From contig CAIVGN010000045.1 in NCBI GenBank assembly GCA_903905455.1, forward strand, positions 1 through 64,000: 64,000 bases of DNA, written 5' to 3'. The position numbers and the translations under genes are program-made. Position 1 is the first letter of the stretch. Each line of letters begins with the position of its first letter. Shown piece by piece: positions 1-64,000 of the stretch. The notes beneath the pieces were generated by a model. It saw only the letters and a list, made by a program, of their open reading frames with translations, was not told the DNA's origin and ran no database searches. Source of the stretch: an uncultured Archangium sp. (GTDB lineage Bacteria > Myxococcota > Myxococcia > Myxococcales > Myxococcaceae).

Positions 1-2
1 AG

Positions 3-1334
3 GTGGATCGCGAGTGGGGCGAGATCCCGCTCGCCGAGGCCCTCGCCCAGACGCGGCCCGCGCTGGTGGTGATGGAGGGTCGCGATTCGAGGCGCTGGGG
101 CACCGTGGCCGGGGCGACGCGCTGCCTGGTGGTCCACGCCATGGCGCCGCCCCCGGCCCTCGTGCGCGCGCTCAACGGGCGCTTCGTGGGGTGGATCTCC
201 GAGACCGGTGAATCGGCCGTGATCGCCCCGCCGGTGTCCCGCGCGCCGACCTTCGATGCGCACGTCGCGCAGATCATCTTCACCTCGGGCTCGACGGGCG
301 CGCCGCGCGGGGTGCTGCACACCACCCGCAACGTGACGGCGAGCGCCGAGTCGATCGCCACGTACCTCGGGCTGACGCCCAGCGACCGGGCGCTGCTGGT
401 GCTCCCGCTCTTCTACGTCTTCGGCAAGAGCGTGCTCAGCTCGCACCTGCGCGTCGGTGCGTCGGTCTTCCTCGAGCACCGCTTCATGTACCCGCGGGTG
501 GTGATGGAGGGCCTCGCGGTCAGCCGCTGCACCAACTTCTCGGGCGTGCCGCTGAGCTACGAGCTGCTCAAGCGCCAGGTCGATTTCTCGACGGTGGACC
601 TGAGCTCGCTGCGCTTCGTCACCCAGGCCGGCGGCGCGATGTCCCCGGAGACCATCGACTGGGCCCGGGCCACCTTCGCCCCGGCGCAGGTCTTCGTGAT
701 GTACGGCCAGGCCGAGGCCACGGCGCGGCTCTCGTACCTCCCGCCGGAGCGCGCGGTGGACAAGCGGGGCTCGGTGGGCCGCGGCATTCCCGGGGTGACC
801 CTGGAGGTGGTCGATGAAGACGGCCGGCCGACCGCGCCGGGCGTGGTGGGCGAGCTGACCGCGCGGGGCGAGGTGGTGATGCCCGGCTACCTCGACGCCC
901 CGGAAGAGACGGCGAAGGTGCTGCGCCATGGGCGGCTGTACACCGGCGACCTCGCGACGCAGGACGCGGACGGCTTCGTGTTCATCGTGGGCCGCAGCCG
1001 CCAGATGTTGAAGCTCGGGGGGCACCGCGTCGCGCCGGCGGAGATCGAGCGCGTGTTCCGCGCCCACCCCTCGGTGCGGGAGGTGTCGGTGGTGGGCGCC
1101 AAGGACCAGCTCGCGGGCGAAGTCGCGGTGGCCTTCGTGGTGTGCGCCAGCCCCGGCGTCGACGAGCCCACGCTGCTGCGGCACTGCCGCGCCTCCCTCG
1201 CCGCGGCCCGCGTCCCCCGGCGCGTGGCCTTCCTCGAGGCCTTGCCTCGCAACACCTTCGGCAAGGTGCTGCTCGCCGAGCTGCAACGAGACGCCACCGC
1301 GCTCTGTCTGTCTCCTCAAGAGGTTCACCCATGA
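3..1334 (+). CDS. Adenylate-forming acyl-CoA/acyl-ACP ligase, 5'-truncated by window edge
   Basis: Member of the AMP-binding (ANL) superfamily, which activates a carboxylate with ATP as an acyl-adenylate and passes it to CoA or a carrier-protein thiol. Seen here: the phosphate-binding loop FTSGSTGAPRG (about residues 93-103), MYGQAEATAR (about 234), the YTGDL motif (about 317), the hinge GRSRQMLKLGGHRV, and the C-terminal NTFGKV carrying the catalytic lysine. About 443 residues are visible against a usual 500 or more, and the reading frame is open to the first base, so the true start is probably outside. The stop overlaps the next start (ATGA), so it is translationally coupled to the NAD-synthetase-like gene. 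The substrate cannot be read from the sequence. Confidence 0.85.
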   Translation: MDREWGEIPLAEALAQTRPALVVMEGRDSRRWGTVAGATRCLVVHAMAPPPALVRALNGRFVGWISETGESAVIAPPVSRAPTFDAHVAQIIFTSGSTGAPRGVLHTTRNVTASAESIATYLGLTPSDRALLVLPLFYVFGKSVLSSHLRVGASVFLEHRFMYPRVVMEGLAVSRCTNFSGVPLSYELLKRQVDFSTVDLSSLRFVTQAGGAMSPETIDWARATFAPAQVFVMYGQAEATARLSYLPPERAVDKRGSVGRGIPGVTLEVVDEDGRPTAPGVVGELTARGEVVMPGYLDAPEETAKVLRHGRLYTGDLATQDADGFVFIVGRSRQMLKLGGHRVAPAEIERVFRAHPSVREVSVVGAKDQLAGEVAVAFVVCASPGVDEPTLLRHCRASLAAARVPRRVAFLEALPRNTFGKVLLAELQRDATALCLSPQEVHP

Positions 1335-2332
1335 CCGGCTTCTCCCGCGACGTGCTCCAGCTCGATCTCGAAGACCACGCGGTGGCGCTGAGCGCCGCGC
1401 TGCAGAACGCGGTGCTCAAGACGCTGCGCCGGCGGGGGCTGGTGGTGGCGATCTCCGGGGGCATCGACTCGGCCTGCGTGGCGGCGCTCGCGGCGCGCGC
1501 GCTGGGCCCGAAGCGCGTGTTCGGGTTGTTGTTGCCCGAGCGCGACAGCGAAGGGGTGAGCACGCGCTACGGCCGGAGGCTCTGCGAGAAGCTGGGCATC
1601 GACTACCAGCTCGTGGACATGGCGCCGGTGCTGGAGGCGACGGGCTGCTACCGCCTGCGCGACGCGGCGGTGGCCTCGGTAGACCCCGACTTCAAGGTCG
1701 GCATGCCGTGGAAGATCGTCAGCACCTCGAACCGCCTCGAGACCGACGTGGTGAATACCTTCTCGGTGGTGGTGCAGCGGCCCAACGGCGTCGAGGTGAA
1801 GACGCGGCTGACCCCGAAGGCGTACCTGGAGATCGTCGCGGCCACCAACTTCAAGCAGCGCACCCGCAAGATGATGGAGTACTTCCACGCGGACCGGCTG
1901 ATCTACGCGGTGAGCGGCACGCCCAACCGGCTCGAGTACGACCAGGGCTTCTTCGTGAAGCTCGGAGATGGCGCGGCCGACGTGAAGCCCATCGCCAGTC
2001 TCTACAAGACACAGGTCTACGCGATGGCCCGACACCTGGGCGTCATCGAGGAGATCTGCTCCCGCGCGCCGACCACCGACACCTACTCGCTGGCGCAGTC
2101 CCAGGAGGACTTCTACTTCGCCCTGCCCTACCCCACCCTCGACCTCGTGCTCTGGGCCAAGAACCACGCGGTGCCCGCGGCCGAAGTGGGTGAGGTGTTG
2201 GGGTTCAGCGAACAGCAGGTGCAGCGCGTCTACGAAGACATCGACCAGAAGCGCCGCACCACGGCCTACCTCCACGCGGCGCCGCTCCTGCTCGAGCCGG
2301 TGCCCGAGCTGAAGGGGTTCGCGCTGGGGTGA
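1331..2332 (+). CDS. NAD synthetase-like ATP-dependent amidotransferase (NadE family)
   Basis: 333 residues of the N-type ATP pyrophosphatase fold. The PP-loop SGGIDS is at residues 42-47. The NadE-type segments GTPNRLEYDQGFF, GDGAADVKPI and LYKTQVY follow in order. There is no glutaminase domain, so ammonia would be the nitrogen donor if this is a true NAD synthetase (NaAD + NH3 + ATP to NAD). The start ATG overlaps the stop of the upstream acyl ligase, which is unusual for housekeeping nadE. It may therefore amidate an acyl or carrier-bound carboxylate made by that ligase (inference). Family membership is confident; the exact substrate is not. Confidence 0.8.
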   Translation: MTGFSRDVLQLDLEDHAVALSAALQNAVLKTLRRRGLVVAISGGIDSACVAALAARALGPKRVFGLLLPERDSEGVSTRYGRRLCEKLGIDYQLVDMAPVLEATGCYRLRDAAVASVDPDFKVGMPWKIVSTSNRLETDVVNTFSVVVQRPNGVEVKTRLTPKAYLEIVAATNFKQRTRKMMEYFHADRLIYAVSGTPNRLEYDQGFFVKLGDGAADVKPIASLYKTQVYAMARHLGVIEEICSRAPTTDTYSLAQSQEDFYFALPYPTLDLVLWAKNHAVPAAEVGEVLGFSEQQVQRVYEDIDQKRRTTAYLHAAPLLLEPVPELKGFALG

Positions 2333-2339
2333 GCTCGCC

Positions 2340-3113
2340 TTAGAGCTTCTTCGCGAAGTCGTTGAGCGCGGTCGCGGCGCCGCCGGCACGCTCCAGCGGC
2401 TCCAACGTGCCGCCGCGCGACTCGACCTGGGAGTCGACGTTCCTGGGCAGCGCCTTGAAGAAGGTCTGCGCCTTGGTGATGACCGCGTCGTCGGCGTTGA
2501 CGTCGTAGGCCTTCATGAAGGCACCGGCGAAGTCGGCCTCGGCCTGGACCAGCATGCCGCCGGCCTGGCGGTTGTACGCCTGCTGGTACTCGCCCGCGGG
2601 CTCCGCGTTGACCTTGCCCAGCTGGGCGCTGAGCCTGGCGAGTTGGTTCATCACCTTGGTCATGCGATCGCCGTTGTCCTCGAGCGACGCCATGCTGCCG
2701 CGCTCGGGATCCACGTAGTAGCTCTTGGCGGGGCCCACCTTCTTCATGAAGCCGTCGAGGTCCTTGAGCACCTTCGCGCCCGCCGCGTCCTGGCCGCGGT
2801 CGGACAACTGGGAGGCGAGCTCGGTGGCCACGCGGGTGAGCAGCGCGTCGGCGGCCTTGTTGGTGCCCTGGCTGCTGGCGACCATGTCCATCTGGCTGAT
2901 GGCCTTCGAGCCCTTGGCGTAGGCGTCGACGAAGGCCTTCGCGGTGGTGGCGACCTCGGGGTACCTGGGCGCCTTCGCTGCGACCGTGCCGGTCTTCGCC
3001 GCCCACCCCTTGCTGACCTGCGACGGGGCCTGCGCGGCGGCCTTCTTCGGCGCGGCGTGGGCCGTCGGGGCGCGGGCGGTGAGGGGCGTGGAGACGTTCT
3101 GGATCTTCGGCAT
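2340..3113 (-). CDS. Hypothetical alanine-rich protein
   Basis: 257 residues with no family I recognise. The first ~50 residues are Ala/Pro/Lys-rich and look disordered; the remainder reads as amphipathic helices, with heptad-like stretches around KAFVDAYAKG and MNQLARLSAQL. There is no clear signal peptide or membrane segment. It is convergent with the NadE-like gene, 7 bp stop to stop. A GGAG lies about 9 nt before the start. Codon bias and GC3 match neighbouring genes, so it is likely a real protein. Confidence 0.65.
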   Translation of the reverse strand: MPKIQNVSTPLTARAPTAHAAPKKAAAQAPSQVSKGWAAKTGTVAAKAPRYPEVATTAKAFVDAYAKGSKAISQMDMVASSQGTNKAADALLTRVATELASQLSDRGQDAAGAKVLKDLDGFMKKVGPAKSYYVDPERGSMASLEDNGDRMTKVMNQLARLSAQLGKVNAEPAGEYQQAYNRQAGGMLVQAEADFAGAFMKAYDVNADDAVITKAQTFFKALPRNVDSQVESRGGTLEPLERAGGAATALNDFAKKL

Positions 3114-3311
3114 GGCGGTGGCTCCAAAGTCAGGGCTGGGGAAGGCGGCGCACTACAGCGCGCTTCCCGGGAGGAGTCGAGGGGCCCACGGCCGCCGGGG
3201 CTTCGCCGCAGAACATGCTCCCGGGCGCAACGCCTGCCAGGCCCGCAACCGCTGCACCACGAAGGTCGGGCACCTGGCCGCCTGGAGACGGGCCGGACCT
3301 TGCATTTGCCC

Positions 3312-3316
3312 GGAGG
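3312..3316 (+). promoter_or_regulatory. Ribosome binding site GGAGG
   Basis: A full GGAGG lies 10 nt before the ATG at 3327. It decides that start over the many upstream in-frame codons; the upstream extension reads as low-quality Arg/Gly/His-rich sequence. Confidence 0.6.
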
Positions 3317-3326
3317 TGGAGCCCCC

Positions 3327-4235
3327 ATGAGCGCAGCCGACACGACCTTCGAAGACGTCCGGATCCTCGACAATTTCTACCAGACGTCGTGCTTCTACCC
3401 GATGCCAGTGGTGCTGGTGAGCACGCTCACCGAGAGCGGCGCGACGAACCTGGGGCCGTACTCGCTGTGCTTCCCCCACGTCATCTCCGGCCAGCACGCG
3501 ATGCTGCTCATCGCCCGGGGCAACAGCAACACGGCCAACAACATCCGCCGCACCGGGGTGGCCGCGCTCAACTTCATCCCCGATGAACGGGCGCTGCTCG
3601 ACAACTGCGTGCTGCTCGGGTTTCCCGGGGAGAGCTCGGAAGAGAAGATGAAGAGCAGCATCTTCACCCTGTGCCCCTCGCAGCGGGAGGACGCGAAGAC
3701 CGGTCGCTACCCGCAGCTCGTCGCCGAGGCGGTGCAGGTCTTCGAATGCACCTGGGACCAACGTCACCCGCATGAGATCCGCGGGCTCGAGCACCACTAC
3801 CTGCTGCGCATCGACAAGATCGTGATGCACCACAAGTGGCGCGAGGCGCTGCTGCAGGGAGGCGAGTTCCCCAAGCTGCCCATCGACTACGGCTACCGGG
3901 ACAGCATGCACTTCTGGTTCTCGCACGCCTCGAGGCCGCGCTCGGTAGACGTGCCGAAAGGGCATGGCTCGACGGCCGACGCGGTGCGCTTCGACGCCGA
4001 TCGCATCGACCCCTCGGTGACCTGGGAAGTCGCGGCCTGCGAGGAGTTGGTGAACGTGCCGCGCGTCTTCCTCAAGACCGTGCTCACCGGTTGCGTGGAG
4101 GCGGCCAAGGCGCGTGGGGTGCACGTCATCACGGCCGGCTTCCTCAAGGAGATTCGCGACAAGCGCGCCGAGGAGAAACCGCCGAGCCTGCTGCAGAAAC
4201 TCCAGCAACACTTCGCGCGGCAGAGTGCGCGTTGA
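3327..4235 (+). CDS. Flavin reductase-like FMN-binding split-barrel protein with PCP_red-like C-terminal tail
   Basis: 302 residues. The first ~200 match the flavin-reductase-like FMN-binding split barrel: YPMPVVLVSTL, TNLGPYSLCFPHVIS, NTANNIRRTGVAALNF. The last ~60 residues (about 235-290: WEVAACEELVNVPRVF, then TGCVEAAKARGV) have the Trp, Val-Pro and Ala spacing of the short PCP_red helical domain found at the C-terminus of light-independent protochlorophyllide reductase subunits; this assignment is tentative. A flavin reductase would transfer electrons from NAD(P)H to FMN or an FMN-bound substrate. The BchE-like gene starts about 2.7 kb downstream. Confidence 0.75.
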   Translation: MSAADTTFEDVRILDNFYQTSCFYPMPVVLVSTLTESGATNLGPYSLCFPHVISGQHAMLLIARGNSNTANNIRRTGVAALNFIPDERALLDNCVLLGFPGESSEEKMKSSIFTLCPSQREDAKTGRYPQLVAEAVQVFECTWDQRHPHEIRGLEHHYLLRIDKIVMHHKWREALLQGGEFPKLPIDYGYRDSMHFWFSHASRPRSVDVPKGHGSTADAVRFDADRIDPSVTWEVAACEELVNVPRVFLKTVLTGCVEAAKARGVHVITAGFLKEIRDKRAEEKPPSLLQKLQQHFARQSAR

Positions 4236-4287
4236 GTGTCGGGGCTGTATTTGACCCAAAGCGGTTGGCCACGCAGCCCGCGGGCCC

Positions 4288-4293
4288 TACAGT
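4288..4293 (+). promoter_or_regulatory. Candidate -10 hexamer TACAGT, leaderless start
   Basis: TACAGT ends 6 nt before the ATG at 4300, where a -10 box would sit if transcription began at the start codon. No Shine-Dalgarno is seen. Confidence 0.4.
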
Positions 4294-4299
4294 CCGTTG

Positions 4300-5928
4300 A
4301 TGGTCAAACTGAGCGTCTGCTTTCTCGCCGTGCTGCTCGCGGGCTGTGTCCCCGTCGTGACGCCCGAACCCGGGCCCGAGCCCACGCCGGCCACTCCCTT
4401 CGTCCTGGGCTCGGAGACGAGCACCGGCACGGTCGGGCCCGACGGAGGGGTGCTCGCGCTGGGCGACGTCACCATCACCGTGCCCGCGGGCGCGTTACTC
4501 GAGCCCACCACCCTCACGCTCACCAGGGTCTCCCAGTTTCCGTTGTCTGGATTCACGGCAGGGGTGCACTTCGAGCCAGAGGGACTGACCTTCCTCACGC
4601 CGGTCTCGGTGCGGTTGGCCGCGGGCGACTGGGCCTTCGGGTACCGGGGCGCCGGTGAAGATGCGCACCTCCTGGCCTTCACTCGTGAAGGCGGGGCGCT
4701 GGTGGTGAAGACGATGCACTTCTCGGGGTTCGGCGTGGGCACTGGAGCGACGCCACCCACCAGCCCTGTGGCCGCGGAGGCCCGCGCCGACGACGCCCAG
4801 GCGCGTGGTGACGGCCCCAGCGCAGAGGCGGCCCTCGGCGCGCTCTTCGTCGAACTCCGAGCCACGCTGGAGGCAGCGACGCAGAGCCGCTCGGCCCTCG
4901 GCTCGGCCATCTTCGCCCTCGTGCGACTGCGCGAGCAGGCCCAGCGCGCAGGGCTCTCGGCAGCCTTCCCCACCGAGTTGGCCGCCGCGACCGCGCTGGT
5001 CCGGCAGGGGTTCCTCGCCGAGCGCGATCGCATCTTCGCCGCCGCCACCACGAGCGGCCGGTGGCAGGAGCTACTCGACCTCGAGACCTTCCTCATCCCC
5101 CGCGCGCAGGTACTGGGCTTGACCGACGATGCGGACCTGTCGACTGCGGGTCTCGCGGCGGCGATGCCGCTGAAGGCATCGTTGACCGGCGTGGCGCTCA
5201 CCTACTCCAGCGTCGATCAGCAGTACCACGTCGTGGGCGAGGCCTCGGTGTTGCTGCCCGGCCACCCGCCCATCATCCTCCCGGAGATGGAGGTCTCCGC
5301 GGCCATCGTCGGCGGCGTGCGAGCCAGCGGCGTCACCCAGACGGAGAGCGGCGCGTTCGACCTCCCTTTCCGGCAGGACCGCGAGTCGATGCGCGTGACG
5401 GTGACGGTGCAGTTCACCGGGCTTCCTGCGCTACCGGTCGTCGCCACCCAGACCGTGACCGCCGACAACACCGCTCCGCTCTCCGTGTCCCTGGTGTCCG
5501 ACCGCGCCACCTTCGACACGACCGGGGGCGCGACGCTCGTCGCCACCGTCAACCGGGGCGCCGGGGTGCTCGGCTTCGCGGGCACCGTGGAGTTCACGGT
5601 GAATGGGCCCTGCACCCTGGGCGCCCCCACCGGCACGCCGGATCAGGATGGGCGCGTGTCCACCACCGTGACCTGCACGAGTCGTGACAGCATCAACGTC
5701 AGCGTGGCCGTCACCCACCGCGGCGAGCAGGCCTTCGACGACGTCAACCTCATGGTTGCCCTCGATTGCTCGGGAACGATGGGCGGCGTGAGTGTCGGCG
5801 CGCGGTGCACGAGGACCGGCGACCCCGACTCATGTATGTGCTTCGTACGGGCGTGCGAAGCGGCCGGAGGCCAGTGCGGGAGCTGCACCGCTACCGAATG
5901 CAGCTGCTCCCTCGGAATCTGCATTTAG
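4300..5928 (+). CDS. Secreted lipoprotein with ZU5-like and Ig-like segments and Cys-rich tail
   Basis: 542 residues. An N-terminal signal sequence ends in the lipobox LLAGC, followed by a Pro/Glu-rich linker, so the mature protein should be lipid-anchored. Residues about 45-140 (VGPDGGVLALGDVTITVPAGAL, LTLTRVSQFPLSGF) resemble a ZU5-type beta domain, common in myxobacterial surface proteins. The middle is helical and Ala-rich, then beta-rich with an Ig-like segment (ADNTAPLSVSLVSD). The final ~60 residues hold about ten cysteines, probably in disulfides. An ATG at 4300 is preferred to the TTG at 4297. Function is not known. Confidence 0.75.
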   Translation: MVKLSVCFLAVLLAGCVPVVTPEPGPEPTPATPFVLGSETSTGTVGPDGGVLALGDVTITVPAGALLEPTTLTLTRVSQFPLSGFTAGVHFEPEGLTFLTPVSVRLAAGDWAFGYRGAGEDAHLLAFTREGGALVVKTMHFSGFGVGTGATPPTSPVAAEARADDAQARGDGPSAEAALGALFVELRATLEAATQSRSALGSAIFALVRLREQAQRAGLSAAFPTELAAATALVRQGFLAERDRIFAAATTSGRWQELLDLETFLIPRAQVLGLTDDADLSTAGLAAAMPLKASLTGVALTYSSVDQQYHVVGEASVLLPGHPPIILPEMEVSAAIVGGVRASGVTQTESGAFDLPFRQDRESMRVTVTVQFTGLPALPVVATQTVTADNTAPLSVSLVSDRATFDTTGGATLVATVNRGAGVLGFAGTVEFTVNGPCTLGAPTGTPDQDGRVSTTVTCTSRDSINVSVAVTHRGEQAFDDVNLMVALDCSGTMGGVSVGARCTRTGDPDSCMCFVRACEAAGGQCGSCTATECSCSLGICI

Positions 5929-6078
5929 GCGAGCATGTTGCGCACCGTTGCCGCGCCGACGTACCGCACGGCGAAGGGCTGAGAGAGCAACCAGAAGGGG
6001 CCGTGCTGAGATCGTGATTCCGGCGGGTTGCGGTACTGGCGGGGTCGCTTGTCAGACCCCCTCTGTAGAACGGTGCGC

Positions 6079-6435
6079 GTGAACGCCACTCCGAGACCTG
6101 ACTGCATCACCCGCCGCAGCGACGCCGCGCAGCTGTGGATGCACCTGCTGGAGCGCGGGATCTTCTTTCACTGGGAAGAGGACCCCGCGGAGTGGAGCGA
6201 TGGGGACGGCCGGCAGATGCTGGCCGAACGCGAGATCGCCACCATGCGACGGCTGTTCGCCGAGGTCGACCGGTTGGGGGCCGAGACCTTCGACTGCTAC
6301 GCCGACGCGGACTCGCTGCGGCAGCTGGCGATGCTCGGGGCGCTGCCTCGCCCGGTCGCCGAGCCGACGTCCATTCAGTGTCGTTCGCGGCAGAAGGCGC
6401 CGGTGCGGCCGCCGGAACTTCGCTTCGCGGCGTGA
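6079..6435 (+). CDS. Small hypothetical protein
   Basis: 118 residues from the GTG at 6079, acidic and helical, with WMHLLERGIFFHWEEDP as its most distinctive segment. I do not recognise the family. The GTG is chosen because a -10-like TAGAAC lies 7 nt upstream, the same spacing seen at other starts here. An in-frame GTG at 6073 and a TTG at 6028 are alternatives. There is no signal peptide or membrane segment. Confidence 0.5.
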   Translation: MNATPRPDCITRRSDAAQLWMHLLERGIFFHWEEDPAEWSDGDGRQMLAEREIATMRRLFAEVDRLGAETFDCYADADSLRQLAMLGALPRPVAEPTSIQCRSRQKAPVRPPELRFAA

Positions 6436-6515
6436 AGCGCAGCGTCGGGCGGCCGCGCGGCTCGAGTGCGGCAGGGCGAGTGGGCGAGTGGGCGAATGGC
6501 AGGGAGCGCAACAGC

Positions 6516-6749
6516 ATGACGAGCATGAGCGTCGTGAAGCGCCACGTCGTCGACAACACCGTGGTGCGTGAAGCGGCCGTGCCTGGGGGCAGCGCGGTGG
6601 CCGCGGTGCTGCACGAACCTGCCCGGGGCGACGACTTCCTGCTGACGGAGGAACTCCGCGGCGAGCTGCGCGAGGCCTCCGCCTCGGCCACGCGCGGTGA
6701 GTGCGTCGACATGGACGCGGTGTTGGCAGAACTTTCAGCGCTCCAGTAG
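6516..6749 (+). CDS. Small hypothetical protein, antitoxin-like in size
   Basis: 77 residues, acidic, ending in a predicted helix (MDAVLAELSAL). Its size and the shape of the C-terminal half recall small antitoxins, but no partner toxin gene adjoins it, so that identity is weak. The upstream 40 bp carry a short imperfect direct repeat of gcgagtggg. No other family signal is visible. Confidence 0.35.
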   Translation: MTSMSVVKRHVVDNTVVREAAVPGGSAVAAVLHEPARGDDFLLTEELRGELREASASATRGECVDMDAVLAELSALQ

Positions 6750-6904
6750 CCGCAGGTGCGCGTCCGAATCGGGGCAGGACCACCTCGTGGAATTCGCCCC
6801 GCCGCGGGACGCCGCCCGCTCGGGACACCGCCTCCGCGCGACGGCTCACGCCCGCCTTTCGACCGCTCACCCTCGCCGCCTGAAAGCGCCCCGCCCCATG
6901 CCCG

Positions 6905-6910
6905 TACGGT
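6905..6910 (+). promoter_or_regulatory. Candidate -10 hexamer TACGGT, leaderless start
   Basis: TACGGT ends 7 nt before the ATG of the BchE-like gene at 6918. No Shine-Dalgarno is seen in those 7 nt. Confidence 0.4.
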
Positions 6911-6917
6911 CGGCACC

Positions 6918-8495
6918 ATGCGCTTGCTCCTGCTCAACCCGCCGCACACCGCCATCGGCAGTCGCTGTGTCCCCGATGATCACCTGCCGCCGCTGGGACT
7001 GCTCGCCATCGGAGGACCACTCCTCGACGCGGGGCACCAGGTCGAGCTGCTCGACGCCGACCTCACCAACCTTCTGCCCGCGGAGATCCTCGAGGAGGTC
7101 TGTCGCCGCAACCCAGAGGCCCTGCTCATCGGCCACGCCGGCTCCACCTCGGCGCACCCCACCATCGCCGAGCTGACGCGCGCCTTGCGCAGCCGGCTCC
7201 CGAAGCTGGTCATCGTCTACGGCGGCGTGTTCCCCACCTACCACTGGCGCGAGGTGCTCTCGGCCGAACCCCAGGTCGACGTCATCGTGCGCGGGGAAGG
7301 CGAGGCCACCGCCGTCGCGCTCTTCGCCGCCCTCGAACAGGGCACCCCGCTGGAGGCCGTGCGCGGCCTCGCGTTCCGCAAGCTGGGCGCGCCCTTCAAG
7401 ACCCCCGACGCCGAGATGATCGAGCGACTCGACGCCTACCGCGTGGGCTGGGAGCTGGTGGACCTTGCGCGGTACCACTACTGGGGCGGCAAGCGCGCGG
7501 TGGTGATGCAGTTCTCCCGGGGCTGCCCGCACCTGTGCAGCTACTGCGGCCAGCGCGGCTTCTGGACGAAGTGGCGCCACCGGGACCCGCGCGCCTTCGC
7601 CGCCGAGATCGCCCGGCTCCACCGCGAACACGGCGTGGAGGTCATCAACCTCGCCGACGAGAACCCCACCTCGCAGCGCAAGGCCTGGCGCGAGTTCCTC
7701 GAGGCGCTCATCGCCCAGAACGTGCCCGTCATCCTCGTGGGCTCGACGCGCGCCGGGGACATCGTGCGCGATGCCGACCTGCTGCCGCTCTACAAGCGCG
7801 CCGGCGTCGCCCGCTTCCTCCTGGGCACCGAGAGCACCGACGAGGCCACGCTCCAGCGCATCAAGAAGGGCGCGACCTCGGCCGTCGACCGCGAGGCCAT
7901 TCGCCTGCTGCGCGAACACGACATCCTCTCGCTGGCGACCTGGGTGGTGGGCTTCGAGGAAGAGACCTGGCGCGACTACCTGCGCGGCTTCCGGCAGCTG
8001 GTGCACTACGACCCCGACCAGGTGCAGCTGCTCTACGTCACCCCGCACCGGTGGACCGCGTTCTTCGACGAAGCGAAGGACCGCCGCGTGGTGCAGCCGG
8101 ATCAACGCAAGTGGGACTACAAGCACCAGGTGCTGGCCACGCGGCACCTCCCGCCGTGGCTGGTCATCACCTTCGTCAAGACGATGGAGGTCGCCATGCA
8201 ACTGCGGCCCCGCGCGCTCGAGCGGGCCCTCCACCACCGCGACGCTGCGATCAACGACGCCCAGCGCTGGTACTACCGCGTGGGGCGCCGGGTCTGGTTC
8301 TTCGAGTGGGCGAACTTCCTGTTTCGCGAACGGCGCGTCGACGACGGGCCGACGGTGCGCGAGATGTGGGGGGCGTCGCAGGTGGCCGAAGAGGCCCCGC
8401 TCGCCCCCCGTTCAAAGCGTCAGGCCCAGGTCAGCTCAGGCCTTCCGCCGCGAGCGCCGCCTTCACCGCGGGGCGCTCATTCATCCGCGACATGA
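6918..8495 (+). CDS. BchE-type B12-dependent radical SAM protein (Mg-protoporphyrin IX monomethyl ester cyclase family)
   Basis: 525 residues. The N-terminal ~170 form a B12-binding-type Rossmann domain (LLLLNPPHT, DHLPPLGLLAIGG, VIVYGGVFPTYHW, VIVRGEGE). The radical SAM core begins about 195, with the cluster motif CPHLCSYC (Cys203, Cys207, Cys210). Long blocks match what I know of BchE, the oxygen-independent ring-E cyclase of bacteriochlorophyll synthesis: YCGQRGFWTKWRHRDP, ADENPTSQRKAW, GSTRAGDIVRDAD, PHRWTAFF, WDYKHQVLATRHLPPW. No other bch gene is in the window, so the substrate may be a different tetrapyrrole. The last ~35 residues are low-complexity, and the 3' end overlaps the opposing gst gene by 65 bp. 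Confidence 0.8.
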   Translation: MRLLLLNPPHTAIGSRCVPDDHLPPLGLLAIGGPLLDAGHQVELLDADLTNLLPAEILEEVCRRNPEALLIGHAGSTSAHPTIAELTRALRSRLPKLVIVYGGVFPTYHWREVLSAEPQVDVIVRGEGEATAVALFAALEQGTPLEAVRGLAFRKLGAPFKTPDAEMIERLDAYRVGWELVDLARYHYWGGKRAVVMQFSRGCPHLCSYCGQRGFWTKWRHRDPRAFAAEIARLHREHGVEVINLADENPTSQRKAWREFLEALIAQNVPVILVGSTRAGDIVRDADLLPLYKRAGVARFLLGTESTDEATLQRIKKGATSAVDREAIRLLREHDILSLATWVVGFEEETWRDYLRGFRQLVHYDPDQVQLLYVTPHRWTAFFDEAKDRRVVQPDQRKWDYKHQVLATRHLPPWLVITFVKTMEVAMQLRPRALERALHHRDAAINDAQRWYYRVGRRVWFFEWANFLFRERRVDDGPTVREMWGASQVAEEAPLAPRSKRQAQVSSGLPPRAPPSPRGAHSSAT

Positions 8496-9036
8496 ACGAG
8501 ACGATGGACGGCCACTGCTCGAGGTCGAGCTCGAAGCGCGCCGTCCAGCGCAGGATGGTGAAGAGGTACGGGTCGGCCACGGTGTAGGTCGCGCCCATCA
8601 GCCACGGGCCCGCCTCGAGCCGCTTGGCCACCACGCCCAGGCGCTGCACGAAGCGCTCCTTGAGGGCCGCCTTGCCGTCGTCGTTGACGCGCGGGTTGTA
8701 GAGGGGGCTCAGCTGCTTGTGGAGATCGGTGGCGATGAAGTTGAGCCACTCCTGCAGGCGGTAGCGATCGAACGTGCCCGCCGCGGGGATGAGGCCGGCC
8801 TCGGGCTTCTGGTCCGCGAGGTACTGCACGATGACCGCGCCCTCGGTGAGGAGCTCTCCGTTGTCGAGGGCCAGCGCGGGCACCGAGCCCTTGGGGTTCA
8901 CCCCGTAGTAGTCGGCGCCGTCGGAGAGGGTGTGCGTCTTCCCGTCCATGCGCTCGAGCTTCGCGTCGAGGCCGAGCTCGCGGGTGACGATGTGGGGGGA
9001 CAACGAACAGGCACCGGGGGAGAAGAAGAGTCGCAT
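8431..9036 (-). CDS. gstA: Glutathione S-transferase, beta class
   Basis: 201 residues, a typical length. The N-terminal thioredoxin-like domain begins MRLFFSPGACSLSPH, with the beta-class Cys10. The cis-Pro region VNPKGSVPAL and the ELLTEGAVIVQYLAD glutathione-contact segment follow, then the all-alpha C-terminal domain (YTVADPYLFTIL). Conjugates glutathione to electrophiles in the cytosol. It lies 22 bp after the lipocalin gene on the same strand and may belong to that operon, but a -10-like TAAGAG ending 6 nt before its ATG suggests its own promoter. Confidence 0.9.
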   Translation of the reverse strand: MRLFFSPGACSLSPHIVTRELGLDAKLERMDGKTHTLSDGADYYGVNPKGSVPALALDNGELLTEGAVIVQYLADQKPEAGLIPAAGTFDRYRLQEWLNFIATDLHKQLSPLYNPRVNDDGKAALKERFVQRLGVVAKRLEAGPWLMGATYTVADPYLFTILRWTARFELDLEQWPSIVSFMSRMNERPAVKAALAAEGLS

Positions 9037-9058
9037 GGGCGCCTCTTACTGCGCCTCG

Positions 9059-9607
9059 TCACCGCTGCAACGGGCGCACGAGCCGGTCGAGCGGGTAGCC
9101 CTGCTGGGTCAGCTTCGCGACGATGCCGTCGTAGACCGCGGGCTCGACGTGCGCCGTGCGACTGAGAATCCACAGGTAGTCGCGGCCCGGGTGGCCCACC
9201 ACCGCGTACTGGTACTCGGGGTCGAGGTCGATGATCCAATAGTCGCCCCAGAACGGGCGGAAGAAGCTCACCTCGAGCTTGGCGTTGGTGGCGGCATCGA
9301 CCACGCGCGCCCGCCCCGTCGCCGTCTTCTCGACGCCGTCGACCGAGTCCATGCGGCACTTGTTGAGTACGTCGAGCTCGCCGTCAGGCCGCAGCGAATA
9401 GGTGGCGGTGGTCGCGGTGCACCCGCGCTGGAAGCTCTGCGGAATGCTCGCCAACTCGTACCAGGTGCCGAGGTACCGCTGCACTTCCACGTGGGGCACC
9501 GTCTCGAGCGGGGGCAGCCCCAGCCGGGAAGTCGTCGTCGCACAGCCACTGATCGCCAACACGCCCAGCAAGGTCACGAGTCTCATCGTCATTGGTAACA
9601 CCCTCAT
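9059..9607 (-). CDS. Lipocalin-family outer-membrane lipoprotein (Blc-like)
   Basis: 182 residues. The signal sequence ends in the lipobox AISGC, so a lipidated protein is expected. The lipocalin signature GTWYELASIP follows at about residues 47-56, then NKCRMDSVDG, FFRPFWGDYWI, VVGHPGRDYLWILSR and the final QGYP typical of bacterial Blc. Lipocalins bind lipids or fatty acids in the periplasm. The start is directly adjacent to the stop of the ABC permease (TGAATG), so it is the fourth gene of the macA-like operon; M6 or M8 are alternative starts. Confidence 0.88.
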   Translation of the reverse strand: MRVLPMTMRLVTLLGVLAISGCATTTSRLGLPPLETVPHVEVQRYLGTWYELASIPQSFQRGCTATTATYSLRPDGELDVLNKCRMDSVDGVEKTATGRARVVDAATNAKLEVSFFRPFWGDYWIIDLDPEYQYAVVGHPGRDYLWILSRTAHVEPAVYDGIVAKLTQQGYPLDRLVRPLQR

Positions 9608-10822
9608 TCATTCAAAGCGCAGCGCCGCGAGCGGGTTGAGCTTCGCGGCCTTGCGCGCGGGAAATACCCCGAAGATCACGCCCACCAACACCGAGACCCC
9701 GAAGGCCACGGGAATGGCGGCGAACGGCACCACGAACGGCAGGTTCAGCACTCCCGAGAGGCCCCAGCCGGCGGCGATGCCGATGCCGATGCCCACCACC
9801 CCGCCCGCCGCCGAGAGCACCACGGCCTCGACGAGGAACTGGCTCAAGATGTCGCTGCCCCGGGCACCAACCGCGAGCCGCACGCCGATCTCCCGGGTCC
9901 GCTCGGTCACCGAGACCAGCATGATGTTCATGATCCCGATGCCGCCCACGAGCAACGAGATGCCCGCCACCCCGAGCAGGAAGGTGGTCAGCACGCCGGT
10001 CACCTGGTCGAGCACCGCCTGCACCTCGCGCGGGTCGCGCACCGCGAAGTCGTCGTCTTCCCCGGGCAACACGCGGCGCCGCGCACGCATCACGTTCGTC
10101 AACTGCTCCTTCGCGTCGTCGATGCGATCGGGCGAGCGCGCCGAGGCGACGATGAGCCCCAGGCGATCGCTCCCGGTGATGCGCCGCGTGAAGGTGGTGA
10201 AGGGCATGAAGACGATGTCGTCCATGTCCATGCCGAAGGCCGAGGCGCCCTTCTCTTCGAGCTCGCCCACCACCCGGCACGAGACACCGTGCACGCGCAG
10301 TTCCTGGCCCAGCGGGTCCTGCCCGGGAAACAGCGAGCGCGTCACCGTGGCGCCGATGAGGCACACCTGCGCGCCGAGGCGCTCGTCGTCGCGGGTCAGC
10401 TTGCGGCCGCGCGAGACGCCCCAGAGTCGAATCTCGAGGTACTCGGGCGAGGCGCCGTTGACCACGGTGTTGCGGTTGAGCCCCCCGGCCACGATGCGCA
10501 GCGGGCGCTGGCTGACCGCGGCGAGCAACTCGACGTCACGGGTGCCGCGCCGCAGTGCCTCGAGATCGGCCGTGGTGAACAGGGGCGCGTTCGAGGCCCC
10601 GCCCCCCATGCGCTGGTTGGGCGAGCCGGGGACGATCATCAACATGTTGCTGCCCATGCCGGAGATGGTGTTCCCGATGTACGCGGTCGCGCCCTGCCCC
10701 AGCGACTCCATGGTGAGCACCGCGGCCACGCCGATGACCACCCCGAGCACGGTGAGCAGCGAGCGCAGGCGGTTGCGCAGCAGGGCCGAGAACGCCACCG
10801 AGGTCGTCGAGCGCAGGCTCAT
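9608..10822 (-). CDS. MacB/LolCE-type ABC transporter permease
   Basis: 404 residues. There is one N-terminal membrane helix (LLTVLGVVIGVAAVLTM), a large periplasmic MacB_PCD domain (about 45-270, containing NTVVNGASPEYL and GATVTRSLFPGQDPLG), then the FtsX domain with three helices (VAGISLLVGGIGIMNIMLVSVTERTREIG and two C-terminal segments). This is the topology of MacB without its ATPase, which is encoded separately just upstream with a 4-bp ATGA overlap. Probably exports a substrate or works mechanically across the envelope with the MacA-like adaptor. No TolC gene is in the window. Confidence 0.92.
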   Translation of the reverse strand: MSLRSTTSVAFSALLRNRLRSLLTVLGVVIGVAAVLTMESLGQGATAYIGNTISGMGSNMLMIVPGSPNQRMGGGASNAPLFTTADLEALRRGTRDVELLAAVSQRPLRIVAGGLNRNTVVNGASPEYLEIRLWGVSRGRKLTRDDERLGAQVCLIGATVTRSLFPGQDPLGQELRVHGVSCRVVGELEEKGASAFGMDMDDIVFMPFTTFTRRITGSDRLGLIVASARSPDRIDDAKEQLTNVMRARRRVLPGEDDDFAVRDPREVQAVLDQVTGVLTTFLLGVAGISLLVGGIGIMNIMLVSVTERTREIGVRLAVGARGSDILSQFLVEAVVLSAAGGVVGIGIGIAAGWGLSGVLNLPFVVPFAAIPVAFGVSVLVGVIFGVFPARKAAKLNPLAALRFE

Positions 10823-11526
10823 GCGCGCACCGTGTCGCTGAGGATGCGCCCGTCGCTGAACACCAACTGCCGGCGCGCCCAGGCCGCGCTCTTCGGGTCG
10901 TGGGTCACCATCACCACGGTGATGCCCCGCTCCACGTTGAGCCTGGCGATGAGCTGCATGATCTCCGCGCTGGTGCGCGAGTCGAGGTTGCCCGTGGGCT
11001 CGTCGGCGAGGATGACCTCGGGCTGGTTGACCAGCGCCCGCGCGATGGCCACGCGCTGCTGTTGCCCGCCCGAGAGCTGGTTGGGGCTGGCGTCGGCCCG
11101 CTCGGCGAGCCCCACGGCCGCGAGCGCTTCGAACGACCGCTTCTCCCGCTCGGCCACGCCCAGGCCCGCGTAGATGAGCGGCAGGCCGACGTTGTCGAGT
11201 GCGCTGGTGCGCGTGAGCAGGTTGTACGCCTGGAAGACGAAGCCGAACTTCGCGTTGCGCAGGGCCGCGAGCACGTCGGCAGGCAGCGACTGCACCGGGT
11301 GCCCCTCGATGAGGTACTCGCCGCCCGAGGGCAGGTCGAGGCAGCCGAGAATCGAGACCGCCGTGGACTTGCCGGAGCCCGAGGCGCCGGTGATGGCCAC
11401 GAACTCGCCTTGTTGAATGTCGAGGTCCACCCCGTCGAGCGCGCGCACCTCCGCCTCGCCCTCGCCATAGGTCCGCGTCACCCCTCGGAACGAGAGGAGC
11501 GACGGCTCACTTCGGAGCGAGTCCAT
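10819..11526 (-). CDS. ABC transporter ATP-binding protein (MacB/LolD type)
   Basis: 235 residues. Walker A is GASGSGKST (about residues 47-55), Q-loop FVFQAYNLL, signature LSGGQQQR, Walker B VILADEPTGNLDS, H-loop MVTHD. The GNLDS extension is typical of the MacB/LolD/FtsE group. It powers the permease at 9608-10822. Its first 20 bp overlap the end of the adaptor gene and its stop overlaps the permease start, a tightly coupled operon. Confidence 0.93.
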   Translation of the reverse strand: MDSLRSEPSLLSFRGVTRTYGEGEAEVRALDGVDLDIQQGEFVAITGASGSGKSTAVSILGCLDLPSGGEYLIEGHPVQSLPADVLAALRNAKFGFVFQAYNLLTRTSALDNVGLPLIYAGLGVAEREKRSFEALAAVGLAERADASPNQLSGGQQQRVAIARALVNQPEVILADEPTGNLDSRTSAEIMQLIARLNVERGITVVMVTHDPKSAAWARRQLVFSDGRILSDTVRA

Positions 11527-12775
11527 AGGCCTTCTTCCCTTCCGGCGTCAGGTCGACCAGCAGGGCCGCACCGGCCGCCACCTCGCCCTCGTTCACCGCG
11601 GTCTGCTCGCCGTCGGTGAGCCCGGGGTGCACCACCTTCGAGACCAGCGCTCCGTTGTCCAGCGACCACACGCGGGGCGTCTCGCTCTTCGGCTCGCCCG
11701 GCGGCAGGAAGCGCAGCGCCGCGTTCGGCACCTGCAGCGTCGCGGGCACGTGGCCGGTGCGCACCCGCACCGACGCGGTCATGCCCGGGCGCAGCGCGAG
11801 GTCGAGGTTGTCCACGGCGATGATCGCCCCGTAAGTCACGACGTCCTGCACCACGCGCGCGGCGTTGCGCACCTCGGTCACGGTGCCGGTGAAGGTGCGG
11901 CCCTGCCAGGCGGTGACGGTGAACTGGGCGGGTTGCCCCACGGCGACCTCGGCGATGTCCGCCTCGTCGACCGACGCGAGCACCTCCATCTTGCGCAGGT
12001 CGGCGGCGACGGTGAACAACACCGGGGTGGTGAGCACCGAGGCCACGGTCTGCCCGGGGTCGATGTTGCGGGTGATGATCACCCCGTCGATGGGCGAGCG
12101 GATGACGCCGTGGCCCAGGTTGGTCTTCGCGACCGTGGCCAGCGCGGTCTGCGCGGCGAGGGCGGCCTCGGCGGCCGCGGCGCGGGCCTCCGCGACGGAC
12201 AGGGCCGTCACCGCGTTTTCATGCTCGCTGACCGATTGAGCCAGCTGCGCAAAGAGCGCGTCGGCCCGCTGCTTGTTGCGACGGGCCTGCTCGAGATCGG
12301 AGCGCGCCTGCGCGAACTGCGCCCGGGCGCTCAAGGCCATCGCCGCGCTCTGGGCGCGCTGGGCCTCCAGGGCGACGATGTCGAAGCGCGCGAGCACCTG
12401 CCCGGCCTTCACCTGCTGGTTGAAGTCGGTCTCGACCGTGGCGACGCGGCCGGAGATCTCCGCGCCGACCGACACCGTGGACACCGCCTCGACGTAGCCG
12501 GTGGCGCGAACCTCGCGCACCAGCGGGCCCTGCGTCACCGCCCCGGTGCGAAAGCGCGCACCCAGGGGGGCAGGCCGGGGCCGGGTCGCGAGGAAGATGC
12601 CCACCCCGGCGAGCACCACCACCACGGCCGCCGAGATCCACGCGATGAGGCGACGGCGGCGCCGCTGGCGCTCGCGGGCGATCAACGCGGGCAGCGAACT
12701 GCCCCGGGCAGCAGGGAGATTCGCCACAGCAGTCGTCGGCGCGGGCGTCATGCAGGCAGGCAGTGCAAACGCCAT
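11507..12775 (-). CDS. MacA-like periplasmic adaptor (membrane fusion protein)
   Basis: About 422 residues from the ATG at 12775; an ATG at 12751 is also good, and the frame is open to 12883. After a basic cytoplasmic tail there is one membrane helix (LIAWISAAVVVVLAGVGIFLA), then the lipoyl half-motifs (ISGRVATVETDFNQQVKAGQVLARFD), a long Ala/Gln-rich alpha-hairpin, the second half-lipoyl (IRSPIDGVIITRNIDPGQTV), and beta-barrel and membrane-proximal domains. Together with the ABC ATPase and permease it makes a MacAB-type tripartite pump. First gene of the operon. Confidence 0.88.
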   Translation of the reverse strand: MAFALPACMTPAPTTAVANLPAARGSSLPALIARERQRRRRRLIAWISAAVVVVLAGVGIFLATRPRPAPLGARFRTGAVTQGPLVREVRATGYVEAVSTVSVGAEISGRVATVETDFNQQVKAGQVLARFDIVALEAQRAQSAAMALSARAQFAQARSDLEQARRNKQRADALFAQLAQSVSEHENAVTALSVAEARAAAAEAALAAQTALATVAKTNLGHGVIRSPIDGVIITRNIDPGQTVASVLTTPVLFTVAADLRKMEVLASVDEADIAEVAVGQPAQFTVTAWQGRTFTGTVTEVRNAARVVQDVVTYGAIIAVDNLDLALRPGMTASVRVRTGHVPATLQVPNAALRFLPPGEPKSETPRVWSLDNGALVSKVVHPGLTDGEQTAVNEGEVAAGAALLVDLTPEGKKAYGLAPK

Positions 12776-12889
12776 GCGTTCGTCGTTCCAGCCTGTTGCG
12801 ACCTCGAGGCACGCAGACTGTGCATCACTGTGATGGGGCCGCTCCATCAGGGTGGAGGACCGTGGCGCGCGGGGCGCCGGCACAGAGCG

Positions 12890-14788
12890 TCACGAGGGCC
12901 GCACGGAAGGCGGCACGGAAGTCGGCAGGGGCGCCGGCACGGGGGGAAACGGGGGCGCTGGCCGTTCGGCGGGAGACGCCACGCCACGCACCACGGCGTC
13001 GAGGGCGTCGCGCTCGAGGGTCTCCTTGCTCAGCAGCTCGGTGGCGATGGCGTCGAGCGTGGTGCGCTTGACCGTCAGCACCTCGCGCGCCCGCTGGTGG
13101 GCCACGTCGATGATGCGGTGCACCTCTTCGTCGATGGCCTGGGCGGTCGCCTCGCTGAAGTTGCGCTCCTCGAAGGACACGAAGGTCGAACCGCCGGCGC
13201 GGCCGAAGGTCTGGGGCCCCAGCGACGACATGCCGAAGCGGCACACCATCTGCCGCGCCAGCTCGCTGGCCCGCTCGAGGTCGTTCTGCGCCCCGGTGGA
13301 GACGTCGTTGAAGACGACCTCTTCCGCGGTGCGCCCGCCCATCAACACCACCAGCGCGTCGCGCAGTTCCTCGCCGGTCATGAGGTAACGGTCTTCGGTG
13401 GGCAGCTGCAGCGTGGCCCCGAGCGCGCCGATGCTGCGGGGAATGATGGTCACCCGGTGCACGGGGTCGGAGTGGGTGACCGAGAGGGCCACCAGGGCGT
13501 GCCCCGCCTCGTGCCACGCCACGCGCCTGCGCTCTTCCTCGTTCATCACCCGGCCGTCCTTGCGCAGCCCGAGCTGGATGCGGTCGATGGCCTCTTCGAA
13601 GTCGCGCTGCTCGACGCTGTGCCCGTCGCGGCGGGCGCAGGCGAGCGCGGCCTCGTTGACCGCGTTGGCGAGGTCGGCCCCCACCATGCCCGGGGTGCGC
13701 TGGGCGACGACCTTCAAGTCGACGTGCTCGAGCGTCAGCCGCCTGGCGTGCACCCGGAGGATGGCCTCGCGGCCGCGCACGTCGGGGCGGTCGACGAGCA
13801 CCTGGCGATCGAAGCGCCCGGCGCGCAGCAGCGCCTTGTCGAGCACCTCGGGCCGGTTGGTGGCGGCCATGATCACGATGCCCGCGCTGGCGTCGAAGCC
13901 GTCCATCTCCACCAGCAGCTGGTTGAGCGTCTGCTCGCGCTCTTCGTTCACCGCGAAGGGCCCGCCGCCGGAGCGGGTCTTGCCCACGGCGTCGAGTTCG
14001 TCGATGAAGATGATGCACGGCGCGCGCTCGCGGGCCTGGGTGAAGAGGTCGCGCACCCGGCTGGCGCCGACGCCCACGAACATCTCCACGAACTCCGAGC
14101 CCGACATGGAGAAGAAGGGCACGCCCGATTCACCCGCCACCGCCCGGGCCAGCAGCGTCTTGCCCGTGCCCGGGGGCCCGACCAGCAGCACGCCCTTGGG
14201 CACCCGCGCACCCACCGCGAGGTACTTCTGGGGGTTCTTCAAGTAGTTGACCACCTCGAACAGCTCGCCCTTGGCCTCGTCCACGCCGGCGACGTCCGCG
14301 AAGGTGCTGAGGTTCTCCTTCGAGCGATCGAAGACCTTCGCCTGGCTCTTGCCGAAGCTCATGGGCTTCGCGGCGTGGCCCCCGCCCATCAACCCGCCCA
14401 TGGCGCGAAAGAGGAAGAAGAGCATCACCAGGGGGAAGATCGACGAGAGCACCGCCGGCCAGTAGCTGTCGCGATCGATGCGGCCAGAGAACGCGACGCC
14501 CTTCTGCTGGAGGCGCGCCAGCAGGTCGCGCTCGTCCATGTTGGGAATGCGGGAGCTCAGCATCTGCTGCTCCTTGTCGTCCTTCGACTTCTCCTTGAGC
14601 TTGGCCACGAGGCGCTCGTTCTCGACCAGCACCTCGGTGACCTGGCCCGCCTCGACGGCCGCGAGCAGTTCGCTGTAGGGCACCACCCTGGACTCACCGC
14701 GGGTGGTGAGCGCGCGGGTCCACAGCGTGCCGGCAATGCCCAACGCCAACAGGAACAACCCCAGACGCAGCCACGCAGAGCGAGTCAT
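12890..14788 (-). CDS. ftsH: ATP-dependent zinc metalloprotease FtsH
   Basis: 632 residues. There are two N-terminal membrane helices (about 8-24 and 106-128) flanking the periplasmic domain. The AAA+ module has Walker A GPPGTGKT (204-211), Walker B IIFIDE, the [22 protein letters not shown] and the pore loop [13 protein letters not shown]. The M41 protease has HEAGH at 426-430. FtsH extracts and degrades membrane and regulatory proteins. The tail is Pro-rich. A -10-like TAGACA ends 6 nt before the ATG, in the 94-bp divergent region shared with the P-type ATPase gene. Many myxobacteria carry several ftsH genes; this may be one paralogue. Confidence 0.95.
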
Positions 14789-14869
14789 GGTCTCTGTCTA
14801 ATCACCCGGGAACGAGGTGCTCCGGTTACGCAATGTTTGCGGTGAAAGAGCGCTGCGGAGATCGCGCGT

Positions 14870-14875
14870 TACCGT
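14870..14875 (+). promoter_or_regulatory. Candidate -10 hexamer TACCGT, leaderless start
   Basis: TACCGT ends 7 nt before the ATG of the P-type ATPase at 14883. No Shine-Dalgarno lies between. Confidence 0.4.
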
Positions 14876-14882
14876 GGCGCGC

Positions 14883-17468
14883 ATGAGTGTTCCGAAGCCG
14901 AGTGCACGTACGCCAGCGGTCCCGCCGGAACTCCGGGGGCTCTCGAAGCGCGAGGCGGCCGCGCGGCTGAAGCAGTTCGGCCCCAACCGGCTGGTGAAGA
15001 AGGAGCGGCTCGCGTGGCTCCAGCGCGTGCTCTCGCTGGTGGCCGACCCCATGGCGCTGATGCTCGGCGGCGCGTCGCTGCTCTACTTCCTGCTCGGCGA
15101 CTACAGCGACGGGGTGATCATGGCCATCGCCCTGGTGCCGGTGCTGGGCGTGGACATCTTCCTCGAGGCCCGCTCGCGGGCCGCGTTGGCCAAGCTGGCC
15201 CAGGCCATCGCGCCCCTGGCCCAGGTCGTCCGCGACGGCGCGGCGATGACCGTCCCCACCGCGGACCTGGTCCCCGGAGACTACCTCGCGCTGCAGGAAG
15301 GCGACGTGGTGCACGCCGACTGCGTGGTGCGCGCAGCGTCGAACCTCGCGCTCGACGAGTCGTCGCTCACCGGTGAGTCGGAGCCCCAGGCCAAGCACGC
15401 GCCAGCGATCCCCGCGCAGCCGCCCAGGCCCGAGGAGCAGGTCTTCGCTGGTTCCCTGGTGCTCGCCGGTCATGGCTTCGCCGAGGTGCTCGAGACCGGG
15501 GCCAGGACGCGCTTCGGGCACATCGCCACGCTCGTCGCCAGCGCGGACGACTCGAAGACCCCGCTGCAGAAGCGCACCGGGAAGCTGGTGCGGTGGCTGT
15601 CCATCGTCGCGGTCGTCGTGGCGGCCGGGGTCTTCACCCTGGGCATGGTGCGCGGCGAGACGTGGAAGCAGGCGTTGCTCAGCGCGATCAGCCTGGCGAT
15701 GGCCGCCGTCCCCGAGGAATACCCGCTGGTGCTCACGCTCTTCCTGAGCGTCGGCGCGTGGCGCCTGGGCAAGCGGGGCATGCTCGTGCGCCGGCTGGCG
15801 AGCGTGGAGACGCTGGGCTCGACCACCGTCATCTGCACGGACAAGACGGGCACGCTCACCGCGGGCCAGTTCGTCCTCGACGAGACGCTCTCGCTGTCGA
15901 GCGCCGTCGATGAGAAGGGGTTGCTGGAGCTCGCGGTGCTGGCCTCGGAGGTGGCGCCGGTAGACCCGATGGAGCGCGCCATCGACACGCGCGCGACGGC
16001 GAAGGGTGTCGACGTGGCGAAGGTGCGCAGCGACTGGCGCCTCGAGAACGACCACGACTTCGACCCGGTGGGGAAGCACATGTCCCACCGCTGGCGCTCG
16101 GCTGATGGTTCGCGCTCGCGCGTCGCCGCGAAGGGCGCCCTCGAGGGCATCCTGGAGCACTGCACCGCGAGCCCCGAGGAGCGGAAGAAGGCCGAGGCCG
16201 AGAACGCCCGCCTCGCCGCGGCCGGCCTGCGCGTGCTCGCCGTGGCCATGAAGGACGAACTCGCCCTCGAGAAGGACCGCGCGAAGGATGAAGCGGGCCT
16301 GACCCTGGTGGGGCTGCTGGGCTACCGAGACCCGCTGCGCCCCGAGGTGCGCGCCGCCGTCGCCGAGTGCAAGGCGGCCGGCATCCGCCTCAAGATGATC
16401 ACCGGCGACCACGCGTTGACCGCGCGGGCCATCGGAGAGGCTGCGGGCTTCGCGCACCCCGAATCGGTGGTCACGGGCGCGGAACTCGCGAAGCTGACGC
16501 CCGAGGCCTTCGCCACGCGGGTGCACGTGAGCACGCTGTTTGCGCGCATCAGCCCTGCCCAGAAGTACGCCATCGTCGAGACCCTCCAGGCCCAGGGCGA
16601 GGTGGTGGCGATGACCGGCGACGGCATCAACGACGCGCCCGCGCTTCGCCTCTCGGACATCGGCATCAGCATGGGCAAGCGGGGCACCGAGGTGGCGAGG
16701 GCCTCGTCGGACCTGGTGCTGCTGGACGACGACTTCGCCTCCATCGTGAGCACGGTGCGCGAGGGGCGGCACATCTTCACCAACATCCAGGCGGCGTTCC
16801 TCTACATCATCGCCTTCCACCTCCCCATCGTGGCCCTGGCCTTCCTCGCCCCGGCGATCGGCATTCCCATGATGCTGATGCCGATTCACCTCGTGTGGCT
16901 CGAGCTGATCATCCACCCCATCTCGGCGGTGGTGTTCCAGGCGGAGCCCGCGCCCCCGGGGTTGATGCTGCAGCCGCCCCGGTCACCGAGAGCCCCGCTG
17001 CTCCCCCGCAGGGCGATGGTGCGCTCGGTGCTCGCGGGCGTCGCGCTGACCGCGGGCGTGATGTGGCTGTACTGGAGCCACCAGGACGCAGGCGAAGTCG
17101 CCGCCCGGTCCACCGCCTGGGCCGCGCTGCTCATCGGCTACCAGCTGCTGGTGCTCATCGAGTGGGGGGCCCTGCGCGGCAAGGGCAGCACGTTGCTGCC
17201 GCACAAGCCCATGGTGTGGGTGGTCTGGGGCCTGTGCGGGGCGAGCCTCCCATTGGCGATGGCCATTCCCCCGCTGGCGAAGTCGCTGCACCTCGAGCTC
17301 CCCTCGATCTCGGGCTGGGCGCTCGCGTTCGGCGTGGCGCTCGCGGCGACGGGTTGGCGCGTGGTGCTCGATCACCTGCGGCCCGTTCCTCCGGGCACCG
17401 CGGCATCAGCGCAACTGAATCAGGAGGTCACCGGGACGCTCACGCACGAATTGCGGCACGAGACGTAA
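14883..17468 (+). CDS. P2-like cation-transporting P-type ATPase
   Basis: 861 residues. Order of features: N-terminal cation-ATPase domain (LSKREAAARLKQFGPN), M1-M2, actuator with TGES (about 163-166), M3-M4 carrying PEEYP (277-281), phosphorylation site DKTGT (Asp320), nucleotide domain with KGA, then TGDGIND and M5-M10 (IHLVWLELIIHP). The layout is that of the Ca/Mg P2 group. The M4 PEEYP differs from the PEGLP of Ca pumps, so the transported ion is not certain. Divergent from ftsH. Confidence 0.9.
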   Translation: MSVPKPSARTPAVPPELRGLSKREAAARLKQFGPNRLVKKERLAWLQRVLSLVADPMALMLGGASLLYFLLGDYSDGVIMAIALVPVLGVDIFLEARSRAALAKLAQAIAPLAQVVRDGAAMTVPTADLVPGDYLALQEGDVVHADCVVRAASNLALDESSLTGESEPQAKHAPAIPAQPPRPEEQVFAGSLVLAGHGFAEVLETGARTRFGHIATLVASADDSKTPLQKRTGKLVRWLSIVAVVVAAGVFTLGMVRGETWKQALLSAISLAMAAVPEEYPLVLTLFLSVGAWRLGKRGMLVRRLASVETLGSTTVICTDKTGTLTAGQFVLDETLSLSSAVDEKGLLELAVLASEVAPVDPMERAIDTRATAKGVDVAKVRSDWRLENDHDFDPVGKHMSHRWRSADGSRSRVAAKGALEGILEHCTASPEERKKAEAENARLAAAGLRVLAVAMKDELALEKDRAKDEAGLTLVGLLGYRDPLRPEVRAAVAECKAAGIRLKMITGDHALTARAIGEAAGFAHPESVVTGAELAKLTPEAFATRVHVSTLFARISPAQKYAIVETLQAQGEVVAMTGDGINDAPALRLSDIGISMGKRGTEVARASSDLVLLDDDFASIVSTVREGRHIFTNIQAAFLYIIAFHLPIVALAFLAPAIGIPMMLMPIHLVWLELIIHPISAVVFQAEPAPPGLMLQPPRSPRAPLLPRRAMVRSVLAGVALTAGVMWLYWSHQDAGEVAARSTAWAALLIGYQLLVLIEWGALRGKGSTLLPHKPMVWVVWGLCGASLPLAMAIPPLAKSLHLELPSISGWALAFGVALAATGWRVVLDHLRPVPPGTAASAQLNQEVTGTLTHELRHET

Positions 17469-17501
17469 GCGTCGGGGTGCACCAGAGTGTCGCCTCCTTT
17501 G

Positions 17502-17506
17502 GGAGG
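17502..17506 (+). promoter_or_regulatory. Ribosome binding site GGAGG
   Basis: GGAGG lies 7 nt before the ATG at 17514 and selects it over an in-frame upstream start at 17487. Confidence 0.6.
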
Positions 17507-17513
17507 GGACATC

Positions 17514-18422
17514 ATGAACCGACTGCTGGGTGCAGTGCTGGGGTGCTTGCTGTTGGGGGCGACGGGCGCGCGGGCGCAGGACGAAGAGCAGGCGCCGGAG
17601 GTCGATGAGCGCGTCGACGCGCCGGGGCTCAAGGATCACCCCGCGTACAAGCGCTACCCGAAGTCGGTGCTCAAGGAAGCCACCGTGCTGGAGTTCGAGG
17701 CCTTCGACTTCCCCACGAGCGACGAGGAGGTGCTCCACGCCGAGGGTGCGTACTCGTGGGGCCGCTACTGGTATCTCGACAACCCGTCGTGCACGCAGCT
17801 CATCCGCAACTACGAGAGCGCCTTCAAGGCGGCGGGCCTCAAGACCTTCAAGGGCAAGAACTTCCCGTCCGCAACGGTCGACTCCGCGAAGATCACCGGT
17901 GAGGCGTGGGTCACGGGCTCCGGCAAGGGCAAGCGCGGCGGGCAGGTGACCATGGTGCAAACCTGCGACACCGGGGCACACAACGGAGAGGTGTGGGGTG
18001 ACTTCCTCATCGTCGAGACCCAGGCCATGGCCCAGAAGGTCGAGCTCGACGCCGATGGCATGCTCAGCGAGCTCGAGAAGAGCGGCCACGTGGCGCTCTA
18101 CGGAATCACCTTCGAGACGGGCAAGGCCGAGATCACGCTCGCGTCGGCGAAGACGCTCGAGCAGATCGCGCAGCTGCTCAACCGCAAGCCCGAGTGGAAG
18201 CTCGTCGTCGAGGGCCACACCGACAACGTGGGCAAGGCGAAGGCGAACCTCGAGCTGTCGAAGAAGCGCGCCCTGGCGGTGAAGGAGTGGCTGGTCACCA
18301 GGCACCGTGTCGCCGCGGCACGCCTGGCCACCGAGGGGTTCGGTGACAGCAAGCCCATCGCGGACAACCGCGACGACGAGGGCAAGGCGAAGAACCGGCG
18401 CGTGGAGCTCGTGAAGCGCTGA
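17514..18422 (+). CDS. OmpA-family peptidoglycan-associated outer-membrane protein
   Basis: 302 residues. The signal peptide ends near TGARA. The middle domain (about 40-180) is of unrecognised type, and the C-terminal OmpA-like domain (about 195-302) shows LYGITFETGKAEI, VVEGHTDNVG, SKKRALAVKEWL and NRRVEL, the residues that hold diaminopimelate in peptidoglycan. It probably tethers the outer membrane to the wall. The stop is convergent with the histidine kinase gene 2 bp away; the two stops form the palindrome TGAGCTCA. Confidence 0.88.
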   Translation: MNRLLGAVLGCLLLGATGARAQDEEQAPEVDERVDAPGLKDHPAYKRYPKSVLKEATVLEFEAFDFPTSDEEVLHAEGAYSWGRYWYLDNPSCTQLIRNYESAFKAAGLKTFKGKNFPSATVDSAKITGEAWVTGSGKGKRGGQVTMVQTCDTGAHNGEVWGDFLIVETQAMAQKVELDADGMLSELEKSGHVALYGITFETGKAEITLASAKTLEQIAQLLNRKPEWKLVVEGHTDNVGKAKANLELSKKRALAVKEWLVTRHRVAAARLATEGFGDSKPIADNRDDEGKAKNRRVELVKR

Positions 18423-18424
18423 GC

Positions 18425-19768
18425 TCAGGGTGCGGGGACGAACGAGACCCGCACCCGGGCCCCGCCACCGTCACCCTCACCGACGCTCACCACTCCGCCC
18501 TCCGCCTCGACGAGGGCCTTCACCACGGCCAACCCCAGCCCGCTGCCGGGCTGGCCCGTGCTCTCGGCGGCACTCCCGCGAAAGAAGCGCTCGAACACCA
18601 GCGTTCGCTCTTCGGGCTTGAAGCCCGGGCCGCTGTCGACGACCTCGAGCACCACGCCCGGCCCTTCCGCGCGCGCCTCGAAGCGCACCGTCCCGCCCCG
18701 CGGCGTGTAGCGCACGGCGTTGTCGAGGAGCGCGTCGAGCACTTCCCTCAACCGCGCCCGCGTGACCTTCACCACCAGCCCGGGAGGCGCGGAGCACGCG
18801 AGCGTCAGCCCGCCCGCCTCGGCCCGGGCGGAAAACAGGTGCTGCAACTCGCCTGCGAGTTCAACGAGCACGACCTCCTCGCGCGCGACGGAGTTCGCCG
18901 CCGCATCGGCCCGCGTCAGCGCGAGCAACCCATCGGTCAGCCGCGCGGCTTCCTTCGTGGTGACGATGATGGACTCGAGGGTGGCGCGGTACTTCTCGGG
19001 GCTCCGTTCTTGTCGCAGCGCGACCTCGGCCTCGGTGAGGATGCTCGCCAGCGGCGTGCGCAGGGCGTGACTGGCGCGGCCCACGAATTCGCGCTGGCCC
19101 CGAAGCCCCGAGGCGATGCGGTCGAGCAGCCCGTTGAACGCCTCGGCGAGGCGACCCAGCGCAGGCTCCAGGCCCCGGGTCTCCAGCCGGCCGGTGATGG
19201 CCTTCGCCTCGAGCGCATCGACGGCGCCAGACAGCCGATGCAACGGCGCGAGGAACCAGGTCGCCAGCAGCGCGGCGCCCAGCGCGCTCAACACCGCCGC
19301 GAGGATCACCGCGTACAGCAACCCCTCGCGGAACTTGTGCGCCACCCCCGACACCGGGCCCAGCGACGACGCGACGCGCAGCACCAACGGCTCCCGTCCA
19401 TGGCGGGGCGTGAACTTCACCGAGAGCACGCGCACCGGTTCGCCCGAGCGGGTTCTCGTACTGATGGCGCCCAGGCCAGTGAGCGAAGCCGAGGGCCAGT
19501 CATCCGAGCCCAGGAGCACCGAGCCATTCTCGCGCTCGATGCGGAACGGGAGCCCACGGGTGGCGAGGTCGTCGTCGTCGTCGAGCTCGAGGTGCCCCTC
19601 GTCGAAGTGGGCTTCGTGGACCAACACGTCGGCGCGGCGCGCGAGCTCGGCGTCGACCACCTCGTCGGTCCACCCGCGCAGCGACCCGATGACCGCGAGA
19701 CCCAGCCCACCGAGCAGCACCGTGGTCAGCCCGAGCACCAGCAGCACCAGCTTGAGGCGCAGCCTCAC
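18425..19768 (-). CDS. Sensor histidine kinase of the b561-SHP/DHC operon
   Basis: 447 residues from a GTG that overlaps the response-regulator stop (GTGA). Topology: a membrane helix at about 5-27, a periplasmic sensor of ~135 residues with an acidic run (LDDDDDLATRG), a second helix (about 165-185), HAMP, HisKA with the phospho-acceptor ASHALRTPLAS, and HATPase_c with N-box (DALLDNAVRYTP), G1 (VDSGPGF) and G2 (GSGLGLAVV). Partner of the OmpR-type regulator upstream. Position in the operon suggests it senses a signal for cytochrome use, such as a redox or metal cue (inference). Confidence 0.92.
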   Translation of the reverse strand: MRLRLKLVLLVLGLTTVLLGGLGLAVIGSLRGWTDEVVDAELARRADVLVHEAHFDEGHLELDDDDDLATRGLPFRIERENGSVLLGSDDWPSASLTGLGAISTRTRSGEPVRVLSVKFTPRHGREPLVLRVASSLGPVSGVAHKFREGLLYAVILAAVLSALGAALLATWFLAPLHRLSGAVDALEAKAITGRLETRGLEPALGRLAEAFNGLLDRIASGLRGQREFVGRASHALRTPLASILTEAEVALRQERSPEKYRATLESIIVTTKEAARLTDGLLALTRADAAANSVAREEVVLVELAGELQHLFSARAEAGGLTLACSAPPGLVVKVTRARLREVLDALLDNAVRYTPRGGTVRFEARAEGPGVVLEVVDSGPGFKPEERTLVFERFFRGSAAESTGQPGSGLGLAVVKALVEAEGGVVSVGEGDGGGARVRVSFVPAP

Positions 19769-20448
19769 GGCGTCACCGCGGGCGGCTCGAAGCGGTACCC
19801 GAGGCCACGCTGCGTGGAGATCAACCCGGGCAGCCCCGCGGCCTCGAGCTTCTTGCGCAGGCGCGCCACGAAGACGTCGATGACGTTCGAGTCGCGCTCG
19901 GCCTCTTCGTTGTAGAGGTGCTCCGCGAGCTGGGAGCGCGACCACGTCACGCCGGGCTTCATCACGAACAGCTCCAGCACCGTGTACTCGCGGGAGGTGA
20001 GCTCGAGGGCGTGACCGCCGACGCTCGCGCAGTGGCTCCCGAGATCGAGGACCAGCGTCCCCACCGCCACGGTGTTCGAGGTCTGCCCGAACTCGCGACG
20101 CACGAGCGCACGCACGCGGGCCACCAACTCCGCGAAGGCGAAGGGCTTGACCAGGTAGTCATCGGCGCCGGCGTCGAGCCCGTCCACCCGGTCCTGCACC
20201 TCGCCCAGGGCGGTGAGCAGCAGCACCGGGCTCTTCACGCCCTTCTTGCGCAGCGCGCGCAACGCGGTGATGCCATCCATCCGCGGCATCATGCGGTCCA
20301 GGATGATGGCGTCGAAGTGCAGCTCCGTGGCGAGGTGGAGCGCGGACTCGCCATCGCCCACCACGTCCACGGTGTAGCCCTCCTCGGTCAAGCCTGCGGC
20401 GAGGCTCCTGGCGAGCGAGACCGTGTCTTCAGCGAGGAGCAGGCGCAT
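19765..20448 (-). CDS. OmpR/PhoB-family response regulator
   Basis: 227 residues. Receiver domain with the phospho-acceptor Asp51 in IILDRMMPRMDG and the conserved LVKPF; C-terminal winged helix (ELTSREYTVLELF, VIDVFVARLRKKL, RGLGYRF). It overlaps the dihaem cytochrome gene by 20 bp upstream and the histidine kinase by 4 bp downstream, so all four genes are probably one transcript. It likely controls this operon (inference). Confidence 0.94.
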   Translation of the reverse strand: MRLLLAEDTVSLARSLAAGLTEEGYTVDVVGDGESALHLATELHFDAIILDRMMPRMDGITALRALRKKGVKSPVLLLTALGEVQDRVDGLDAGADDYLVKPFAFAELVARVRALVRREFGQTSNTVAVGTLVLDLGSHCASVGGHALELTSREYTVLELFVMKPGVTWSRSQLAEHLYNEEAERDSNVIDVFVARLRKKLEAAGLPGLISTQRGLGYRFEPPAVTP

Positions 20449-20965
20449 CGCGGGGGATCTTCACCTGATGCTCGCCGAACGCACCTTCATTCGCACCGGG
20501 GTGACATGCGACGCAGTTGGCCGGGGTGAGGATGGCCTTGCGCTTGTAGACCTGCGCGCCGACCTCGTCGTGCTCGCGGCGCCACCAGGAGAGCCCGGTG
20601 ATGCGCAGCGGCGTCGGACCCGAGACGTCACGCCCCGCGCTCGCGGTGAGGAACGCGCCCAGTTGCTTCTGCGTGGCCGCGTCGACCTCGGCGCTCTGGC
20701 CGAAGTGATCCGACAGGCCGCCCAGGAGCGCAGTCCACGAGCGGGCCGGCAACATCGCGGGCGGGTAGGCCATGTGGCAGGTGCCGCACTCGGCGGCGTA
20801 CTGCTTCCACTGGGGCGTGGTCATCGACACCTTCGCGCCGCGGTCCCCACGCCCTCCTTCGTGCGCTCCCTCCTCGTCGTCGTCATCGTCGTGATCAGCC
20901 CACGAGGCGAGAGGGACCAACAGCGCCGCCGAGAACAACGCGATCAACACGTGCTTGTGAGTCAT
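20429..20965 (-). CDS. Dihaem c-type cytochrome (DHC)
   Basis: 178 residues. A Sec signal peptide ends at about ASWA, then a His/Asp/Glu-rich stretch (residues 24-38) that could bind metal. There are two haem motifs, CGTCH at 60-64 and CVACH at 151-155. Segments WTALLGGLSDHFGQSAEV and ITGLSWWRREHDEV fit the DHC family, which donates electrons to the haem protein SHP. It lies 15 bp after the b561-SHP fusion gene, as expected of the known DHC/SHP/b561 gene set. Confidence 0.88.
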   Translation of the reverse strand: MTHKHVLIALFSAALLVPLASWADHDDDDDEEGAHEGGRGDRGAKVSMTTPQWKQYAAECGTCHMAYPPAMLPARSWTALLGGLSDHFGQSAEVDAATQKQLGAFLTASAGRDVSGPTPLRITGLSWWRREHDEVGAQVYKRKAILTPANCVACHPGANEGAFGEHQVKIPRDAPAPR

Positions 20966-20980
20966 GGGTGCGTCTCCGGT

Positions 20981-22003
20981 TCAGAGGGTCTGGACGTAGG
21001 TGAGGAAGTCGCCGCGCTCGCGCCCGGTGCAGGTGCGCCCGAGGACCTGCTTGCAGTTGCGGTCGAACCACTTGTCGGCCTTCGCGGCGTCGGTGAAGCG
21101 GGTGGGCTCCGCCGAGGGCGCGAGCGGGTCGATGACCTTGCCCGCGGGCGAGCGCCCGGTCTTCGTGGCGTCGGGCGTGTGGCAGGTGGCGCACGCGACC
21201 TTGCCGGTCTTGCCGTCGTGCTCCTCGAAGTAGAGCGTCTTGCCGCGGGCGGCGTCGAAGCCCTTGAACGCCGGGTCTTCGGCCCGCGCCATCGCCTCGT
21301 AGTGCGAGAGGAGCGGGGAAGAGACGGCGGCCTCCGCTTCACCGATGGGCATCAGGCGCCACAGCGCGAGCACCGCGGCGAGGCCGACGACGAGCGCGGT
21401 GAGGAACCCGGCGAAGCGGGCCACGAAGGCCGGGCGCTCCTCCGGGGTCTGGGTCGGCGCGCTCTTGAAGCCGGTCACCATGCCCATGATGAGGTTCTGC
21501 TTCTCGAGCACCGACGAGAGCACCACGCCCGCGACGTGCAGCGCGATGAGCACCGGCAGCGCCCAGGCCGAGACCTCGTGCACCTCCTTGACCCCGTGCG
21601 CGAAGGACTTCGACATCAACAACGGGCCGCTCCACTCGGGGCCCTGCGAGAGGAGGATGCCGGTGACCGTCACCGTGACCAGCGTCGCCAGCAACGTCAC
21701 CACCATCACCGCGCCCACGGGGTTGTGGCCGACGAAGTGTTTCGGGGCGCCCTTCACCATCTGGCGCAGCGCGGCCATCACCTCGCGGGGCGAGCGAACG
21801 AATTCCGAGAAGCGTGCGTAGCGGCTGCCGACGAAGCCCCACACCAGGCGGAAGAGCACCACCCCGAAGAGCACCAGGCCCAGGCGCGTGTGCAGGGGCG
21901 TGCTGTCGTCTTCTTCCGAGGTGAGGAACGCGGCGAGCACCAACACGCCGAACAGCAGGTGGCTTCCTCGAACTGCGATGTCCCAGACTTTCACTCGCTT
22001 CAT
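20981..22003 (-). CDS. Cytochrome b561 fused to an SHP-type (DUF1924) cytochrome c
   Basis: 340 residues from the ATG at 22003, with AGGAG upstream; the frame is open to 22075. The N-terminal ~220 residues are a four-helix b561-type domain with candidate haem-ligand histidines (VRGSHLLFG, KSFAHGVKEVHEVSAW, LHVAGVV). After another membrane helix (about 210-230), the periplasmic C-terminus has CATCH (271-275) and the SHP hallmarks PSAEPTRFTDAAKADKWF and RNCKQVLGRTC. Asn316 corresponds to the unusual Asn haem ligand of SHP, beside Cys317 and Cys325 that may form its disulfide. In characterised examples b561 and SHP are separate; here they are one chain. First gene of the operon. Confidence 0.85.
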   Translation of the reverse strand: MKRVKVWDIAVRGSHLLFGVLVLAAFLTSEEDDSTPLHTRLGLVLFGVVLFRLVWGFVGSRYARFSEFVRSPREVMAALRQMVKGAPKHFVGHNPVGAVMVVTLLATLVTVTVTGILLSQGPEWSGPLLMSKSFAHGVKEVHEVSAWALPVLIALHVAGVVLSSVLEKQNLIMGMVTGFKSAPTQTPEERPAFVARFAGFLTALVVGLAAVLALWRLMPIGEAEAAVSSPLLSHYEAMARAEDPAFKGFDAARGKTLYFEEHDGKTGKVACATCHTPDATKTGRSPAGKVIDPLAPSAEPTRFTDAAKADKWFDRNCKQVLGRTCTGRERGDFLTYVQTL

Positions 22004-22084
22004 GGCTGCGGCTCCTGGTTCGGCCCGTGGATGGGCGGGCACGAACGAACCGTAGGGGGGTGACCATGAACGCAACGTGAACGG

Positions 22085-22795
22085 CTAAGTCGTTGATCTT
22101 GCCCCGACAAGTTCGAGCGAGGTCACGATGGGGCGGTGATCCGACAGGTCGCCGTGGGGCAGCACCTGCACTTCGCTCAGGCTCGCGCCGCGCACGAAGA
22201 GGAAGTCGATGTTCTCGCCGCCCGCGCGGGTGGTGAGCGCGCCCTCACCGACGAGGCCTCGCTGCACCTCGGGTCCGAGCGCGCGGGAGACCTCGTCGCC
22301 CCCGGTGTTGAAGTCACCGCCCAGGCACACCACGCCGTCGACGTCGGTGAGCGCCTGCGCGAGCAGCGGCCACTGCGGCGCCGCCTTCGGACCCCAGCTG
22401 ACGTGCGTGGAGATGACGAACAGTCCCGGCGACACCTCGACGCGCAGCAGCCCCTTGCCCGGGTCGTTGGGGAAGGTCTGCGCGCGGCTCACCTTCGAAC
22501 CCGTGGGGGCGAGGACCACGAGGTGTTCCTTCGTGTCGTCGATGGTCTTCGCCGGGCGCTTCTGCCGCGGCACGCGCGGGTACTCATGGCTCAGTACGTG
22601 GGGAAACGCGGCGCGCAGGGCGGCGAGCACGTCACCGCTCACCTCCTGCAGCAGGGCCACGTCACAGCGCGTCTCGCGGAGGAGGTCGATGATGCCGGTG
22701 ACGCGCGCGGTCTCGTCGGCCCAACGAACGATGGAGGGCTCGCCGTAGTTCTCGGCGTGCACGCGGTGCAGCACGTTCCACGAGAGGATCTTCAC
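22085..22795 (-). CDS. Endonuclease/exonuclease/phosphatase (EEP) family protein
   Basis: 236 residues from a GTG giving the usual VKILSWNVLH N-terminus; an in-frame GTG at 22828 is the alternative. EEP motifs in order: SWNV, LLQEV, STHVSWG, GGDFNTGG, NIDFLFV and the final SDHRP with the catalytic His. The fold cleaves phosphodiesters or phosphomonoesters with Mg. There is no signal peptide. Divergent from pdxA. The substrate cannot be told. Confidence 0.82.
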   Translation of the reverse strand: MKILSWNVLHRVHAENYGEPSIVRWADETARVTGIIDLLRETRCDVALLQEVSGDVLAALRAAFPHVLSHEYPRVPRQKRPAKTIDDTKEHLVVLAPTGSKVSRAQTFPNDPGKGLLRVEVSPGLFVISTHVSWGPKAAPQWPLLAQALTDVDGVVCLGGDFNTGGDEVSRALGPEVQRGLVGEGALTTRAGGENIDFLFVRGASLSEVQVLPHGDLSDHRPIVTSLELVGARSTT

Positions 22796-22874
22796 CAGGC
22801 CTGCTCCACCGCGACGCGGTTCATGCACCGAGGCCTAGCAGTTCCCTCGGCGTTCTTCTGCTCGCCGCATTGAG

Positions 22875-22880
22875 TACGGT
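22875..22880 (+). promoter_or_regulatory. Candidate -10 hexamer TACGGT, leaderless start
   Basis: TACGGT ends 6 nt before the pdxA ATG at 22887; the intervening bases are gcgcgc, so there is no Shine-Dalgarno. Confidence 0.45.
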
Positions 22881-22886
22881 GCGCGC

Positions 22887-23801
22887 ATGACACGCGTCGG
22901 CATCTCTCTGGGAGACCCCTCGGGCATCGGCCTCGAGGTCACGTTGAAGGCCCTTTCGAACGCCAAGGTGAAGCGCGCGCTGGCCCCGGTGCTCTTCGGC
23001 GACGCCTCGGTGAAGGCCCCCCGCGGCGTCGAGCTGCGCGTCATCAGCCAGCTCGCGAAGAAGGACCGCACCCCCGGCAAGCCCACCACCCTCGGCGGCC
23101 GCGCGCAGTACGCCTACGTCACCGCCGCCATCGCCGCCGCGCAAGAGGGCGAGGTCGACGCGCTGTGCACCGCGCCCGTCTCCAAGGAAGCCATCAGCAA
23201 GTCGGGCATCCCCTTCGCGGGGCACACGGAGCTGCTCGCCGCGGCCTTCGGGGTCGAGGTGATGATGCTCATGAAGGGCCCGCTGCTCTCGGTGGCTCTC
23301 GCGACCAACCACCTGCCCATCTCCAAGGTGCCCGGCGCGCTGTCGACGAAGAAGCTCGTGGCGCAGCTCGCCCTGCTCGATCGCGGCCTGACGCCGGTGC
23401 TCGGTCGCCGGCCCCGCATCGCCGTCTGCGGCCTCAACCCGCACGCCGGCGATGGCGGCGTGATGGGCGACGAAGAGCAGCGCATCATCACCCCGGCCAT
23501 CGTCGCCGCGAAGAAGCAGGGCCTCGACGTGTCCGGCCCCTTCGCCGCCGACGGCCTCTTCGCGCGCGCGCGGAACTTCCCCTTCGACGTCTCGCTGGCC
23601 ATGTTCCACGACCAGGGCCTCGTCGCCACCAAGACCCTCGACTTCGCCCGCACGGTCAACGTGACCCTCGGACTCCCCGTGCCGCGCACCTCGCCGGATC
23701 ACGGCGTGGCCTACGACATCGCGGGGAAAAACGTGGCCGATGCCACCCCGATGGTCTCCGCGCTGCTCGAAACCGTCGCTTTTGCCCGCCGAACCCGTTG
23801 A
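22887..23801 (+). CDS. pdxA: 4-hydroxythreonine-4-phosphate dehydrogenase PdxA
   Basis: 304 residues, slightly short for the family (~330). Oxidises 4-phospho-hydroxythreonine with NAD in the DXP-dependent pyridoxal-phosphate pathway. Seen: ISLGDPSGIGLEV, CTAPVSKEAI, the metal histidine in FAGHTELLA, CGLNPHAGDGG, MFHDQGL, and RTSPDHGVAYDIAG. No other pdx gene is nearby. Confidence 0.94.
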   Translation: MTRVGISLGDPSGIGLEVTLKALSNAKVKRALAPVLFGDASVKAPRGVELRVISQLAKKDRTPGKPTTLGGRAQYAYVTAAIAAAQEGEVDALCTAPVSKEAISKSGIPFAGHTELLAAAFGVEVMMLMKGPLLSVALATNHLPISKVPGALSTKKLVAQLALLDRGLTPVLGRRPRIAVCGLNPHAGDGGVMGDEEQRIITPAIVAAKKQGLDVSGPFAADGLFARARNFPFDVSLAMFHDQGLVATKTLDFARTVNVTLGLPVPRTSPDHGVAYDIAGKNVADATPMVSALLETVAFARRTR

Positions 23802-23914
23802 TCTTCCTGCACTGAAACTTCTGCCTCACCTCAGCCATAAGGGGGTTGCGGCGCAGGCCGGTGGTCCGCATAACTGCTCCCCGTCTTCACACCCCCAAAA
23901 CCCTGGAGTCACCC

Positions 23915-24346
23915 ATGAAGCGCATCGTTCTCTCGCTCGCTCTCGCCGTCTCGTTCGTGCCGTTCGCCGCGCTCGCGTGCGAAGGGGAAGGCCACCAGGC
24001 GAGCGCCAATGAGCCGTTGAAGGCCACCGTCGCCGAAGTCGCGACGTGGACGAAGGCCAAGCAGGCCACCCCGGTCGACGCCAACGGCAAGGACACGCGC
24101 AGCACCCAGGGCGTGATCCCCGGCGCAGTGCTGCTGACCTCGAGCTCGCAGTACGACGTCAAGGAGCTCCCGGCGGCCAAGGACACCAAGCTCGTCTTCT
24201 ATTGCGCGAACGAGAAGTGCGGCGCGTCGCACGCGGCGGCCAAGCGCGCGATGGAGAACGGCTACACCAACGTGGCGGTGCTCCCGGCGGGCATCACGGG
24301 TTGGAAGCAGGCCGGTCAGCCGACCGCGAAGCCGAACAACACCTGA
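23915..24346 (+). CDS. Periplasmic rhodanese-domain protein
   Basis: 143 residues. A signal peptide ends near ALAC (a Cys there could allow lipidation, but the lipobox is imperfect). The rhodanese domain has VDANGKDTRSTQGVIPGAV, LVFYCANEKCGAS and VLPAGITGW. Two cysteines lie in the active-site loop; the second is in the CGAS segment. Such proteins carry persulfide sulfur or act as redox partners in the envelope. A GGAG lies about 9 nt before the ATG. Confidence 0.85.
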   Translation: MKRIVLSLALAVSFVPFAALACEGEGHQASANEPLKATVAEVATWTKAKQATPVDANGKDTRSTQGVIPGAVLLTSSSQYDVKELPAAKDTKLVFYCANEKCGASHAAAKRAMENGYTNVAVLPAGITGWKQAGQPTAKPNNT

Positions 24347-24359
24347 TTCCTGACGCGCG

Positions 24360-24365
24360 TATGGT
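24360..24365 (+). promoter_or_regulatory. Candidate -10 hexamer TATGGT, leaderless start
   Basis: TATGGT ends 6 nt before the ATG at 24372. No Shine-Dalgarno is seen. Confidence 0.4.
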
Positions 24366-24371
24366 GGCGCC

Positions 24372-24878
24372 ATGCTGTCACTCATCCTGACGCTGGCGTT
24401 GTCGCAGGCAGAACTCCCGCCCGAAGCGCGCGTGACTCCGCAGCCCCAGCCTCGAGACCCGCCGTCGGCCGTCACGCGCTCCCTGCTCGCGACCGGCTGC
24501 GGTGCTCTTGCGGGGGCCGCGAGCCTCGGCATCGCCTACCTGCTCATCGGTCAGAACGAGCGCTTCGACCCCACCTTCGCCACCGCCGCGCTCTCGTCGC
24601 TGCTGATCAGCGGCGTGGCCTTCACCATTCACCAGGCCCTGGGTGGGCACGGGGAGATCATCTTGAGCTTCCTCGCCTGCGCGGTGGTCATGGCCGGCGC
24701 GGCAGGGCTCGCGGTGGCCATCGACAATTCGCGGAGCATGGCGCCCATCCTCACCGTGGCCATCGGGAGCATCCCCGCCGCGGCGGCCGCGGTGCTGGTG
24801 CTCGAAGGCACCACGCCCCAGTCCAAGTCGCGGGTGCAGGTCAACGTCGGGCCCACGGGCGTCAGCGGGACCTTCTGA
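24372..24878 (+). CDS. Hypothetical membrane protein
   Basis: 168 residues. A short N-terminal hydrophobic segment (signal-like) is followed by a Pro-rich linker and about four membrane helices (around 38-60, 68-85, 92-113 and 118-140). The tail QVNVGPTGVSGTF recurs at the end of many myxobacterial membrane proteins. No function is recognised. The stop codon is also the first triplet of a 50-bp dispersed repeat. Confidence 0.6.
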   Translation: MLSLILTLALSQAELPPEARVTPQPQPRDPPSAVTRSLLATGCGALAGAASLGIAYLLIGQNERFDPTFATAALSSLLISGVAFTIHQALGGHGEIILSFLACAVVMAGAAGLAVAIDNSRSMAPILTVAIGSIPAAAAAVLVLEGTTPQSKSRVQVNVGPTGVSGTF

Positions 24879-24925
24879 CCTCCCTCGCCCTGCGCCAGCG
24901 GGGAGAGGGCCGGGGTGAGGGGCCA
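24876..24925 (+). repeat. REP-like 50-bp hairpin repeat, copy 1, between convergent genes
   Basis: 49 of 50 bases match, in inverted orientation, the copy at 49466-49515. Its core can fold: CCCTC...GAGGG outer arms, CCC...GGG inner arms and a small loop, so it could terminate transcription from both sides. It begins with the stop codon of the gene to its left. Confidence 0.8.
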
Positions 24926-24932
24926 ACCCGGG

Positions 24933-25601
24933 CTACTGACACTGCCCCCCCACACACTGCTGCCCCACGGCGCACGTCGCGCACGCATCGCCGCTGAGCC
25001 CGCACGCGGTGACGCCGGTGGCGGTCTCGCAGCGCTTGTCGGGCTGGCAACACCCGAAGCGGCAGTTGTCCAGGTTGCACACGGTGAAGACGCAGCGCCC
25101 CGCGAGGCACGCCTGGTCCGGGCCGCACGCCGCGCACACCTCGCCGGCGTTGCCGCAGGCCGCCACGTCGTTGCCGACGCGGCAGGCGCCCAGCGGGTCG
25201 AGACACCCGCCGCACGACGCCGACACGCACCGGCCACGATCGCAGCGCTGGGTCGAATCACAGGTGCCGCAGAACTGCTTCGCCGGCCCGCAAGCGTCGA
25301 TGCCGTTGTTCGGCGAGCACGAGCCGTCGGGCAGGCAGCACGACGAGGAGCACACGCACTGCACCGGCCCCGCGTCGACCACGCCCGCGTCGATCACCGG
25401 CGCCAGCTCGCACTGGAACGCCACGCAGCGCTGCGTCGACTTGCAGGACACGCACGCCGCGCCCTGCGTGCCGCACTCGAGCCGCGCGGTGCCGGGCACG
25501 CATTCGTTGGTGTCCGTGCAGCACCCATCACAGGTCTCACGGCTGCACGGCCGCTGACACCCACCAAGCACCACCGCTGTCACCAGGAGCAACCACCGCA
25601 T
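24933..25601 (-). CDS. Cysteine-rich lipoprotein with tandem disulfide modules
   Basis: 222 residues. Signal sequence and lipobox VLGGC. The mature part contains about 35 cysteines in repeated modules such as CCLPDGSC, DACGPAKQFCGTCDSTQRC and TACGLSGDACATC, each about 35-40 residues. It is a disulfide-rich extracellular protein common to myxobacterial surfaces; ligand unknown. The ATG at 25601 is chosen for the signal peptide over the long upstream extension. Confidence 0.75.
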   Translation of the reverse strand: MRWLLLVTAVVLGGCQRPCSRETCDGCCTDTNECVPGTARLECGTQGAACVSCKSTQRCVAFQCELAPVIDAGVVDAGPVQCVCSSSCCLPDGSCSPNNGIDACGPAKQFCGTCDSTQRCDRGRCVSASCGGCLDPLGACRVGNDVAACGNAGEVCAACGPDQACLAGRCVFTVCNLDNCRFGCCQPDKRCETATGVTACGLSGDACATCAVGQQCVGGQCQ

Positions 25602-25659
25602 GTGGGTCCCACTCTGACAGCCCAACGCCTCGCGGGCCAACGTCCCGTCCGGGGATGAG

Positions 25660-25665
25660 TAGAGT
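25660..25665 (+). promoter_or_regulatory. Candidate -10 hexamer TAGAGT, short or no leader
   Basis: TAGAGT ends 9 nt before the ATG at 25675. The 15-mer resembles the one before 56060 (gtagagtcgg shared), also a lipoprotein gene. Confidence 0.4.
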
Positions 25666-25674
25666 CGGCCGTTC

Positions 25675-28674
25675 ATGCAACGTCTGGCGTTCATCATCCT
25701 CTCGCTGTCCGTCACCGCGTGTCGCTGCGGCACCTCGAACGTCTCGAGCCGCTTCGGAGAGCTGGTGGTGGTGCAGCAGGCAGACACCGGCCGCGAGGTG
25801 CTCACGCGCGACGCGACGCTGAGCCTCGCGCCGACCTACATGGACACCGTGAGCGCCGGCGAGGCCCCGGTGCGCAACGTGGGCCTCGAGGAGATCTCCA
25901 TCACGTCGGTCACCCGCCTCGAGGGTGACCCGTCGCTGAGCCTCGACGACGCGGTGGGGCTGGTCGTCGCGGCCGGCGCCGACGCGGTGCTGCCGGTGCG
26001 CTTCGCCCCCGGCCAGGCGGCCGACGCCAACGCCGCCGCGGTCCCCCACCGCGCGAAGTTCTCGGTGCTGCTGGGCGGCGCCCGGGAGGGGGAAGGCGAG
26101 CTCCTCCTCGAGGTCACCGCCATCGCCGTGGCGCGCGACTGCTACGTGCCCGCGCTGCTCGACTTCGGAAAGGTGCCGCTGCGCCAGGCCATCGTCGCCC
26201 CCATCTCCCTGGAGAATGGCCGCGTCCTCGGCGCCACCACCACGGTGGGCGCGCTGGCCGGCGCCGACGCCAACGCCTTCTTCCTCGAGGCCCCCTCGGG
26301 CAGCCTCGAGGTACCGGCCGGCGGCCGCGTCGCGCTGCCGGTGCGCTTCTCGCCGCTCGAGGAGCGCGCCTACGCCGCGTCGTTCCCGCTGCGCCGCGCG
26401 GCCGGGTGCCCCGAGGGCACGGTGCAGCTTCGCGGCGAAGGCAGCGACCAGGCCCTCTCGTGGAGCCCCTCCCGCCTCGACTTCGGGCGCCTGCCCCTGG
26501 GCGTGAGCCTCAGCAAGCGCGTCACCGTGGTGAACAACTCGAACATCGCGCTCTCCATCACCCCCACCCTGGGCTCGCCGCACTTCACCCTCTCGCCCGG
26601 CACGCCCACCTCGGTGCCGGCCCGCGGAACGGCGACGGTGGACGTGGCCTGCGCGCCCCAGGCGCTGGGGCCGATCACCGCGCAGCTGACCCTCGACCTG
26701 GGCACCGTGCCGGTGACGCCCGCGCGCATCGAGCTCTCCTGCGTCGGCGGCGGCCCCCGCGTGCGCGTCGACCCCTCGCCGCTGCTGCTGGGCACCGTGC
26801 CGGTCAACACCACGACGAAGCGGCGCATCCTCGTGCAGAACGTGGGCACCGCCCCGCTCACGCCCGGAGACCCCTCGAACAACCTCACCCTGGGCACCAA
26901 CGGGTCGGTGCCGTGGTTCGCCATCGTGCCCACGAACGCCGCCACCTCGTCGGCCGAGTTCCAGGTCTCGCTGCGCGGGACCTACGACCCGGCCGGCATC
27001 CCGGCGATCATCGGCCACAACTTCGTGGAGTTCGAAGTCTCGTTGACCCCCACCACCGTGGGCGTGCGCGAGGCCGACCTCCTCGTCTACACCAACGACT
27101 CCGCCCAGCCCGTGGTCCGCGTACCCCTCAGCGCCATCCCGCGGCTGCCGGAGGCCTGCGACGTCACCCTCTCGCCGGCCGGCGCGGACTTCGGGCCTGC
27201 GCCGCGCGGCGCGGTCATCGGGCGCACCATCACCGTCACCAACAACAGCCCCGTCGACGGCAGCGTGTGCCTCATCAGCGGCATCGAGATGGCGCCGGGC
27301 TCGAACCTCGCCTTCCAGGTGACCGACCCCGGCGTGCCGAGCCTGCTCGTGCCCCGGGCCCAGACGCGCTTCATTCGCGTGACCGCGGTGGTGCCCGGCG
27401 ACGCCGCCATCGGCGAATACCTGCGCGGCACGTTGCGGCTCCAGGTCTCGGGGGAAACGGCGCCGCGCGCCCTGCCCGTCGATCTCCAGGTCAGCCGCTG
27501 CCTGGTGCTCGACCCGCCCATCGTCGACGTGGGGCTGGTGCAGACCGGCTGCACCTCGGCCAGCAGGTCGCTGACGCTCTACAACGTGTGCGGCCTGCCC
27601 ATCACCATCAGCGGGCAGTCGACACCCGCGGCGCCCTTCCGCATCACCAGCTCGCCCCTCGGCAACGGGCCGGTGTCGCTGGACCCCAGCGTGCACCTCA
27701 CCGTGCAGGTCGCGGCCGCGCCGGTGGGCCCCGGCGCCTTCACCGGCCAACTGGCCATCGACAGCGTGGAAGGCGGCGCCACCTTCACCCAGTCGGTGCT
27801 GCTGCGCGGCACCTCGAACGCCTCGGGCGTACAGGCCGATGCGTTCACCCAGGGCGCCGCCGACGTCGACATCCTCCTGGTGGTCGACAACTCGTGCTCC
27901 ATGGGCGACGAGCAGGCCGCCCTGGCCACCAACTTCGCCTCGTTCATCAGCTCGGCGCAGCAGAGCTCGGGCAACTGGCACATCGGGGTCATCACCACCG
28001 ACGTGATCAGCGATCGCGGCCAGCTGGTGCAGACCGCGACCAACCCGCGCTACCTCACGCCCAACACGGTCAACGTCGCCACCCTCTTCTCGCAGAAGGT
28101 GCAGCTGGGCACCGGCGGCAGCGGCATCGAGCAGCCCTTCCAGTCCATGGCCCTGGCGCTGACGAGCCCCGCCCTCACCGGGGCCAACGCGGGCTTCGTG
28201 CGCCCCGACGCGGCCCTGGCGGTGGTGGTGGTCACCGACGCGCTCGAGCAGTCGCCCAACAGCGTGGGCTCGTACCTGACCACGCTCAAGCAGGCGAAGC
28301 AGAACCGCGCCGACCTGGTCTCGCTCTCGGTGGTGGGGCCCATCTCGGCGCCCAGCGCCACCTGCATGACCGAAGGCGCCATCGACGACGGGCGGTTCAC
28401 TTCGGCCGCGAACGCCACCGGCGGCGTGCTCGCCGACATCTGCACCAGCAACTGGGCCATGGAGCTCGAGACCATCAGCCGCAGCGTCTTCGGTGCCCGG
28501 CGCAACTTCGAGCTCACCGGCACGCCCCGCGGCGCAGCCGAGGTCACGGTGCTGGTGGACGGCGTGCGCACCACCGCCTGGGTGCTCGACCCGGCCCGCA
28601 ACGCCGTGGTGCTCACCACCGCCCCCGCCCCGGGCTCGGTGATCAGCATCGACTACCGCACCGCCTGCTACTGA
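25675..28674 (+). CDS. Large surface lipoprotein with ASH/choice-of-anchor-D repeats and a VWA-like domain
   Basis: 999 residues. Signal sequence with lipobox SVTAC. Residues about 30-700 are about six to seven repeated beta-sandwich units of the ASH/choice-of-anchor-D type, with recurring LDFGRLPLGVS, VTVVNNSN and LLLGTVPVNTT segments. Residues about 720-930 resemble a von Willebrand A domain, with the metal-site motif DNSCSMGDEQ and the downstream VVVTDALEQ. The C-terminal ~60 residues are beta-rich. It probably mediates adhesion or surface interactions. No obvious C-terminal anchor. Confidence 0.85.
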   Translation: MQRLAFIILSLSVTACRCGTSNVSSRFGELVVVQQADTGREVLTRDATLSLAPTYMDTVSAGEAPVRNVGLEEISITSVTRLEGDPSLSLDDAVGLVVAAGADAVLPVRFAPGQAADANAAAVPHRAKFSVLLGGAREGEGELLLEVTAIAVARDCYVPALLDFGKVPLRQAIVAPISLENGRVLGATTTVGALAGADANAFFLEAPSGSLEVPAGGRVALPVRFSPLEERAYAASFPLRRAAGCPEGTVQLRGEGSDQALSWSPSRLDFGRLPLGVSLSKRVTVVNNSNIALSITPTLGSPHFTLSPGTPTSVPARGTATVDVACAPQALGPITAQLTLDLGTVPVTPARIELSCVGGGPRVRVDPSPLLLGTVPVNTTTKRRILVQNVGTAPLTPGDPSNNLTLGTNGSVPWFAIVPTNAATSSAEFQVSLRGTYDPAGIPAIIGHNFVEFEVSLTPTTVGVREADLLVYTNDSAQPVVRVPLSAIPRLPEACDVTLSPAGADFGPAPRGAVIGRTITVTNNSPVDGSVCLISGIEMAPGSNLAFQVTDPGVPSLLVPRAQTRFIRVTAVVPGDAAIGEYLRGTLRLQVSGETAPRALPVDLQVSRCLVLDPPIVDVGLVQTGCTSASRSLTLYNVCGLPITISGQSTPAAPFRITSSPLGNGPVSLDPSVHLTVQVAAAPVGPGAFTGQLAIDSVEGGATFTQSVLLRGTSNASGVQADAFTQGAADVDILLVVDNSCSMGDEQAALATNFASFISSAQQSSGNWHIGVITTDVISDRGQLVQTATNPRYLTPNTVNVATLFSQKVQLGTGGSGIEQPFQSMALALTSPALTGANAGFVRPDAALAVVVVTDALEQSPNSVGSYLTTLKQAKQNRADLVSLSVVGPISAPSATCMTEGAIDDGRFTSAANATGGVLADICTSNWAMELETISRSVFGARRNFELTGTPRGAAEVTVLVDGVRTTAWVLDPARNAVVLTTAPAPGSVISIDYRTACY

Positions 28675-28718
28675 AGCGCCCCGCGCCCCGAGGCCTTGCG
28701 GAGCGCCCTGACCGCCGT

Positions 28719-28724
28719 TAGAGT
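28719..28724 (+). promoter_or_regulatory. Candidate -10 hexamer TAGAGT for the SPFH gene
   Basis: TAGAGT lies 24 nt before the ATG at 28749, leaving a short leader that contains a strong Shine-Dalgarno at 28738-28744. Confidence 0.35.
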
Positions 28725-28737
28725 CCAACTGACTCTT

Positions 28738-28744
28738 AAGGAGG
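28738..28744 (+). promoter_or_regulatory. Strong ribosome binding site AAGGAGG
   Basis: A near-perfect anti-16S match 4 nt before the ATG at 28749; it fixes the start of the SPFH gene and contrasts with the leaderless-looking starts nearby. Confidence 0.7.
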
Positions 28745-28748
28745 TCAC

Positions 28749-29711
28749 ATGGTCCGATATCTCAAGACGCGTCCCACGCAGTACGTGATGCAGTTCAAGG
28801 GTGGCGAGGTGAAGCGCGAGGGGGCCGGGCTCTCGTTCTTCTACTGGGAGCCCACCTCGACGTTGGTGCTGGTGCCGCTGTCGAGCGCCGACGTGCCCTT
28901 CGCCTTCCAGGAGGTGACGGCCGACTTCCAGACCATCACCGTGCAGGGGCAGCTGACGTGGCGGGTGGCGGACCCGAAGAAGCTCGCCGGGCTGCTCGAC
29001 TACTCGGTCTCTCGCGAGGGGGCCTGGCGCAGCGACGACCCGCAGAAGCTCGAGGAGCGGCTGGTGCACACCGCGCAGATCCTCACCCAGGGCGTGGTGG
29101 GCAAGCTCTCCCTCACCGCGGCGCTGGGGAGCAGCGAGGCCCTGGCGGCGGCGGTGCTCGCGGGGCTCAAGGGCTCGGAGGCGGTGCAGTTGCTGGGGGT
29201 GGAGCTGCTCGCCGTGGCGGTGCTCTCGGTCAAGCCCACGCCGGAGATGGCCCGCGCGCTCGAGGCGGAGGCCCGCGAGGCCCTGCAGCGCAAGAGCGAC
29301 GAGGCCATCTACGAGCGCCGCACCTCGGCGGTGGAGCAGGAGCGCCGGGTCAAGGAGTCGGAGCTGCAGACCGAGGTGATGGTCGAGCAGCAGCGCCGCC
29401 ACATCCGCGAGACCAAGATGGCCGCCGACATCGCCCTGGAGAAGGAGCGCGAGCAGCTCGTCGAGCAGAGCGCGTCGAACGACAAGAAGGTGGCCGAGGC
29501 GCAGGCCTGGGCGCTGGCCAAGCAGTTGGAGCCGCTGCGCACCATGGACTGGAAGGTGCTTTCGGCCCTGTCGGCCGGAGGTGGAGACCCGGGCATGATG
29601 ATCGCCGTCGCCTTCCGCGAGCTGGCGGAGAACGCCCAGCGCATCGGCGAGCTCAACATCAGCCCCGACCTGCTGCGCGCGCTCATCCCCTCGAGTTCCG
29701 GAAAGAAGTGA
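28749..29711 (+). CDS. SPFH/band-7 domain protein
   Basis: 320 residues. The SPFH domain covers about 25-200 (VKREGAGLSFFYW, VPFAFQEVTADFQTITVQGQLTWRVADP), followed by an Ala/Glu/Arg-rich coiled coil (about 190-260). There is no N-terminal membrane helix, so it may be peripheral. SPFH proteins scaffold membrane domains. It is the first of a run of same-strand genes and is 7 bp from the NAD-kinase-like gene. Confidence 0.85.
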   Translation: MVRYLKTRPTQYVMQFKGGEVKREGAGLSFFYWEPTSTLVLVPLSSADVPFAFQEVTADFQTITVQGQLTWRVADPKKLAGLLDYSVSREGAWRSDDPQKLEERLVHTAQILTQGVVGKLSLTAALGSSEALAAAVLAGLKGSEAVQLLGVELLAVAVLSVKPTPEMARALEAEAREALQRKSDEAIYERRTSAVEQERRVKESELQTEVMVEQQRRHIRETKMAADIALEKEREQLVEQSASNDKKVAEAQAWALAKQLEPLRTMDWKVLSALSAGGGDPGMMIAVAFRELAENAQRIGELNISPDLLRALIPSSSGKK

Positions 29712-29718
29712 GGCCGTC

Positions 29719-30642
29719 GTGGACAAGCTCATCCTGGTCACGCGCAAGACGAGGCTCGAGGCGCTCACCGAGCGGTTCAACACCCGCGCCCAGGCCAAGT
29801 TCTACCTGACCCAGGCGGGCCTCGACTTCGAGGACTACGCGCAGGAGCACGACACCTACCAGCGGGCCCTGGCCCAGGCGCACGCCGCGCTGCAGGTGGG
29901 CCTGCCGGTGCAGACCCTGGAGCGCGCGCTGGTCTCCACGTACCTCTTCGGCAAGAACGACGCGGTGGTGGTGCTGGGCCAGGACGGCACGGTGGCCAAC
30001 ACCGCGAAGTACGTGGGGTCCTGCCCGCTGCTGGGCGTCAACCCCGACCCCGAGCGCTTCGACGGCGTGCTGCTGCCCTTCCGGGTGGACGGGCTGCGGC
30101 GGGCGCTCGGGCTGACGCTGGAAGGCAAGCCGCGCATCAAGGAGGTGACCCTGGCGGAGGCGGTGTTGTCCGATGGGCAGCGGCTGCTGGCCTTCAACGA
30201 TCTGTACCTCGGCGCGCGCACCCACGTGTCGGCGCACTACCGGCTGCGCACCACGCAGGATCGCACCGGCTGGGAGCGGCAGTCCTCGAGCGGGGTCCTC
30301 GTGTCCACCGGCGCTGGCTCCACGGGCTGGCTCAGCTCGGTGTGCACCATGGCCTCGGCGATGTCGCAGAAGCTGGGGGGCCAGGCGCTCGAGGGCCTGC
30401 ACTTCGCGTGGGACGACCCGCGGCTGTACTTCGTGGTGCGCGAGCCCTTCGTCTCGAAGCACTCGGCGGCGAGCCAGGTCGCGGGGCCGGTGAGCACCGG
30501 GGCGCCGCTGGAGATCGAGTCGCTGATGCCCACCGGCGGCGTCATCTTCAGCGACGGCATGGAAGACGACGCGCTCTCGTTCACCTCGGGGCTGGTGGCG
30601 CGCATCGGACCGTCGTCGCAGCGCGCCCGGCTCGTGGTCTGA
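29719..30642 (+). CDS. Divergent NAD-kinase-like protein
   Basis: 307 residues from a GTG. The order of features matches the NAD/diacylglycerol kinase fold: a substrate loop VVVLGQDGTVANTA where the family has GGDGT, LGVNPDP, and the C-terminal VSTGAGSTGW, the NAD-kinase STGSTA-like motif. The first Gly of GGDGT is changed to Gln, which could lower or alter ATP use. The protein may phosphorylate NAD or a related diphosphate, or be a non-catalytic member. It follows the SPFH gene by 7 bp. Confidence 0.7.
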   Translation: MDKLILVTRKTRLEALTERFNTRAQAKFYLTQAGLDFEDYAQEHDTYQRALAQAHAALQVGLPVQTLERALVSTYLFGKNDAVVVLGQDGTVANTAKYVGSCPLLGVNPDPERFDGVLLPFRVDGLRRALGLTLEGKPRIKEVTLAEAVLSDGQRLLAFNDLYLGARTHVSAHYRLRTTQDRTGWERQSSSGVLVSTGAGSTGWLSSVCTMASAMSQKLGGQALEGLHFAWDDPRLYFVVREPFVSKHSAASQVAGPVSTGAPLEIESLMPTGGVIFSDGMEDDALSFTSGLVARIGPSSQRARLVV

Positions 30643-30717
30643 AGGGCCCGCCCCGCTTTCGTGCTCGCCCGAGGCGGCGTGGATGCTAAGGCCACGCGCG
30701 TTCGCGTGCCGACCACG

Positions 30718-31107
30718 ATGAAACCCGAGGCGGGGATGCTCAAGACCGTAGTGCTGTCGATCTTCACCACCTTCCTCATCACCTCGGGCCAGGTGTTCTG
30801 GAAGCTCGGCTTCAGCAAGATCGGCGGCTTCTACGTCAGCGACCAGAGCGTGCCCGCCAACCTGTTCCGGGTGCTGACCAACCCGTTCATACTCGCGGGC
30901 TTCGCCGTGTACATCGTGGCCACGGCGTTCTTCATGTACCTGCTCTCGAAGTACGACATCAGCCTGGTCATTCCGCTCAGCAGCGTGTCCTTCGTCTTCT
31001 CGTTGCTCGCCGGCGTGTTCCTCTTTCACGAGGACATCTCGGCGACGCGCGTCGCCGGCGTCTTCGTCATCATCGTGGGCATCTTGTTGGTCTTGAAGAA
31101 GACCTGA
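30718..31107 (+). CDS. Small EamA/SMR-like four-helix membrane protein
   Basis: 129 residues from the ATG at 30718 (an internal ATG at 30736 is also possible). There are four membrane helices. The hallmark SGQVFWKLGFSKIG and the end helix VAGVFVIIVGILLVLKK are as in half-size DMT-superfamily proteins (EamA/SMR-like). It should dimerise to make an export pathway or a lipid-sugar flippase of the ArnE/F kind. Located between the NAD-kinase-like and SDR genes. Confidence 0.75.
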   Translation: MKPEAGMLKTVVLSIFTTFLITSGQVFWKLGFSKIGGFYVSDQSVPANLFRVLTNPFILAGFAVYIVATAFFMYLLSKYDISLVIPLSSVSFVFSLLAGVFLFHEDISATRVAGVFVIIVGILLVLKKT

Positions 31108-31138
31108 GACCCGCGCCTCCACCCACAGGGAGTCACCC

Positions 31139-31822
31139 ATGTACGTCGTCACCGGAGCATCGCGAGGGATCGGCCAGTTCTTGTTCGAGCGGCTGCTGGC
31201 CGAGGGCGAGCAGGTCGTGGGCACGTACTTCCACACCGCGCCGCAGGGGCCCAACGCGTCGAAGCTGTTCAAGGTCGACGTGGGCGATCACGCGCAGGTC
31301 TGTGCCTTCGTCGACGGCCTCAAGGGCCAGCTGCAGCGCGTGGTGCTCATCAACTGCGCGGGCACCAACTACAACGCCTTCGGCCACAAGTCGGACATGG
31401 CCAAGTGGGCGGAGGTCATCCGGGTGAACCTGCTGGGGAGCTTCCACGTCATCGGCGCGCTGCTGCCGCTGATGCGCGAGCAGGGCTACGGGCGGGTCAT
31501 CAACCTCTCGTCGGTCGTGGCCCAGACGCCGGTGCCGGGCACGAGCGCCTACGCCGCCTCGAAGGCCGGGCTGTGGGGCATGACGCGCGCGCTGGCCGCC
31601 GAGAACGCGAAGAAGGGCATCACCATCAACAACCTGAACCTCGGCTACTTCAACATCGGGATGATCACCGAGGTGCCCGCGGAGTTTCAGCCGGTGGTGA
31701 AGGCGAAGATCCCCACCGGCGAGTTCGGCGACCCCGAGAACATCTTGCGCACGGTGAAGTTCGTGGTGAGCAACGACTACCTCAACGGGGCGAGCATCGA
31801 CGTCAGCGCGGGCATGGTCTAG
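31139..31822 (+). CDS. Short-chain dehydrogenase/reductase (SDR)
   Basis: 227 residues. Cofactor motif TGASRGIG (residues 5-12), NCAG (about 79), catalytic Ser in NLSSVV and the YAASK tetrad residues. SDR enzymes reduce carbonyls or oxidise alcohols with NAD(P). Good GGGAG upstream of the ATG. The next gene begins 10 bp after the stop, so they are probably one transcript. The context of a DMT-like carrier and a GNAT enzyme suggests modification of a sugar or lipid (inference). Confidence 0.9.
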   Translation: MYVVTGASRGIGQFLFERLLAEGEQVVGTYFHTAPQGPNASKLFKVDVGDHAQVCAFVDGLKGQLQRVVLINCAGTNYNAFGHKSDMAKWAEVIRVNLLGSFHVIGALLPLMREQGYGRVINLSSVVAQTPVPGTSAYAASKAGLWGMTRALAAENAKKGITINNLNLGYFNIGMITEVPAEFQPVVKAKIPTGEFGDPENILRTVKFVVSNDYLNGASIDVSAGMV

Positions 31823-31832
31823 GGCGGGGTCG

Positions 31833-32915
31833 ATGGAGCCCAAGCTCGACTTCAAGCCCTTCGAGGTCGCCGGCCTCGAGCAGCAGCGCGCGTTGTTCGC
31901 CGACTGCTTCCCGGAGACCATCGGGCAGCCCGCGGCGCTCGAGCCGCACTACCGGTGGAAGTTCCACGCCTTCCCCGCGCAGCCCCCGTCCTACGAGTAC
32001 GGGGTGCACCTCGCGGGGGAGATGATCGGCTACTACGCCGCCATCCCCTACGCATACCAGGTCGACGGCGAGCGGCGCGTGGCGGGCATGGTGTGCGACG
32101 TGATGACCGGCAGCCGCGCGCGCGGCAAGGGCGTCTTCGCCAAGATGGGAGCCTGGGCCACGGGGCAGATGCAGGCCGCGGGCGTCGACTTCACCACCGG
32201 CTACCCCATTCGCCCCGAGGTGCTGCCCGGCCACCTCAAGGTCGGCTGGAAGGTGGTGCAGACCATGCCCATCTACCTGCGCGTGCTGCGCACCCGGGCG
32301 CTGCTCGATTCGAAGCGCCTGGGCTTCCTCGCGCCGCTGGGCGACGTCGCCGCGCTGGGCTTCAAGGTGTTGCCGCGGCTGCTGCCGGGTCGCGGTGAGT
32401 ACACGGTGCAGGCGCTGACGGTGGCCGAATTCCTCGACGACGCCGGCTACCCCGCCTTCCTCGAGCAGTGGCTGCGCAGCGTGCCCAACGCCCTGGTCAA
32501 GAGCCGGGAGTTCCTCCAGTGGCGCCTCGGCGCGCCCCAGACCGAGTACCGCGTCTTCGTGGCGCGCGACGCCGCGGGCACGATGGTGGGCGTGTGCATC
32601 GCGCGGAACACCGAGCTGTCGAAGGTGCCCGCGCTCGCGCTGCTCGACGTGATGCTGCTGCCCGGGCACCGCGCGGCGTTCCGGGCGCTCGATCGCCAGC
32701 TGCGGCGTTCCGCGCTCGAGTCGGGCGCCGAGGTCATCGCCACCATGATGCACCCCGACTGGGCGCGGGAGTACGGGCTGCCGTGGCTGGGCTACCTCCG
32801 CTCGCCGTTCGTGTTCTCGCTCATCGTCAAGAAGCTCAACGACGCGCTGCCCGACGCGCAGCTCTTCGAGCCGCGGCGCTGGCACACCATGTGGATCGAC
32901 TCCGACGACCTCTGA
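31833..32915 (+). CDS. GNAT-family N-acyltransferase-like protein
   Basis: 360 residues. The CoA-binding signature region VCDVMTGSRARGKGVFAKM (about 88-106) fits GNAT motif A. There is a second fold-like half (about 240-340), so it may be a tandem GNAT. N-terminal LDFKPFEVAGLEQQRALF is typical of acyltransferases acting on sugars. No membrane segment. Follows the SDR by 10 bp. The substrate is not known. Confidence 0.75.
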   Translation: MEPKLDFKPFEVAGLEQQRALFADCFPETIGQPAALEPHYRWKFHAFPAQPPSYEYGVHLAGEMIGYYAAIPYAYQVDGERRVAGMVCDVMTGSRARGKGVFAKMGAWATGQMQAAGVDFTTGYPIRPEVLPGHLKVGWKVVQTMPIYLRVLRTRALLDSKRLGFLAPLGDVAALGFKVLPRLLPGRGEYTVQALTVAEFLDDAGYPAFLEQWLRSVPNALVKSREFLQWRLGAPQTEYRVFVARDAAGTMVGVCIARNTELSKVPALALLDVMLLPGHRAAFRALDRQLRRSALESGAEVIATMMHPDWAREYGLPWLGYLRSPFVFSLIVKKLNDALPDAQLFEPRRWHTMWIDSDDL

Positions 32916-32924
32916 GCGAGGCCG

Positions 32925-34415
32925 TCAGTACGTCTCGGGCGAATGATCCGTGCCGTGGCACCGCAGCCGGCACGAGCCGGTGGCCCACGTGGGCTGCCCG
33001 GTGTTGTTGGCCCCCACGACGTTGGGCGCGAAGTTCACCCCGCGCGCGTTGGTGGCGTTGCCCGAGTACGGCGCCCCGCGCGTGCCGTGCGTGTTGTAGT
33101 GGCACTCGCGGCACACCGCGTTGCCCTGCCCGGCGCCCGCAGTGTTGATGTCGGTGCCGCCGCTGCCCTTGTTGTAGAGGCTGCGCATGTGGAACCCGTG
33201 CAGGCGGAACGAGGTGTCGGTGCGGGCGTTGCTGCTCCCGGTCGCGAAGGGCGCGGAGGAGTGGCAGATGAAGCACAGCGAGAAGTCAGCCGCGGCGTAG
33301 TCGTTGGCCGTGGCCCGGGCCTTGAGGCCCAGCTTGTACGGCGCCCGCAGCACGCCCGGCGCGCTCGAGCCGTGCGGCCCGCTGGGTGCCGCGCCGGTGT
33401 ACGAAGACACGGTCGACACGGTCAGCGGAATGGCGTCGTTGTTGTGGCAGTCGGCGCAGGTGATGACGCTGGTGGTGGAGAGGTGCGGCAGCCCGGTGCC
33501 GCCGTCGAGGCTGGCGGCCATGGTCGCCGACGTGTTCTTCCCCGCGGCCTCCACCGGGTGGAATGACTCGTTGGCGGGGTTGAGCACCAGGGCCAGGTCG
33601 GTCTGGCCGGCGGGCCGCGTGGTCCACGACGAGTGGCACTTGAAGCACAGCTCGTATTCCTTCACCGCGCCGACGTTGGTCTGCGGCACGAAGGTGTAGC
33701 CGGGCACCGCGCCCGCCGCGCCGTTGGTGACCTGGATGCGGCTGACCCCGGCGAGCTTGTTGAGCGTCGTGACCGCGTGGGGGTTGTGACAGTCGGTGCA
33801 CTCGGCGTGGCGCTTACCGGTGCCGAAGGCCGCGCTCGCGCTGCCCTCGGCGGTGACGTGGACGCCGCTGGTGGCCACCGTGGGGTGCGCGTAGGCCTTG
33901 TTCACCTCGGCGAAGAGGTTGGTGGTCGCCGGGCCCGAGCCGTCGTGGCACGAGAGGCACAGCGCCTCTTCGCGGAAGTATTCGAGGTTCGGCACGAGGC
34001 CCTGGCCGTCACGGGCGCCGTGCGGGGTGTGGCAGTTGAGGCACTTGCCCTGGTCTCCCGCGGGGCGCGCGGCCGGCGTGGGCCCCGGCCAGCGCATGGC
34101 CGCCGAAGTGGAGTGCACGCTCGCGGCGTAGGCGGTCTGCCCGTCGTACACCGAGGCCGAGCCCGCCGCGGCGTGGCAGGTGAAGCACAGCGCGTTGTCG
34201 TTGGTGCTGAAGAGCACCGGCGACATGGGCGCGGGTGACTGGCGCGGAACGTGGCACTGCGAGCAGTGGCCGGTGGGCACGCTCGCGAGGCGGTTGACGC
34301 CGGTGGTGGTGTTGCCGTGCTTGGTGAGGTGGAACACCTGGTCGCCGCCAGCGACGGCGGTCCCGGCCCCCAGCGCCACGAGCAGCAACGTCAGTATTGA
34401 TGGCAGGCGTTGCAT
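32925..34415 (-). CDS. Multihaem c-type cytochrome, about ten haem sites
   Basis: 496 residues. A signal peptide ends at about AVAGG. I count nine CxxCH motifs (including CSQCH, CFTCH, CLNCH, CLSCH, CTDCH, CFKCH, CADCH, CFICH, CRECH) plus one CxxxCH variant (CRLRCH) near the C-terminus, spread through the chain with many extra histidines. It should be periplasmic or surface-exposed and wired for long-range electron transfer. Overlaps the next multihaem gene by 25 bp; together they make an operon. Confidence 0.85.
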   Translation of the reverse strand: MQRLPSILTLLLVALGAGTAVAGGDQVFHLTKHGNTTTGVNRLASVPTGHCSQCHVPRQSPAPMSPVLFSTNDNALCFTCHAAAGSASVYDGQTAYAASVHSTSAAMRWPGPTPAARPAGDQGKCLNCHTPHGARDGQGLVPNLEYFREEALCLSCHDGSGPATTNLFAEVNKAYAHPTVATSGVHVTAEGSASAAFGTGKRHAECTDCHNPHAVTTLNKLAGVSRIQVTNGAAGAVPGYTFVPQTNVGAVKEYELCFKCHSSWTTRPAGQTDLALVLNPANESFHPVEAAGKNTSATMAASLDGGTGLPHLSTTSVITCADCHNNDAIPLTVSTVSSYTGAAPSGPHGSSAPGVLRAPYKLGLKARATANDYAAADFSLCFICHSSAPFATGSSNARTDTSFRLHGFHMRSLYNKGSGGTDINTAGAGQGNAVCRECHYNTHGTRGAPYSGNATNARGVNFAPNVVGANNTGQPTWATGSCRLRCHGTDHSPETY

Positions 34416-36613
34416 TCGATGCTCACCAGGTCAGGGCGGAAGGGGTGGCCGTTCTTCACGGCCGACTGCAGCTTGTGACAGGACACGCTCGCGCAGGTCG
34501 CCGTGGGCTGGCTGTAGGTCGCGCCCACCAGCGACTGCGTCTTGCCGCCGGAGCTCACCGGGTCGACGGTGTCGAAGGCCACGTCGGGCAACCCGTTGAC
34601 GTGGCGACCCCAGCCGACGATGGGCACCGCGCCGTACGACGACAGGCCGGCGAGCCGGGTGGTGGTGTTGAGCCCGGTGACGGTGTCGAAGTGGCAGGTG
34701 CGGCACGAGAGCGGCGTGTCGTTGTGGTTGAAGCCGTGGCCGCTCTCGAGGCCGGTGGTGCCGAGGAACGAGTGGCTCTGGCCGACGCCGGCGTGCACGC
34801 CCGGCTCGGTGGTGCGCATGGGGAAGCCGTGGCACGCGCCGCAGCCCGTGCCCGTCGCGCCCCAGGTGACCGACTGGAAGGCGCGCGTCACGTTGAGCGT
34901 GAAGGCCGGGTAGGTCACCGGGTAGGCGGTGAAGGCGAAGTCCACGCCGGGCTTCGGCACCGCGTTGGGCGTCGCGTAGGCGGGGCCCGAGTGGCAGTAC
35001 ACGCTGGCGCAGGTGCCCTTGGTGTACGAGAGGCCGTCAGCGTCGGTGAACACGGTCGCGCCGGGGGTGTACGTCGCGGCCGGTGAGCGGGCCTTGAGCG
35101 AGCCGGGGGGCGCGGTGGGGTTGTAGAGTTCGATCTCCGCCCGGCCTCCGTTCATGTGGTGCGACGAGTCGCTGGGGTGGCAGTTGCCGCAGCCGAACGC
35201 ATAGCCGGAGGGCGAGGTCACCGAGGCAGCCGTGGAGAGGCTCCCGTAGGTGCGCGAACCCTGGGTCCCGACGTGGAGCAGGTGCGTGCCCGTCTGCGGC
35301 GGCAGCGCGTGGCACGAGCCGCACGCCAGCGCGGCCTCGACCTGCCCGTTGATGTGCAGGGTGGGGTCCACGAAGCCGGCGTCGGCGCCGATGACGGCGC
35401 TGTGGCAGGTGCTGCAGTTGGGGTTCTGCGGGTGCGGCGCGGGCGGAGGCAGCCCGTGACAGGTGCCGCACGCGGCCTGCGTGCCGTTGACCGTGGTCCA
35501 GGTCGGGGTGCGGTTGCTCCCGCCGTCGAGCGTCTGGCCGTGGCAGTAGTTCGAGCAGGTCGCGCCGTTGAAGCTGGGCAGCGCGCTGTCCGCCGAGGCG
35601 GTGGCGCCGAAGTGCAGCTCCGCGGGCGAGGGGTCGATGTGGCCCGGGTCGTCCACGCGCGAGGGCACGGTGTGGCACTCGTCGCAGGTGACCTCGGCGT
35701 GCCAGCCCGACGCGCCGAGGTGCGAGCGGTGCGCGCCGACGGTGCGGTTGCTGGTGGCGGTCTGGCCCTGCGTGTCGCTGGGGGGCGCGGGCGAGGCCAG
35801 GTCGCCGTGGCACGAGTTGCAGCTCACGTTGAGGTCGAGGTGCCCGTCGATGTGCTTGTCGCCCTGGCTGAAGATGTCGAGGTGACAGCCTGCGCAGCCG
35901 AACGGCGCGACGGCCGGGTGCGGCGCGGGGGGCGGGTTGCCGTGGCAGTGGGGACAGCCCGCGGCGGGCCCGTTGATCCAGTCGGCCTCGGTACGCGTGC
36001 CGCCGGTGAGGGTGACGCCGTGGCAGTAGGTGGAGCAGGTGCCGCCGTCGAAGACCGAGTTCACGTTGGCCGCGTTGGCCACCGGGCCGAAGGTGAGCTC
36101 GGCCGGCGACGGGTCGATGTGACCGGGGTCTTCGATGGCCGCGGGTACGCGGTGGCAGTCGTCGCACTGCGGCGTGCGGTGCCAGATGCTCCCGCCGAGG
36201 TGCGCCTGGTGCGCGCCGACGGTGCGGGTGCGGCGGTCGGTGCCCCCGGTCGTGTCGCGGGGAGGCGCGGCGTTGCCCAGGCCGCCGTGGCAGCTGGTGC
36301 AGGTCAAGGCCACGAGGCCTGCGTCGACCCCGGCGTCGTCGAGGCCCGCATCGGGCTCCACGCCTGCGTCGGGGTCCACGCCCGCGTCGGGGAGCTCACC
36401 GGCGTCAGGGAGCTCACCCGCATCGGGCGCCCCCGCGTCGGTCACGCCCGCATCGACGGGCGCGCCGGCATCGACCACGACGGCCGCATCAGGCACGTCG
36501 GGGGGGGAGCCCGCGTCTTCTTCGACGCCGACCGGAGGACCACACGTGCACGCGCCTGCCGACAGGGCCAGGAAAGCGAGCAGCCACTTTCGAGAGAAAT
36601 CGAGTCGACGCAT
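34391..36613 (-). CDS. Lipoprotein multihaem cytochrome with CxxCH, CxxxCH and CxxxxCH sites
   Basis: 740 residues from the ATG at 36613; an in-frame ATG at 36637 is possible. Lipobox SAGAC, then about 90 residues of a (V/P)DAG linker. I count 17 haem-type motifs: 13 CxxCH, two CxxxCH (CSTYCH, CSNYCH) and two CxxxxCH (CASVYCH, CASVSCH). The CxxxxCH/CxxCH mix is known from Geobacter-like extracellular cytochromes. The N-terminal half contains two repeats of ~180 residues (DPGHIDPSPAEL in each). Probably an outer-membrane-anchored electron conduit. Confidence 0.85.
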   Translation of the reverse strand: MRRLDFSRKWLLAFLALSAGACTCGPPVGVEEDAGSPPDVPDAAVVVDAGAPVDAGVTDAGAPDAGELPDAGELPDAGVDPDAGVEPDAGLDDAGVDAGLVALTCTSCHGGLGNAAPPRDTTGGTDRRTRTVGAHQAHLGGSIWHRTPQCDDCHRVPAAIEDPGHIDPSPAELTFGPVANAANVNSVFDGGTCSTYCHGVTLTGGTRTEADWINGPAAGCPHCHGNPPPAPHPAVAPFGCAGCHLDIFSQGDKHIDGHLDLNVSCNSCHGDLASPAPPSDTQGQTATSNRTVGAHRSHLGASGWHAEVTCDECHTVPSRVDDPGHIDPSPAELHFGATASADSALPSFNGATCSNYCHGQTLDGGSNRTPTWTTVNGTQAACGTCHGLPPPAPHPQNPNCSTCHSAVIGADAGFVDPTLHINGQVEAALACGSCHALPPQTGTHLLHVGTQGSRTYGSLSTAASVTSPSGYAFGCGNCHPSDSSHHMNGGRAEIELYNPTAPPGSLKARSPAATYTPGATVFTDADGLSYTKGTCASVYCHSGPAYATPNAVPKPGVDFAFTAYPVTYPAFTLNVTRAFQSVTWGATGTGCGACHGFPMRTTEPGVHAGVGQSHSFLGTTGLESGHGFNHNDTPLSCRTCHFDTVTGLNTTTRLAGLSSYGAVPIVGWGRHVNGLPDVAFDTVDPVSSGGKTQSLVGATYSQPTATCASVSCHKLQSAVKNGHPFRPDLVSIECNACHQY

Positions 36614-36756
36614 CGGGCCCCGTTCGGCATTAGACATCGTGGAACGCCAACGGCCACACAGAAGGCGAGCTACGCAAACGTTGCGCCGATACGGCACCAT
36701 TCGCGGCCATGCGCAGAACGTGTGAACGAAGCGGGGGGCTTGGTATGTGGGCAGAC

Positions 36757-37674
36757 ATGAGACTCACCACCGCGATCGCGTTGTTCGTGCTGACCCCGGG
36801 CGTGGTGCTGGCGACGCCGCCGGCCGACGACTCGCAGCGGGGCGCGTTCATCAACATCTGGGTGCGGCCCAGCGGTGACGCCGAGCGCCAGCACGCCACC
36901 GTCGACCTCCAGTCGAAGCCGAAGCTCGAGGTCACCCGCGAAGACCTCCAGTACGGCGGCGCGAAGACGAAGTACCGCGGCGTGTCGCTGCGCGCCCTGC
37001 TCGAGACGCTCGACCACACGGGTCGCAGCGACATGGTGCTGCTGCACTACTTGAACGGCATGTCCGTGCCGCTGCCCATCGACGACCTCGAGCTGCTCAA
37101 GACCCTCGACCCCTTCGTCGCCACCGAGCTGCAGGTCGACGGGGTGTGGACCAACAAGTTCCCGCCGCTGACCAAGAAGGGCGCCGAGAACCGCGACGCG
37201 CGCCCCCTCATCTTCCAGGGCAACAAGGTGGTGGTCGCCAGTGCCGCGCACCCCTTCACCTCGAAGGCCTCGCGCGACGACGGCTTCACGCCCTTCTTCT
37301 TCGGCGACACGCTCACGGGCATCGAGTTCGTGCGCGCCGAGAATTGGTACAAGCAGTTCGACCTGGGCACGAGCGCGCCGGAGAAGCGGGGCTTCGAGCT
37401 CTTCAAGAGCCACTGCCAGTACTGCCACTCGCTGCGCGAGGTCGGCGGCCGCTACGGCATCGACTTCTTGAAGCCCAACCCCATCGTCAAGCGCATCGGG
37501 GTGCAGGACCTGTTTCTCCACGTGCGCTACCGCGATCGCAACGCGCCGGAGACCGGGCAGATGATGCCCTTCTTCAAGGACGTGTCGAAGGACGACGTGG
37601 GGGCCATCTACGCGTGGCTCCAGGCCGTCACCGCCGCCCGCCCCATGCCGTACATCGCGCCCGCGCATCACTGA
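36757..37674 (+). CDS. Periplasmic protein with C-terminal monohaem cytochrome c
   Basis: 305 residues from the ATG at 36757, preceded at 7 nt by TATGTG. A signal peptide ends near VVLA. The N-terminal ~190 residues (YGGAKTKYRGVSLRALLETL, HYLNGMSVPLPIDDLELL) resemble the molybdopterin-binding oxidoreductase-like fold but lack visible cofactor residues. The C-terminal domain has the single haem motif CQYCH (about 226-230), an axial Met candidate in GQMMPFF, and a typical class-I cytochrome helix. Divergent from the multihaem operon. Confidence 0.75.
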   Translation: MRLTTAIALFVLTPGVVLATPPADDSQRGAFINIWVRPSGDAERQHATVDLQSKPKLEVTREDLQYGGAKTKYRGVSLRALLETLDHTGRSDMVLLHYLNGMSVPLPIDDLELLKTLDPFVATELQVDGVWTNKFPPLTKKGAENRDARPLIFQGNKVVVASAAHPFTSKASRDDGFTPFFFGDTLTGIEFVRAENWYKQFDLGTSAPEKRGFELFKSHCQYCHSLREVGGRYGIDFLKPNPIVKRIGVQDLFLHVRYRDRNAPETGQMMPFFKDVSKDDVGAIYAWLQAVTAARPMPYIAPAHH

Positions 37675-37780
37675 GCCCAACGCAAGTGGTGCGGCAGGGA
37701 GACCAGGGCGTGATTCCTGCGTCAAAAGACCGTCGGTTGCATCCGCTCCCATCTGAATTCCCCAGTGATTTCATGGCCTG

Positions 37781-37801
37781 ACGCACCCCGGCACGGTGCG
37801 T
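37781..37801. promoter_or_regulatory. Inverted repeat upstream of hoxE
   Basis: Perfect 7-bp arms ACGCACC...GGTGCGT around a 7-nt centre, 47 bp before the hoxE start. There is no T-run, so an operator or stem in the leader is more likely than a terminator, but this is only a structural observation. Confidence 0.3.
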
Positions 37802-37848
37802 GAACAGGTCGGCGGCGGGCCATTCACGGCTCACCACCGGAGTCGAAA

Positions 37849-38331
37849 ATGGGGACCACGGCACCGACCGTGAAAGACAACCGCGTCAAGCTGCTCGAGC
37901 GCGCGATGTCCAGGCAGGGGTACGCCTCACACGCGTTGATCGAAGTGCTGCACACGGCCCAGGAGTTGTTTGGGTACCTGAGCGTCGACCTGCTCAAGGA
38001 CGTGGCCAAGAAGCTCAAGCTGCCGCCCTCGCGCGTGCTGGGCGTGGCGACCTTCTACAACTTCTTCTCTCTCAAGCCGAAGGCCGAGCACACCGCCCTC
38101 GTGTGCACGGGCACCGCTTGTTACGTGGCCGGCGCGAAGGACCTGCTGGAGGCCTCGGAGCACCGCTGCAAGCGCGCCCTGGCCAAGGGTGAGACGCCGA
38201 AGCTGACGGTGCAGCAGGCCCGGTGCATCGGGTCGTGCGGCCTGGCCCCGGCGGTGGTGCTGGACGGCGGGATTCTCCCGCGGGTGACGAAGGCCGAGCT
38301 CGAAAAGAAGCTCGACGACCTCGGCGTCTGA
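37849..38331 (+). CDS. hoxE: Bidirectional hydrogenase diaphorase subunit HoxE (NuoE-like)
   Basis: 160 residues. Thioredoxin-like [2Fe-2S] protein of the NuoE/HoxE type: VLGVATFYNFF, then the four cysteine ligands in VCTGTACYV (C-x4-C) and CIGSCGLAP (C-x3-C). First gene of a six-gene operon in the order E-F-U-Y-H-W, which is the arrangement of NAD-linked group 3d [NiFe]-hydrogenases. GGAG 7-10 nt before the ATG. Confidence 0.92.
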   Translation: MGTTAPTVKDNRVKLLERAMSRQGYASHALIEVLHTAQELFGYLSVDLLKDVAKKLKLPPSRVLGVATFYNFFSLKPKAEHTALVCTGTACYVAGAKDLLEASEHRCKRALAKGETPKLTVQQARCIGSCGLAPAVVLDGGILPRVTKAELEKKLDDLGV

Positions 38332-38360
38332 CGCAGCAGCCCTCTTCACGGAACGACGAC

Positions 38361-39986
38361 ATGACGACGACCCCAGATGAACTCGGCGAACGCGCCGAGA
38401 AAGAACTCGACCGGCAGAAGACCTTCCGCGAGCGGCTGCACTGCTGCACCGCGGCCGGCTGCCAGTCGTGCGGCGGCGACGCGGTGAAGGCCGGCCTCAA
38501 GCAGCGCGTGAAAGACGCGGGCCTCGAGGCGCAGGTCGAGGTGGTGGGCACCGGGTGCATGGGCCTGTGCAGCAAGGGCCCGCTGGTGAAGCGGGAGAGC
38601 GACGACGCGCTGTTCCTCGAGGTGAAGCCCGACGACGCGCAGGCCCTGGTCGAGGCCAGCCCCAGCCTGTCGCTCGAGTCGCGCCGGGTGGACATGAAGA
38701 CGCACCCCTTCTTCGCGGGGCAGCTGCGCATCGTGCTGGCCAACGCGGGCAAGGTCGACCCCGAGCGCGTGGAGTCGTACCTCGCGGCGGGTGGCTACTC
38801 GGCGCTGGCGCAGGCGCTGACGACGATGAAGCCCGGCGACGTGGTGGCGGAGGTGACCAAGGCCGGGCTGCGCGGGCGCGGCGGCGCGGGCTACCCCACC
38901 GGCGTGAAGTGGCAGCTGGTGGCCAAGCAGGTCAACGAGACGAAGTACGTGGTGTGCAACGCCGACGAGGGTGACCCCGGTGCGTTCATGGACCGCAGCG
39001 TGCTCGAGGGAGACCCGCACCGGGTGCTCGAGGGCATGGCCATCGCCGGCTACGCGGTGGGGGCGAACCACGGCTACGTCTACGTGCGCGGCGAGTACGC
39101 GCTGGCCATTTCGCGGCTGCAGACGGCCATCAAGCAGGCCGAGAAGGAAGGCATCCTGGGGGCGCGGGTGCTCGACACCAACTTCCGCTTCCAGGTGGAG
39201 ATCCGCATCGGCGCCGGCGCCTTCGTGTGCGGCGAAGAGACGGCGCTGCTCAACAGCATCGAGGGCAAGCGCGGCGAGCCGAGGCCCCGGCCCCCCTACC
39301 CGCCCGAGCAAGGGCTCTGGCAGAAGCCGACGCTGATCAACAACGTCGAGACCTTCGCCAACATCGCGCCGATCATCAGCCGCGGCAGCGCGTGGTTCTC
39401 GAACATCGGCACCGAGAAGTCGAAGGGGACCAAGGTCTTCGCGGTGGCCGGCAAGACGAAGCACTCGGGCCTGGTCGAGGTGGCCATGGGCACCCCGGTG
39501 CGGCAGATCGTCACCCAGATGGCCGGCGGCATCGCGGGCGGCGGCAAGGTCAAGGCGATCCAGACGGGCGGCCCCTCGGGGGGCTGTGTCCCGGAGCACC
39601 TGCTCGACGTGCCGGTGGACTACGAGTCGCTGGTGGCCGTGGGCTCGATGATGGGCTCGGGCGGGATGATCGTGATGGACGAGACCACCTCCATGGTCGA
39701 GATCGCGCGCTACTTCATGGAGTTCTGCATGGACGAGTCCTGCGGCAAGTGCGTGCCCTGCCGCACCGGCACCGTGCAGATGCACACGCTGCTGCAGAAG
39801 TTCTGCGACAACGAGGCGACGGAGGCCGACCTCGACCTGCTCAAGAAGCTCGCCGACCTCCTGCGCGCCACCAGCCTGTGCGGCCTGGGGCAGAGCGCGC
39901 CCAACCCGGTGATGACCGCGCTGCGCTACTTCCCGCATGAGTTCGCGGCGTGCATGAAGCCCGCGGCCAAAGGGGTGCATTCATGA
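38361..39986 (+). CDS. hoxF: NAD-linked hydrogenase diaphorase subunit HoxF (NuoF-like)
   Basis: 541 residues. An N-terminal thioredoxin-like [2Fe-2S] domain (about 1-105; CCTAAGCQSC, GTGCMGLCSKGPL) precedes the NuoF domain with the NAD and FMN loops GLRGRGGAGYPTGVKW, CNADEGDPGAFMDR and FVCGEETALLNSIEG. The C-terminal [4Fe-4S] motif is ESCGKCVPCRTGT. It binds NAD(H) and FMN and passes electrons to HoxU. The stop overlaps the hoxU ATG. Confidence 0.95.
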   Translation: MTTTPDELGERAEKELDRQKTFRERLHCCTAAGCQSCGGDAVKAGLKQRVKDAGLEAQVEVVGTGCMGLCSKGPLVKRESDDALFLEVKPDDAQALVEASPSLSLESRRVDMKTHPFFAGQLRIVLANAGKVDPERVESYLAAGGYSALAQALTTMKPGDVVAEVTKAGLRGRGGAGYPTGVKWQLVAKQVNETKYVVCNADEGDPGAFMDRSVLEGDPHRVLEGMAIAGYAVGANHGYVYVRGEYALAISRLQTAIKQAEKEGILGARVLDTNFRFQVEIRIGAGAFVCGEETALLNSIEGKRGEPRPRPPYPPEQGLWQKPTLINNVETFANIAPIISRGSAWFSNIGTEKSKGTKVFAVAGKTKHSGLVEVAMGTPVRQIVTQMAGGIAGGGKVKAIQTGGPSGGCVPEHLLDVPVDYESLVAVGSMMGSGGMIVMDETTSMVEIARYFMEFCMDESCGKCVPCRTGTVQMHTLLQKFCDNEATEADLDLLKKLADLLRATSLCGLGQSAPNPVMTALRYFPHEFAACMKPAAKGVHS

Positions 39987-40705
39987 GCGTCAAGACCCTC
40001 ACCATCGACGGCAAGATGATGACCGGCGTGGAAGGCGACACGGTCTTCACCGTCGCGTTCCACAACCAGGTCCAGATCCCCCGGCTCTGTCACCTGGGCG
40101 GCGTGCCTGACGTGGGCGCCTGCCGCATGTGCCTCGTGGAGGTGGAAGGCCGCAGCAAGTTGAGCGCCTCGTGCATGACCACCATCGAAGAGGGCATGGT
40201 AGTGCGCACCGACACCGAGCAACTGCGCGAGTACCGCAAGCTGCTGATGGAGTTGCTGCTCGCCGAGGGAAACCACGTGTGCTCGGTGTGCGTGTCCAAC
40301 GGGAACTGCGAGCTGCAGGACCTCGCGACGCACCTTGGCGTGGACCACGTGCGCGTGCCCTACCGGCACCCCAGGCGAGAGGTGGACCTCTCGCACGAGC
40401 GCTTCGGCCTCGACCAGAACCGTTGCATCGCCTGCACCCGCTGCGTGCGCACCTGCGACGAGGTCGAAGGGGCCCACGTGTGGGACATGGCGGGCCGAGG
40501 GGAAAAGCTGCACCTCGTCGCCGACCTGGGCGAGCCGTGGGGCAATTCGGAGAACTGCACCAAGTGCGGCAAGTGCGTGCAGGTCTGCCCGACGGGCGCG
40601 CTCTTCACCAAGGGCAGCGCGGTGGGCGAGATGGAGAAGGACCGCAGCTTCCTCAAGTACATCGTCTACGGGCGAGAGAGACACCAGTGGGTGAAGAAGC
40701 CATGA
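39983..40705 (+). CDS. hoxU: Hydrogenase diaphorase iron-sulfur subunit HoxU (NuoG-N-like)
   Basis: 240 residues. N-terminal [2Fe-2S] ferredoxin domain (RLCHLGGVPDVGACRMC), a His/Cys [4Fe-4S] site (HVCSVCVSNGNCELQ), then two ferredoxin-type [4Fe-4S] motifs, RCIACTRCVRTCDEV and NCTKCGKCVQVCPTG. This is the wire between the NAD module and the hydrogenase module. ATGA overlaps on both sides show tight coupling. Confidence 0.94.
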   Translation: MSVKTLTIDGKMMTGVEGDTVFTVAFHNQVQIPRLCHLGGVPDVGACRMCLVEVEGRSKLSASCMTTIEEGMVVRTDTEQLREYRKLLMELLLAEGNHVCSVCVSNGNCELQDLATHLGVDHVRVPYRHPRREVDLSHERFGLDQNRCIACTRCVRTCDEVEGAHVWDMAGRGEKLHLVADLGEPWGNSENCTKCGKCVQVCPTGALFTKGSAVGEMEKDRSFLKYIVYGRERHQWVKKP

Positions 40706-41238
40706 GCGCCAAAGTGAAGCTCGCGACCGTGTGGCTGGGAGGCTGCTCGGGTTGCCACATGTCGTTCCTCGATCTCGACGAGCGCCTCATCGAGCTCGCG
40801 GCCCGGGTCGAGTTCTGCCTCTCGCCGCTGGTCGACACCAAGTTCAAGGACTTCCCCGAGGTCGACGTGACGCTCGTGGAGGGCGCGGTGGCCAACGTGG
40901 AGCACGTGGAGATGCTGCACACCATTCGCGCGCGCTCGAAGCTGGTCATCGCCTTCGGTGACTGCGCGGTGTCGGGCAACATCACCGCCATGCGCAACAA
41001 CTTCACCGTCGACGAGGTGATGAACCGCGCGTACCGCGAGACCTGCGCCGTGGTGAACGGGGTGCCCGTGGGCGACGACATCGTGCCCAAGCTGGTGCCC
41101 AAGGTGAAGCCGCTCCACGAGCTGGTGAAGATCGACCATTACCTGCAGGGCTGTCCGCCCAGCGCCGACCGGATCTGGGAGCTCGTCACCGCGCTGCTGG
41201 ACGGCCGCGCGCCGAAGCTCGAGCGAAGGTTCGGGTGA
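40702..41238 (+). CDS. hoxY: [NiFe]-hydrogenase small subunit HoxY
   Basis: 178 residues, a short group-3 small subunit. Proximal cluster ligands are in LGGCSGCHMSF, FGDCAVSGN and YLQGCPPSAD. There is no signal peptide, so the enzyme is cytoplasmic. Its stop overlaps the GTG of hoxH. Confidence 0.94.
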   Translation: MSAKVKLATVWLGGCSGCHMSFLDLDERLIELAARVEFCLSPLVDTKFKDFPEVDVTLVEGAVANVEHVEMLHTIRARSKLVIAFGDCAVSGNITAMRNNFTVDEVMNRAYRETCAVVNGVPVGDDIVPKLVPKVKPLHELVKIDHYLQGCPPSADRIWELVTALLDGRAPKLERRFG

Positions 41239-42668
41239 ATGTCATGAGCAAACGAATCCTGATCGACCCCGTCACGCGCATCGAAGGCCACGCGAAGATC
41301 TCCATCGAGGTCGACGCCGCCGGCAAGGTGAGCGACGCGAAGTTCCACATCGTGGAGTTCCGCGGCTTCGAGAAGTTCTGCGAAGGCCGCCCGGTGTCCG
41401 AGATGCCCGGCTTCATGGCCCGGGTGTGCGGCATCTGCCCGGTGTCCCACGCGCTCGCCTCGTCGAAGGCCGGAGACCGCATTCTCGGGGTCGACGTGCC
41501 GCTCGCCGCGGTCAAGCAGCGCAGGCTCACCTCGTACGCGCAGATCCTCCAGTCCCACGCGCTCTCGTTCTTCCACCTCTCGAGCCCCGACCTGCTGCTG
41601 GGCCTCGATGCCGACCCGAAGACGCGGAACATCTTCGCCATGGCGAACAACCACGAAGACTTCGTGCGCCGCGGCATCCGGGTGCGCAAGTTCGGCCAGC
41701 GCGCGGTGGAGCTGGTCGGTGGCCGCAAGGTGCACCCCGGCTGGTCCGTGCCCGGTGGGGTGACCACGGTCTTCCCGAAGGAAGCGGCCGACGAGCTCAA
41801 GCCCTGGCTGCCCGAAATGTACGAGTCCATGGACCTGGCGCTGGCGTGGCTCAAGAAGTCATTCGTGCCGCTCAAGGCGGAGATCGACGCGATGGGCGAC
41901 TTCCCCTCGCTGTTCATGGGCCTCGTCGACGAGCACGGGAACCTCGAGTTCTACGACGGCAAGGTGCGCGTGGTGGACTCGGACGGCAAGGTGGTGGCCG
42001 ACGCTCTCGACCCCAGCAAGTACACCAGCTGGGTCAGCGAGGTGGCCGAGCCCTACACCTACGTCAAGCCGACCTTCTACACGCCGCTGGGCGAGAAGCT
42101 GGGCATGTACCGGGTGGGCCCCCTGGCGCGGCTCAACGTGGTGAAGAACGCGGGCACGCCGCGGGCCGACGTCGAGATGAAGGACTTCCGTGCGCTGGGC
42201 CAGGCGGGGATCGTCTCGAAGTCGTTCCACTACCACCTGGCGCGGCTCATCGAGATGCTCCACTGCGTGGAGCGCATCGAGGAGCTGCTCGCCGACCCCG
42301 AGCTGTACGGCACGCGGGTGCGCAGCCACGCCGAGCCCAACCACAGCGAGGGCATCGGCTACTGCGAGGCGCCGCGCGGCATCCTGTGGCACCACTACAA
42401 GGTCGACGGCGACGGCAAGGTGCTCAAGGCCAACCTGCTCATCGCCACGCAGCAGAACAACGACGCCATGCAGGCCGCGGTGAAGCAGACCGCGCAGCGC
42501 TTCGTGGACCCCAACAACCTCTCGGAGGGCATGCTCAACCGTGTCGAGGCGGCCATCCGGTGCTTCGACCCATGCCTCTCGTGCTCGACGCACGCGCTGG
42601 GCCAGATGGCGATGTCGGTCGACGTGCGGGGCCCCGGCGGCGAGCTGCTGGCGCACCGGGAGCGGTGA
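41235..42668 (+). CDS. hoxH: [NiFe]-hydrogenase large subunit HoxH
   Basis: 477 residues from GTG (an ATG at 41244 is an alternative). Both nickel-binding motifs are present: N-terminal RVCGICPVSH (Cys65, Cys68) and C-terminal DPCLSCSTH (Cys447, Cys450). Maturation would cleave after His453 and remove the last 24 residues. The sequence type is group 3d, NAD-coupled reversible H2 oxidation. The maturation protease gene follows directly. The hyp maturation genes are not in the window. Confidence 0.95.
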   Translation: MNVMSKRILIDPVTRIEGHAKISIEVDAAGKVSDAKFHIVEFRGFEKFCEGRPVSEMPGFMARVCGICPVSHALASSKAGDRILGVDVPLAAVKQRRLTSYAQILQSHALSFFHLSSPDLLLGLDADPKTRNIFAMANNHEDFVRRGIRVRKFGQRAVELVGGRKVHPGWSVPGGVTTVFPKEAADELKPWLPEMYESMDLALAWLKKSFVPLKAEIDAMGDFPSLFMGLVDEHGNLEFYDGKVRVVDSDGKVVADALDPSKYTSWVSEVAEPYTYVKPTFYTPLGEKLGMYRVGPLARLNVVKNAGTPRADVEMKDFRALGQAGIVSKSFHYHLARLIEMLHCVERIEELLADPELYGTRVRSHAEPNHSEGIGYCEAPRGILWHHYKVDGDGKVLKANLLIATQQNNDAMQAAVKQTAQRFVDPNNLSEGMLNRVEAAIRCFDPCLSCSTHALGQMAMSVDVRGPGGELLAHRER

Positions 42669-42669
42669 C

Positions 42670-43098
42670 GTGGCGACGCTCGTGCTGGGCATCGGCAACA
42701 CGTTGCGGGGCGATGACGGCGTCGCCGCGCACGTGCTCGAGCTGCTCGAGGCCCAGGGTTGCGGGTTCCAGTTGATGGCCACGCTGAGCCTCGTGCCCGA
42801 GCTGGCCTCGGACATCGCCCAGAACGACCGCGTCATCTTCGTGGACGCCGACGTGGGGGTGCGCGAGGTCACGCTGCAGCGCCTCGACGAGCGGCAGCGG
42901 GATGCGCTGCACCGCTACGCGCCGGCGAGCGTGGTGTCGTTCGCGAGGACCATCGGGTTCCAGGGCGACGCGTGGGTGTGCCGCGTGCCGGTGCAGTCGA
43001 TGGAGACGGAGGTGGCACTCTCGGCGCTGGCCATCGACTCGGCGCAGGAGGCGGCCCGGATGTTGGGCGCGCTGCGCGAGGCCGCGCCCCGACGCTGA
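42670..43098 (+). CDS. hoxW: Hydrogenase maturation protease HoxW
   Basis: 142 residues from the GTG that starts 1 bp after hoxH. The N-terminal LGIGNTLRGDDG and the metal-sensing region VFVDADVGV match the HycI/HyaD/HoxW family, which checks nickel insertion and clips the large-subunit tail. It completes the hox operon. Confidence 0.9.
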   Translation: MATLVLGIGNTLRGDDGVAAHVLELLEAQGCGFQLMATLSLVPELASDIAQNDRVIFVDADVGVREVTLQRLDERQRDALHRYAPASVVSFARTIGFQGDAWVCRVPVQSMETEVALSALAIDSAQEAARMLGALREAAPRR

Positions 43099-43125
43099 CG
43101 TCGGTGGCGTTGGCCCTGGGAACCG

Positions 43126-44025
43126 TCAGTGGTGGGCGGCGCAGGCGGCGATCTGCTGCTCGAGCACGAAGAGGTCGAAGGGCTTGTCGAGCACTGGGCG
43201 GTGGCAGGTGTCGAGGAACGCGCGCGCCTCGTCGGTGGAGGCGCCGCCGGTCATGAACACGAAGCGCTCGAGCAGCTCGGGGCGCGAGCGGGCAATCGCC
43301 GCGTAGAGCTCCGCGCCGGTGAGGCCGGGCATCATCATGTCGCACAGGACGATGGCGTAGTCGTTCGTGCCCTCGAGGCACGAGAGCGCGAGCACGCTGT
43401 CGTTCGACACGTCGAGCTCGTAGTCGCGCCCCAGCAGCCGGCGCAGCGCCGTGGTCACCATGGGCTCGTCGTCGATGACCAGGACCCTTGCGCGCCTCGG
43501 CTTCACCGCGACGGCCGGCGGCGATGCGATTCGAGCCGGGTCGCCACCCGCGGGTGCATGGGCCCCGCGCGCGCCTTCTCCCGGGCTGGCCGCACCGAGC
43601 GCTGACTCGAGCCGAGGGACGGCGAGGGCCGGGCCCGGGGCGCTGGCGCCGTCGAGGCCGCCCGCCGAGGTGGGCATGGGGCGGCCCCGCCCCATCAGCG
43701 CCACCGCCTCGATGATCGCCCCCACCTGGAGGGCGCCGGCGCGGGCGTCGAGCAGGGCGACCCGCAGCTCTGCGCGGTTCACCGGGCGGCCGTCGAGATC
43801 CGCGAGCGCGACGTCGAGGTTGGCCACGGTCAGCGCCAGCGGGTTGTTGATGTCGTGCGCCAGCCTGGCTGCCAGCGCTCCCAGGCTCGCCAGGTGATCG
43901 TTCGACTGTCGGTCGAGTCGCTGCTGCGCTTCCTTCGCGCGCTCAGCCAGCAGGGAGCACTGCGCCCTGAGCTGTGCCAACTCCTCGAAGACCTCGGCAG
44001 ACCCCTCGCGACCCTTGGTGACCAT
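43126..44025 (-). CDS. Receiver protein with orphan HisKA helix pair (truncated hybrid-kinase paralogue)
   Basis: 299 residues. Residues about 30-115 are a dimerisation helix pair with the phospho-acceptor His57 in RLAHDINNP, then a Gly/Ala/Pro linker, then a receiver domain with Asp229 in IVLCDMMMPG. There is no PAS and no HATPase_c domain, so it cannot autophosphorylate. Both retained parts align closely with the neighbouring hybrid kinase (AQQRLDRQS, INNPL, DVSNDS, RFVFMTGGA), so it is a tandem duplicate that lost the middle. Confidence 0.82.
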   Translation of the reverse strand: MVTKGREGSAEVFEELAQLRAQCSLLAERAKEAQQRLDRQSNDHLASLGALAARLAHDINNPLALTVANLDVALADLDGRPVNRAELRVALLDARAGALQVGAIIEAVALMGRGRPMPTSAGGLDGASAPGPALAVPRLESALGAASPGEGARGAHAPAGGDPARIASPPAVAVKPRRARVLVIDDEPMVTTALRRLLGRDYELDVSNDSVLALSCLEGTNDYAIVLCDMMMPGLTGAELYAAIARSRPELLERFVFMTGGASTDEARAFLDTCHRPVLDKPFDLFVLEQQIAACAAHH

Positions 44026-44100
44026 GCTTCAGTCGTAAGCCCACCCCGGGGGACCGCCAACGAGAGGAAGTCTCGGGAAGCGACGGTGGATCGGCTCAGG

Positions 44101-45738
44101 TCAGGGACACGCCGGGTCAACCGCTGCGACCGGGTCGGACGGAGCCCGGCCCGCAGCGCAGGTGGAGACCACGTTCTTCAGAGCGGCGAGGTTGAAGGGC
44201 TTGTCGACCACGGGCCGCTGACAGGTGGAGAGGAACGTGCGCACCTCGTCGGTGAAGGCGCCGCCGGTCATGAACACGAAGCGTGGGAGGAGCCCGGGGC
44301 GGTCGCGCGCGACCTGCGCGTACAGTTCGGCCCCGGTCAGGCCGGGCATCATCATGTCGCACAGGATGACGTCGTAGTGGGTATCGCCCCGCAGGCGCGT
44401 GAGCGCGAGTTCGCTGTCGTTCGAGACGTCCACCTCGTAGTCCCGCGCCAGCACCCGGCGCAGCGAAGTGGTCACCAGCGGCTCATCGTCGATGATCAGG
44501 AGGTGGGCCCGGCCCGCGCTCGTGGCGGCGACCGGCGGTGGCGATGTCGGCGGCCCGGGCGGGACGGCTGGGGTCCCGCGCTGCTCCCGCACGCTGGCGA
44601 CGGGCAGGCGCACCCTGAAGAGGCTGGACCCCTCGAGGGGTCGCTCGAAGGTGAGCGTGCCACCGAAGGCTTCGACGATGGTGCGCGAGATCGAGAGACC
44701 CAGGCCCACGCCGCCTTCCAGCCGCTTGGTGGTGAAGAACGGATCGAAGATGCGGTCCTGCGACTCCGGGGGAATGCCGTGGCCGTTGTCCGAGAAGGTG
44801 ACGCTCACCCATTCGCCCTCGCGACGGCCGTCGACGTGGATCCAGTTCTCTTCCGGACCCCGGGTGGGCAGCGCCTGCGCCGCGTTCATCAGCAGGTGGA
44901 TGAAGACCTGCGAGAGCTGCGCCGGGTCGCCGCGAATGAGGCACTGCGACGCGATGGACGACTGTAGCCGCGCGCGAAAGCGGTAGGTGTTGGCGGCCAC
45001 CGCGAGGCTGTCGGTGAGCGTCTCGTCGACGTCGACCAGGGTCGTGACCTCGGCGCGCCCCCGGCCCAGCAACCCCATGCCCTGGATGACCGCGCTCACC
45101 CGGCGGGCGCCCTCGCGCGCGTCGACCAGCGCGGCCTGCGCTGCGGCGAGATCCACCTTGCCCGCGGCGAGCCCCGCGAGGACGACGTCGAGGTTGGCCA
45201 GGGTCACGCCCAGGGGGTTGTTGATCTCGTGCGCCAGCCCGCTGGCCAGCGTGCCCAGGCTCGCGAGCCGATCCATCGACTGGCGATCGAGGCGCTGCTG
45301 CGCCTCATGGGCGCGCTTGTGGCTGGTGATGTCGGTGACCAGCACGAAGAAGCCCTTGACGACCCCGCCCACGACGTCCGGTGAGTAGTGCGCCAGGCTG
45401 TAGCGGGGCGGGCCCCCACCCGGGTCGGGGATCTCGCGCTCGAACTGCTGCTCTTCGCCGCGCAGCGCGCCTTCGATATAGGGCTGGTTGAGCGCATACA
45501 GCGGGCCCAGCAACTCTGCGATGTGGTGGCCCAGCAACGCCTCGGGCTCCACGCCGAACCACCTGACGTAGTCGCGGTTGGCGAACCGGCAGCGCAGGTC
45601 GGCCCCCCAGTACGCGAGCATCGCCGGCACCTTGTCGGCGAGCGAACGCAGCAGCGTGTACTGGGCGCGCAGTTCATCCACCTCGACACGCGCCTCCCCC
45701 GGCCCTGCCCCGCCATCGGCAACCATCTTCGAGGTCAT
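44101..45738 (-). CDS. PAS-domain hybrid sensor histidine kinase
   Basis: 545 residues from the ATG at 45738 (ATG at 45726 also possible; the frame is open much further). Domains: PAS fold (about 30-140; PAMLAYWGADLRCRFANRDY), HisKA with His170 in GLAHEINNP, HATPase_c (about 265-375; N-box LLMNAAQAL, DNGHGIP, GVGLGLSI), then a receiver with Asp461 in ILCDMMMPG. There are no membrane helices, so it is cytoplasmic. It sits beside its truncated paralogue. Signal unknown. Confidence 0.92.
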   Translation of the reverse strand: MTSKMVADGGAGPGEARVEVDELRAQYTLLRSLADKVPAMLAYWGADLRCRFANRDYVRWFGVEPEALLGHHIAELLGPLYALNQPYIEGALRGEEQQFEREIPDPGGGPPRYSLAHYSPDVVGGVVKGFFVLVTDITSHKRAHEAQQRLDRQSMDRLASLGTLASGLAHEINNPLGVTLANLDVVLAGLAAGKVDLAAAQAALVDAREGARRVSAVIQGMGLLGRGRAEVTTLVDVDETLTDSLAVAANTYRFRARLQSSIASQCLIRGDPAQLSQVFIHLLMNAAQALPTRGPEENWIHVDGRREGEWVSVTFSDNGHGIPPESQDRIFDPFFTTKRLEGGVGLGLSISRTIVEAFGGTLTFERPLEGSSLFRVRLPVASVREQRGTPAVPPGPPTSPPPVAATSAGRAHLLIIDDEPLVTTSLRRVLARDYEVDVSNDSELALTRLRGDTHYDVILCDMMMPGLTGAELYAQVARDRPGLLPRFVFMTGGAFTDEVRTFLSTCQRPVVDKPFNLAALKNVVSTCAAGRAPSDPVAAVDPACP

Positions 45739-46027
45739 AGAGGCCTCGAAGCGATCACCGAGCCGAGGGAAATTCCCGGGGCGTCCCCAGAACTGGGGAG
45801 CGCCGTGACCCCCATCGCCCGCGCGCGCGCGGCGACCCCTGAGCCCTCCTGGACAGTTCGAGACATGCGGCCCCCCGGCATGGCAGGGGCATCGTAGGGC
45901 TCGCGTCGACGGCAGTCGAGGCCACGAGGGTTCTCGCGATGAGCCCCTGGTCGGCCGGGGGGGGTTCTGTAAATCGGGTGAACGTTTCTCGGGGACAGGA
46001 ACGTTCGGCGCGCGGCGATACCTCCGC
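45739..46027. promoter_or_regulatory. Divergent intergenic region with inverted repeats
   Basis: 289 bp between the hybrid kinase (minus) and the SH3/TSP3 gene (plus). It contains GGGAA-A-TTCCC at 45767-45777 and a perfect 7-2-7 repeat TCCCCAG-AA-CTGGGGA at 45784-45799, both near the kinase start; they could be operators. The rest shows nothing I can name. Confidence 0.35.
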
Positions 46028-47638
46028 ATGCGCGCGCTCCCGTGGCTGATCACCGCTTGGCTGACCCTCGTCGTGGGGTGTGGCCCGGCCGAAGAGGAAG
46101 CCGCGGCGGTCGCCACGAGTCGCCACGAGGTCACCGCCAACACCACCGTGAGCCTTTCGTTCACGGCGACCACCGGCGTGAAGCTGCGCCGCGGGCCGGG
46201 CACCGGCTACGCGGAGCTCGCCACCATTCCCCAGGGCGCCCACGTCACCACCGTGGCCAGCGGCGCGCCCACCGACGGCTACTACCGCGTGAAGTACGGG
46301 ACGCTGACGGGGTGGTGCTACGGCGCGTACCTTCGCAGCCCGACCGCGGTGTATGGGTACTACCCCGACGCGCGCGATGCCCTGCTGCAGCTGGGCGTCA
46401 CCTCTTCGCGCGTCTCCCAGACCATCGGCAACGCGCCCGCCTCGGCCGGGTACCACGCGCGCGATGGCTCGGCGAACGGCGTGGACTACTGCGCGGCGAC
46501 CGACGTGCGGGTCATCGGCCTCAGCGAGACGCAGATCAAGGCGCTCATCGAGAACCTGGCGCGGCTGGGCTACGCGGGCTGGTACCGCAAGCCGGGCTCC
46601 GATGGGTGGCCGAGCACCGAGGCGCCGCACATTCACACCGTGCACGTCAGCGCGCCGATGAAGAGCGTGCTCCAGGCCCAGGTCGCCGACTGGCTCGTGG
46701 GCAAGAACGGCCTCACCAGCCACACCACCTACCGTTTCTATACCTTCAGCCAGGCCGCCCAGGACTCGGTGAAGCGGCTCATGGGGCGCCTGCCTCCGCC
46801 CGTGGGGCGTGACGGCGACGCCGACGGCAAGCTCGACTTCGTCGACAACTGCCCCACGGTGAGCAACGCAAGCCAGCTCGACACCGACGCCGACGGCCAG
46901 GGCGACGCGTGTGACGCCGACAACGACGCCGACGGCATCGCCGACACCACCGACAACTGCCCCATCACCAGCAACCCCACCCAGGCCGACCAGGACCACG
47001 ATGGGAAGGGCGACGCGTGCGATGCCGACGTCGACGGTGACGGGGTGTTGAACACGACCGACAACTGCCCGCGCGTGGCCAACGCCACCCAGGGCGACGC
47101 CGACCACGACGGCAAGGGCGACGCCTGCGAGAGCGACGCCGACGCCGATGGGGTGGGCGACGCGAAGGACAACTGCCCGCTGCTGGCGAACGCGGATCAA
47201 TCGAACGTCGACGGCGACGCGCGGGGTGATGCCTGCGACGCGGACGCCGACGGCGACGGGGTATCGAACGACGGCGACGTGTGCCCGCTGGTGCCCAACG
47301 CGGACCAGGTGGATCTCGACGGCGATGGCCTGGGCGCGGCGTGTGACGACGACGACGACGGCGACGCGGTGAACGACGGCGCGGACAACTGCCCGTTCCT
47401 GTCGAACCCCTCGCAAGAGGACGCCGACGGCAACGGCCTGGGCGACGCCTGCGACCTGCTGGTGATTCCTCCCGAGCAGCAGGAAGTGCCGGCCGACCCC
47501 GCGGAGCAGCCGGTCGACGAGACGGGTGAAGGCCCGGTGAAGGCGTCGGGCTGCACGCAGGCGGGTGGGGCGCCGGCCCTGCTCGCGTTCGCGTTGCTGC
47601 TCGCGTCGCGTATGTTGCGCCCCCATGTCCGGAGCTGA
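46028..47638 (+). CDS. Surface lipoprotein with SH3-like domain, TSP3 calcium repeats and MYXO-CTERM-like tail
   Basis: 536 residues. A signal sequence with lipobox LVVGC; a bacterial SH3-like domain at about 45-105 (GVKLRRGPGTGYAELATIP, GLTGW-like core); a domain of unknown type to ~255; then about six thrombospondin type-3 repeats (about 260-475) with DxDxDG calcium loops and DNCP turns. The C-terminus (SGCTQAGGAPALLAF...RMLRP) has the Cys motif, one membrane helix and basic end of MYXO-CTERM sorting tails. The last 14 bp overlap the M48 gene. Confidence 0.85.
   Translation: MRALPWLITAWLTLVVGCGPAEEEAAAVATSRHEVTANTTVSLSFTATTGVKLRRGPGTGYAELATIPQGAHVTTVASGAPTDGYYRVKYGTLTGWCYGAYLRSPTAVYGYYPDARDALLQLGVTSSRVSQTIGNAPASAGYHARDGSANGVDYCAATDVRVIGLSETQIKALIENLARLGYAGWYRKPGSDGWPSTEAPHIHTVHVSAPMKSVLQAQVADWLVGKNGLTSHTTYRFYTFSQAAQDSVKRLMGRLPPPVGRDGDADGKLDFVDNCPTVSNASQLDTDADGQGDACDADNDADGIADTTDNCPITSNPTQADQDHDGKGDACDADVDGDGVLNTTDNCPRVANATQGDADHDGKGDACESDADADGVGDAKDNCPLLANADQSNVDGDARGDACDADADGDGVSNDGDVCPLVPNADQVDLDGDGLGAACDDDDDGDAVNDGADNCPFLSNPSQEDADGNGLGDACDLLVIPPEQQEVPADPAEQPVDETGEGPVKASGCTQAGGAPALLAFALLLASRMLRPHVRS
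46810..47455 (+). repeat. TSP3 tandem repeats within coding sequence
   Basis: About six units of ~36 codons each encode DxDxDGxxDxxDNCPxxxN-type calcium-binding loops; spacing and codons are similar but not identical between units. Confidence 0.7.
47611..47616 (+). promoter_or_regulatory. Candidate -10 hexamer TATGTT
   Basis: TATGTT ends 8 nt before the ATG of the M48 peptidase at 47625, inside the end of the preceding gene. It may allow independent expression; no Shine-Dalgarno is visible. Confidence 0.3.
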
Positions 47639-49457
47639 TCTCAAGCGTGACTTCGTGAAGGTGCTGTTCCTCCCCGCGCTCACCTTCTTCCTGGTGCCGC
47701 TGGGGACCATCGGCTTCGCGAAGTACGGCGAGGCGAAGATCGACCGGATGATCCTCGACTCGGTCGAGACCTCCATCGCCGGGGACGCGTCGCTCGACGA
47801 CGAGGGCAAGGCCGCGGCGAATGCGTTCTACGCGGCGCATCCCCCCTCGTCGGTGTGCGCCGACCCCAACCCTGACCTCGACAAGTACCGCGAGGCCGTG
47901 TGCGAGACCGGCGGCGAGGTGTGGCAGTTCACGTGGGCCGAACGGCTCGGGGCGCTGAGCGCGGTGCTGGGGCTCTTCGCCTTCGTCTTCATCGGGCTGC
48001 TGGGGCTCATCGCCTTTCGCAGCGCGCGCTCGCAGTACTGGAGCTTCATGCTCGGCTGGCGCGGGCTGGTGCTCGTCACCGCGCTCGAGACCGTGGCCCA
48101 GGGCGTGCTCGCGGTGTGGCTGTCGTATTGGGTCACCGCGCTGCTCTTCAACATCTACGTGCCCAAGCTGATCTTGATCATCGCCGTGCTCGCCGGCGTC
48201 GCCATGTGGACCGTGGTGCGCGCCCTGTTCCGCGGGGTGCGGCCGCCGCACGCGCTGGAAGCCGAGCTGGTCTCGGAGCGGGACGCACCGACGCTGTGGC
48301 ACCGGGTGCGGGAGCTGGCGAACAAGCTCCAGACCGAGCCTCCGCGCGCCATCGTCGCGGGCATCGACGACAACTTCTTCGTCACCGAGCGCGGGGTGGC
48401 GCTCTTGAACGGCCAGGCGCTCGAGGGGCGCGTGCTGTACCTGAGCCTGCCGTTGCTCCGCGTGCTGGCGCCCTCGGAGGCCGACGCGGTGTTCAGCCAC
48501 GAACTGGCGCACTTCCGCGGCGGGGACACCGAGGCCTCGGCGAAGCTGGCCCCGGCGCTGGTGCGCTACGATGCGTACTGGACGTCGCTCCTCGAGGGTG
48601 GACTCACCCTGCCCGCCTCCTACGTGATGCGGCTGTACCGGGCGATTTTCGAGCTCGCGTTGAAGCAGGAGCAGCGGCGCCGCGAGCTGGTCGCTGACGC
48701 CGAAGCCGCGCGGCTGACGTCGGCCGACGACCTCGGGAGATCGCTGCTCAAGGTCGCCGGGTACTCGAGCTTCCGCGTGCACACCGAGGACGCGTTGTTC
48801 GCCCACCGCGAGACCCACACCGAGGCGCTGGGGCTGCAGGCGCGCATCGACGCCGGGCTCGCCGGCCACGTCGCCACCCAGGGCTTCCTCGAGGCCGTGA
48901 AGACGCTGCGCATTCCCCACCCCTTCGATTCCCACCCGCCGCTCGATGAGCGCCTGGGCCAGGTGAAGTCACGGGTGCGGCTGGAGGATGCCCCGCGGTT
49001 GTTCGACGCGCGCCCTGAGAAGACCTGGGCCGACGAGGTGCTCACCGGGACGGCCATCGAGGAGCGGCTGTGGGGCGCGTACGAGGCCAGGTTCAAGAAG
49101 AACCACGAGCAGAGCCTCGCGTACCGCTACCTCCCCGCGAACGACGAGGAGCGGCGCCTGGTGCTCCGCTACTTCCCCGACGTGAGCTTCGGGATGAAGG
49201 ACGGCACGGCCGTGCGGGTCAGCCACGTGGGGTTGACGCTCGGGGACGGCACGCAGGTCGTGTTCCGCGACGTGCAGGGCGCGAAGATCGACGACGGGAA
49301 CTTCTCGACCACGTTGATCATCACCTGGGGCCCCGACAAGAAGACCGCCAAGGTGAACTTGAAGCACCTGCAGGCCCAGGCCGAGCCCTTCAAGGCGGCC
49401 TTTGCGAGCTACTGGCAGCGGGACCAGGTGGCCCGGCAGAACGGCGCGCAGGGGTGA
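47625..49457 (+). CDS. M48-family membrane zinc metallopeptidase
   Basis: 610 residues. Membrane helices near the N-terminus (about 12-30), at about 110-135, and at 150-205. Zinc motif HELAH at 292-296 with the downstream Glu in ELVADAEAA, as in Ste24/HtpX-type M48 enzymes. The C-terminal ~200 residues form a soluble domain with LDERLGQVKSRV typical of such proteases. It probably degrades misfolded or lipidated membrane proteins. The stop sits 8 bp before the second REP-like repeat. Confidence 0.85.
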   Translation: MSGADLKRDFVKVLFLPALTFFLVPLGTIGFAKYGEAKIDRMILDSVETSIAGDASLDDEGKAAANAFYAAHPPSSVCADPNPDLDKYREAVCETGGEVWQFTWAERLGALSAVLGLFAFVFIGLLGLIAFRSARSQYWSFMLGWRGLVLVTALETVAQGVLAVWLSYWVTALLFNIYVPKLILIIAVLAGVAMWTVVRALFRGVRPPHALEAELVSERDAPTLWHRVRELANKLQTEPPRAIVAGIDDNFFVTERGVALLNGQALEGRVLYLSLPLLRVLAPSEADAVFSHELAHFRGGDTEASAKLAPALVRYDAYWTSLLEGGLTLPASYVMRLYRAIFELALKQEQRRRELVADAEAARLTSADDLGRSLLKVAGYSSFRVHTEDALFAHRETHTEALGLQARIDAGLAGHVATQGFLEAVKTLRIPHPFDSHPPLDERLGQVKSRVRLEDAPRLFDARPEKTWADEVLTGTAIEERLWGAYEARFKKNHEQSLAYRYLPANDEERRLVLRYFPDVSFGMKDGTAVRVSHVGLTLGDGTQVVFRDVQGAKIDDGNFSTTLIITWGPDKKTAKVNLKHLQAQAEPFKAAFASYWQRDQVARQNGAQG

Positions 49458-49465
49458 GGTGGTGC

Positions 49466-49512
49466 TGGCCCCTCACCCCGGCCCTCTCCCCGCTGTCGCA
49501 GGGCGAGGGAGG

Positions 49513-49515
<3 letters not shown>
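49466..49515 (-). repeat. REP-like 50-bp hairpin repeat, copy 2, between convergent genes
   Basis: Reverse complement matches 24876-24925 at 49 of 50 bases. As in copy 1 it begins exactly with the stop codon of one flanking gene (here acsA) and lies between convergent genes, here the M48 peptidase and acsA. Confidence 0.8.
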
Positions 49516-51471
<1,956 letters not shown>

Positions 51472-51567
51472 GGGCCCCCATGGTCCACCCGCGCCGAGTT
51501 CCGGGAAAGGGAGAAGCCACGCCGCGCCGCGTCGAGAAAGCCCTGCGGGCGTGCGGGGTTTGGCCGG

Positions 51568-51573
51568 TACATT
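51568..51573 (+). promoter_or_regulatory. Candidate -10 hexamer TACATT, leaderless start
   Basis: TACATT ends 7 nt before the GTG start at 51581 and supports that start. Confidence 0.4.
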
Positions 51574-51580
51574 CCGGCCG

Positions 51581-52789
51581 GTGACGATTCATGACTTCCT
51601 CGACCTGCTGGTGCGCTGGGTCCACCTGATCGCCGGCATCATGTGGGTCGGCAACTCGATGCTCTTCAACTGGCTCGACCGCAACCTCGAGAAGTCGCCC
51701 GAGCGCGCGGGCGAGGTCGGCTACGAGGGCAAGCTGTGGATGGTGCACTCGGGCGGCTTCTACGAGGTGGAGAAGCGCCAGCTCGCCCCCGGCCAGATGC
51801 CCGCGCGGCTGCACTGGTTCAAGTGGCAGAACTTCACCACCTGGGCCTCGGGCATCGGGCTGCTGGTCGTCGTCTATTACATGAACGGCGGCGCCTACCT
51901 CATCGACCCCTCGGTGCAGGCGCTGGGCTACGGACAGGCGCTGGCCTTCTCGGTGGGCTCGGTGGTGCTGACCTGGGCGACCTACGACGTGCTGTGGCGC
52001 ACCCTGGGCAAGTCCCAGCCGAAGCTCGCGGGGCTGCTGTCCATCGCCGCGCTGCTCGTCGTGGCCTGGGCGTTGACGCAGACCTTCGCGGGCCGGGCGG
52101 CGTACCTCCACGTGGGCGTGGTGCTCGGCACGGTGATGACCGGCAACGTGTGGTTCGTCATCGTGCCCAGCCAGCACAAGCTGGTGGCGGCGACGGTGTC
52201 GGGCCAGGAGCAGGACTACGCGCTCAACCAGAAGGCCAAGCAGCGCAGCATCCACAACAACTACATGACCTTCCCGTTGCTCTTCATCATGTTGAGCAAC
52301 CACTTCCCCGGCACGTACACGCACCCGCTGAACTGGCTCATCCTGTTCGTGCTGATGTTCGGCGGTGCGGGCGTGCGTCACTTCATGAACATCCGCTTCG
52401 GATTCAAGACCACGCTGCCGTGGCTGGGGCCCCTCGTGGCCATCGCGGTGACCACCGTGGTGGCGGTGTTCGTGCTGTCGGCGCGGCCCAGCGCGGCGTC
52501 GGTGGTGACGACCGAGAAGAAGCCGAAGGTCACCTTCGCCCAGGCCCAGGCCATCATCCAGATGCGCTGCCACACCTGCCACTCGGCGAACCCCACCGAG
52601 CCGATGTTCCCCGTGGCCCCGGTGGGCGTGATGTTCGACACCCCGGCCCAGGTGCAGACGCTGGCGCCGCGCATCAAGGACCGGGCGGTCACCAACCGCA
52701 CCATGCCGTTCATCAACAAGACGGGCATGGAAGACGCCGAGCGCGAGCTGCTGGGGCGCTGGGTCGACGAGGGCGCGCACCTCGACTGA
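51581..52789 (+). CDS. puuD: PuuD-like urate hydroxylase with C-terminal cytochrome c
   Basis: 402 residues from GTG, with TACATT 7 nt upstream. The N-terminal ~300 residues are an eight-helix membrane domain ([54 protein letters not shown]) of the urate hydroxylase PuuD type, and the C-terminal ~80 residues are a cytochrome c with CHTCH (about 329). PuuD is proposed to oxidise urate at the membrane and pass electrons to the respiratory chain. No other purine gene is nearby, so a non-urate role is possible. The last 63 bp region recurs at 55981. Confidence 0.8.
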
Positions 52790-52901
52790 CGAAGGCGCTT
52801 CGTGTGCCCTGCCTTCATCGGCGGGGCCCTGGGATGGCGTCAGCGCGCTGGCCGTGAGCGGCGCTGGGGACGAGCGCCGCCTCGAAGGTCGCCGGGGTGG
52901 T

Positions 52902-53765
52902 ATGAACATCGGCGCCTTGAGCCCCCCGATGCTGACTCGACCGGCGTTCGCCAGCGGGATGGACGTCGAGGCGCTGGAACTCTCCTTGTTGCTCGAGGCG
53001 CTCAGGCAACGAACCGGGCACGACTTGCGGGGCCTGGCGCAGGCGACGGTGGAGCGACGGGCCCAGGCCTTCGCGCGGGACACCGGGAGCGCGGTGCTCT
53101 CGTCACTCATCCCGCTCGTGCTCCACGACGCCTCGGTGGCGGAGGCGCTGGTGCGGGCGTTGACCCGCCGGGAGGTGGAGATGTTCCGGGACCCCTGGGT
53201 GCACCGCGCCCTGCGGGAGCGCGTCTTCCCCTCGTTGCGCGCCTTGCCACACGTCAAGGCGTGGGCGCCGAACTGCGGCACGGGCGAAGAGGTCTACGGG
53301 CTGGCCATCGCCCTCGCCGAGGAGCAACTGCTCGACCGAACCCACCTCTACGCGACCGACGCCGACGAGGAGGTGCTCGCCCGGGCCCGCGAGGCCATCT
53401 ACTCGCTGGAACGCATGCAGGAATTCACGCCGCAGTACCACGAGGCCGGCGGATCCCTCTCGTTCTCCGAGTACTACCACGCGCGCTACGCCGCGGTGGT
53501 GATGGCGCCGGCGCTGCGCAGTCGGGTGATCTTCGCGCACCACGACCTGATGTCCGACGGCCCCTTCGGCGAGATGAACCTCATCGTCTGCCGCAACGTG
53601 CTGCTCTCCTTCGACGGCCCGCAGCAGGACCTCGTCTCCGCGCTGCTGGCCGACAGCCTGGCGCCGGGCGGCTACCTCTGCCTGGGCACCCACGAGCCGC
53701 TGCCGCCGGTGGGCTTCGAGGTGGTCGATGAGCGCGCCCGCATCTGCCGGCGGTTGCCCACGTGA
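52902..53765 (+). CDS. cheR: CheR-family chemotaxis methyltransferase
   Basis: 287 residues from the ATG at 52902 (in-frame ATGs at 52929 and 52959 follow). N-terminal CheR helical domain, then SAM-binding APNCGTGEEVYGLA (usual CSTGEEPYS), ATDADEEVLARAREAIY, and the CRNVLLSF motif. Methylates glutamates of chemoreceptors. No receptor or CheA is near; CheR/CheB pairs without them are common in myxobacteria. The stop overlaps cheB. Confidence 0.9.
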   Translation: MNIGALSPPMLTRPAFASGMDVEALELSLLLEALRQRTGHDLRGLAQATVERRAQAFARDTGSAVLSSLIPLVLHDASVAEALVRALTRREVEMFRDPWVHRALRERVFPSLRALPHVKAWAPNCGTGEEVYGLAIALAEEQLLDRTHLYATDADEEVLARAREAIYSLERMQEFTPQYHEAGGSLSFSEYYHARYAAVVMAPALRSRVIFAHHDLMSDGPFGEMNLIVCRNVLLSFDGPQQDLVSALLADSLAPGGYLCLGTHEPLPPVGFEVVDERARICRRLPT

Positions 53766-54355
53766 GGTCCGCCACGCCCGAGGCGGTGCTGGTCGGCGGC
53801 TCGGCCGGATCGTTGAGCACGGTGCTCGAGATTGTCGGGGCGATTCCGGCCGAGGTCCCCTTCGCGCTGGTGGTCTGCCTCCACGTACCCCTCGACGATG
53901 GCGGCGGGCTCGCGGCGCTGCTGCGCGACCGCTCGCGGGTGCCGGTCGTGGAGGTACACGACCAACAGGCGCTCGTCCCCGCGCACATCTTCGTCGCGCC
54001 GGCGAACTACCACCTGCTGGTGGAGCGCTCCCGCACGCTGTCGCTCTCGGTCGACCCCCGCGTCCAGTACTCGCGCCCCTCGATCGACGTGCTCTTCGAG
54101 TCTGCGGCGCGCGCGCTGGGGCCGGCGGCGGCGGCGGTGCTGCTGTCTGGCGCCAACGAGGACGGCGCGGCGGGCCTGGCGTTGCTGCGGGCCCATGGGG
54201 CGCTGACCGCCGCACAGGAACCCGCCTCGGCCTCGAGCCCCCAGATGCCGCGGGCGGCCGTGGCCCTGGGCGCGGCACAGCGAGTCCTCGAGCCCGCGGA
54301 CCTCAAGGCGCTGGTGCTCGGACTGGCCCGCACCGACGCGCGCCAGGCCCGCTGA
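53762..54355 (+). CDS. cheB: CheB-type methylesterase domain without receiver
   Basis: 197 residues from a GTG overlapping the cheR stop (GTGA). Only the catalytic domain is present: Ser in GGSAGS, His in CLHVP, Asp in SGANEDGAAG. With no receiver domain it cannot be switched on by CheA phosphotransfer, so its activity must be constitutive or set by protein partners. Confidence 0.88.
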   Translation: MRSATPEAVLVGGSAGSLSTVLEIVGAIPAEVPFALVVCLHVPLDDGGGLAALLRDRSRVPVVEVHDQQALVPAHIFVAPANYHLLVERSRTLSLSVDPRVQYSRPSIDVLFESAARALGPAAAAVLLSGANEDGAAGLALLRAHGALTAAQEPASASSPQMPRAAVALGAAQRVLEPADLKALVLGLARTDARQAR

Positions 54356-54418
54356 ACCTGGGCGCGGTTCGAGCTGGTGCTGGACGACCCCTGCGGTCGA
54401 GGGGGCAGGATGTGAACC

Positions 54419-54613
54419 ATGTCAGGGCTCCGCGAGCTGACCTTCTGGCTGCGCAACCACGTGCGCGCGTCGTTGCCGGCGTGGAAGCGCACCGTTCCCC
54501 TCGAGCGCCTCCGCGCGTCGCTCGAGACCCGACGGCTTCGCGCGCTCGGGGCCCGCTTCGACCTCTCACGTTGCAGGGTCATTGGCCAGGCACCTCGCGC
54601 AGCGTTTCCCTGA
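54419..54613 (+). CDS. Possible small basic protein
   Basis: 64 residues, Arg-rich, in the 296-bp stretch between cheB and the next gene. No family, no clear Shine-Dalgarno. Could be chance coding in GC-rich DNA; the rest of this stretch shows nothing I can name. Confidence 0.25.
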   Translation: MSGLRELTFWLRNHVRASLPAWKRTVPLERLRASLETRRLRALGARFDLSRCRVIGQAPRAAFP

Positions 54614-54651
54614 GGATCGACACCCCGGCGCAGATGCAGACGCGGGCGCCG

Positions 54652-55869
54652 TCAGTGCGCCTTCGACTTCGGGCCCTTCTGCGGTCCCGGGCCCCCCTGG
54701 CGCCCCGAGGGCGGCGAGTAAGAGGCGTCGAGCGGCTTGTCGAGCACCCCGTCCTCCCACAGCTGCAGGCTGCCGCACGCGTAGCAGTGGGTCTCGGACT
54801 TCGGGAGGCCGAGGTCATGGGTAAGGACGCGCATCACCGGCAACATCACGACGTCCCCTACGAGCGGCCCCTGGCCGCTGGAGCCCACGCGGTACTTCTT
54901 CTCGAGGATCGCGACCTCGGCCTGCAGCTGCGCGGAGCTCTCGATGAAGACCGTCAGGCGGCCCGTCTTCGGGTCGAACTCCGCGGAGGTCAGGCCCTTG
55001 CGGGTCTCCAGGTGCACGGACTTGATCTTCTGGCAGGCCGGCTTGATGCCGGGGCCCTGCTCGCCGACGCGGCAGTTGTTGCGCAGGGCGGTGAACACCC
55101 AGTTCACCTGGTACAGGAACCCCAATTCCCGGCCGTCCCAGATCTTCTCGACGCCCTCGGCCTTCTCCTCGGCGAAGGCCGCCAGGATGGCCGCGTCGGT
55201 GACGTCGAGCTTCAGATCGAGGCCGTCTTCCTTGAGCACCTTCGCGGTCACCACGTCGCCGGTGCCGTGTTCACCCAGGCGCTCGTCGAAGTACCTTCGC
55301 ATGCGGGCCTGCCGCAGGTTGAGCGGGGCTCCGTCGAGGCCCTTTGCCTTCAGGAACTCGCCCATGACGAACATCTGGAAGAGCGCGTCGGCGGTGGTCG
55401 CGGTGTACCGCTGCTCGACGCCGTCGGGTGACTTGCCGAAGTAGATCCCCACGTGCAGGACACCGTTCTTCAGGCTCAGGCTGGGAACGAAGTCACCCTT
55501 GTACATCGACGTGAAGGTGGGGCTGCGCTCGCAGACGATGGAGTCGATGTTGTCGTTGATGAGGTGCGCGATGAACGCCTTCTCCGTCGGGTCGGCGATG
55601 TCGTCTCGGCAGATGCCGTGAACCTGCTCCGCGACCATGCCGCAGATCTCCCCCGGGCTCGCCTCGCCCTGGGGCCACGGGTCCTGAGTCAGGCTCTCGT
55701 CGAGCTTGATGCTGATGGTGTTCTTGCAAGCCGTCAGGCGCTTGAGCAATCCGCCGGCGGCGTTGTAGCCGTTGACGTCCCTCTCCCACGCCCCGGGGAT
55801 GGAGCCGGCGAAGGCGGACGTGTGAAGCAGCAGCGAGGCGACGAAGAGGGACAGGGCGGAGCGATTCAT
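54652..55869 (-). CDS. Hypothetical secreted protein
   Basis: 405 residues from the ATG at 55869, giving a signal peptide MNRSALSLFVASLLL...AFA. The mature protein is mixed alpha/beta with several cysteines, including a CYAC pair near residue 355, and a disordered Pro/Gly/Lys tail. I do not recognise a family. No obvious Shine-Dalgarno. Confidence 0.6.
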   Translation of the reverse strand: MNRSALSLFVASLLLHTSAFAGSIPGAWERDVNGYNAAGGLLKRLTACKNTISIKLDESLTQDPWPQGEASPGEICGMVAEQVHGICRDDIADPTEKAFIAHLINDNIDSIVCERSPTFTSMYKGDFVPSLSLKNGVLHVGIYFGKSPDGVEQRYTATTADALFQMFVMGEFLKAKGLDGAPLNLRQARMRRYFDERLGEHGTGDVVTAKVLKEDGLDLKLDVTDAAILAAFAEEKAEGVEKIWDGRELGFLYQVNWVFTALRNNCRVGEQGPGIKPACQKIKSVHLETRKGLTSAEFDPKTGRLTVFIESSAQLQAEVAILEKKYRVGSSGQGPLVGDVVMLPVMRVLTHDLGLPKSETHCYACGSLQLWEDGVLDKPLDASYSPPSGRQGGPGPQKGPKSKAH

Positions 55870-55980
55870 GAAGGAGAGCCCGGGGGATTGGCGGCGTTTA
55901 CGAGCAGGAGCCGAGAGCATCGATACGGACCCAGCACGGGTCAAGGACAGGACGGCGGCGCTCCTTCACGTGGGAACCAG

Positions 55981-56043
55981 GCCGAGCGCGAGCTCCTGGG
56001 GCGCTGGGTCGACGAGGGCGCGCACCTCGACTGACGAAGGCGC
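55981..56043 (+). pseudogene. Duplicated 3' end of puuD
   Basis: 62 of 63 bases are identical to 52736-52798, covering the last 17 codons of puuD ([17 protein letters not shown]), the stop and 9 bp beyond. The copy has no start or upstream gene and ends just before the promoter-like TAGAGT of the gene at 56060. It is a relic of a duplication. Confidence 0.9.
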
Positions 56044-56044
56044 G

Positions 56045-56050
56045 TAGAGT
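56045..56050 (+). promoter_or_regulatory. Candidate -10 hexamer TAGAGT, short or no leader
   Basis: TAGAGT ends 9 nt before the ATG at 56060, immediately after the puuD relic; the same element and spacing precede the gene at 25675. Confidence 0.4.
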
Positions 56051-56059
56051 CGGCGCTTC

Positions 56060-58213
56060 ATGCGTCCCGCCCTCATCGTCACCCTGGTCCTCGCCGCGAG
56101 CGGGTGCACCTGCGCTCCCGGCACCGTCACCATCGGAGGTCGCACCGACGGCGGCACCGGAGGCGGCAGCACCGCGAGCGGCGGCGCGGTGAACTTCACC
56201 GGCACGCTGGTCATCTCGCCGCGCGACGTGGTGCTCAACGTGGTCAGCGGCCAACCACTGCCCATCGCGCAGTTCACCGCCACCGCCAACGGCGCGACCG
56301 TGAGCCCGACGTGGGCGGTGATTCCCCCGGCCCTGGGCAGCATCGACGCCGCCGGCCTGTTCACCGCGACGGCCACCGGGGGCGTGGCCACGCTCGCCGC
56401 GAGCTACGGCAGCGCGACCGACTCCACGACGGTGACCGTGAAGGTGCGCGTGGTGCAGAACGGCTCGAACGGCGGCCCCGTCGACGCGGGCGCGGGGGGC
56501 TTCGGAGGCGTGGGCGGTGAAGGCGTCGGCGGCCCCGTCGATGGCGCCACGCTCACGGTGCTCGGCGGCACGCCCAGCGCGGACGGCGCCACGATGCTCT
56601 ACCCCTACGACGCGACGGTCTGGCCCCGGGGCATTCTCGCGCCGCTGCTGCAGTGGACGCCCGGTCACGACTACGACGCGGTGGCCATCAGCCTCGAGTG
56701 CCCCAGCTACTCGTACCTCGGCACCTTCGCGAAGACGGCGACGCCCTTCCTCCACCACCCGGTGCCGCAGCAGGCGTGGGAACAGGCGACCGAGGCGTGC
56801 GCCGGCCAGAGCCTCGTGGCGCGGCTGGTGTTCGCTTCGGGGGGCCAGGCGTACGGCCCGCTCACCGAGACCTGGCGCATCGCCACCGGCACGCTGAAGG
56901 GCATCGTCTATTACAACTCCTACGGCACCCGGCTCGCGAAGAACTACTCGGGCGCGCTGGGCCCCGACCCCACCTTCGGCGGCGCGACGCTGTCGATCCG
57001 CGGCGGCTCGACGGACCCCACGCTGGTGGCCGGCGGCAACGGCACGGAGGCCAACTGCCGCGTGTGTCACGTGGTGTCCGCCGACGGCTCGGCGCTGCTC
57101 ACCCAGCAGGGCAACGCCAACTCGGCGACCAGCCACTACGCGCTGCGCAGCAACAACACCGAGACCCCGATGACGCCGGGCGATGGCCGCTTCGCCTGGG
57201 GCGGGCTCTCCCCCGACGGCAGGCTGCTCTTCTCGAACGCCTCGCTCGCCCAGGGCGCCAGCCTCAACAGCAGCGCGCTGTACCAGGTGCCCTCGGGCGC
57301 GCCGGTGACCACGACGGGCCTGCCCCCGGGCTTGAGCGCCGCGACGCCGGTCTTCTCGCTCGACGGCAAGCAGGTGGCGTTCAACTGGTACGCCGGCGCG
57401 GGCGCGGACCAACGCTCCCTGGCCACCCTGCGCTTCACCGCCCCGGCCACCTTCAGCGACTTCACCCCATTGTACACGCCGGCGGCGGGGCAGACCGCGC
57501 TCTACCCGAGCTACCTGCCCACCGGCACCGGCGTGGTGTTCGAGGTGGAGACCGTGTCCAACGGCCACTTCGGCGAGACGCGATCGACGTGTGACGGCTC
57601 GGGGCCCTGCTCCGACATCGGCGCGCACGGCGAGCTGTGGTGGGTGGACCTGGCGACGAAGCAGGCGCGCAAGTTGAGCCGGCTCAACGGCGAAGGCCAC
57701 GCGCCCGTGGGCCCCAACGCGCACGGCGACGACCCCACGCTCAACTACGAGCCCACGGTGGGCCCCATCGCGTCGGGCGGCTACGCGTGGGTCATCTTCA
57801 CCAGCCGCCGGCTCTACGGGAACGTGGCGACCATCAACCCCTTCTGGAGCGACCCGCGCTTCCACGACCTGAGCGCCACGCCGACGCCCAAGAAGTTGTG
57901 GGTCGCGGCCGTCGACCTGAACGCCGCGCCCGGCACCGACCCCAGCCACCCCGCGTTCTACCTGCCCGCGCAGGAGCTGATGGCCGGCAACTCGCGCGGC
58001 TACTGGTCGGCGGACCCGTGCCGCTCCGACGGGGACACCTGCGGCTCCGGCGACGAATGCTGCGGCGGGTACTGCAACGCGCAGGGCGGCGTGAACCAGT
58101 GCGCGTCGACGCCCAGCGGCTGCGCCAAGGAGTTCGAGCGGTGCACCACCAACGCCGACTGTTGCGATCCGGCGGCGGTGTGCGCGGGCTCACGGTGCGC
58201 CAGCATCAACTGA
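56060..58213 (+). CDS. Surface lipoprotein with Ig-like domain, TolB-like propeller, CxxCH and Cys-rich tail
   Basis: 717 residues. Lipobox AASGC, Gly/Thr linker, an Ig-like (Big_2-like) domain at about 50-140, a Gly-rich linker, then a ~470-residue region with TolB/WD-like repeats (GRFAWGGLSPDGRLLFSN, ATPVFSLDGKQVAF). A single CRVCH near residue 335 could bind a haem but may be a plain Cys/His site. The C-terminal 60 residues carry two disulfide modules (CGSGDECCGGYC, CCDPAAVC). Surface protein of unknown role. Confidence 0.75.
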   Translation: MRPALIVTLVLAASGCTCAPGTVTIGGRTDGGTGGGSTASGGAVNFTGTLVISPRDVVLNVVSGQPLPIAQFTATANGATVSPTWAVIPPALGSIDAAGLFTATATGGVATLAASYGSATDSTTVTVKVRVVQNGSNGGPVDAGAGGFGGVGGEGVGGPVDGATLTVLGGTPSADGATMLYPYDATVWPRGILAPLLQWTPGHDYDAVAISLECPSYSYLGTFAKTATPFLHHPVPQQAWEQATEACAGQSLVARLVFASGGQAYGPLTETWRIATGTLKGIVYYNSYGTRLAKNYSGALGPDPTFGGATLSIRGGSTDPTLVAGGNGTEANCRVCHVVSADGSALLTQQGNANSATSHYALRSNNTETPMTPGDGRFAWGGLSPDGRLLFSNASLAQGASLNSSALYQVPSGAPVTTTGLPPGLSAATPVFSLDGKQVAFNWYAGAGADQRSLATLRFTAPATFSDFTPLYTPAAGQTALYPSYLPTGTGVVFEVETVSNGHFGETRSTCDGSGPCSDIGAHGELWWVDLATKQARKLSRLNGEGHAPVGPNAHGDDPTLNYEPTVGPIASGGYAWVIFTSRRLYGNVATINPFWSDPRFHDLSATPTPKKLWVAAVDLNAAPGTDPSHPAFYLPAQELMAGNSRGYWSADPCRSDGDTCGSGDECCGGYCNAQGGVNQCASTPSGCAKEFERCTTNADCCDPAAVCAGSRCASIN

Positions 58214-58270
58214 GCGGAGCGCGCGCCTCCGAGCGCGGGACTGCGTCTTGCAGCGCAGCCCGGCGCACTC

Positions 58271-61200
58271 ATGAACAACCGCTCTCCGAACGCGCCCCCT
58301 GTCGCAGCGACGTCGTCATGTGACGCAGTGACGTCATCGCGTCACCTGCAGCTCGCCGCCGTCCTGGCCCTCTGTGCGTGTTCGCCGACGCGGGTCGACG
58401 CCACGTCGGCCCCGGTCGTGGAGCCTCTCGACGTCGCCACCATCGCGCGGCGGGGCTTCGTCGTCGACGGGGCGCGGCTGGTGAACGACCAACCGCAGTG
58501 GCGCGCCGCGGTGTCGACCACCGGCGCCCTGGAGTTCTCAGCCCAGGCCTTCGAGCGCGCGCCCGCGCCCGTGGTCTTGTCGGTGCGACTGGCGACGGTC
58601 CGGCGTGGAGGCCCGGAGTTGCCCCTCGAGGCCGGCAACCCTGCGTCGCCCCGCGAAGGTCGGCTCGAACGCAGCTGGGGCGCCGTGACTGAGTGGCTCG
58701 AGGCGCGCGAGGGGCATCTCGAACAGTCGTTTTCGTTCGAGCGCGCGCCCGAGGGCCAGGGCCCGCTGGAGGTCGAACTCCGCGTCGAGGGGTTCACGGC
58801 GGCGCGCGTCGACGTGACGGGGGCGCACTTCACCGGGGCCGAGGGCTCGGTGGGCGTGCGCTACGGGCACGGGACGTGGGTCGACGCCCACGGCGTGCGG
58901 ACGTCGCTGCCCTTGAGCCTCGACGGTGACCGGCTGCGCTTCCGGGTGCCGGCCTCCGTGCTCGACGAGGACTGCTTTCCCGCGGTGCTCGACCCGTTGC
59001 TCGACCCCGAGGTCACCTTCCCCGATGGCGGCACGATGGTGCCCGCACCGCGAGCGCAGCGGGCGCCGGCCATCGGCACCAGCGACGCCGGGTGGCTGGT
59101 GGTGTGGGAAGACGCGAGGCACGTGCTGTACCGGGGCACCGACCTCTACGCGACGCGCGTCAACTTCGACGGCGGCGTCCTCGACCCCGAGGGCATTCCC
59201 CTGAGCACGGCGCCAGGAGACCAGACGCAGCCCCAGGTCAGCTTCAACGGCGAGAACTGGGTCGTGGCGTGGATCGATCGCCGCGCGGGAAACCACCCCT
59301 ACGCCGCCTTCGTGACGCCCGCGGGCGCCGTGGGCCCGGAGCGCAAGCTGAGCGGCAACAACGTCGACCTCTCGGCTCCCCAGGTGGCCTCGAACGGAGC
59401 GTTGACGCTCATCACCTGGGGCCAGGTGGGCCTGTGGGGCACCCAGGTGTTCAACGACGGGGGACTGAGCCACCCCGACGGCTTCCAGGTCGCGCCGTTT
59501 CCCTTCGCCTCGTCGCGCAGCCTCGCGTGGAACGGGGAGGCCTTCGTGACGACCAGCGACGGCAACGGGACGATGGCGATGTTCATTCTCCCCGACGCCG
59601 GCCTGCGCGCCTTCCCCCTCGCCGATGGCGGCAGCACCACGCGCATCAGCCTCACCACGGAGACCGGCAACGACAACGTCGGGGGTCGCACCATCAGCCT
59701 CACCCCCATGACGGGAGGTCGCGTGGCCGCCATCTGGCCTCGCAGCAACGCGGGGCAGTGGCCGGCCGACGTCCACGCGGCGGTCATCGACGCCGACGGC
59801 GGCGCCACCGAGTTCAGGCTGCGCACCTCCGCGACCGACCCGTGGCTCGCCGGCTACCAGGTCCGCGCGGCCTTCGATGGACAGCGGGTGGTGGGCTGCG
59901 TGAGCGGCGCGCGCGACGGCATCGTTCCGGGGCACGCGATGACCGTGGCGCTGCTCGCAGACGCGGGCATCGGGCCGGTGGTCACCATCACCACCGACGC
60001 GGGCCAGCCCAACGTCGAGTGCGCGCTCGGGAGCGGGCCCGGCGTGGTGCTCGCGGCGTACGTCGCCACCCAGGAGTACGAGCCGACCATCCGCTACCAG
60101 GTCTTGACGGGCGACTTCACGACGCCCTCCCTCGAGCGCGTGCTGTCGATGGCCACCAACCCGCAGGAACTCCCGGCCGTCGCGCGCAGCGGCGTGGGGA
60201 GCCGGCCCTGGATGATCGCCTGGAGCGACGCGCGCACGCCGTACTCGGGCTTCGACGTCTACGCGCAGCTGCTGAGCAACCCCGGAGGCGTGACCGCGGG
60301 CGCACCCTTTCGCTTGAGCGCGCGCCCTGCCGACGAGGTCGGGGTGCGGCTGTTGGGCGCTGGCAGCGATGGCTACGTCGCGACGTGGAGCGAAGGGACG
60401 CCGCTCAACTCCGACACCATCAGCAGCACCCGGGCGATGCGCATCTCGGCCGCGGGCGTCCCCGGGCCGGTGCTCGACCTCCTGCCCGGCGGCCCCTACT
60501 CGACGTACCAGGCGCCCACGGCGACCCTCGAGGGCCGCACCGTGGTGATCTCGAGCGGCTACAACTCGTTCAACGCCAACACCGCCTTCGATGGGTGGAG
60601 CTTCAGCCTCGACTCCGACGCCGGCGTGGTGCGCACGGGCTACTCCTCCGTTCCCGCACGCTCGGGGCTGCGCCTGGCACCGCATGGCGCCGGCGTCCTC
60701 GCCGCCTGGGATGACGGACTGCGCATCCAGGGCACGCTGCTCTTCGACGGAGGCACGACTCAGGGCCCCGTGTTCCAACTCGTCGACGCGGCGAACCCCC
60801 AGGTGCACGTCGCGCTCTCACCGACAGCCGATGGCACGCTGCTCGCCTGGGAAGACTGGCGCTCGAACACGCCTCGCATCTACGCCGGGTTCTTTCGCAC
60901 CGACGGTGGCCTGAGCACCGCCGCCCCCATCAGCGATGCCCCGGGTGAGCAACGCAACCCCACGGCCATCACCCTCGGCGACGGACGGTCGGTCATCGCG
61001 TGGGAACAACAGACGACCGCAGGCACCGACGTCTACGCGACGTTCCTCTCACCGCAAGGCACCAGCCTCAACCCGACGGGCGTGCCGTGGGCAGGCGATG
61101 CAGGCGCCACGCAGAACCTCCGGCCGGTGCTCGCCTCGGATGGCAACGCGCTCGCCATGCTCACGTGGAATCGCCTGAGCGAAGATGGTCGACGCCTGAG

Positions 61201-63028
61201 TGCTGCGTGGCGCACGGTCCGGCTGGGCGCGGCGGTGGGCGGCACCTGCACGAGCACCACCGAGTGCAGCGAAGGGTTCTGTGTCGACGGGCGCTGCTGC
61301 AACGGCGCGTGCGGCGGATCCGACCCGTTCGATTGCCAGGCGTGCTCCATCACGGCGGGGGCGACGACGGACGGCGTCTGTGCGCTGCTGGCCACGACTC
61401 ACCTGTGTCGCCCATCGCGTGACGCGGTCTGTGACACCGCGGACTACTGCGAGGGCAACACCGACTGTCCGGACACCGTGACTGCGGCAGAGACGAGTTG
61501 CAGTGGCGGCCATGGTGTGTGTGACGGCGTCGGGACGTGCGCGATCGACGGGGGGGTCGATGCGGGCGGTGGCGGCGCGGGTGGCGGCGCGGGTGGCGGC
61601 GCGGGTGGCGGCGCTGGCGGCGGCGCAGGCACTGGTGGCGGCTCGGGTACAGGTGGCGGCGCGAGTGCTGGTGGCGGCACGGGGACTGGCGGTGGCACGG
61701 CTACCGGCGGTGGCACGGGGACCGGCGGGGGCACGGGGACCGGCGGGGGCACGGCTACCGGCGGGGGCACGGGGACCGGCGGGGGCACGGCTACCGGCGG
61801 GGGCACGGGGACCGGCGGGGGCACGGCTACCGGCGGGGGCACGGGTACTGGCGGGGGCACGGGTACCGGCGGTGGTGCTGGCGACGACGGTGGGTCGCCG
61901 AGCGCGGACGCCGGGGTGTCCGACGGCGGCGCGACGCCGGGCGCGGACACGCTTTCCCACTATTCGTGGAGCCAGGGTTGTGGCTGCAACACCGGCGGCG
62001 CTTCGAGTTACGCCGGGCTCCTCGCGGTGTTCCTCGCGTTCCTCCGGGTGCGCGGGCCGTCCCGCGTGGTCCGCGCCGGTCGTCGCGGCCTCATGGGGGC
62101 GGTGCTGGTAGTGCTGTTGCTGCCGCTCTCGGCCCGCGCCGAGGGGCCGACGAAGAAGACGCGCCTGGCGTTCTCCGGGCTCACCTCGCCCTCGGGCATC
62201 GCCCAGCAAGACGTGCAAGTGCTCTCGGACTACCTGCACACGCGGCTCGTGGCGCTCAACCTGTACGAGGTGATCGCGGCCAGCGACATCCAGCAACTGC
62301 TGGGCCTGGAGCGCCAGCGGCAACTCATGGGCTGCGGCGAGGGGAGCTGCCTGGCGGAGATGGCCGGGGCGCTCGACGCCGAGCGGTTGCTCAGCGGCAC
62401 CATCGCGCGCCTGGGCGAGACCATGGTCATCAGCCTGAACCTGCTCGACGCACGCGGGTCCACCGTCATCCATCGCAACGGTGCGCGCGTGAAGGGCCAG
62501 TCGGTCGAAGCGGCGTTCGACCTCATCGACGGGCTGCTGCTCGACCTGAGCAGCAACGATCCGGCGCTGAAGCAGGAACTCGCGAAGCGCGCGGCGGTGG
62601 TGGTGAGCACCGGCGCGGAGCCGGGATCCGCGTCGACCAGGACGTGGAAGCTCAACGTCGGCGCCCGCGTAGAGGCTGACTTCGTGGGCCTCGTCGAGGG
62701 CGCGCCAGCGGTCGCACCGGCCATCTCGGCTCACTTCCAGTCGGGCGTGCTCGGCGCGGCGGTGGCCGTCGTCATCGCGCCGCTCCCCGGGGTTCGCGCC
62801 GAGCTGCGCATCGAACCCCTTCCCTCGCTCAAGGTGCGCCCCTACCTCGGCGCGGGCGCGGTGCTCTTCGTGCCGGCGGTCGGGCTGCGCGGTTGCCTGG
62901 GGGTGGAAGGCCACGTCGGCCCGGTGCAGCTGTTCGCCGACTTCGGGGTCGAGGGCTTCCTCACCGGGGCGACGAAGTTCCACGCCTTCGCGTTGCTGCT
63001 CGGCGCGGGCGCCGCGTGGGCCTTCTGA
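58271..63028 (+). CDS. Giant surface protein with MYXO-CTERM-like segment, fused in frame to a signal-peptide protein
   Basis: 1585 residues from the ATG at 58271 (a GTG at 58328 would give a tighter lipoprotein signal ending LALCAC). Residues about 55-990 are a long beta-rich region with recurring DAGWLVVWED-like repeats; about 995-1095 are Cys-rich; about 1097-1205 are a Gly/Thr minisatellite tract. Residues about 1239-1272 have the GCGC motif, one helix and Arg-rich end of a MYXO-CTERM tail, but no stop follows. At residue 1275 a new signal peptide starts (MGAVLVVLLL...ARA), leading a ~310-residue domain (FSGLTSPSGIAQQDVQVLSDYL, MGCGEGSCLAEMAGALDAERLL) usually found alone. See findings. 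Confidence 0.75.
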   Translation: MNNRSPNAPPVAATSSCDAVTSSRHLQLAAVLALCACSPTRVDATSAPVVEPLDVATIARRGFVVDGARLVNDQPQWRAAVSTTGALEFSAQAFERAPAPVVLSVRLATVRRGGPELPLEAGNPASPREGRLERSWGAVTEWLEAREGHLEQSFSFERAPEGQGPLEVELRVEGFTAARVDVTGAHFTGAEGSVGVRYGHGTWVDAHGVRTSLPLSLDGDRLRFRVPASVLDEDCFPAVLDPLLDPEVTFPDGGTMVPAPRAQRAPAIGTSDAGWLVVWEDARHVLYRGTDLYATRVNFDGGVLDPEGIPLSTAPGDQTQPQVSFNGENWVVAWIDRRAGNHPYAAFVTPAGAVGPERKLSGNNVDLSAPQVASNGALTLITWGQVGLWGTQVFNDGGLSHPDGFQVAPFPFASSRSLAWNGEAFVTTSDGNGTMAMFILPDAGLRAFPLADGGSTTRISLTTETGNDNVGGRTISLTPMTGGRVAAIWPRSNAGQWPADVHAAVIDADGGATEFRLRTSATDPWLAGYQVRAAFDGQRVVGCVSGARDGIVPGHAMTVALLADAGIGPVVTITTDAGQPNVECALGSGPGVVLAAYVATQEYEPTIRYQVLTGDFTTPSLERVLSMATNPQELPAVARSGVGSRPWMIAWSDARTPYSGFDVYAQLLSNPGGVTAGAPFRLSARPADEVGVRLLGAGSDGYVATWSEGTPLNSDTISSTRAMRISAAGVPGPVLDLLPGGPYSTYQAPTATLEGRTVVISSGYNSFNANTAFDGWSFSLDSDAGVVRTGYSSVPARSGLRLAPHGAGVLAAWDDGLRIQGTLLFDGGTTQGPVFQLVDAANPQVHVALSPTADGTLLAWEDWRSNTPRIYAGFFRTDGGLSTAAPISDAPGEQRNPTAITLGDGRSVIAWEQQTTAGTDVYATFLSPQGTSLNPTGVPWAGDAGATQNLRPVLASDGNALAMLTWNRLSEDGRRLSAAWRTVRLGAAVGGTCTSTTECSEGFCVDGRCCNGACGGSDPFDCQACSITAGATTDGVCALLATTHLCRPSRDAVCDTADYCEGNTDCPDTVTAAETSCSGGHGVCDGVGTCAIDGGVDAGGGGAGGGAGGGAGGGAGGGAGTGGGSGTGGGASAGGGTGTGGGTATGGGTGTGGGTGTGGGTATGGGTGTGGGTATGGGTGTGGGTATGGGTGTGGGTGTGGGAGDDGGSPSADAGVSDGGATPGADTLSHYSWSQGCGCNTGGASSYAGLLAVFLAFLRVRGPSRVVRAGRRGLMGAVLVVLLLPLSARAEGPTKKTRLAFSGLTSPSGIAQQDVQVLSDYLHTRLVALNLYEVIAASDIQQLLGLERQRQLMGCGEGSCLAEMAGALDAERLLSGTIARLGETMVISLNLLDARGSTVIHRNGARVKGQSVEAAFDLIDGLLLDLSSNDPALKQELAKRAAVVVSTGAEPGSASTRTWKLNVGARVEADFVGLVEGAPAVAPAISAHFQSGVLGAAVAVVIAPLPGVRAELRIEPLPSLKVRPYLGAGAVLFVPAVGLRGCLGVEGHVGPVQLFADFGVEGFLTGATKFHAFALLLGAGAAWAF
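61559..61881 (+). repeat. GC-rich minisatellite encoding Gly/Thr/Ala repeats
   Basis: About 320 bp of tandem units, chiefly an 18-mer encoding GTGTGG or GTATGG, with shorter Gly/Ala codon blocks at the 5' end. Units are multiples of 3, so copy-number change keeps the frame. Confidence 0.85.
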
Positions 63029-63043
63029 GCCCGCGAGCGAAGC

Positions 63044-64000
63044 TCAGCGCTTGAGCCACGGCAGCGCGTCACCGTTGAGCGCCCACAGGCTGTCGGGGTA
63101 CCCGGTGGCGGTGTTGAACGCGCCCCAGTTCACGTTCGAGTACCGGTACCCGTAGCCACCGTGGTCGCTCTCGGCCCACTGGCTCTGGGGCACGCCCATG
63201 GCCCGCAAGGTCATGCCCAGCCACTGGTGCATGAAGAGGCCCGGGCTCTGGGGCTCCGCGCCGTTGGTGTCGTAGAGGAGCCCGGTGTTCCGGTAGTCGA
63301 CGTACTGGCCGGTGTTGAAGTAGCCGCCCGCGCCGCCGAAGGTGATCACCGGCACCGAGAAGGTGTTGTGGGTGATGTTGCCGCTCTCCTGGGTCCACAC
63401 CACGAGGCTGTGGTCGAGCAGCGTTCCGCCCTGCCCGTCCGGCGTCGCGTCGAGCTTCGCCACCAGGTCGAGCATCACGTCTTCGAAGAAGCGCTGGTTG
63501 CCGCCCGCGAGCACCGCCTGGGGCGCCGAGGGCATCTGGTTGTCGGCCGCGGGGGCGCGCTGCTCGGCCCGGTGCGCCACCGACTGGTGGTAGTCGCCGG
63601 TGAAGTCGGTGAAGTTCGAGTCGGCTTCCATGATCGCGATGCGCGACAGGCCGCAGGTGAACGCGCTGACCACGAGATCGTTGAGCATCTTCGACGAGGC
63701 CGCCTGCTTCGACGGGTTGACGTCGTAGTCGCCGACGTAGGGCGCGCCGAACTGGTCGCGGTTGCTGCGCGCGGGCCGTACCGGCTGGGTGCACTGGGCG
63801 CCCACGGTGACGTTGAGGCGGCGCTTGAGCTCGTCGAGGCGCTGGAGGTGCTGCTCGACGCGCAGCTTGTCTTCGCCCGAGAGCCGCCGGGCCGAGTCGT
63901 GCAGGCGCTGGAAGTCGTCACGCACGCGGTTGACCGCTGGGGCGCGCGGCGCGGGCCCACCGACCATCGTCCCCGGGGGGAAGAGCCGGTCGTACCAGTC
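63044..64000 (-). CDS. DUF1552-family secreted protein, N-terminus outside window
   Basis: At least 318 C-terminal residues; the frame stays open through the ATG at 63967 to the end of the window, with WYDRLFPPG just before it, so the gene continues beyond. Features of DUF1552: HLQRLDELKRRL, NDLVVSAFTCGLSRIA, LLDHSLVVWTQESGN, ITFGGAGG, WLGMTLRAMGVP. These proteins often occur in myxobacteria and planctomycetes with cytochrome-bearing partners; function unknown. Confidence 0.8.
   Translation of the reverse strand, partial: DWYDRLFPPGTMVGGPAPRAPAVNRVRDDFQRLHDSARRLSGEDKLRVEQHLQRLDELKRRLNVTVGAQCTQPVRPARSNRDQFGAPYVGDYDVNPSKQAASSKMLNDLVVSAFTCGLSRIAIMEADSNFTDFTGDYHQSVAHRAEQRAPAADNQMPSAPQAVLAGGNQRFFEDVMLDLVAKLDATPDGQGGTLLDHSLVVWTQESGNITHNTFSVPVITFGGAGGYFNTGQYVDYRNTGLLYDTNGAEPQSPGLFMHQWLGMTLRAMGVPQSQWAESDHGGYGYRYSNVNWGAFNTATGYPDSLWALNGDALPWLKR

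Follow-up and report, generated by a model that had tools for sequence, protein, structure and literature searches.

A MYXO-CTERM surface protein continues in frame into a predicted outer-membrane protein: a conserved candidate polyprotein of myxobacteria

Results

A single open frame covers two exported proteins

The window, i.e. the whole stretch of 64,000 nucleotides analysed here, contains a stop-free frame of 1585 aa that was identified by reading and translating the open frames (Table 1). It encodes a large surface part (N-part), whose N terminus is signal-peptide-like as judged by eye, and an internal MYXO-CTERM motif. Since 311 residues continue in frame past this motif, it does not form the extreme C terminus. 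At the junction, ...SQGCGCNTGGASSYAGLLAVFLAFLRVRGPSRVVRAGRRGL-MGAVLVVLLLPLSARA↓EGPTKK... (arrow, predicted cut), the frame enters a second signal peptide and from there a second exported protein (C-part). The sequence-only reading had described a MYXO-CTERM protein running without a stop into a second signal-peptide protein; this was confirmed for the window and in 20 further fusions whose C-part is a TolB-like protein (TolB-type fusions), and its coordinates were correct, including those of an alternative frame closing at 62111.

Table 1. Features of the fused gene and its upstream neighbour, in window coordinates
Feature	Position	Strand	Details and basis
Upstream gene	56060..58213		717-aa probable lipoprotein; CRVCH motif; Cys-rich, knottin-like C-terminal end
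Whole polyprotein ORF	58271..63028	+	1585 aa; possible alternative start GTG at 58328
Putative N-terminal signal peptide, lipoprotein-like	58328..58378	+	VTSSRHLQLAAVLALCA↓C, Cys37; from sequence
Repeat-rich beta region of the surface N-part, possibly beta-propeller-like	59003..61237	+	Weak NCBIfam match
Cys-rich segment	61238..61510	+	Invariant Cys columns of alignment A4
Gly/Thr-rich low-complexity stalk	61545..61880	+	Translation; low-complexity DNA matches
Internal MYXO-CTERM (GCGC, hydrophobic helix, R/K cluster)	61976..62086	+	GCGC at 61976-61987, Arg-rich stretch at 62045-62086; sequence, TIGR03901 score, junction survey
Second, internal signal peptide	62093..62140	+	MGAVLVVLLLPLSARA; in-frame ATG at 62093 = residue 1275; cleavage by signal peptidase I predicted after ARA, between 62140 and 62141; AxA-like or LSG↓C site in 29/29 fused junctions
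Predicted TolB-N/LpoB/PelC/FlgT-like periplasmic alpha/beta domain	62153..62575	+	AF2, structure search, Foldseek
Predicted eight-stranded outer-membrane beta-barrel, OmpW/OmpA type, ending in Phe	62639..63025	+	AF2, structure search

The beta region of the N-part matched the NCBIfam family beta_prop_Msarc weakly (21 bits, cut-off 85) and showed 37% identity over 864 aa to L128 (= L039). AF2 prediction of residues 60-1060 from three sequences yielded no usable model (pLDDT 34), and a PDB sequence search with the N-part returned low-complexity or chance matches only; given this pLDDT, we claim no fold for the N-part beyond the weak propeller match. A lipobox-like, lipoprotein-type start is present in about half of the fused proteins, in the window at 58328-58381, in comparable form in L128, L133, L077, L167 and L143, and also in L213 and L218. 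The N-part of such proteins may carry an N-terminal lipid in addition to the MYXO-CTERM.

The fusion is conserved across genera and families

Homologues of residues 1275-1585 were searched in 96 genomes of the family, complemented by a profile search in 147 genomes of the class; in the scan of genome contigs the single-protein query gave no match and the alignment query succeeded. In the family and class searches, homologues of the C-part were located in open frames whose length reached 2779 aa. Reading of the frames revealed 21 TolB-type fusions with a stop-free in-frame junction in 11 genomes representing 9 genera and 5 families: G000, the window's genome (two, the window's among them), G008, G009, G043, G049 (three), G052, G091 (three), G132, G137, G138 (two) and G145 (five). 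MYXO-CTERM, Arg cluster, second signal peptide and TolB-like protein follow each other in this order and without a stop in all 21; in three of these the contig boundary falls upstream of the motif and truncates the protein, leaving the junction intact.

The sequence-only reading had also considered a lost stop or a single-base indel between about 62050 and 62093, in which case sequencing or assembly error or recent stop loss would have merged two genes by hiding the first stop. A pair of genes of this kind is indeed present in the relative G133, where a Kelch-like MYXO-CTERM protein ending ...GQYGCQCQ...FRRRRA before its stop codon is followed by a separate adjacent TolB-barrel gene, and L127 likewise follows a MYXO-CTERM-like end. 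However, the same open in-frame junction occurs in twenty other homologues, and a same-genus orthologue, 55% identical to the window protein, is fused too. Moreover, third-position GC stays highest in the annotated frame across the junction, with values of 0.92 (62021-62092), 0.94 (62093-62140) and 0.96 (62141-62440). Many of the genomes carrying the fused gene are metagenome-assembled genomes from independent projects and different assemblers, and the TolB-type fusions with named records are all in metagenome-assembled genomes. As in-frame fusions are conserved in independent genomes and codon-position GC is continuous, we reject a lost stop or indel in this one assembly, and regard artefact or recent stop loss as a whole as extremely improbable. 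The sequence-only reading had suggested looking in relatives for two separate genes; G133 has them, but represents a minority compared with the 21 fused proteins. The arrangement in G133 is likely an ancestral or split state. A stand-alone homologue in G087 (L042/L130) was considered and discarded, its upstream gene not being a MYXO-CTERM gene.

Unfused relatives of the TolB-N-like first domain are numerous, and the open frames that encode them are commonly 260-350 aa long. The fused domains cluster in a tree of 95 such domains, requiring 6 changes versus 19.1 with shuffled labels. TolB-type fusions occupy about four places of this tree, and at least two changes are forced by well-supported branches. 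No conserved gene neighbourhood was found around the fused gene in relatives, the one exception being a weak match to the gene downstream.

One Arg cluster serves both helices of the junction

The junctions have a uniform anatomy. All 29 junctions examined have 40-56 residues (median 47) between the Cys motif and the predicted cleavage site, a single R/K cluster (median 5 residues) common to both helices, and an AxA-like or lipobox (LSG↓C) site at their end; AxA sites and hydrophobicity were assessed by simple rules rather than by a trained signal-peptide predictor. The Arg cluster that ends the MYXO-CTERM is the same element that starts the signal peptide, and in the window protein it doubles as the n-region of the latter.

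Alternatively, translation might also start within the ORF near 62093, so that this one ORF would give both products whether or not a full-length chain is made. The window has an ATG at this position and L040 has one at a comparable place, but ATG is present in few junctions, and any start codon is missing from this place in L041, L110, L111, L113 and L120. Five of the 20 junctions tested lack ATG, GTG or TTG where a separate gene would start, and Shine-Dalgarno-like matches ahead of the start codons in the remaining ones comprise 1-4 bases only. Start codons are not conserved at the junction, and we consider internal initiation very unlikely.

The C-part is predicted to combine a TolB-N-like domain with a barrel

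Searches of Pfam and NCBIfam gave no match to the C-part above cut-off, the best being DUF3280 at E 0.05 (Pfam). Its structure was approached by AF2 modelling from 12 sequences, taken from the window and related loci, which resulted in a mean pLDDT of 83.6 and a pTM of 0.48; because of the latter value the mutual placing of the two predicted domains is not fixed. The alpha/beta domain (residues 5-145 of the mature C-part) matched the structures of FlgT (Z 12.3), TolB (Z 12.1) and PelC (Z 11.4), and Foldseek added LpoB. The barrel strands (residues 167-295) matched OmpW (Z 17.1), the OprF N-domain (Z 16.3) and NspA (Z 14.8). No TolB propeller follows the TolB-N-like domain in the AF2 model, where the barrel takes its place. 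An OmpA domain was not detected in the C-part at E up to 10 (Pfam), and the last barrel strand forms the C terminus in the model. Outer-membrane barrels commonly end in Phe, and a C-terminal Phe is invariant in 7 of 7 rows of alignment A2. Given the predicted TolB-N-like domain and eight-stranded barrel with Phe at its end, we take the C-part to be, most likely, an outer-membrane protein that also has a periplasmic domain.

Internal MYXO-CTERM motifs extend beyond the TolB-type fusions

We sampled 135 MYXO-CTERM motifs in five genomes and judged second signals by eye. Twenty-three motifs were internal, and in 22 of these a second signal peptide follows directly. The sole exception is L244 (G049:C77), where about 300 in-frame residues come after the internal motif without an obvious second signal. 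In the window's genome, 29 of 30 loci read had credible TIGR03901 motifs, a count that leaves out the window's own motif, which is below threshold; 20 of the 29 end within about 40 residues and nine run on in frame into a second signal peptide. Internal motifs numbered 4 of 28 in G010, 6 of 30 in G049 (one without evident second signal), 3 among the best 30 in G145, and 1 of 18 in G062, a complete single-contig genome. Hence, the internal share ranges from roughly 6 to 31% across the five genomes.

The nine further proteins with internal MYXO-CTERM in the window's genome (L211-L218, L077) have open frames of up to 4504 aa. Their C-parts, assigned by Pfam and reading, consist of a barrel-like region plus OmpA in C142, C171 and C37; C137 is similar to barrel/OmpA proteins but lacks OmpA. 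In C198 the motif is followed by a vWA protein whose lipoprotein signal is internal, and in C50 a second TolB-barrel lies behind a Kelch protein (Kelch_1, 7e-37). The C-parts of C20, C27 and C148, the last truncated by a contig end, were assigned to no family. C27 (L215) comprises a matrixin metalloprotease (Peptidase_M10), the internal MYXO-CTERM and then a second exported protein of roughly 130 aa. Overall, OmpA barrels, a vWA lipoprotein and CARDB are among the C-parts found after internal motifs. The variety of families among these C-parts suggests that fusions of this kind probably originated several times.

MrtX and GspD in the window's genome, and a proposed route of processing

The MYXO-CTERM of the window protein, in which the Arg cluster is broken up, scored 13.8 bits against TIGR03901 (cut-off 20). 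Most orthologues tested passed the cut-off of their family: L040 (26.7), L041 (22.8), L044 (27.1) and L109 (31.6) for TIGR03901 and L039 (22.6, cut-off 15.85) for TIGR03382. The myxosortase MrtX is encoded in the window's genome (NF040593, 330 bits, cut-off 180), as are two GspD above cut-off, which suggest that type II secretion is present. MrtX cleaves MYXO-CTERM, and both it and type II secretion are part of the published sorting model (PMC11980579).

We propose that the fused gene probably encodes a genuine conserved polyprotein, composed of a MYXO-CTERM surface protein and an outer-membrane protein with a membrane hairpin between them that would be cut on both sides. The single chain would be exported by Sec as a hairpin: the MYXO-CTERM helix would insert into the inner membrane from its outer face, the Arg cluster would stay cytoplasmic, and the second signal-peptide helix, with this cluster as its n-region, would go back out. 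MrtX would cut near the GCGC cysteine, freeing the N-part for type II secretion to the cell surface, and signal peptidase I would cut after ARA, releasing the C-part to fold into the outer membrane. The sequence-only reading had given a true polyprotein cut by the sorting protease as one of two options; our data support the polyprotein, whereas we assign the second of the two presumed cuts to signal peptidase. Release at this second site is required in our model since a barrel still attached to a hairpin in the inner membrane would have no way of reaching the outer membrane, and in other fusions internal lipoprotein signals would require release by signal peptidase II. C-parts unrelated to that of the window protein but likewise needing release, OmpA barrels and a protein with an internal lipobox, are encoded in the same genome.

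The chain might instead remain a single protein, either uncut, with the hairpin as inner-membrane anchor and both domains periplasmic, or cut by MrtX only. Helical hairpins flanked by Arg commonly serve as membrane anchors, and internal signal peptides can stay uncleaved in this role. Nevertheless, the C-part is predicted to be an outer-membrane barrel ending in Phe, every junction examined retains the AxA-like site, and two other fusions (L216, L289) have an internal lipobox, which together make an uncut or once-cut protein unlikely. The dually cut polyprotein would yield surface protein and outer-membrane partner 1:1, in a presumed partnership comparable to that of TraA and TraB, and its role may perhaps be to fix the surface protein to the envelope or to couple the two.

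Discussion

The kind of arrangement described here is already known through MXAN_5598 of Myxococcus xanthus, whose internal MYXO-CTERM was noted as an atypical configuration with an N-part proposed to be processed (PMC11980579), and through the overlapping traA/traB pair. Like MXAN_5598, the window protein combines a large surface part, an internal MYXO-CTERM and a (predicted) outer-membrane barrel protein in one ORF; however, the C-part of MXAN_5598 is a barrel plus OmpA, whereas that of the window protein joins a TolB-N-like domain to an OmpW-type barrel (both by prediction). In traA/traB, a MYXO-CTERM surface protein is likewise followed by an envelope partner protein, but from two ORFs, which overlap by four bases, and TraB has an OmpA domain with no TolB-N domain reported (PMC3325183). 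As the Arg cluster closing the MYXO-CTERM also opens the signal peptide, overlapping genes of this type could join seamlessly. Internal MYXO-CTERM motifs were called rare in the mBio 2025 myxosortase paper (PMC11980579), in contrast to the shares we obtained in five genomes.

Individual parts of the C-part resemble known proteins by predicted fold. Its first domain is similar to the TolB N-terminal domain, LpoB, PelC and FlgT, but unlike TolB it is not accompanied by a propeller, and it has no Pfam match above cut-off. The last 130 residues resemble OmpW/OmpA-type barrels (Z 14-17), from which they differ by a sequence identity of 8-25% in the structure-match list and by the position of the barrel behind a periplasmic domain. 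A bacterial polyprotein with an internal signal peptide ahead of its second half is the cytochrome b/c1 precursor fbcH of Bradyrhizobium, which is reportedly cut by signal peptidase; it differs in giving rise to inner-membrane respiratory subunits without involvement of a sorting protease. To our knowledge, dual-processed exported polyproteins have rarely been described in bacteria, and our literature search for bacterial polyproteins with an internal signal gave no useful match. New in the present work are the TolB-N/OmpW-barrel class and its conservation, the uniform hairpin with shared Arg cluster, and the motif frequencies in five genomes.

Beyond this class, we incline slightly towards the view that the MYXO-CTERM/signal-peptide hairpin with its shared Arg cluster is a general cassette in myxobacteria of this class, cut by myxosortase at one end and by signal peptidase I or II at the other. 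Through it, surface proteins of unrelated families would repeatedly have been placed ahead of equally unrelated partners, whether outer-membrane proteins or lipoproteins, for delivery in a 1:1 ratio from one chain. If both cuts occur, the fusions offer a ready test of whether myxosortase can act on a motif inside a chain, and they provide a catalogue of surface proteins that are each joined to an outer-membrane partner in the same polypeptide. Annotation by C-terminal position alone misses a good share of MYXO-CTERM proteins, as indicated by 23 of the 135 motifs sampled.
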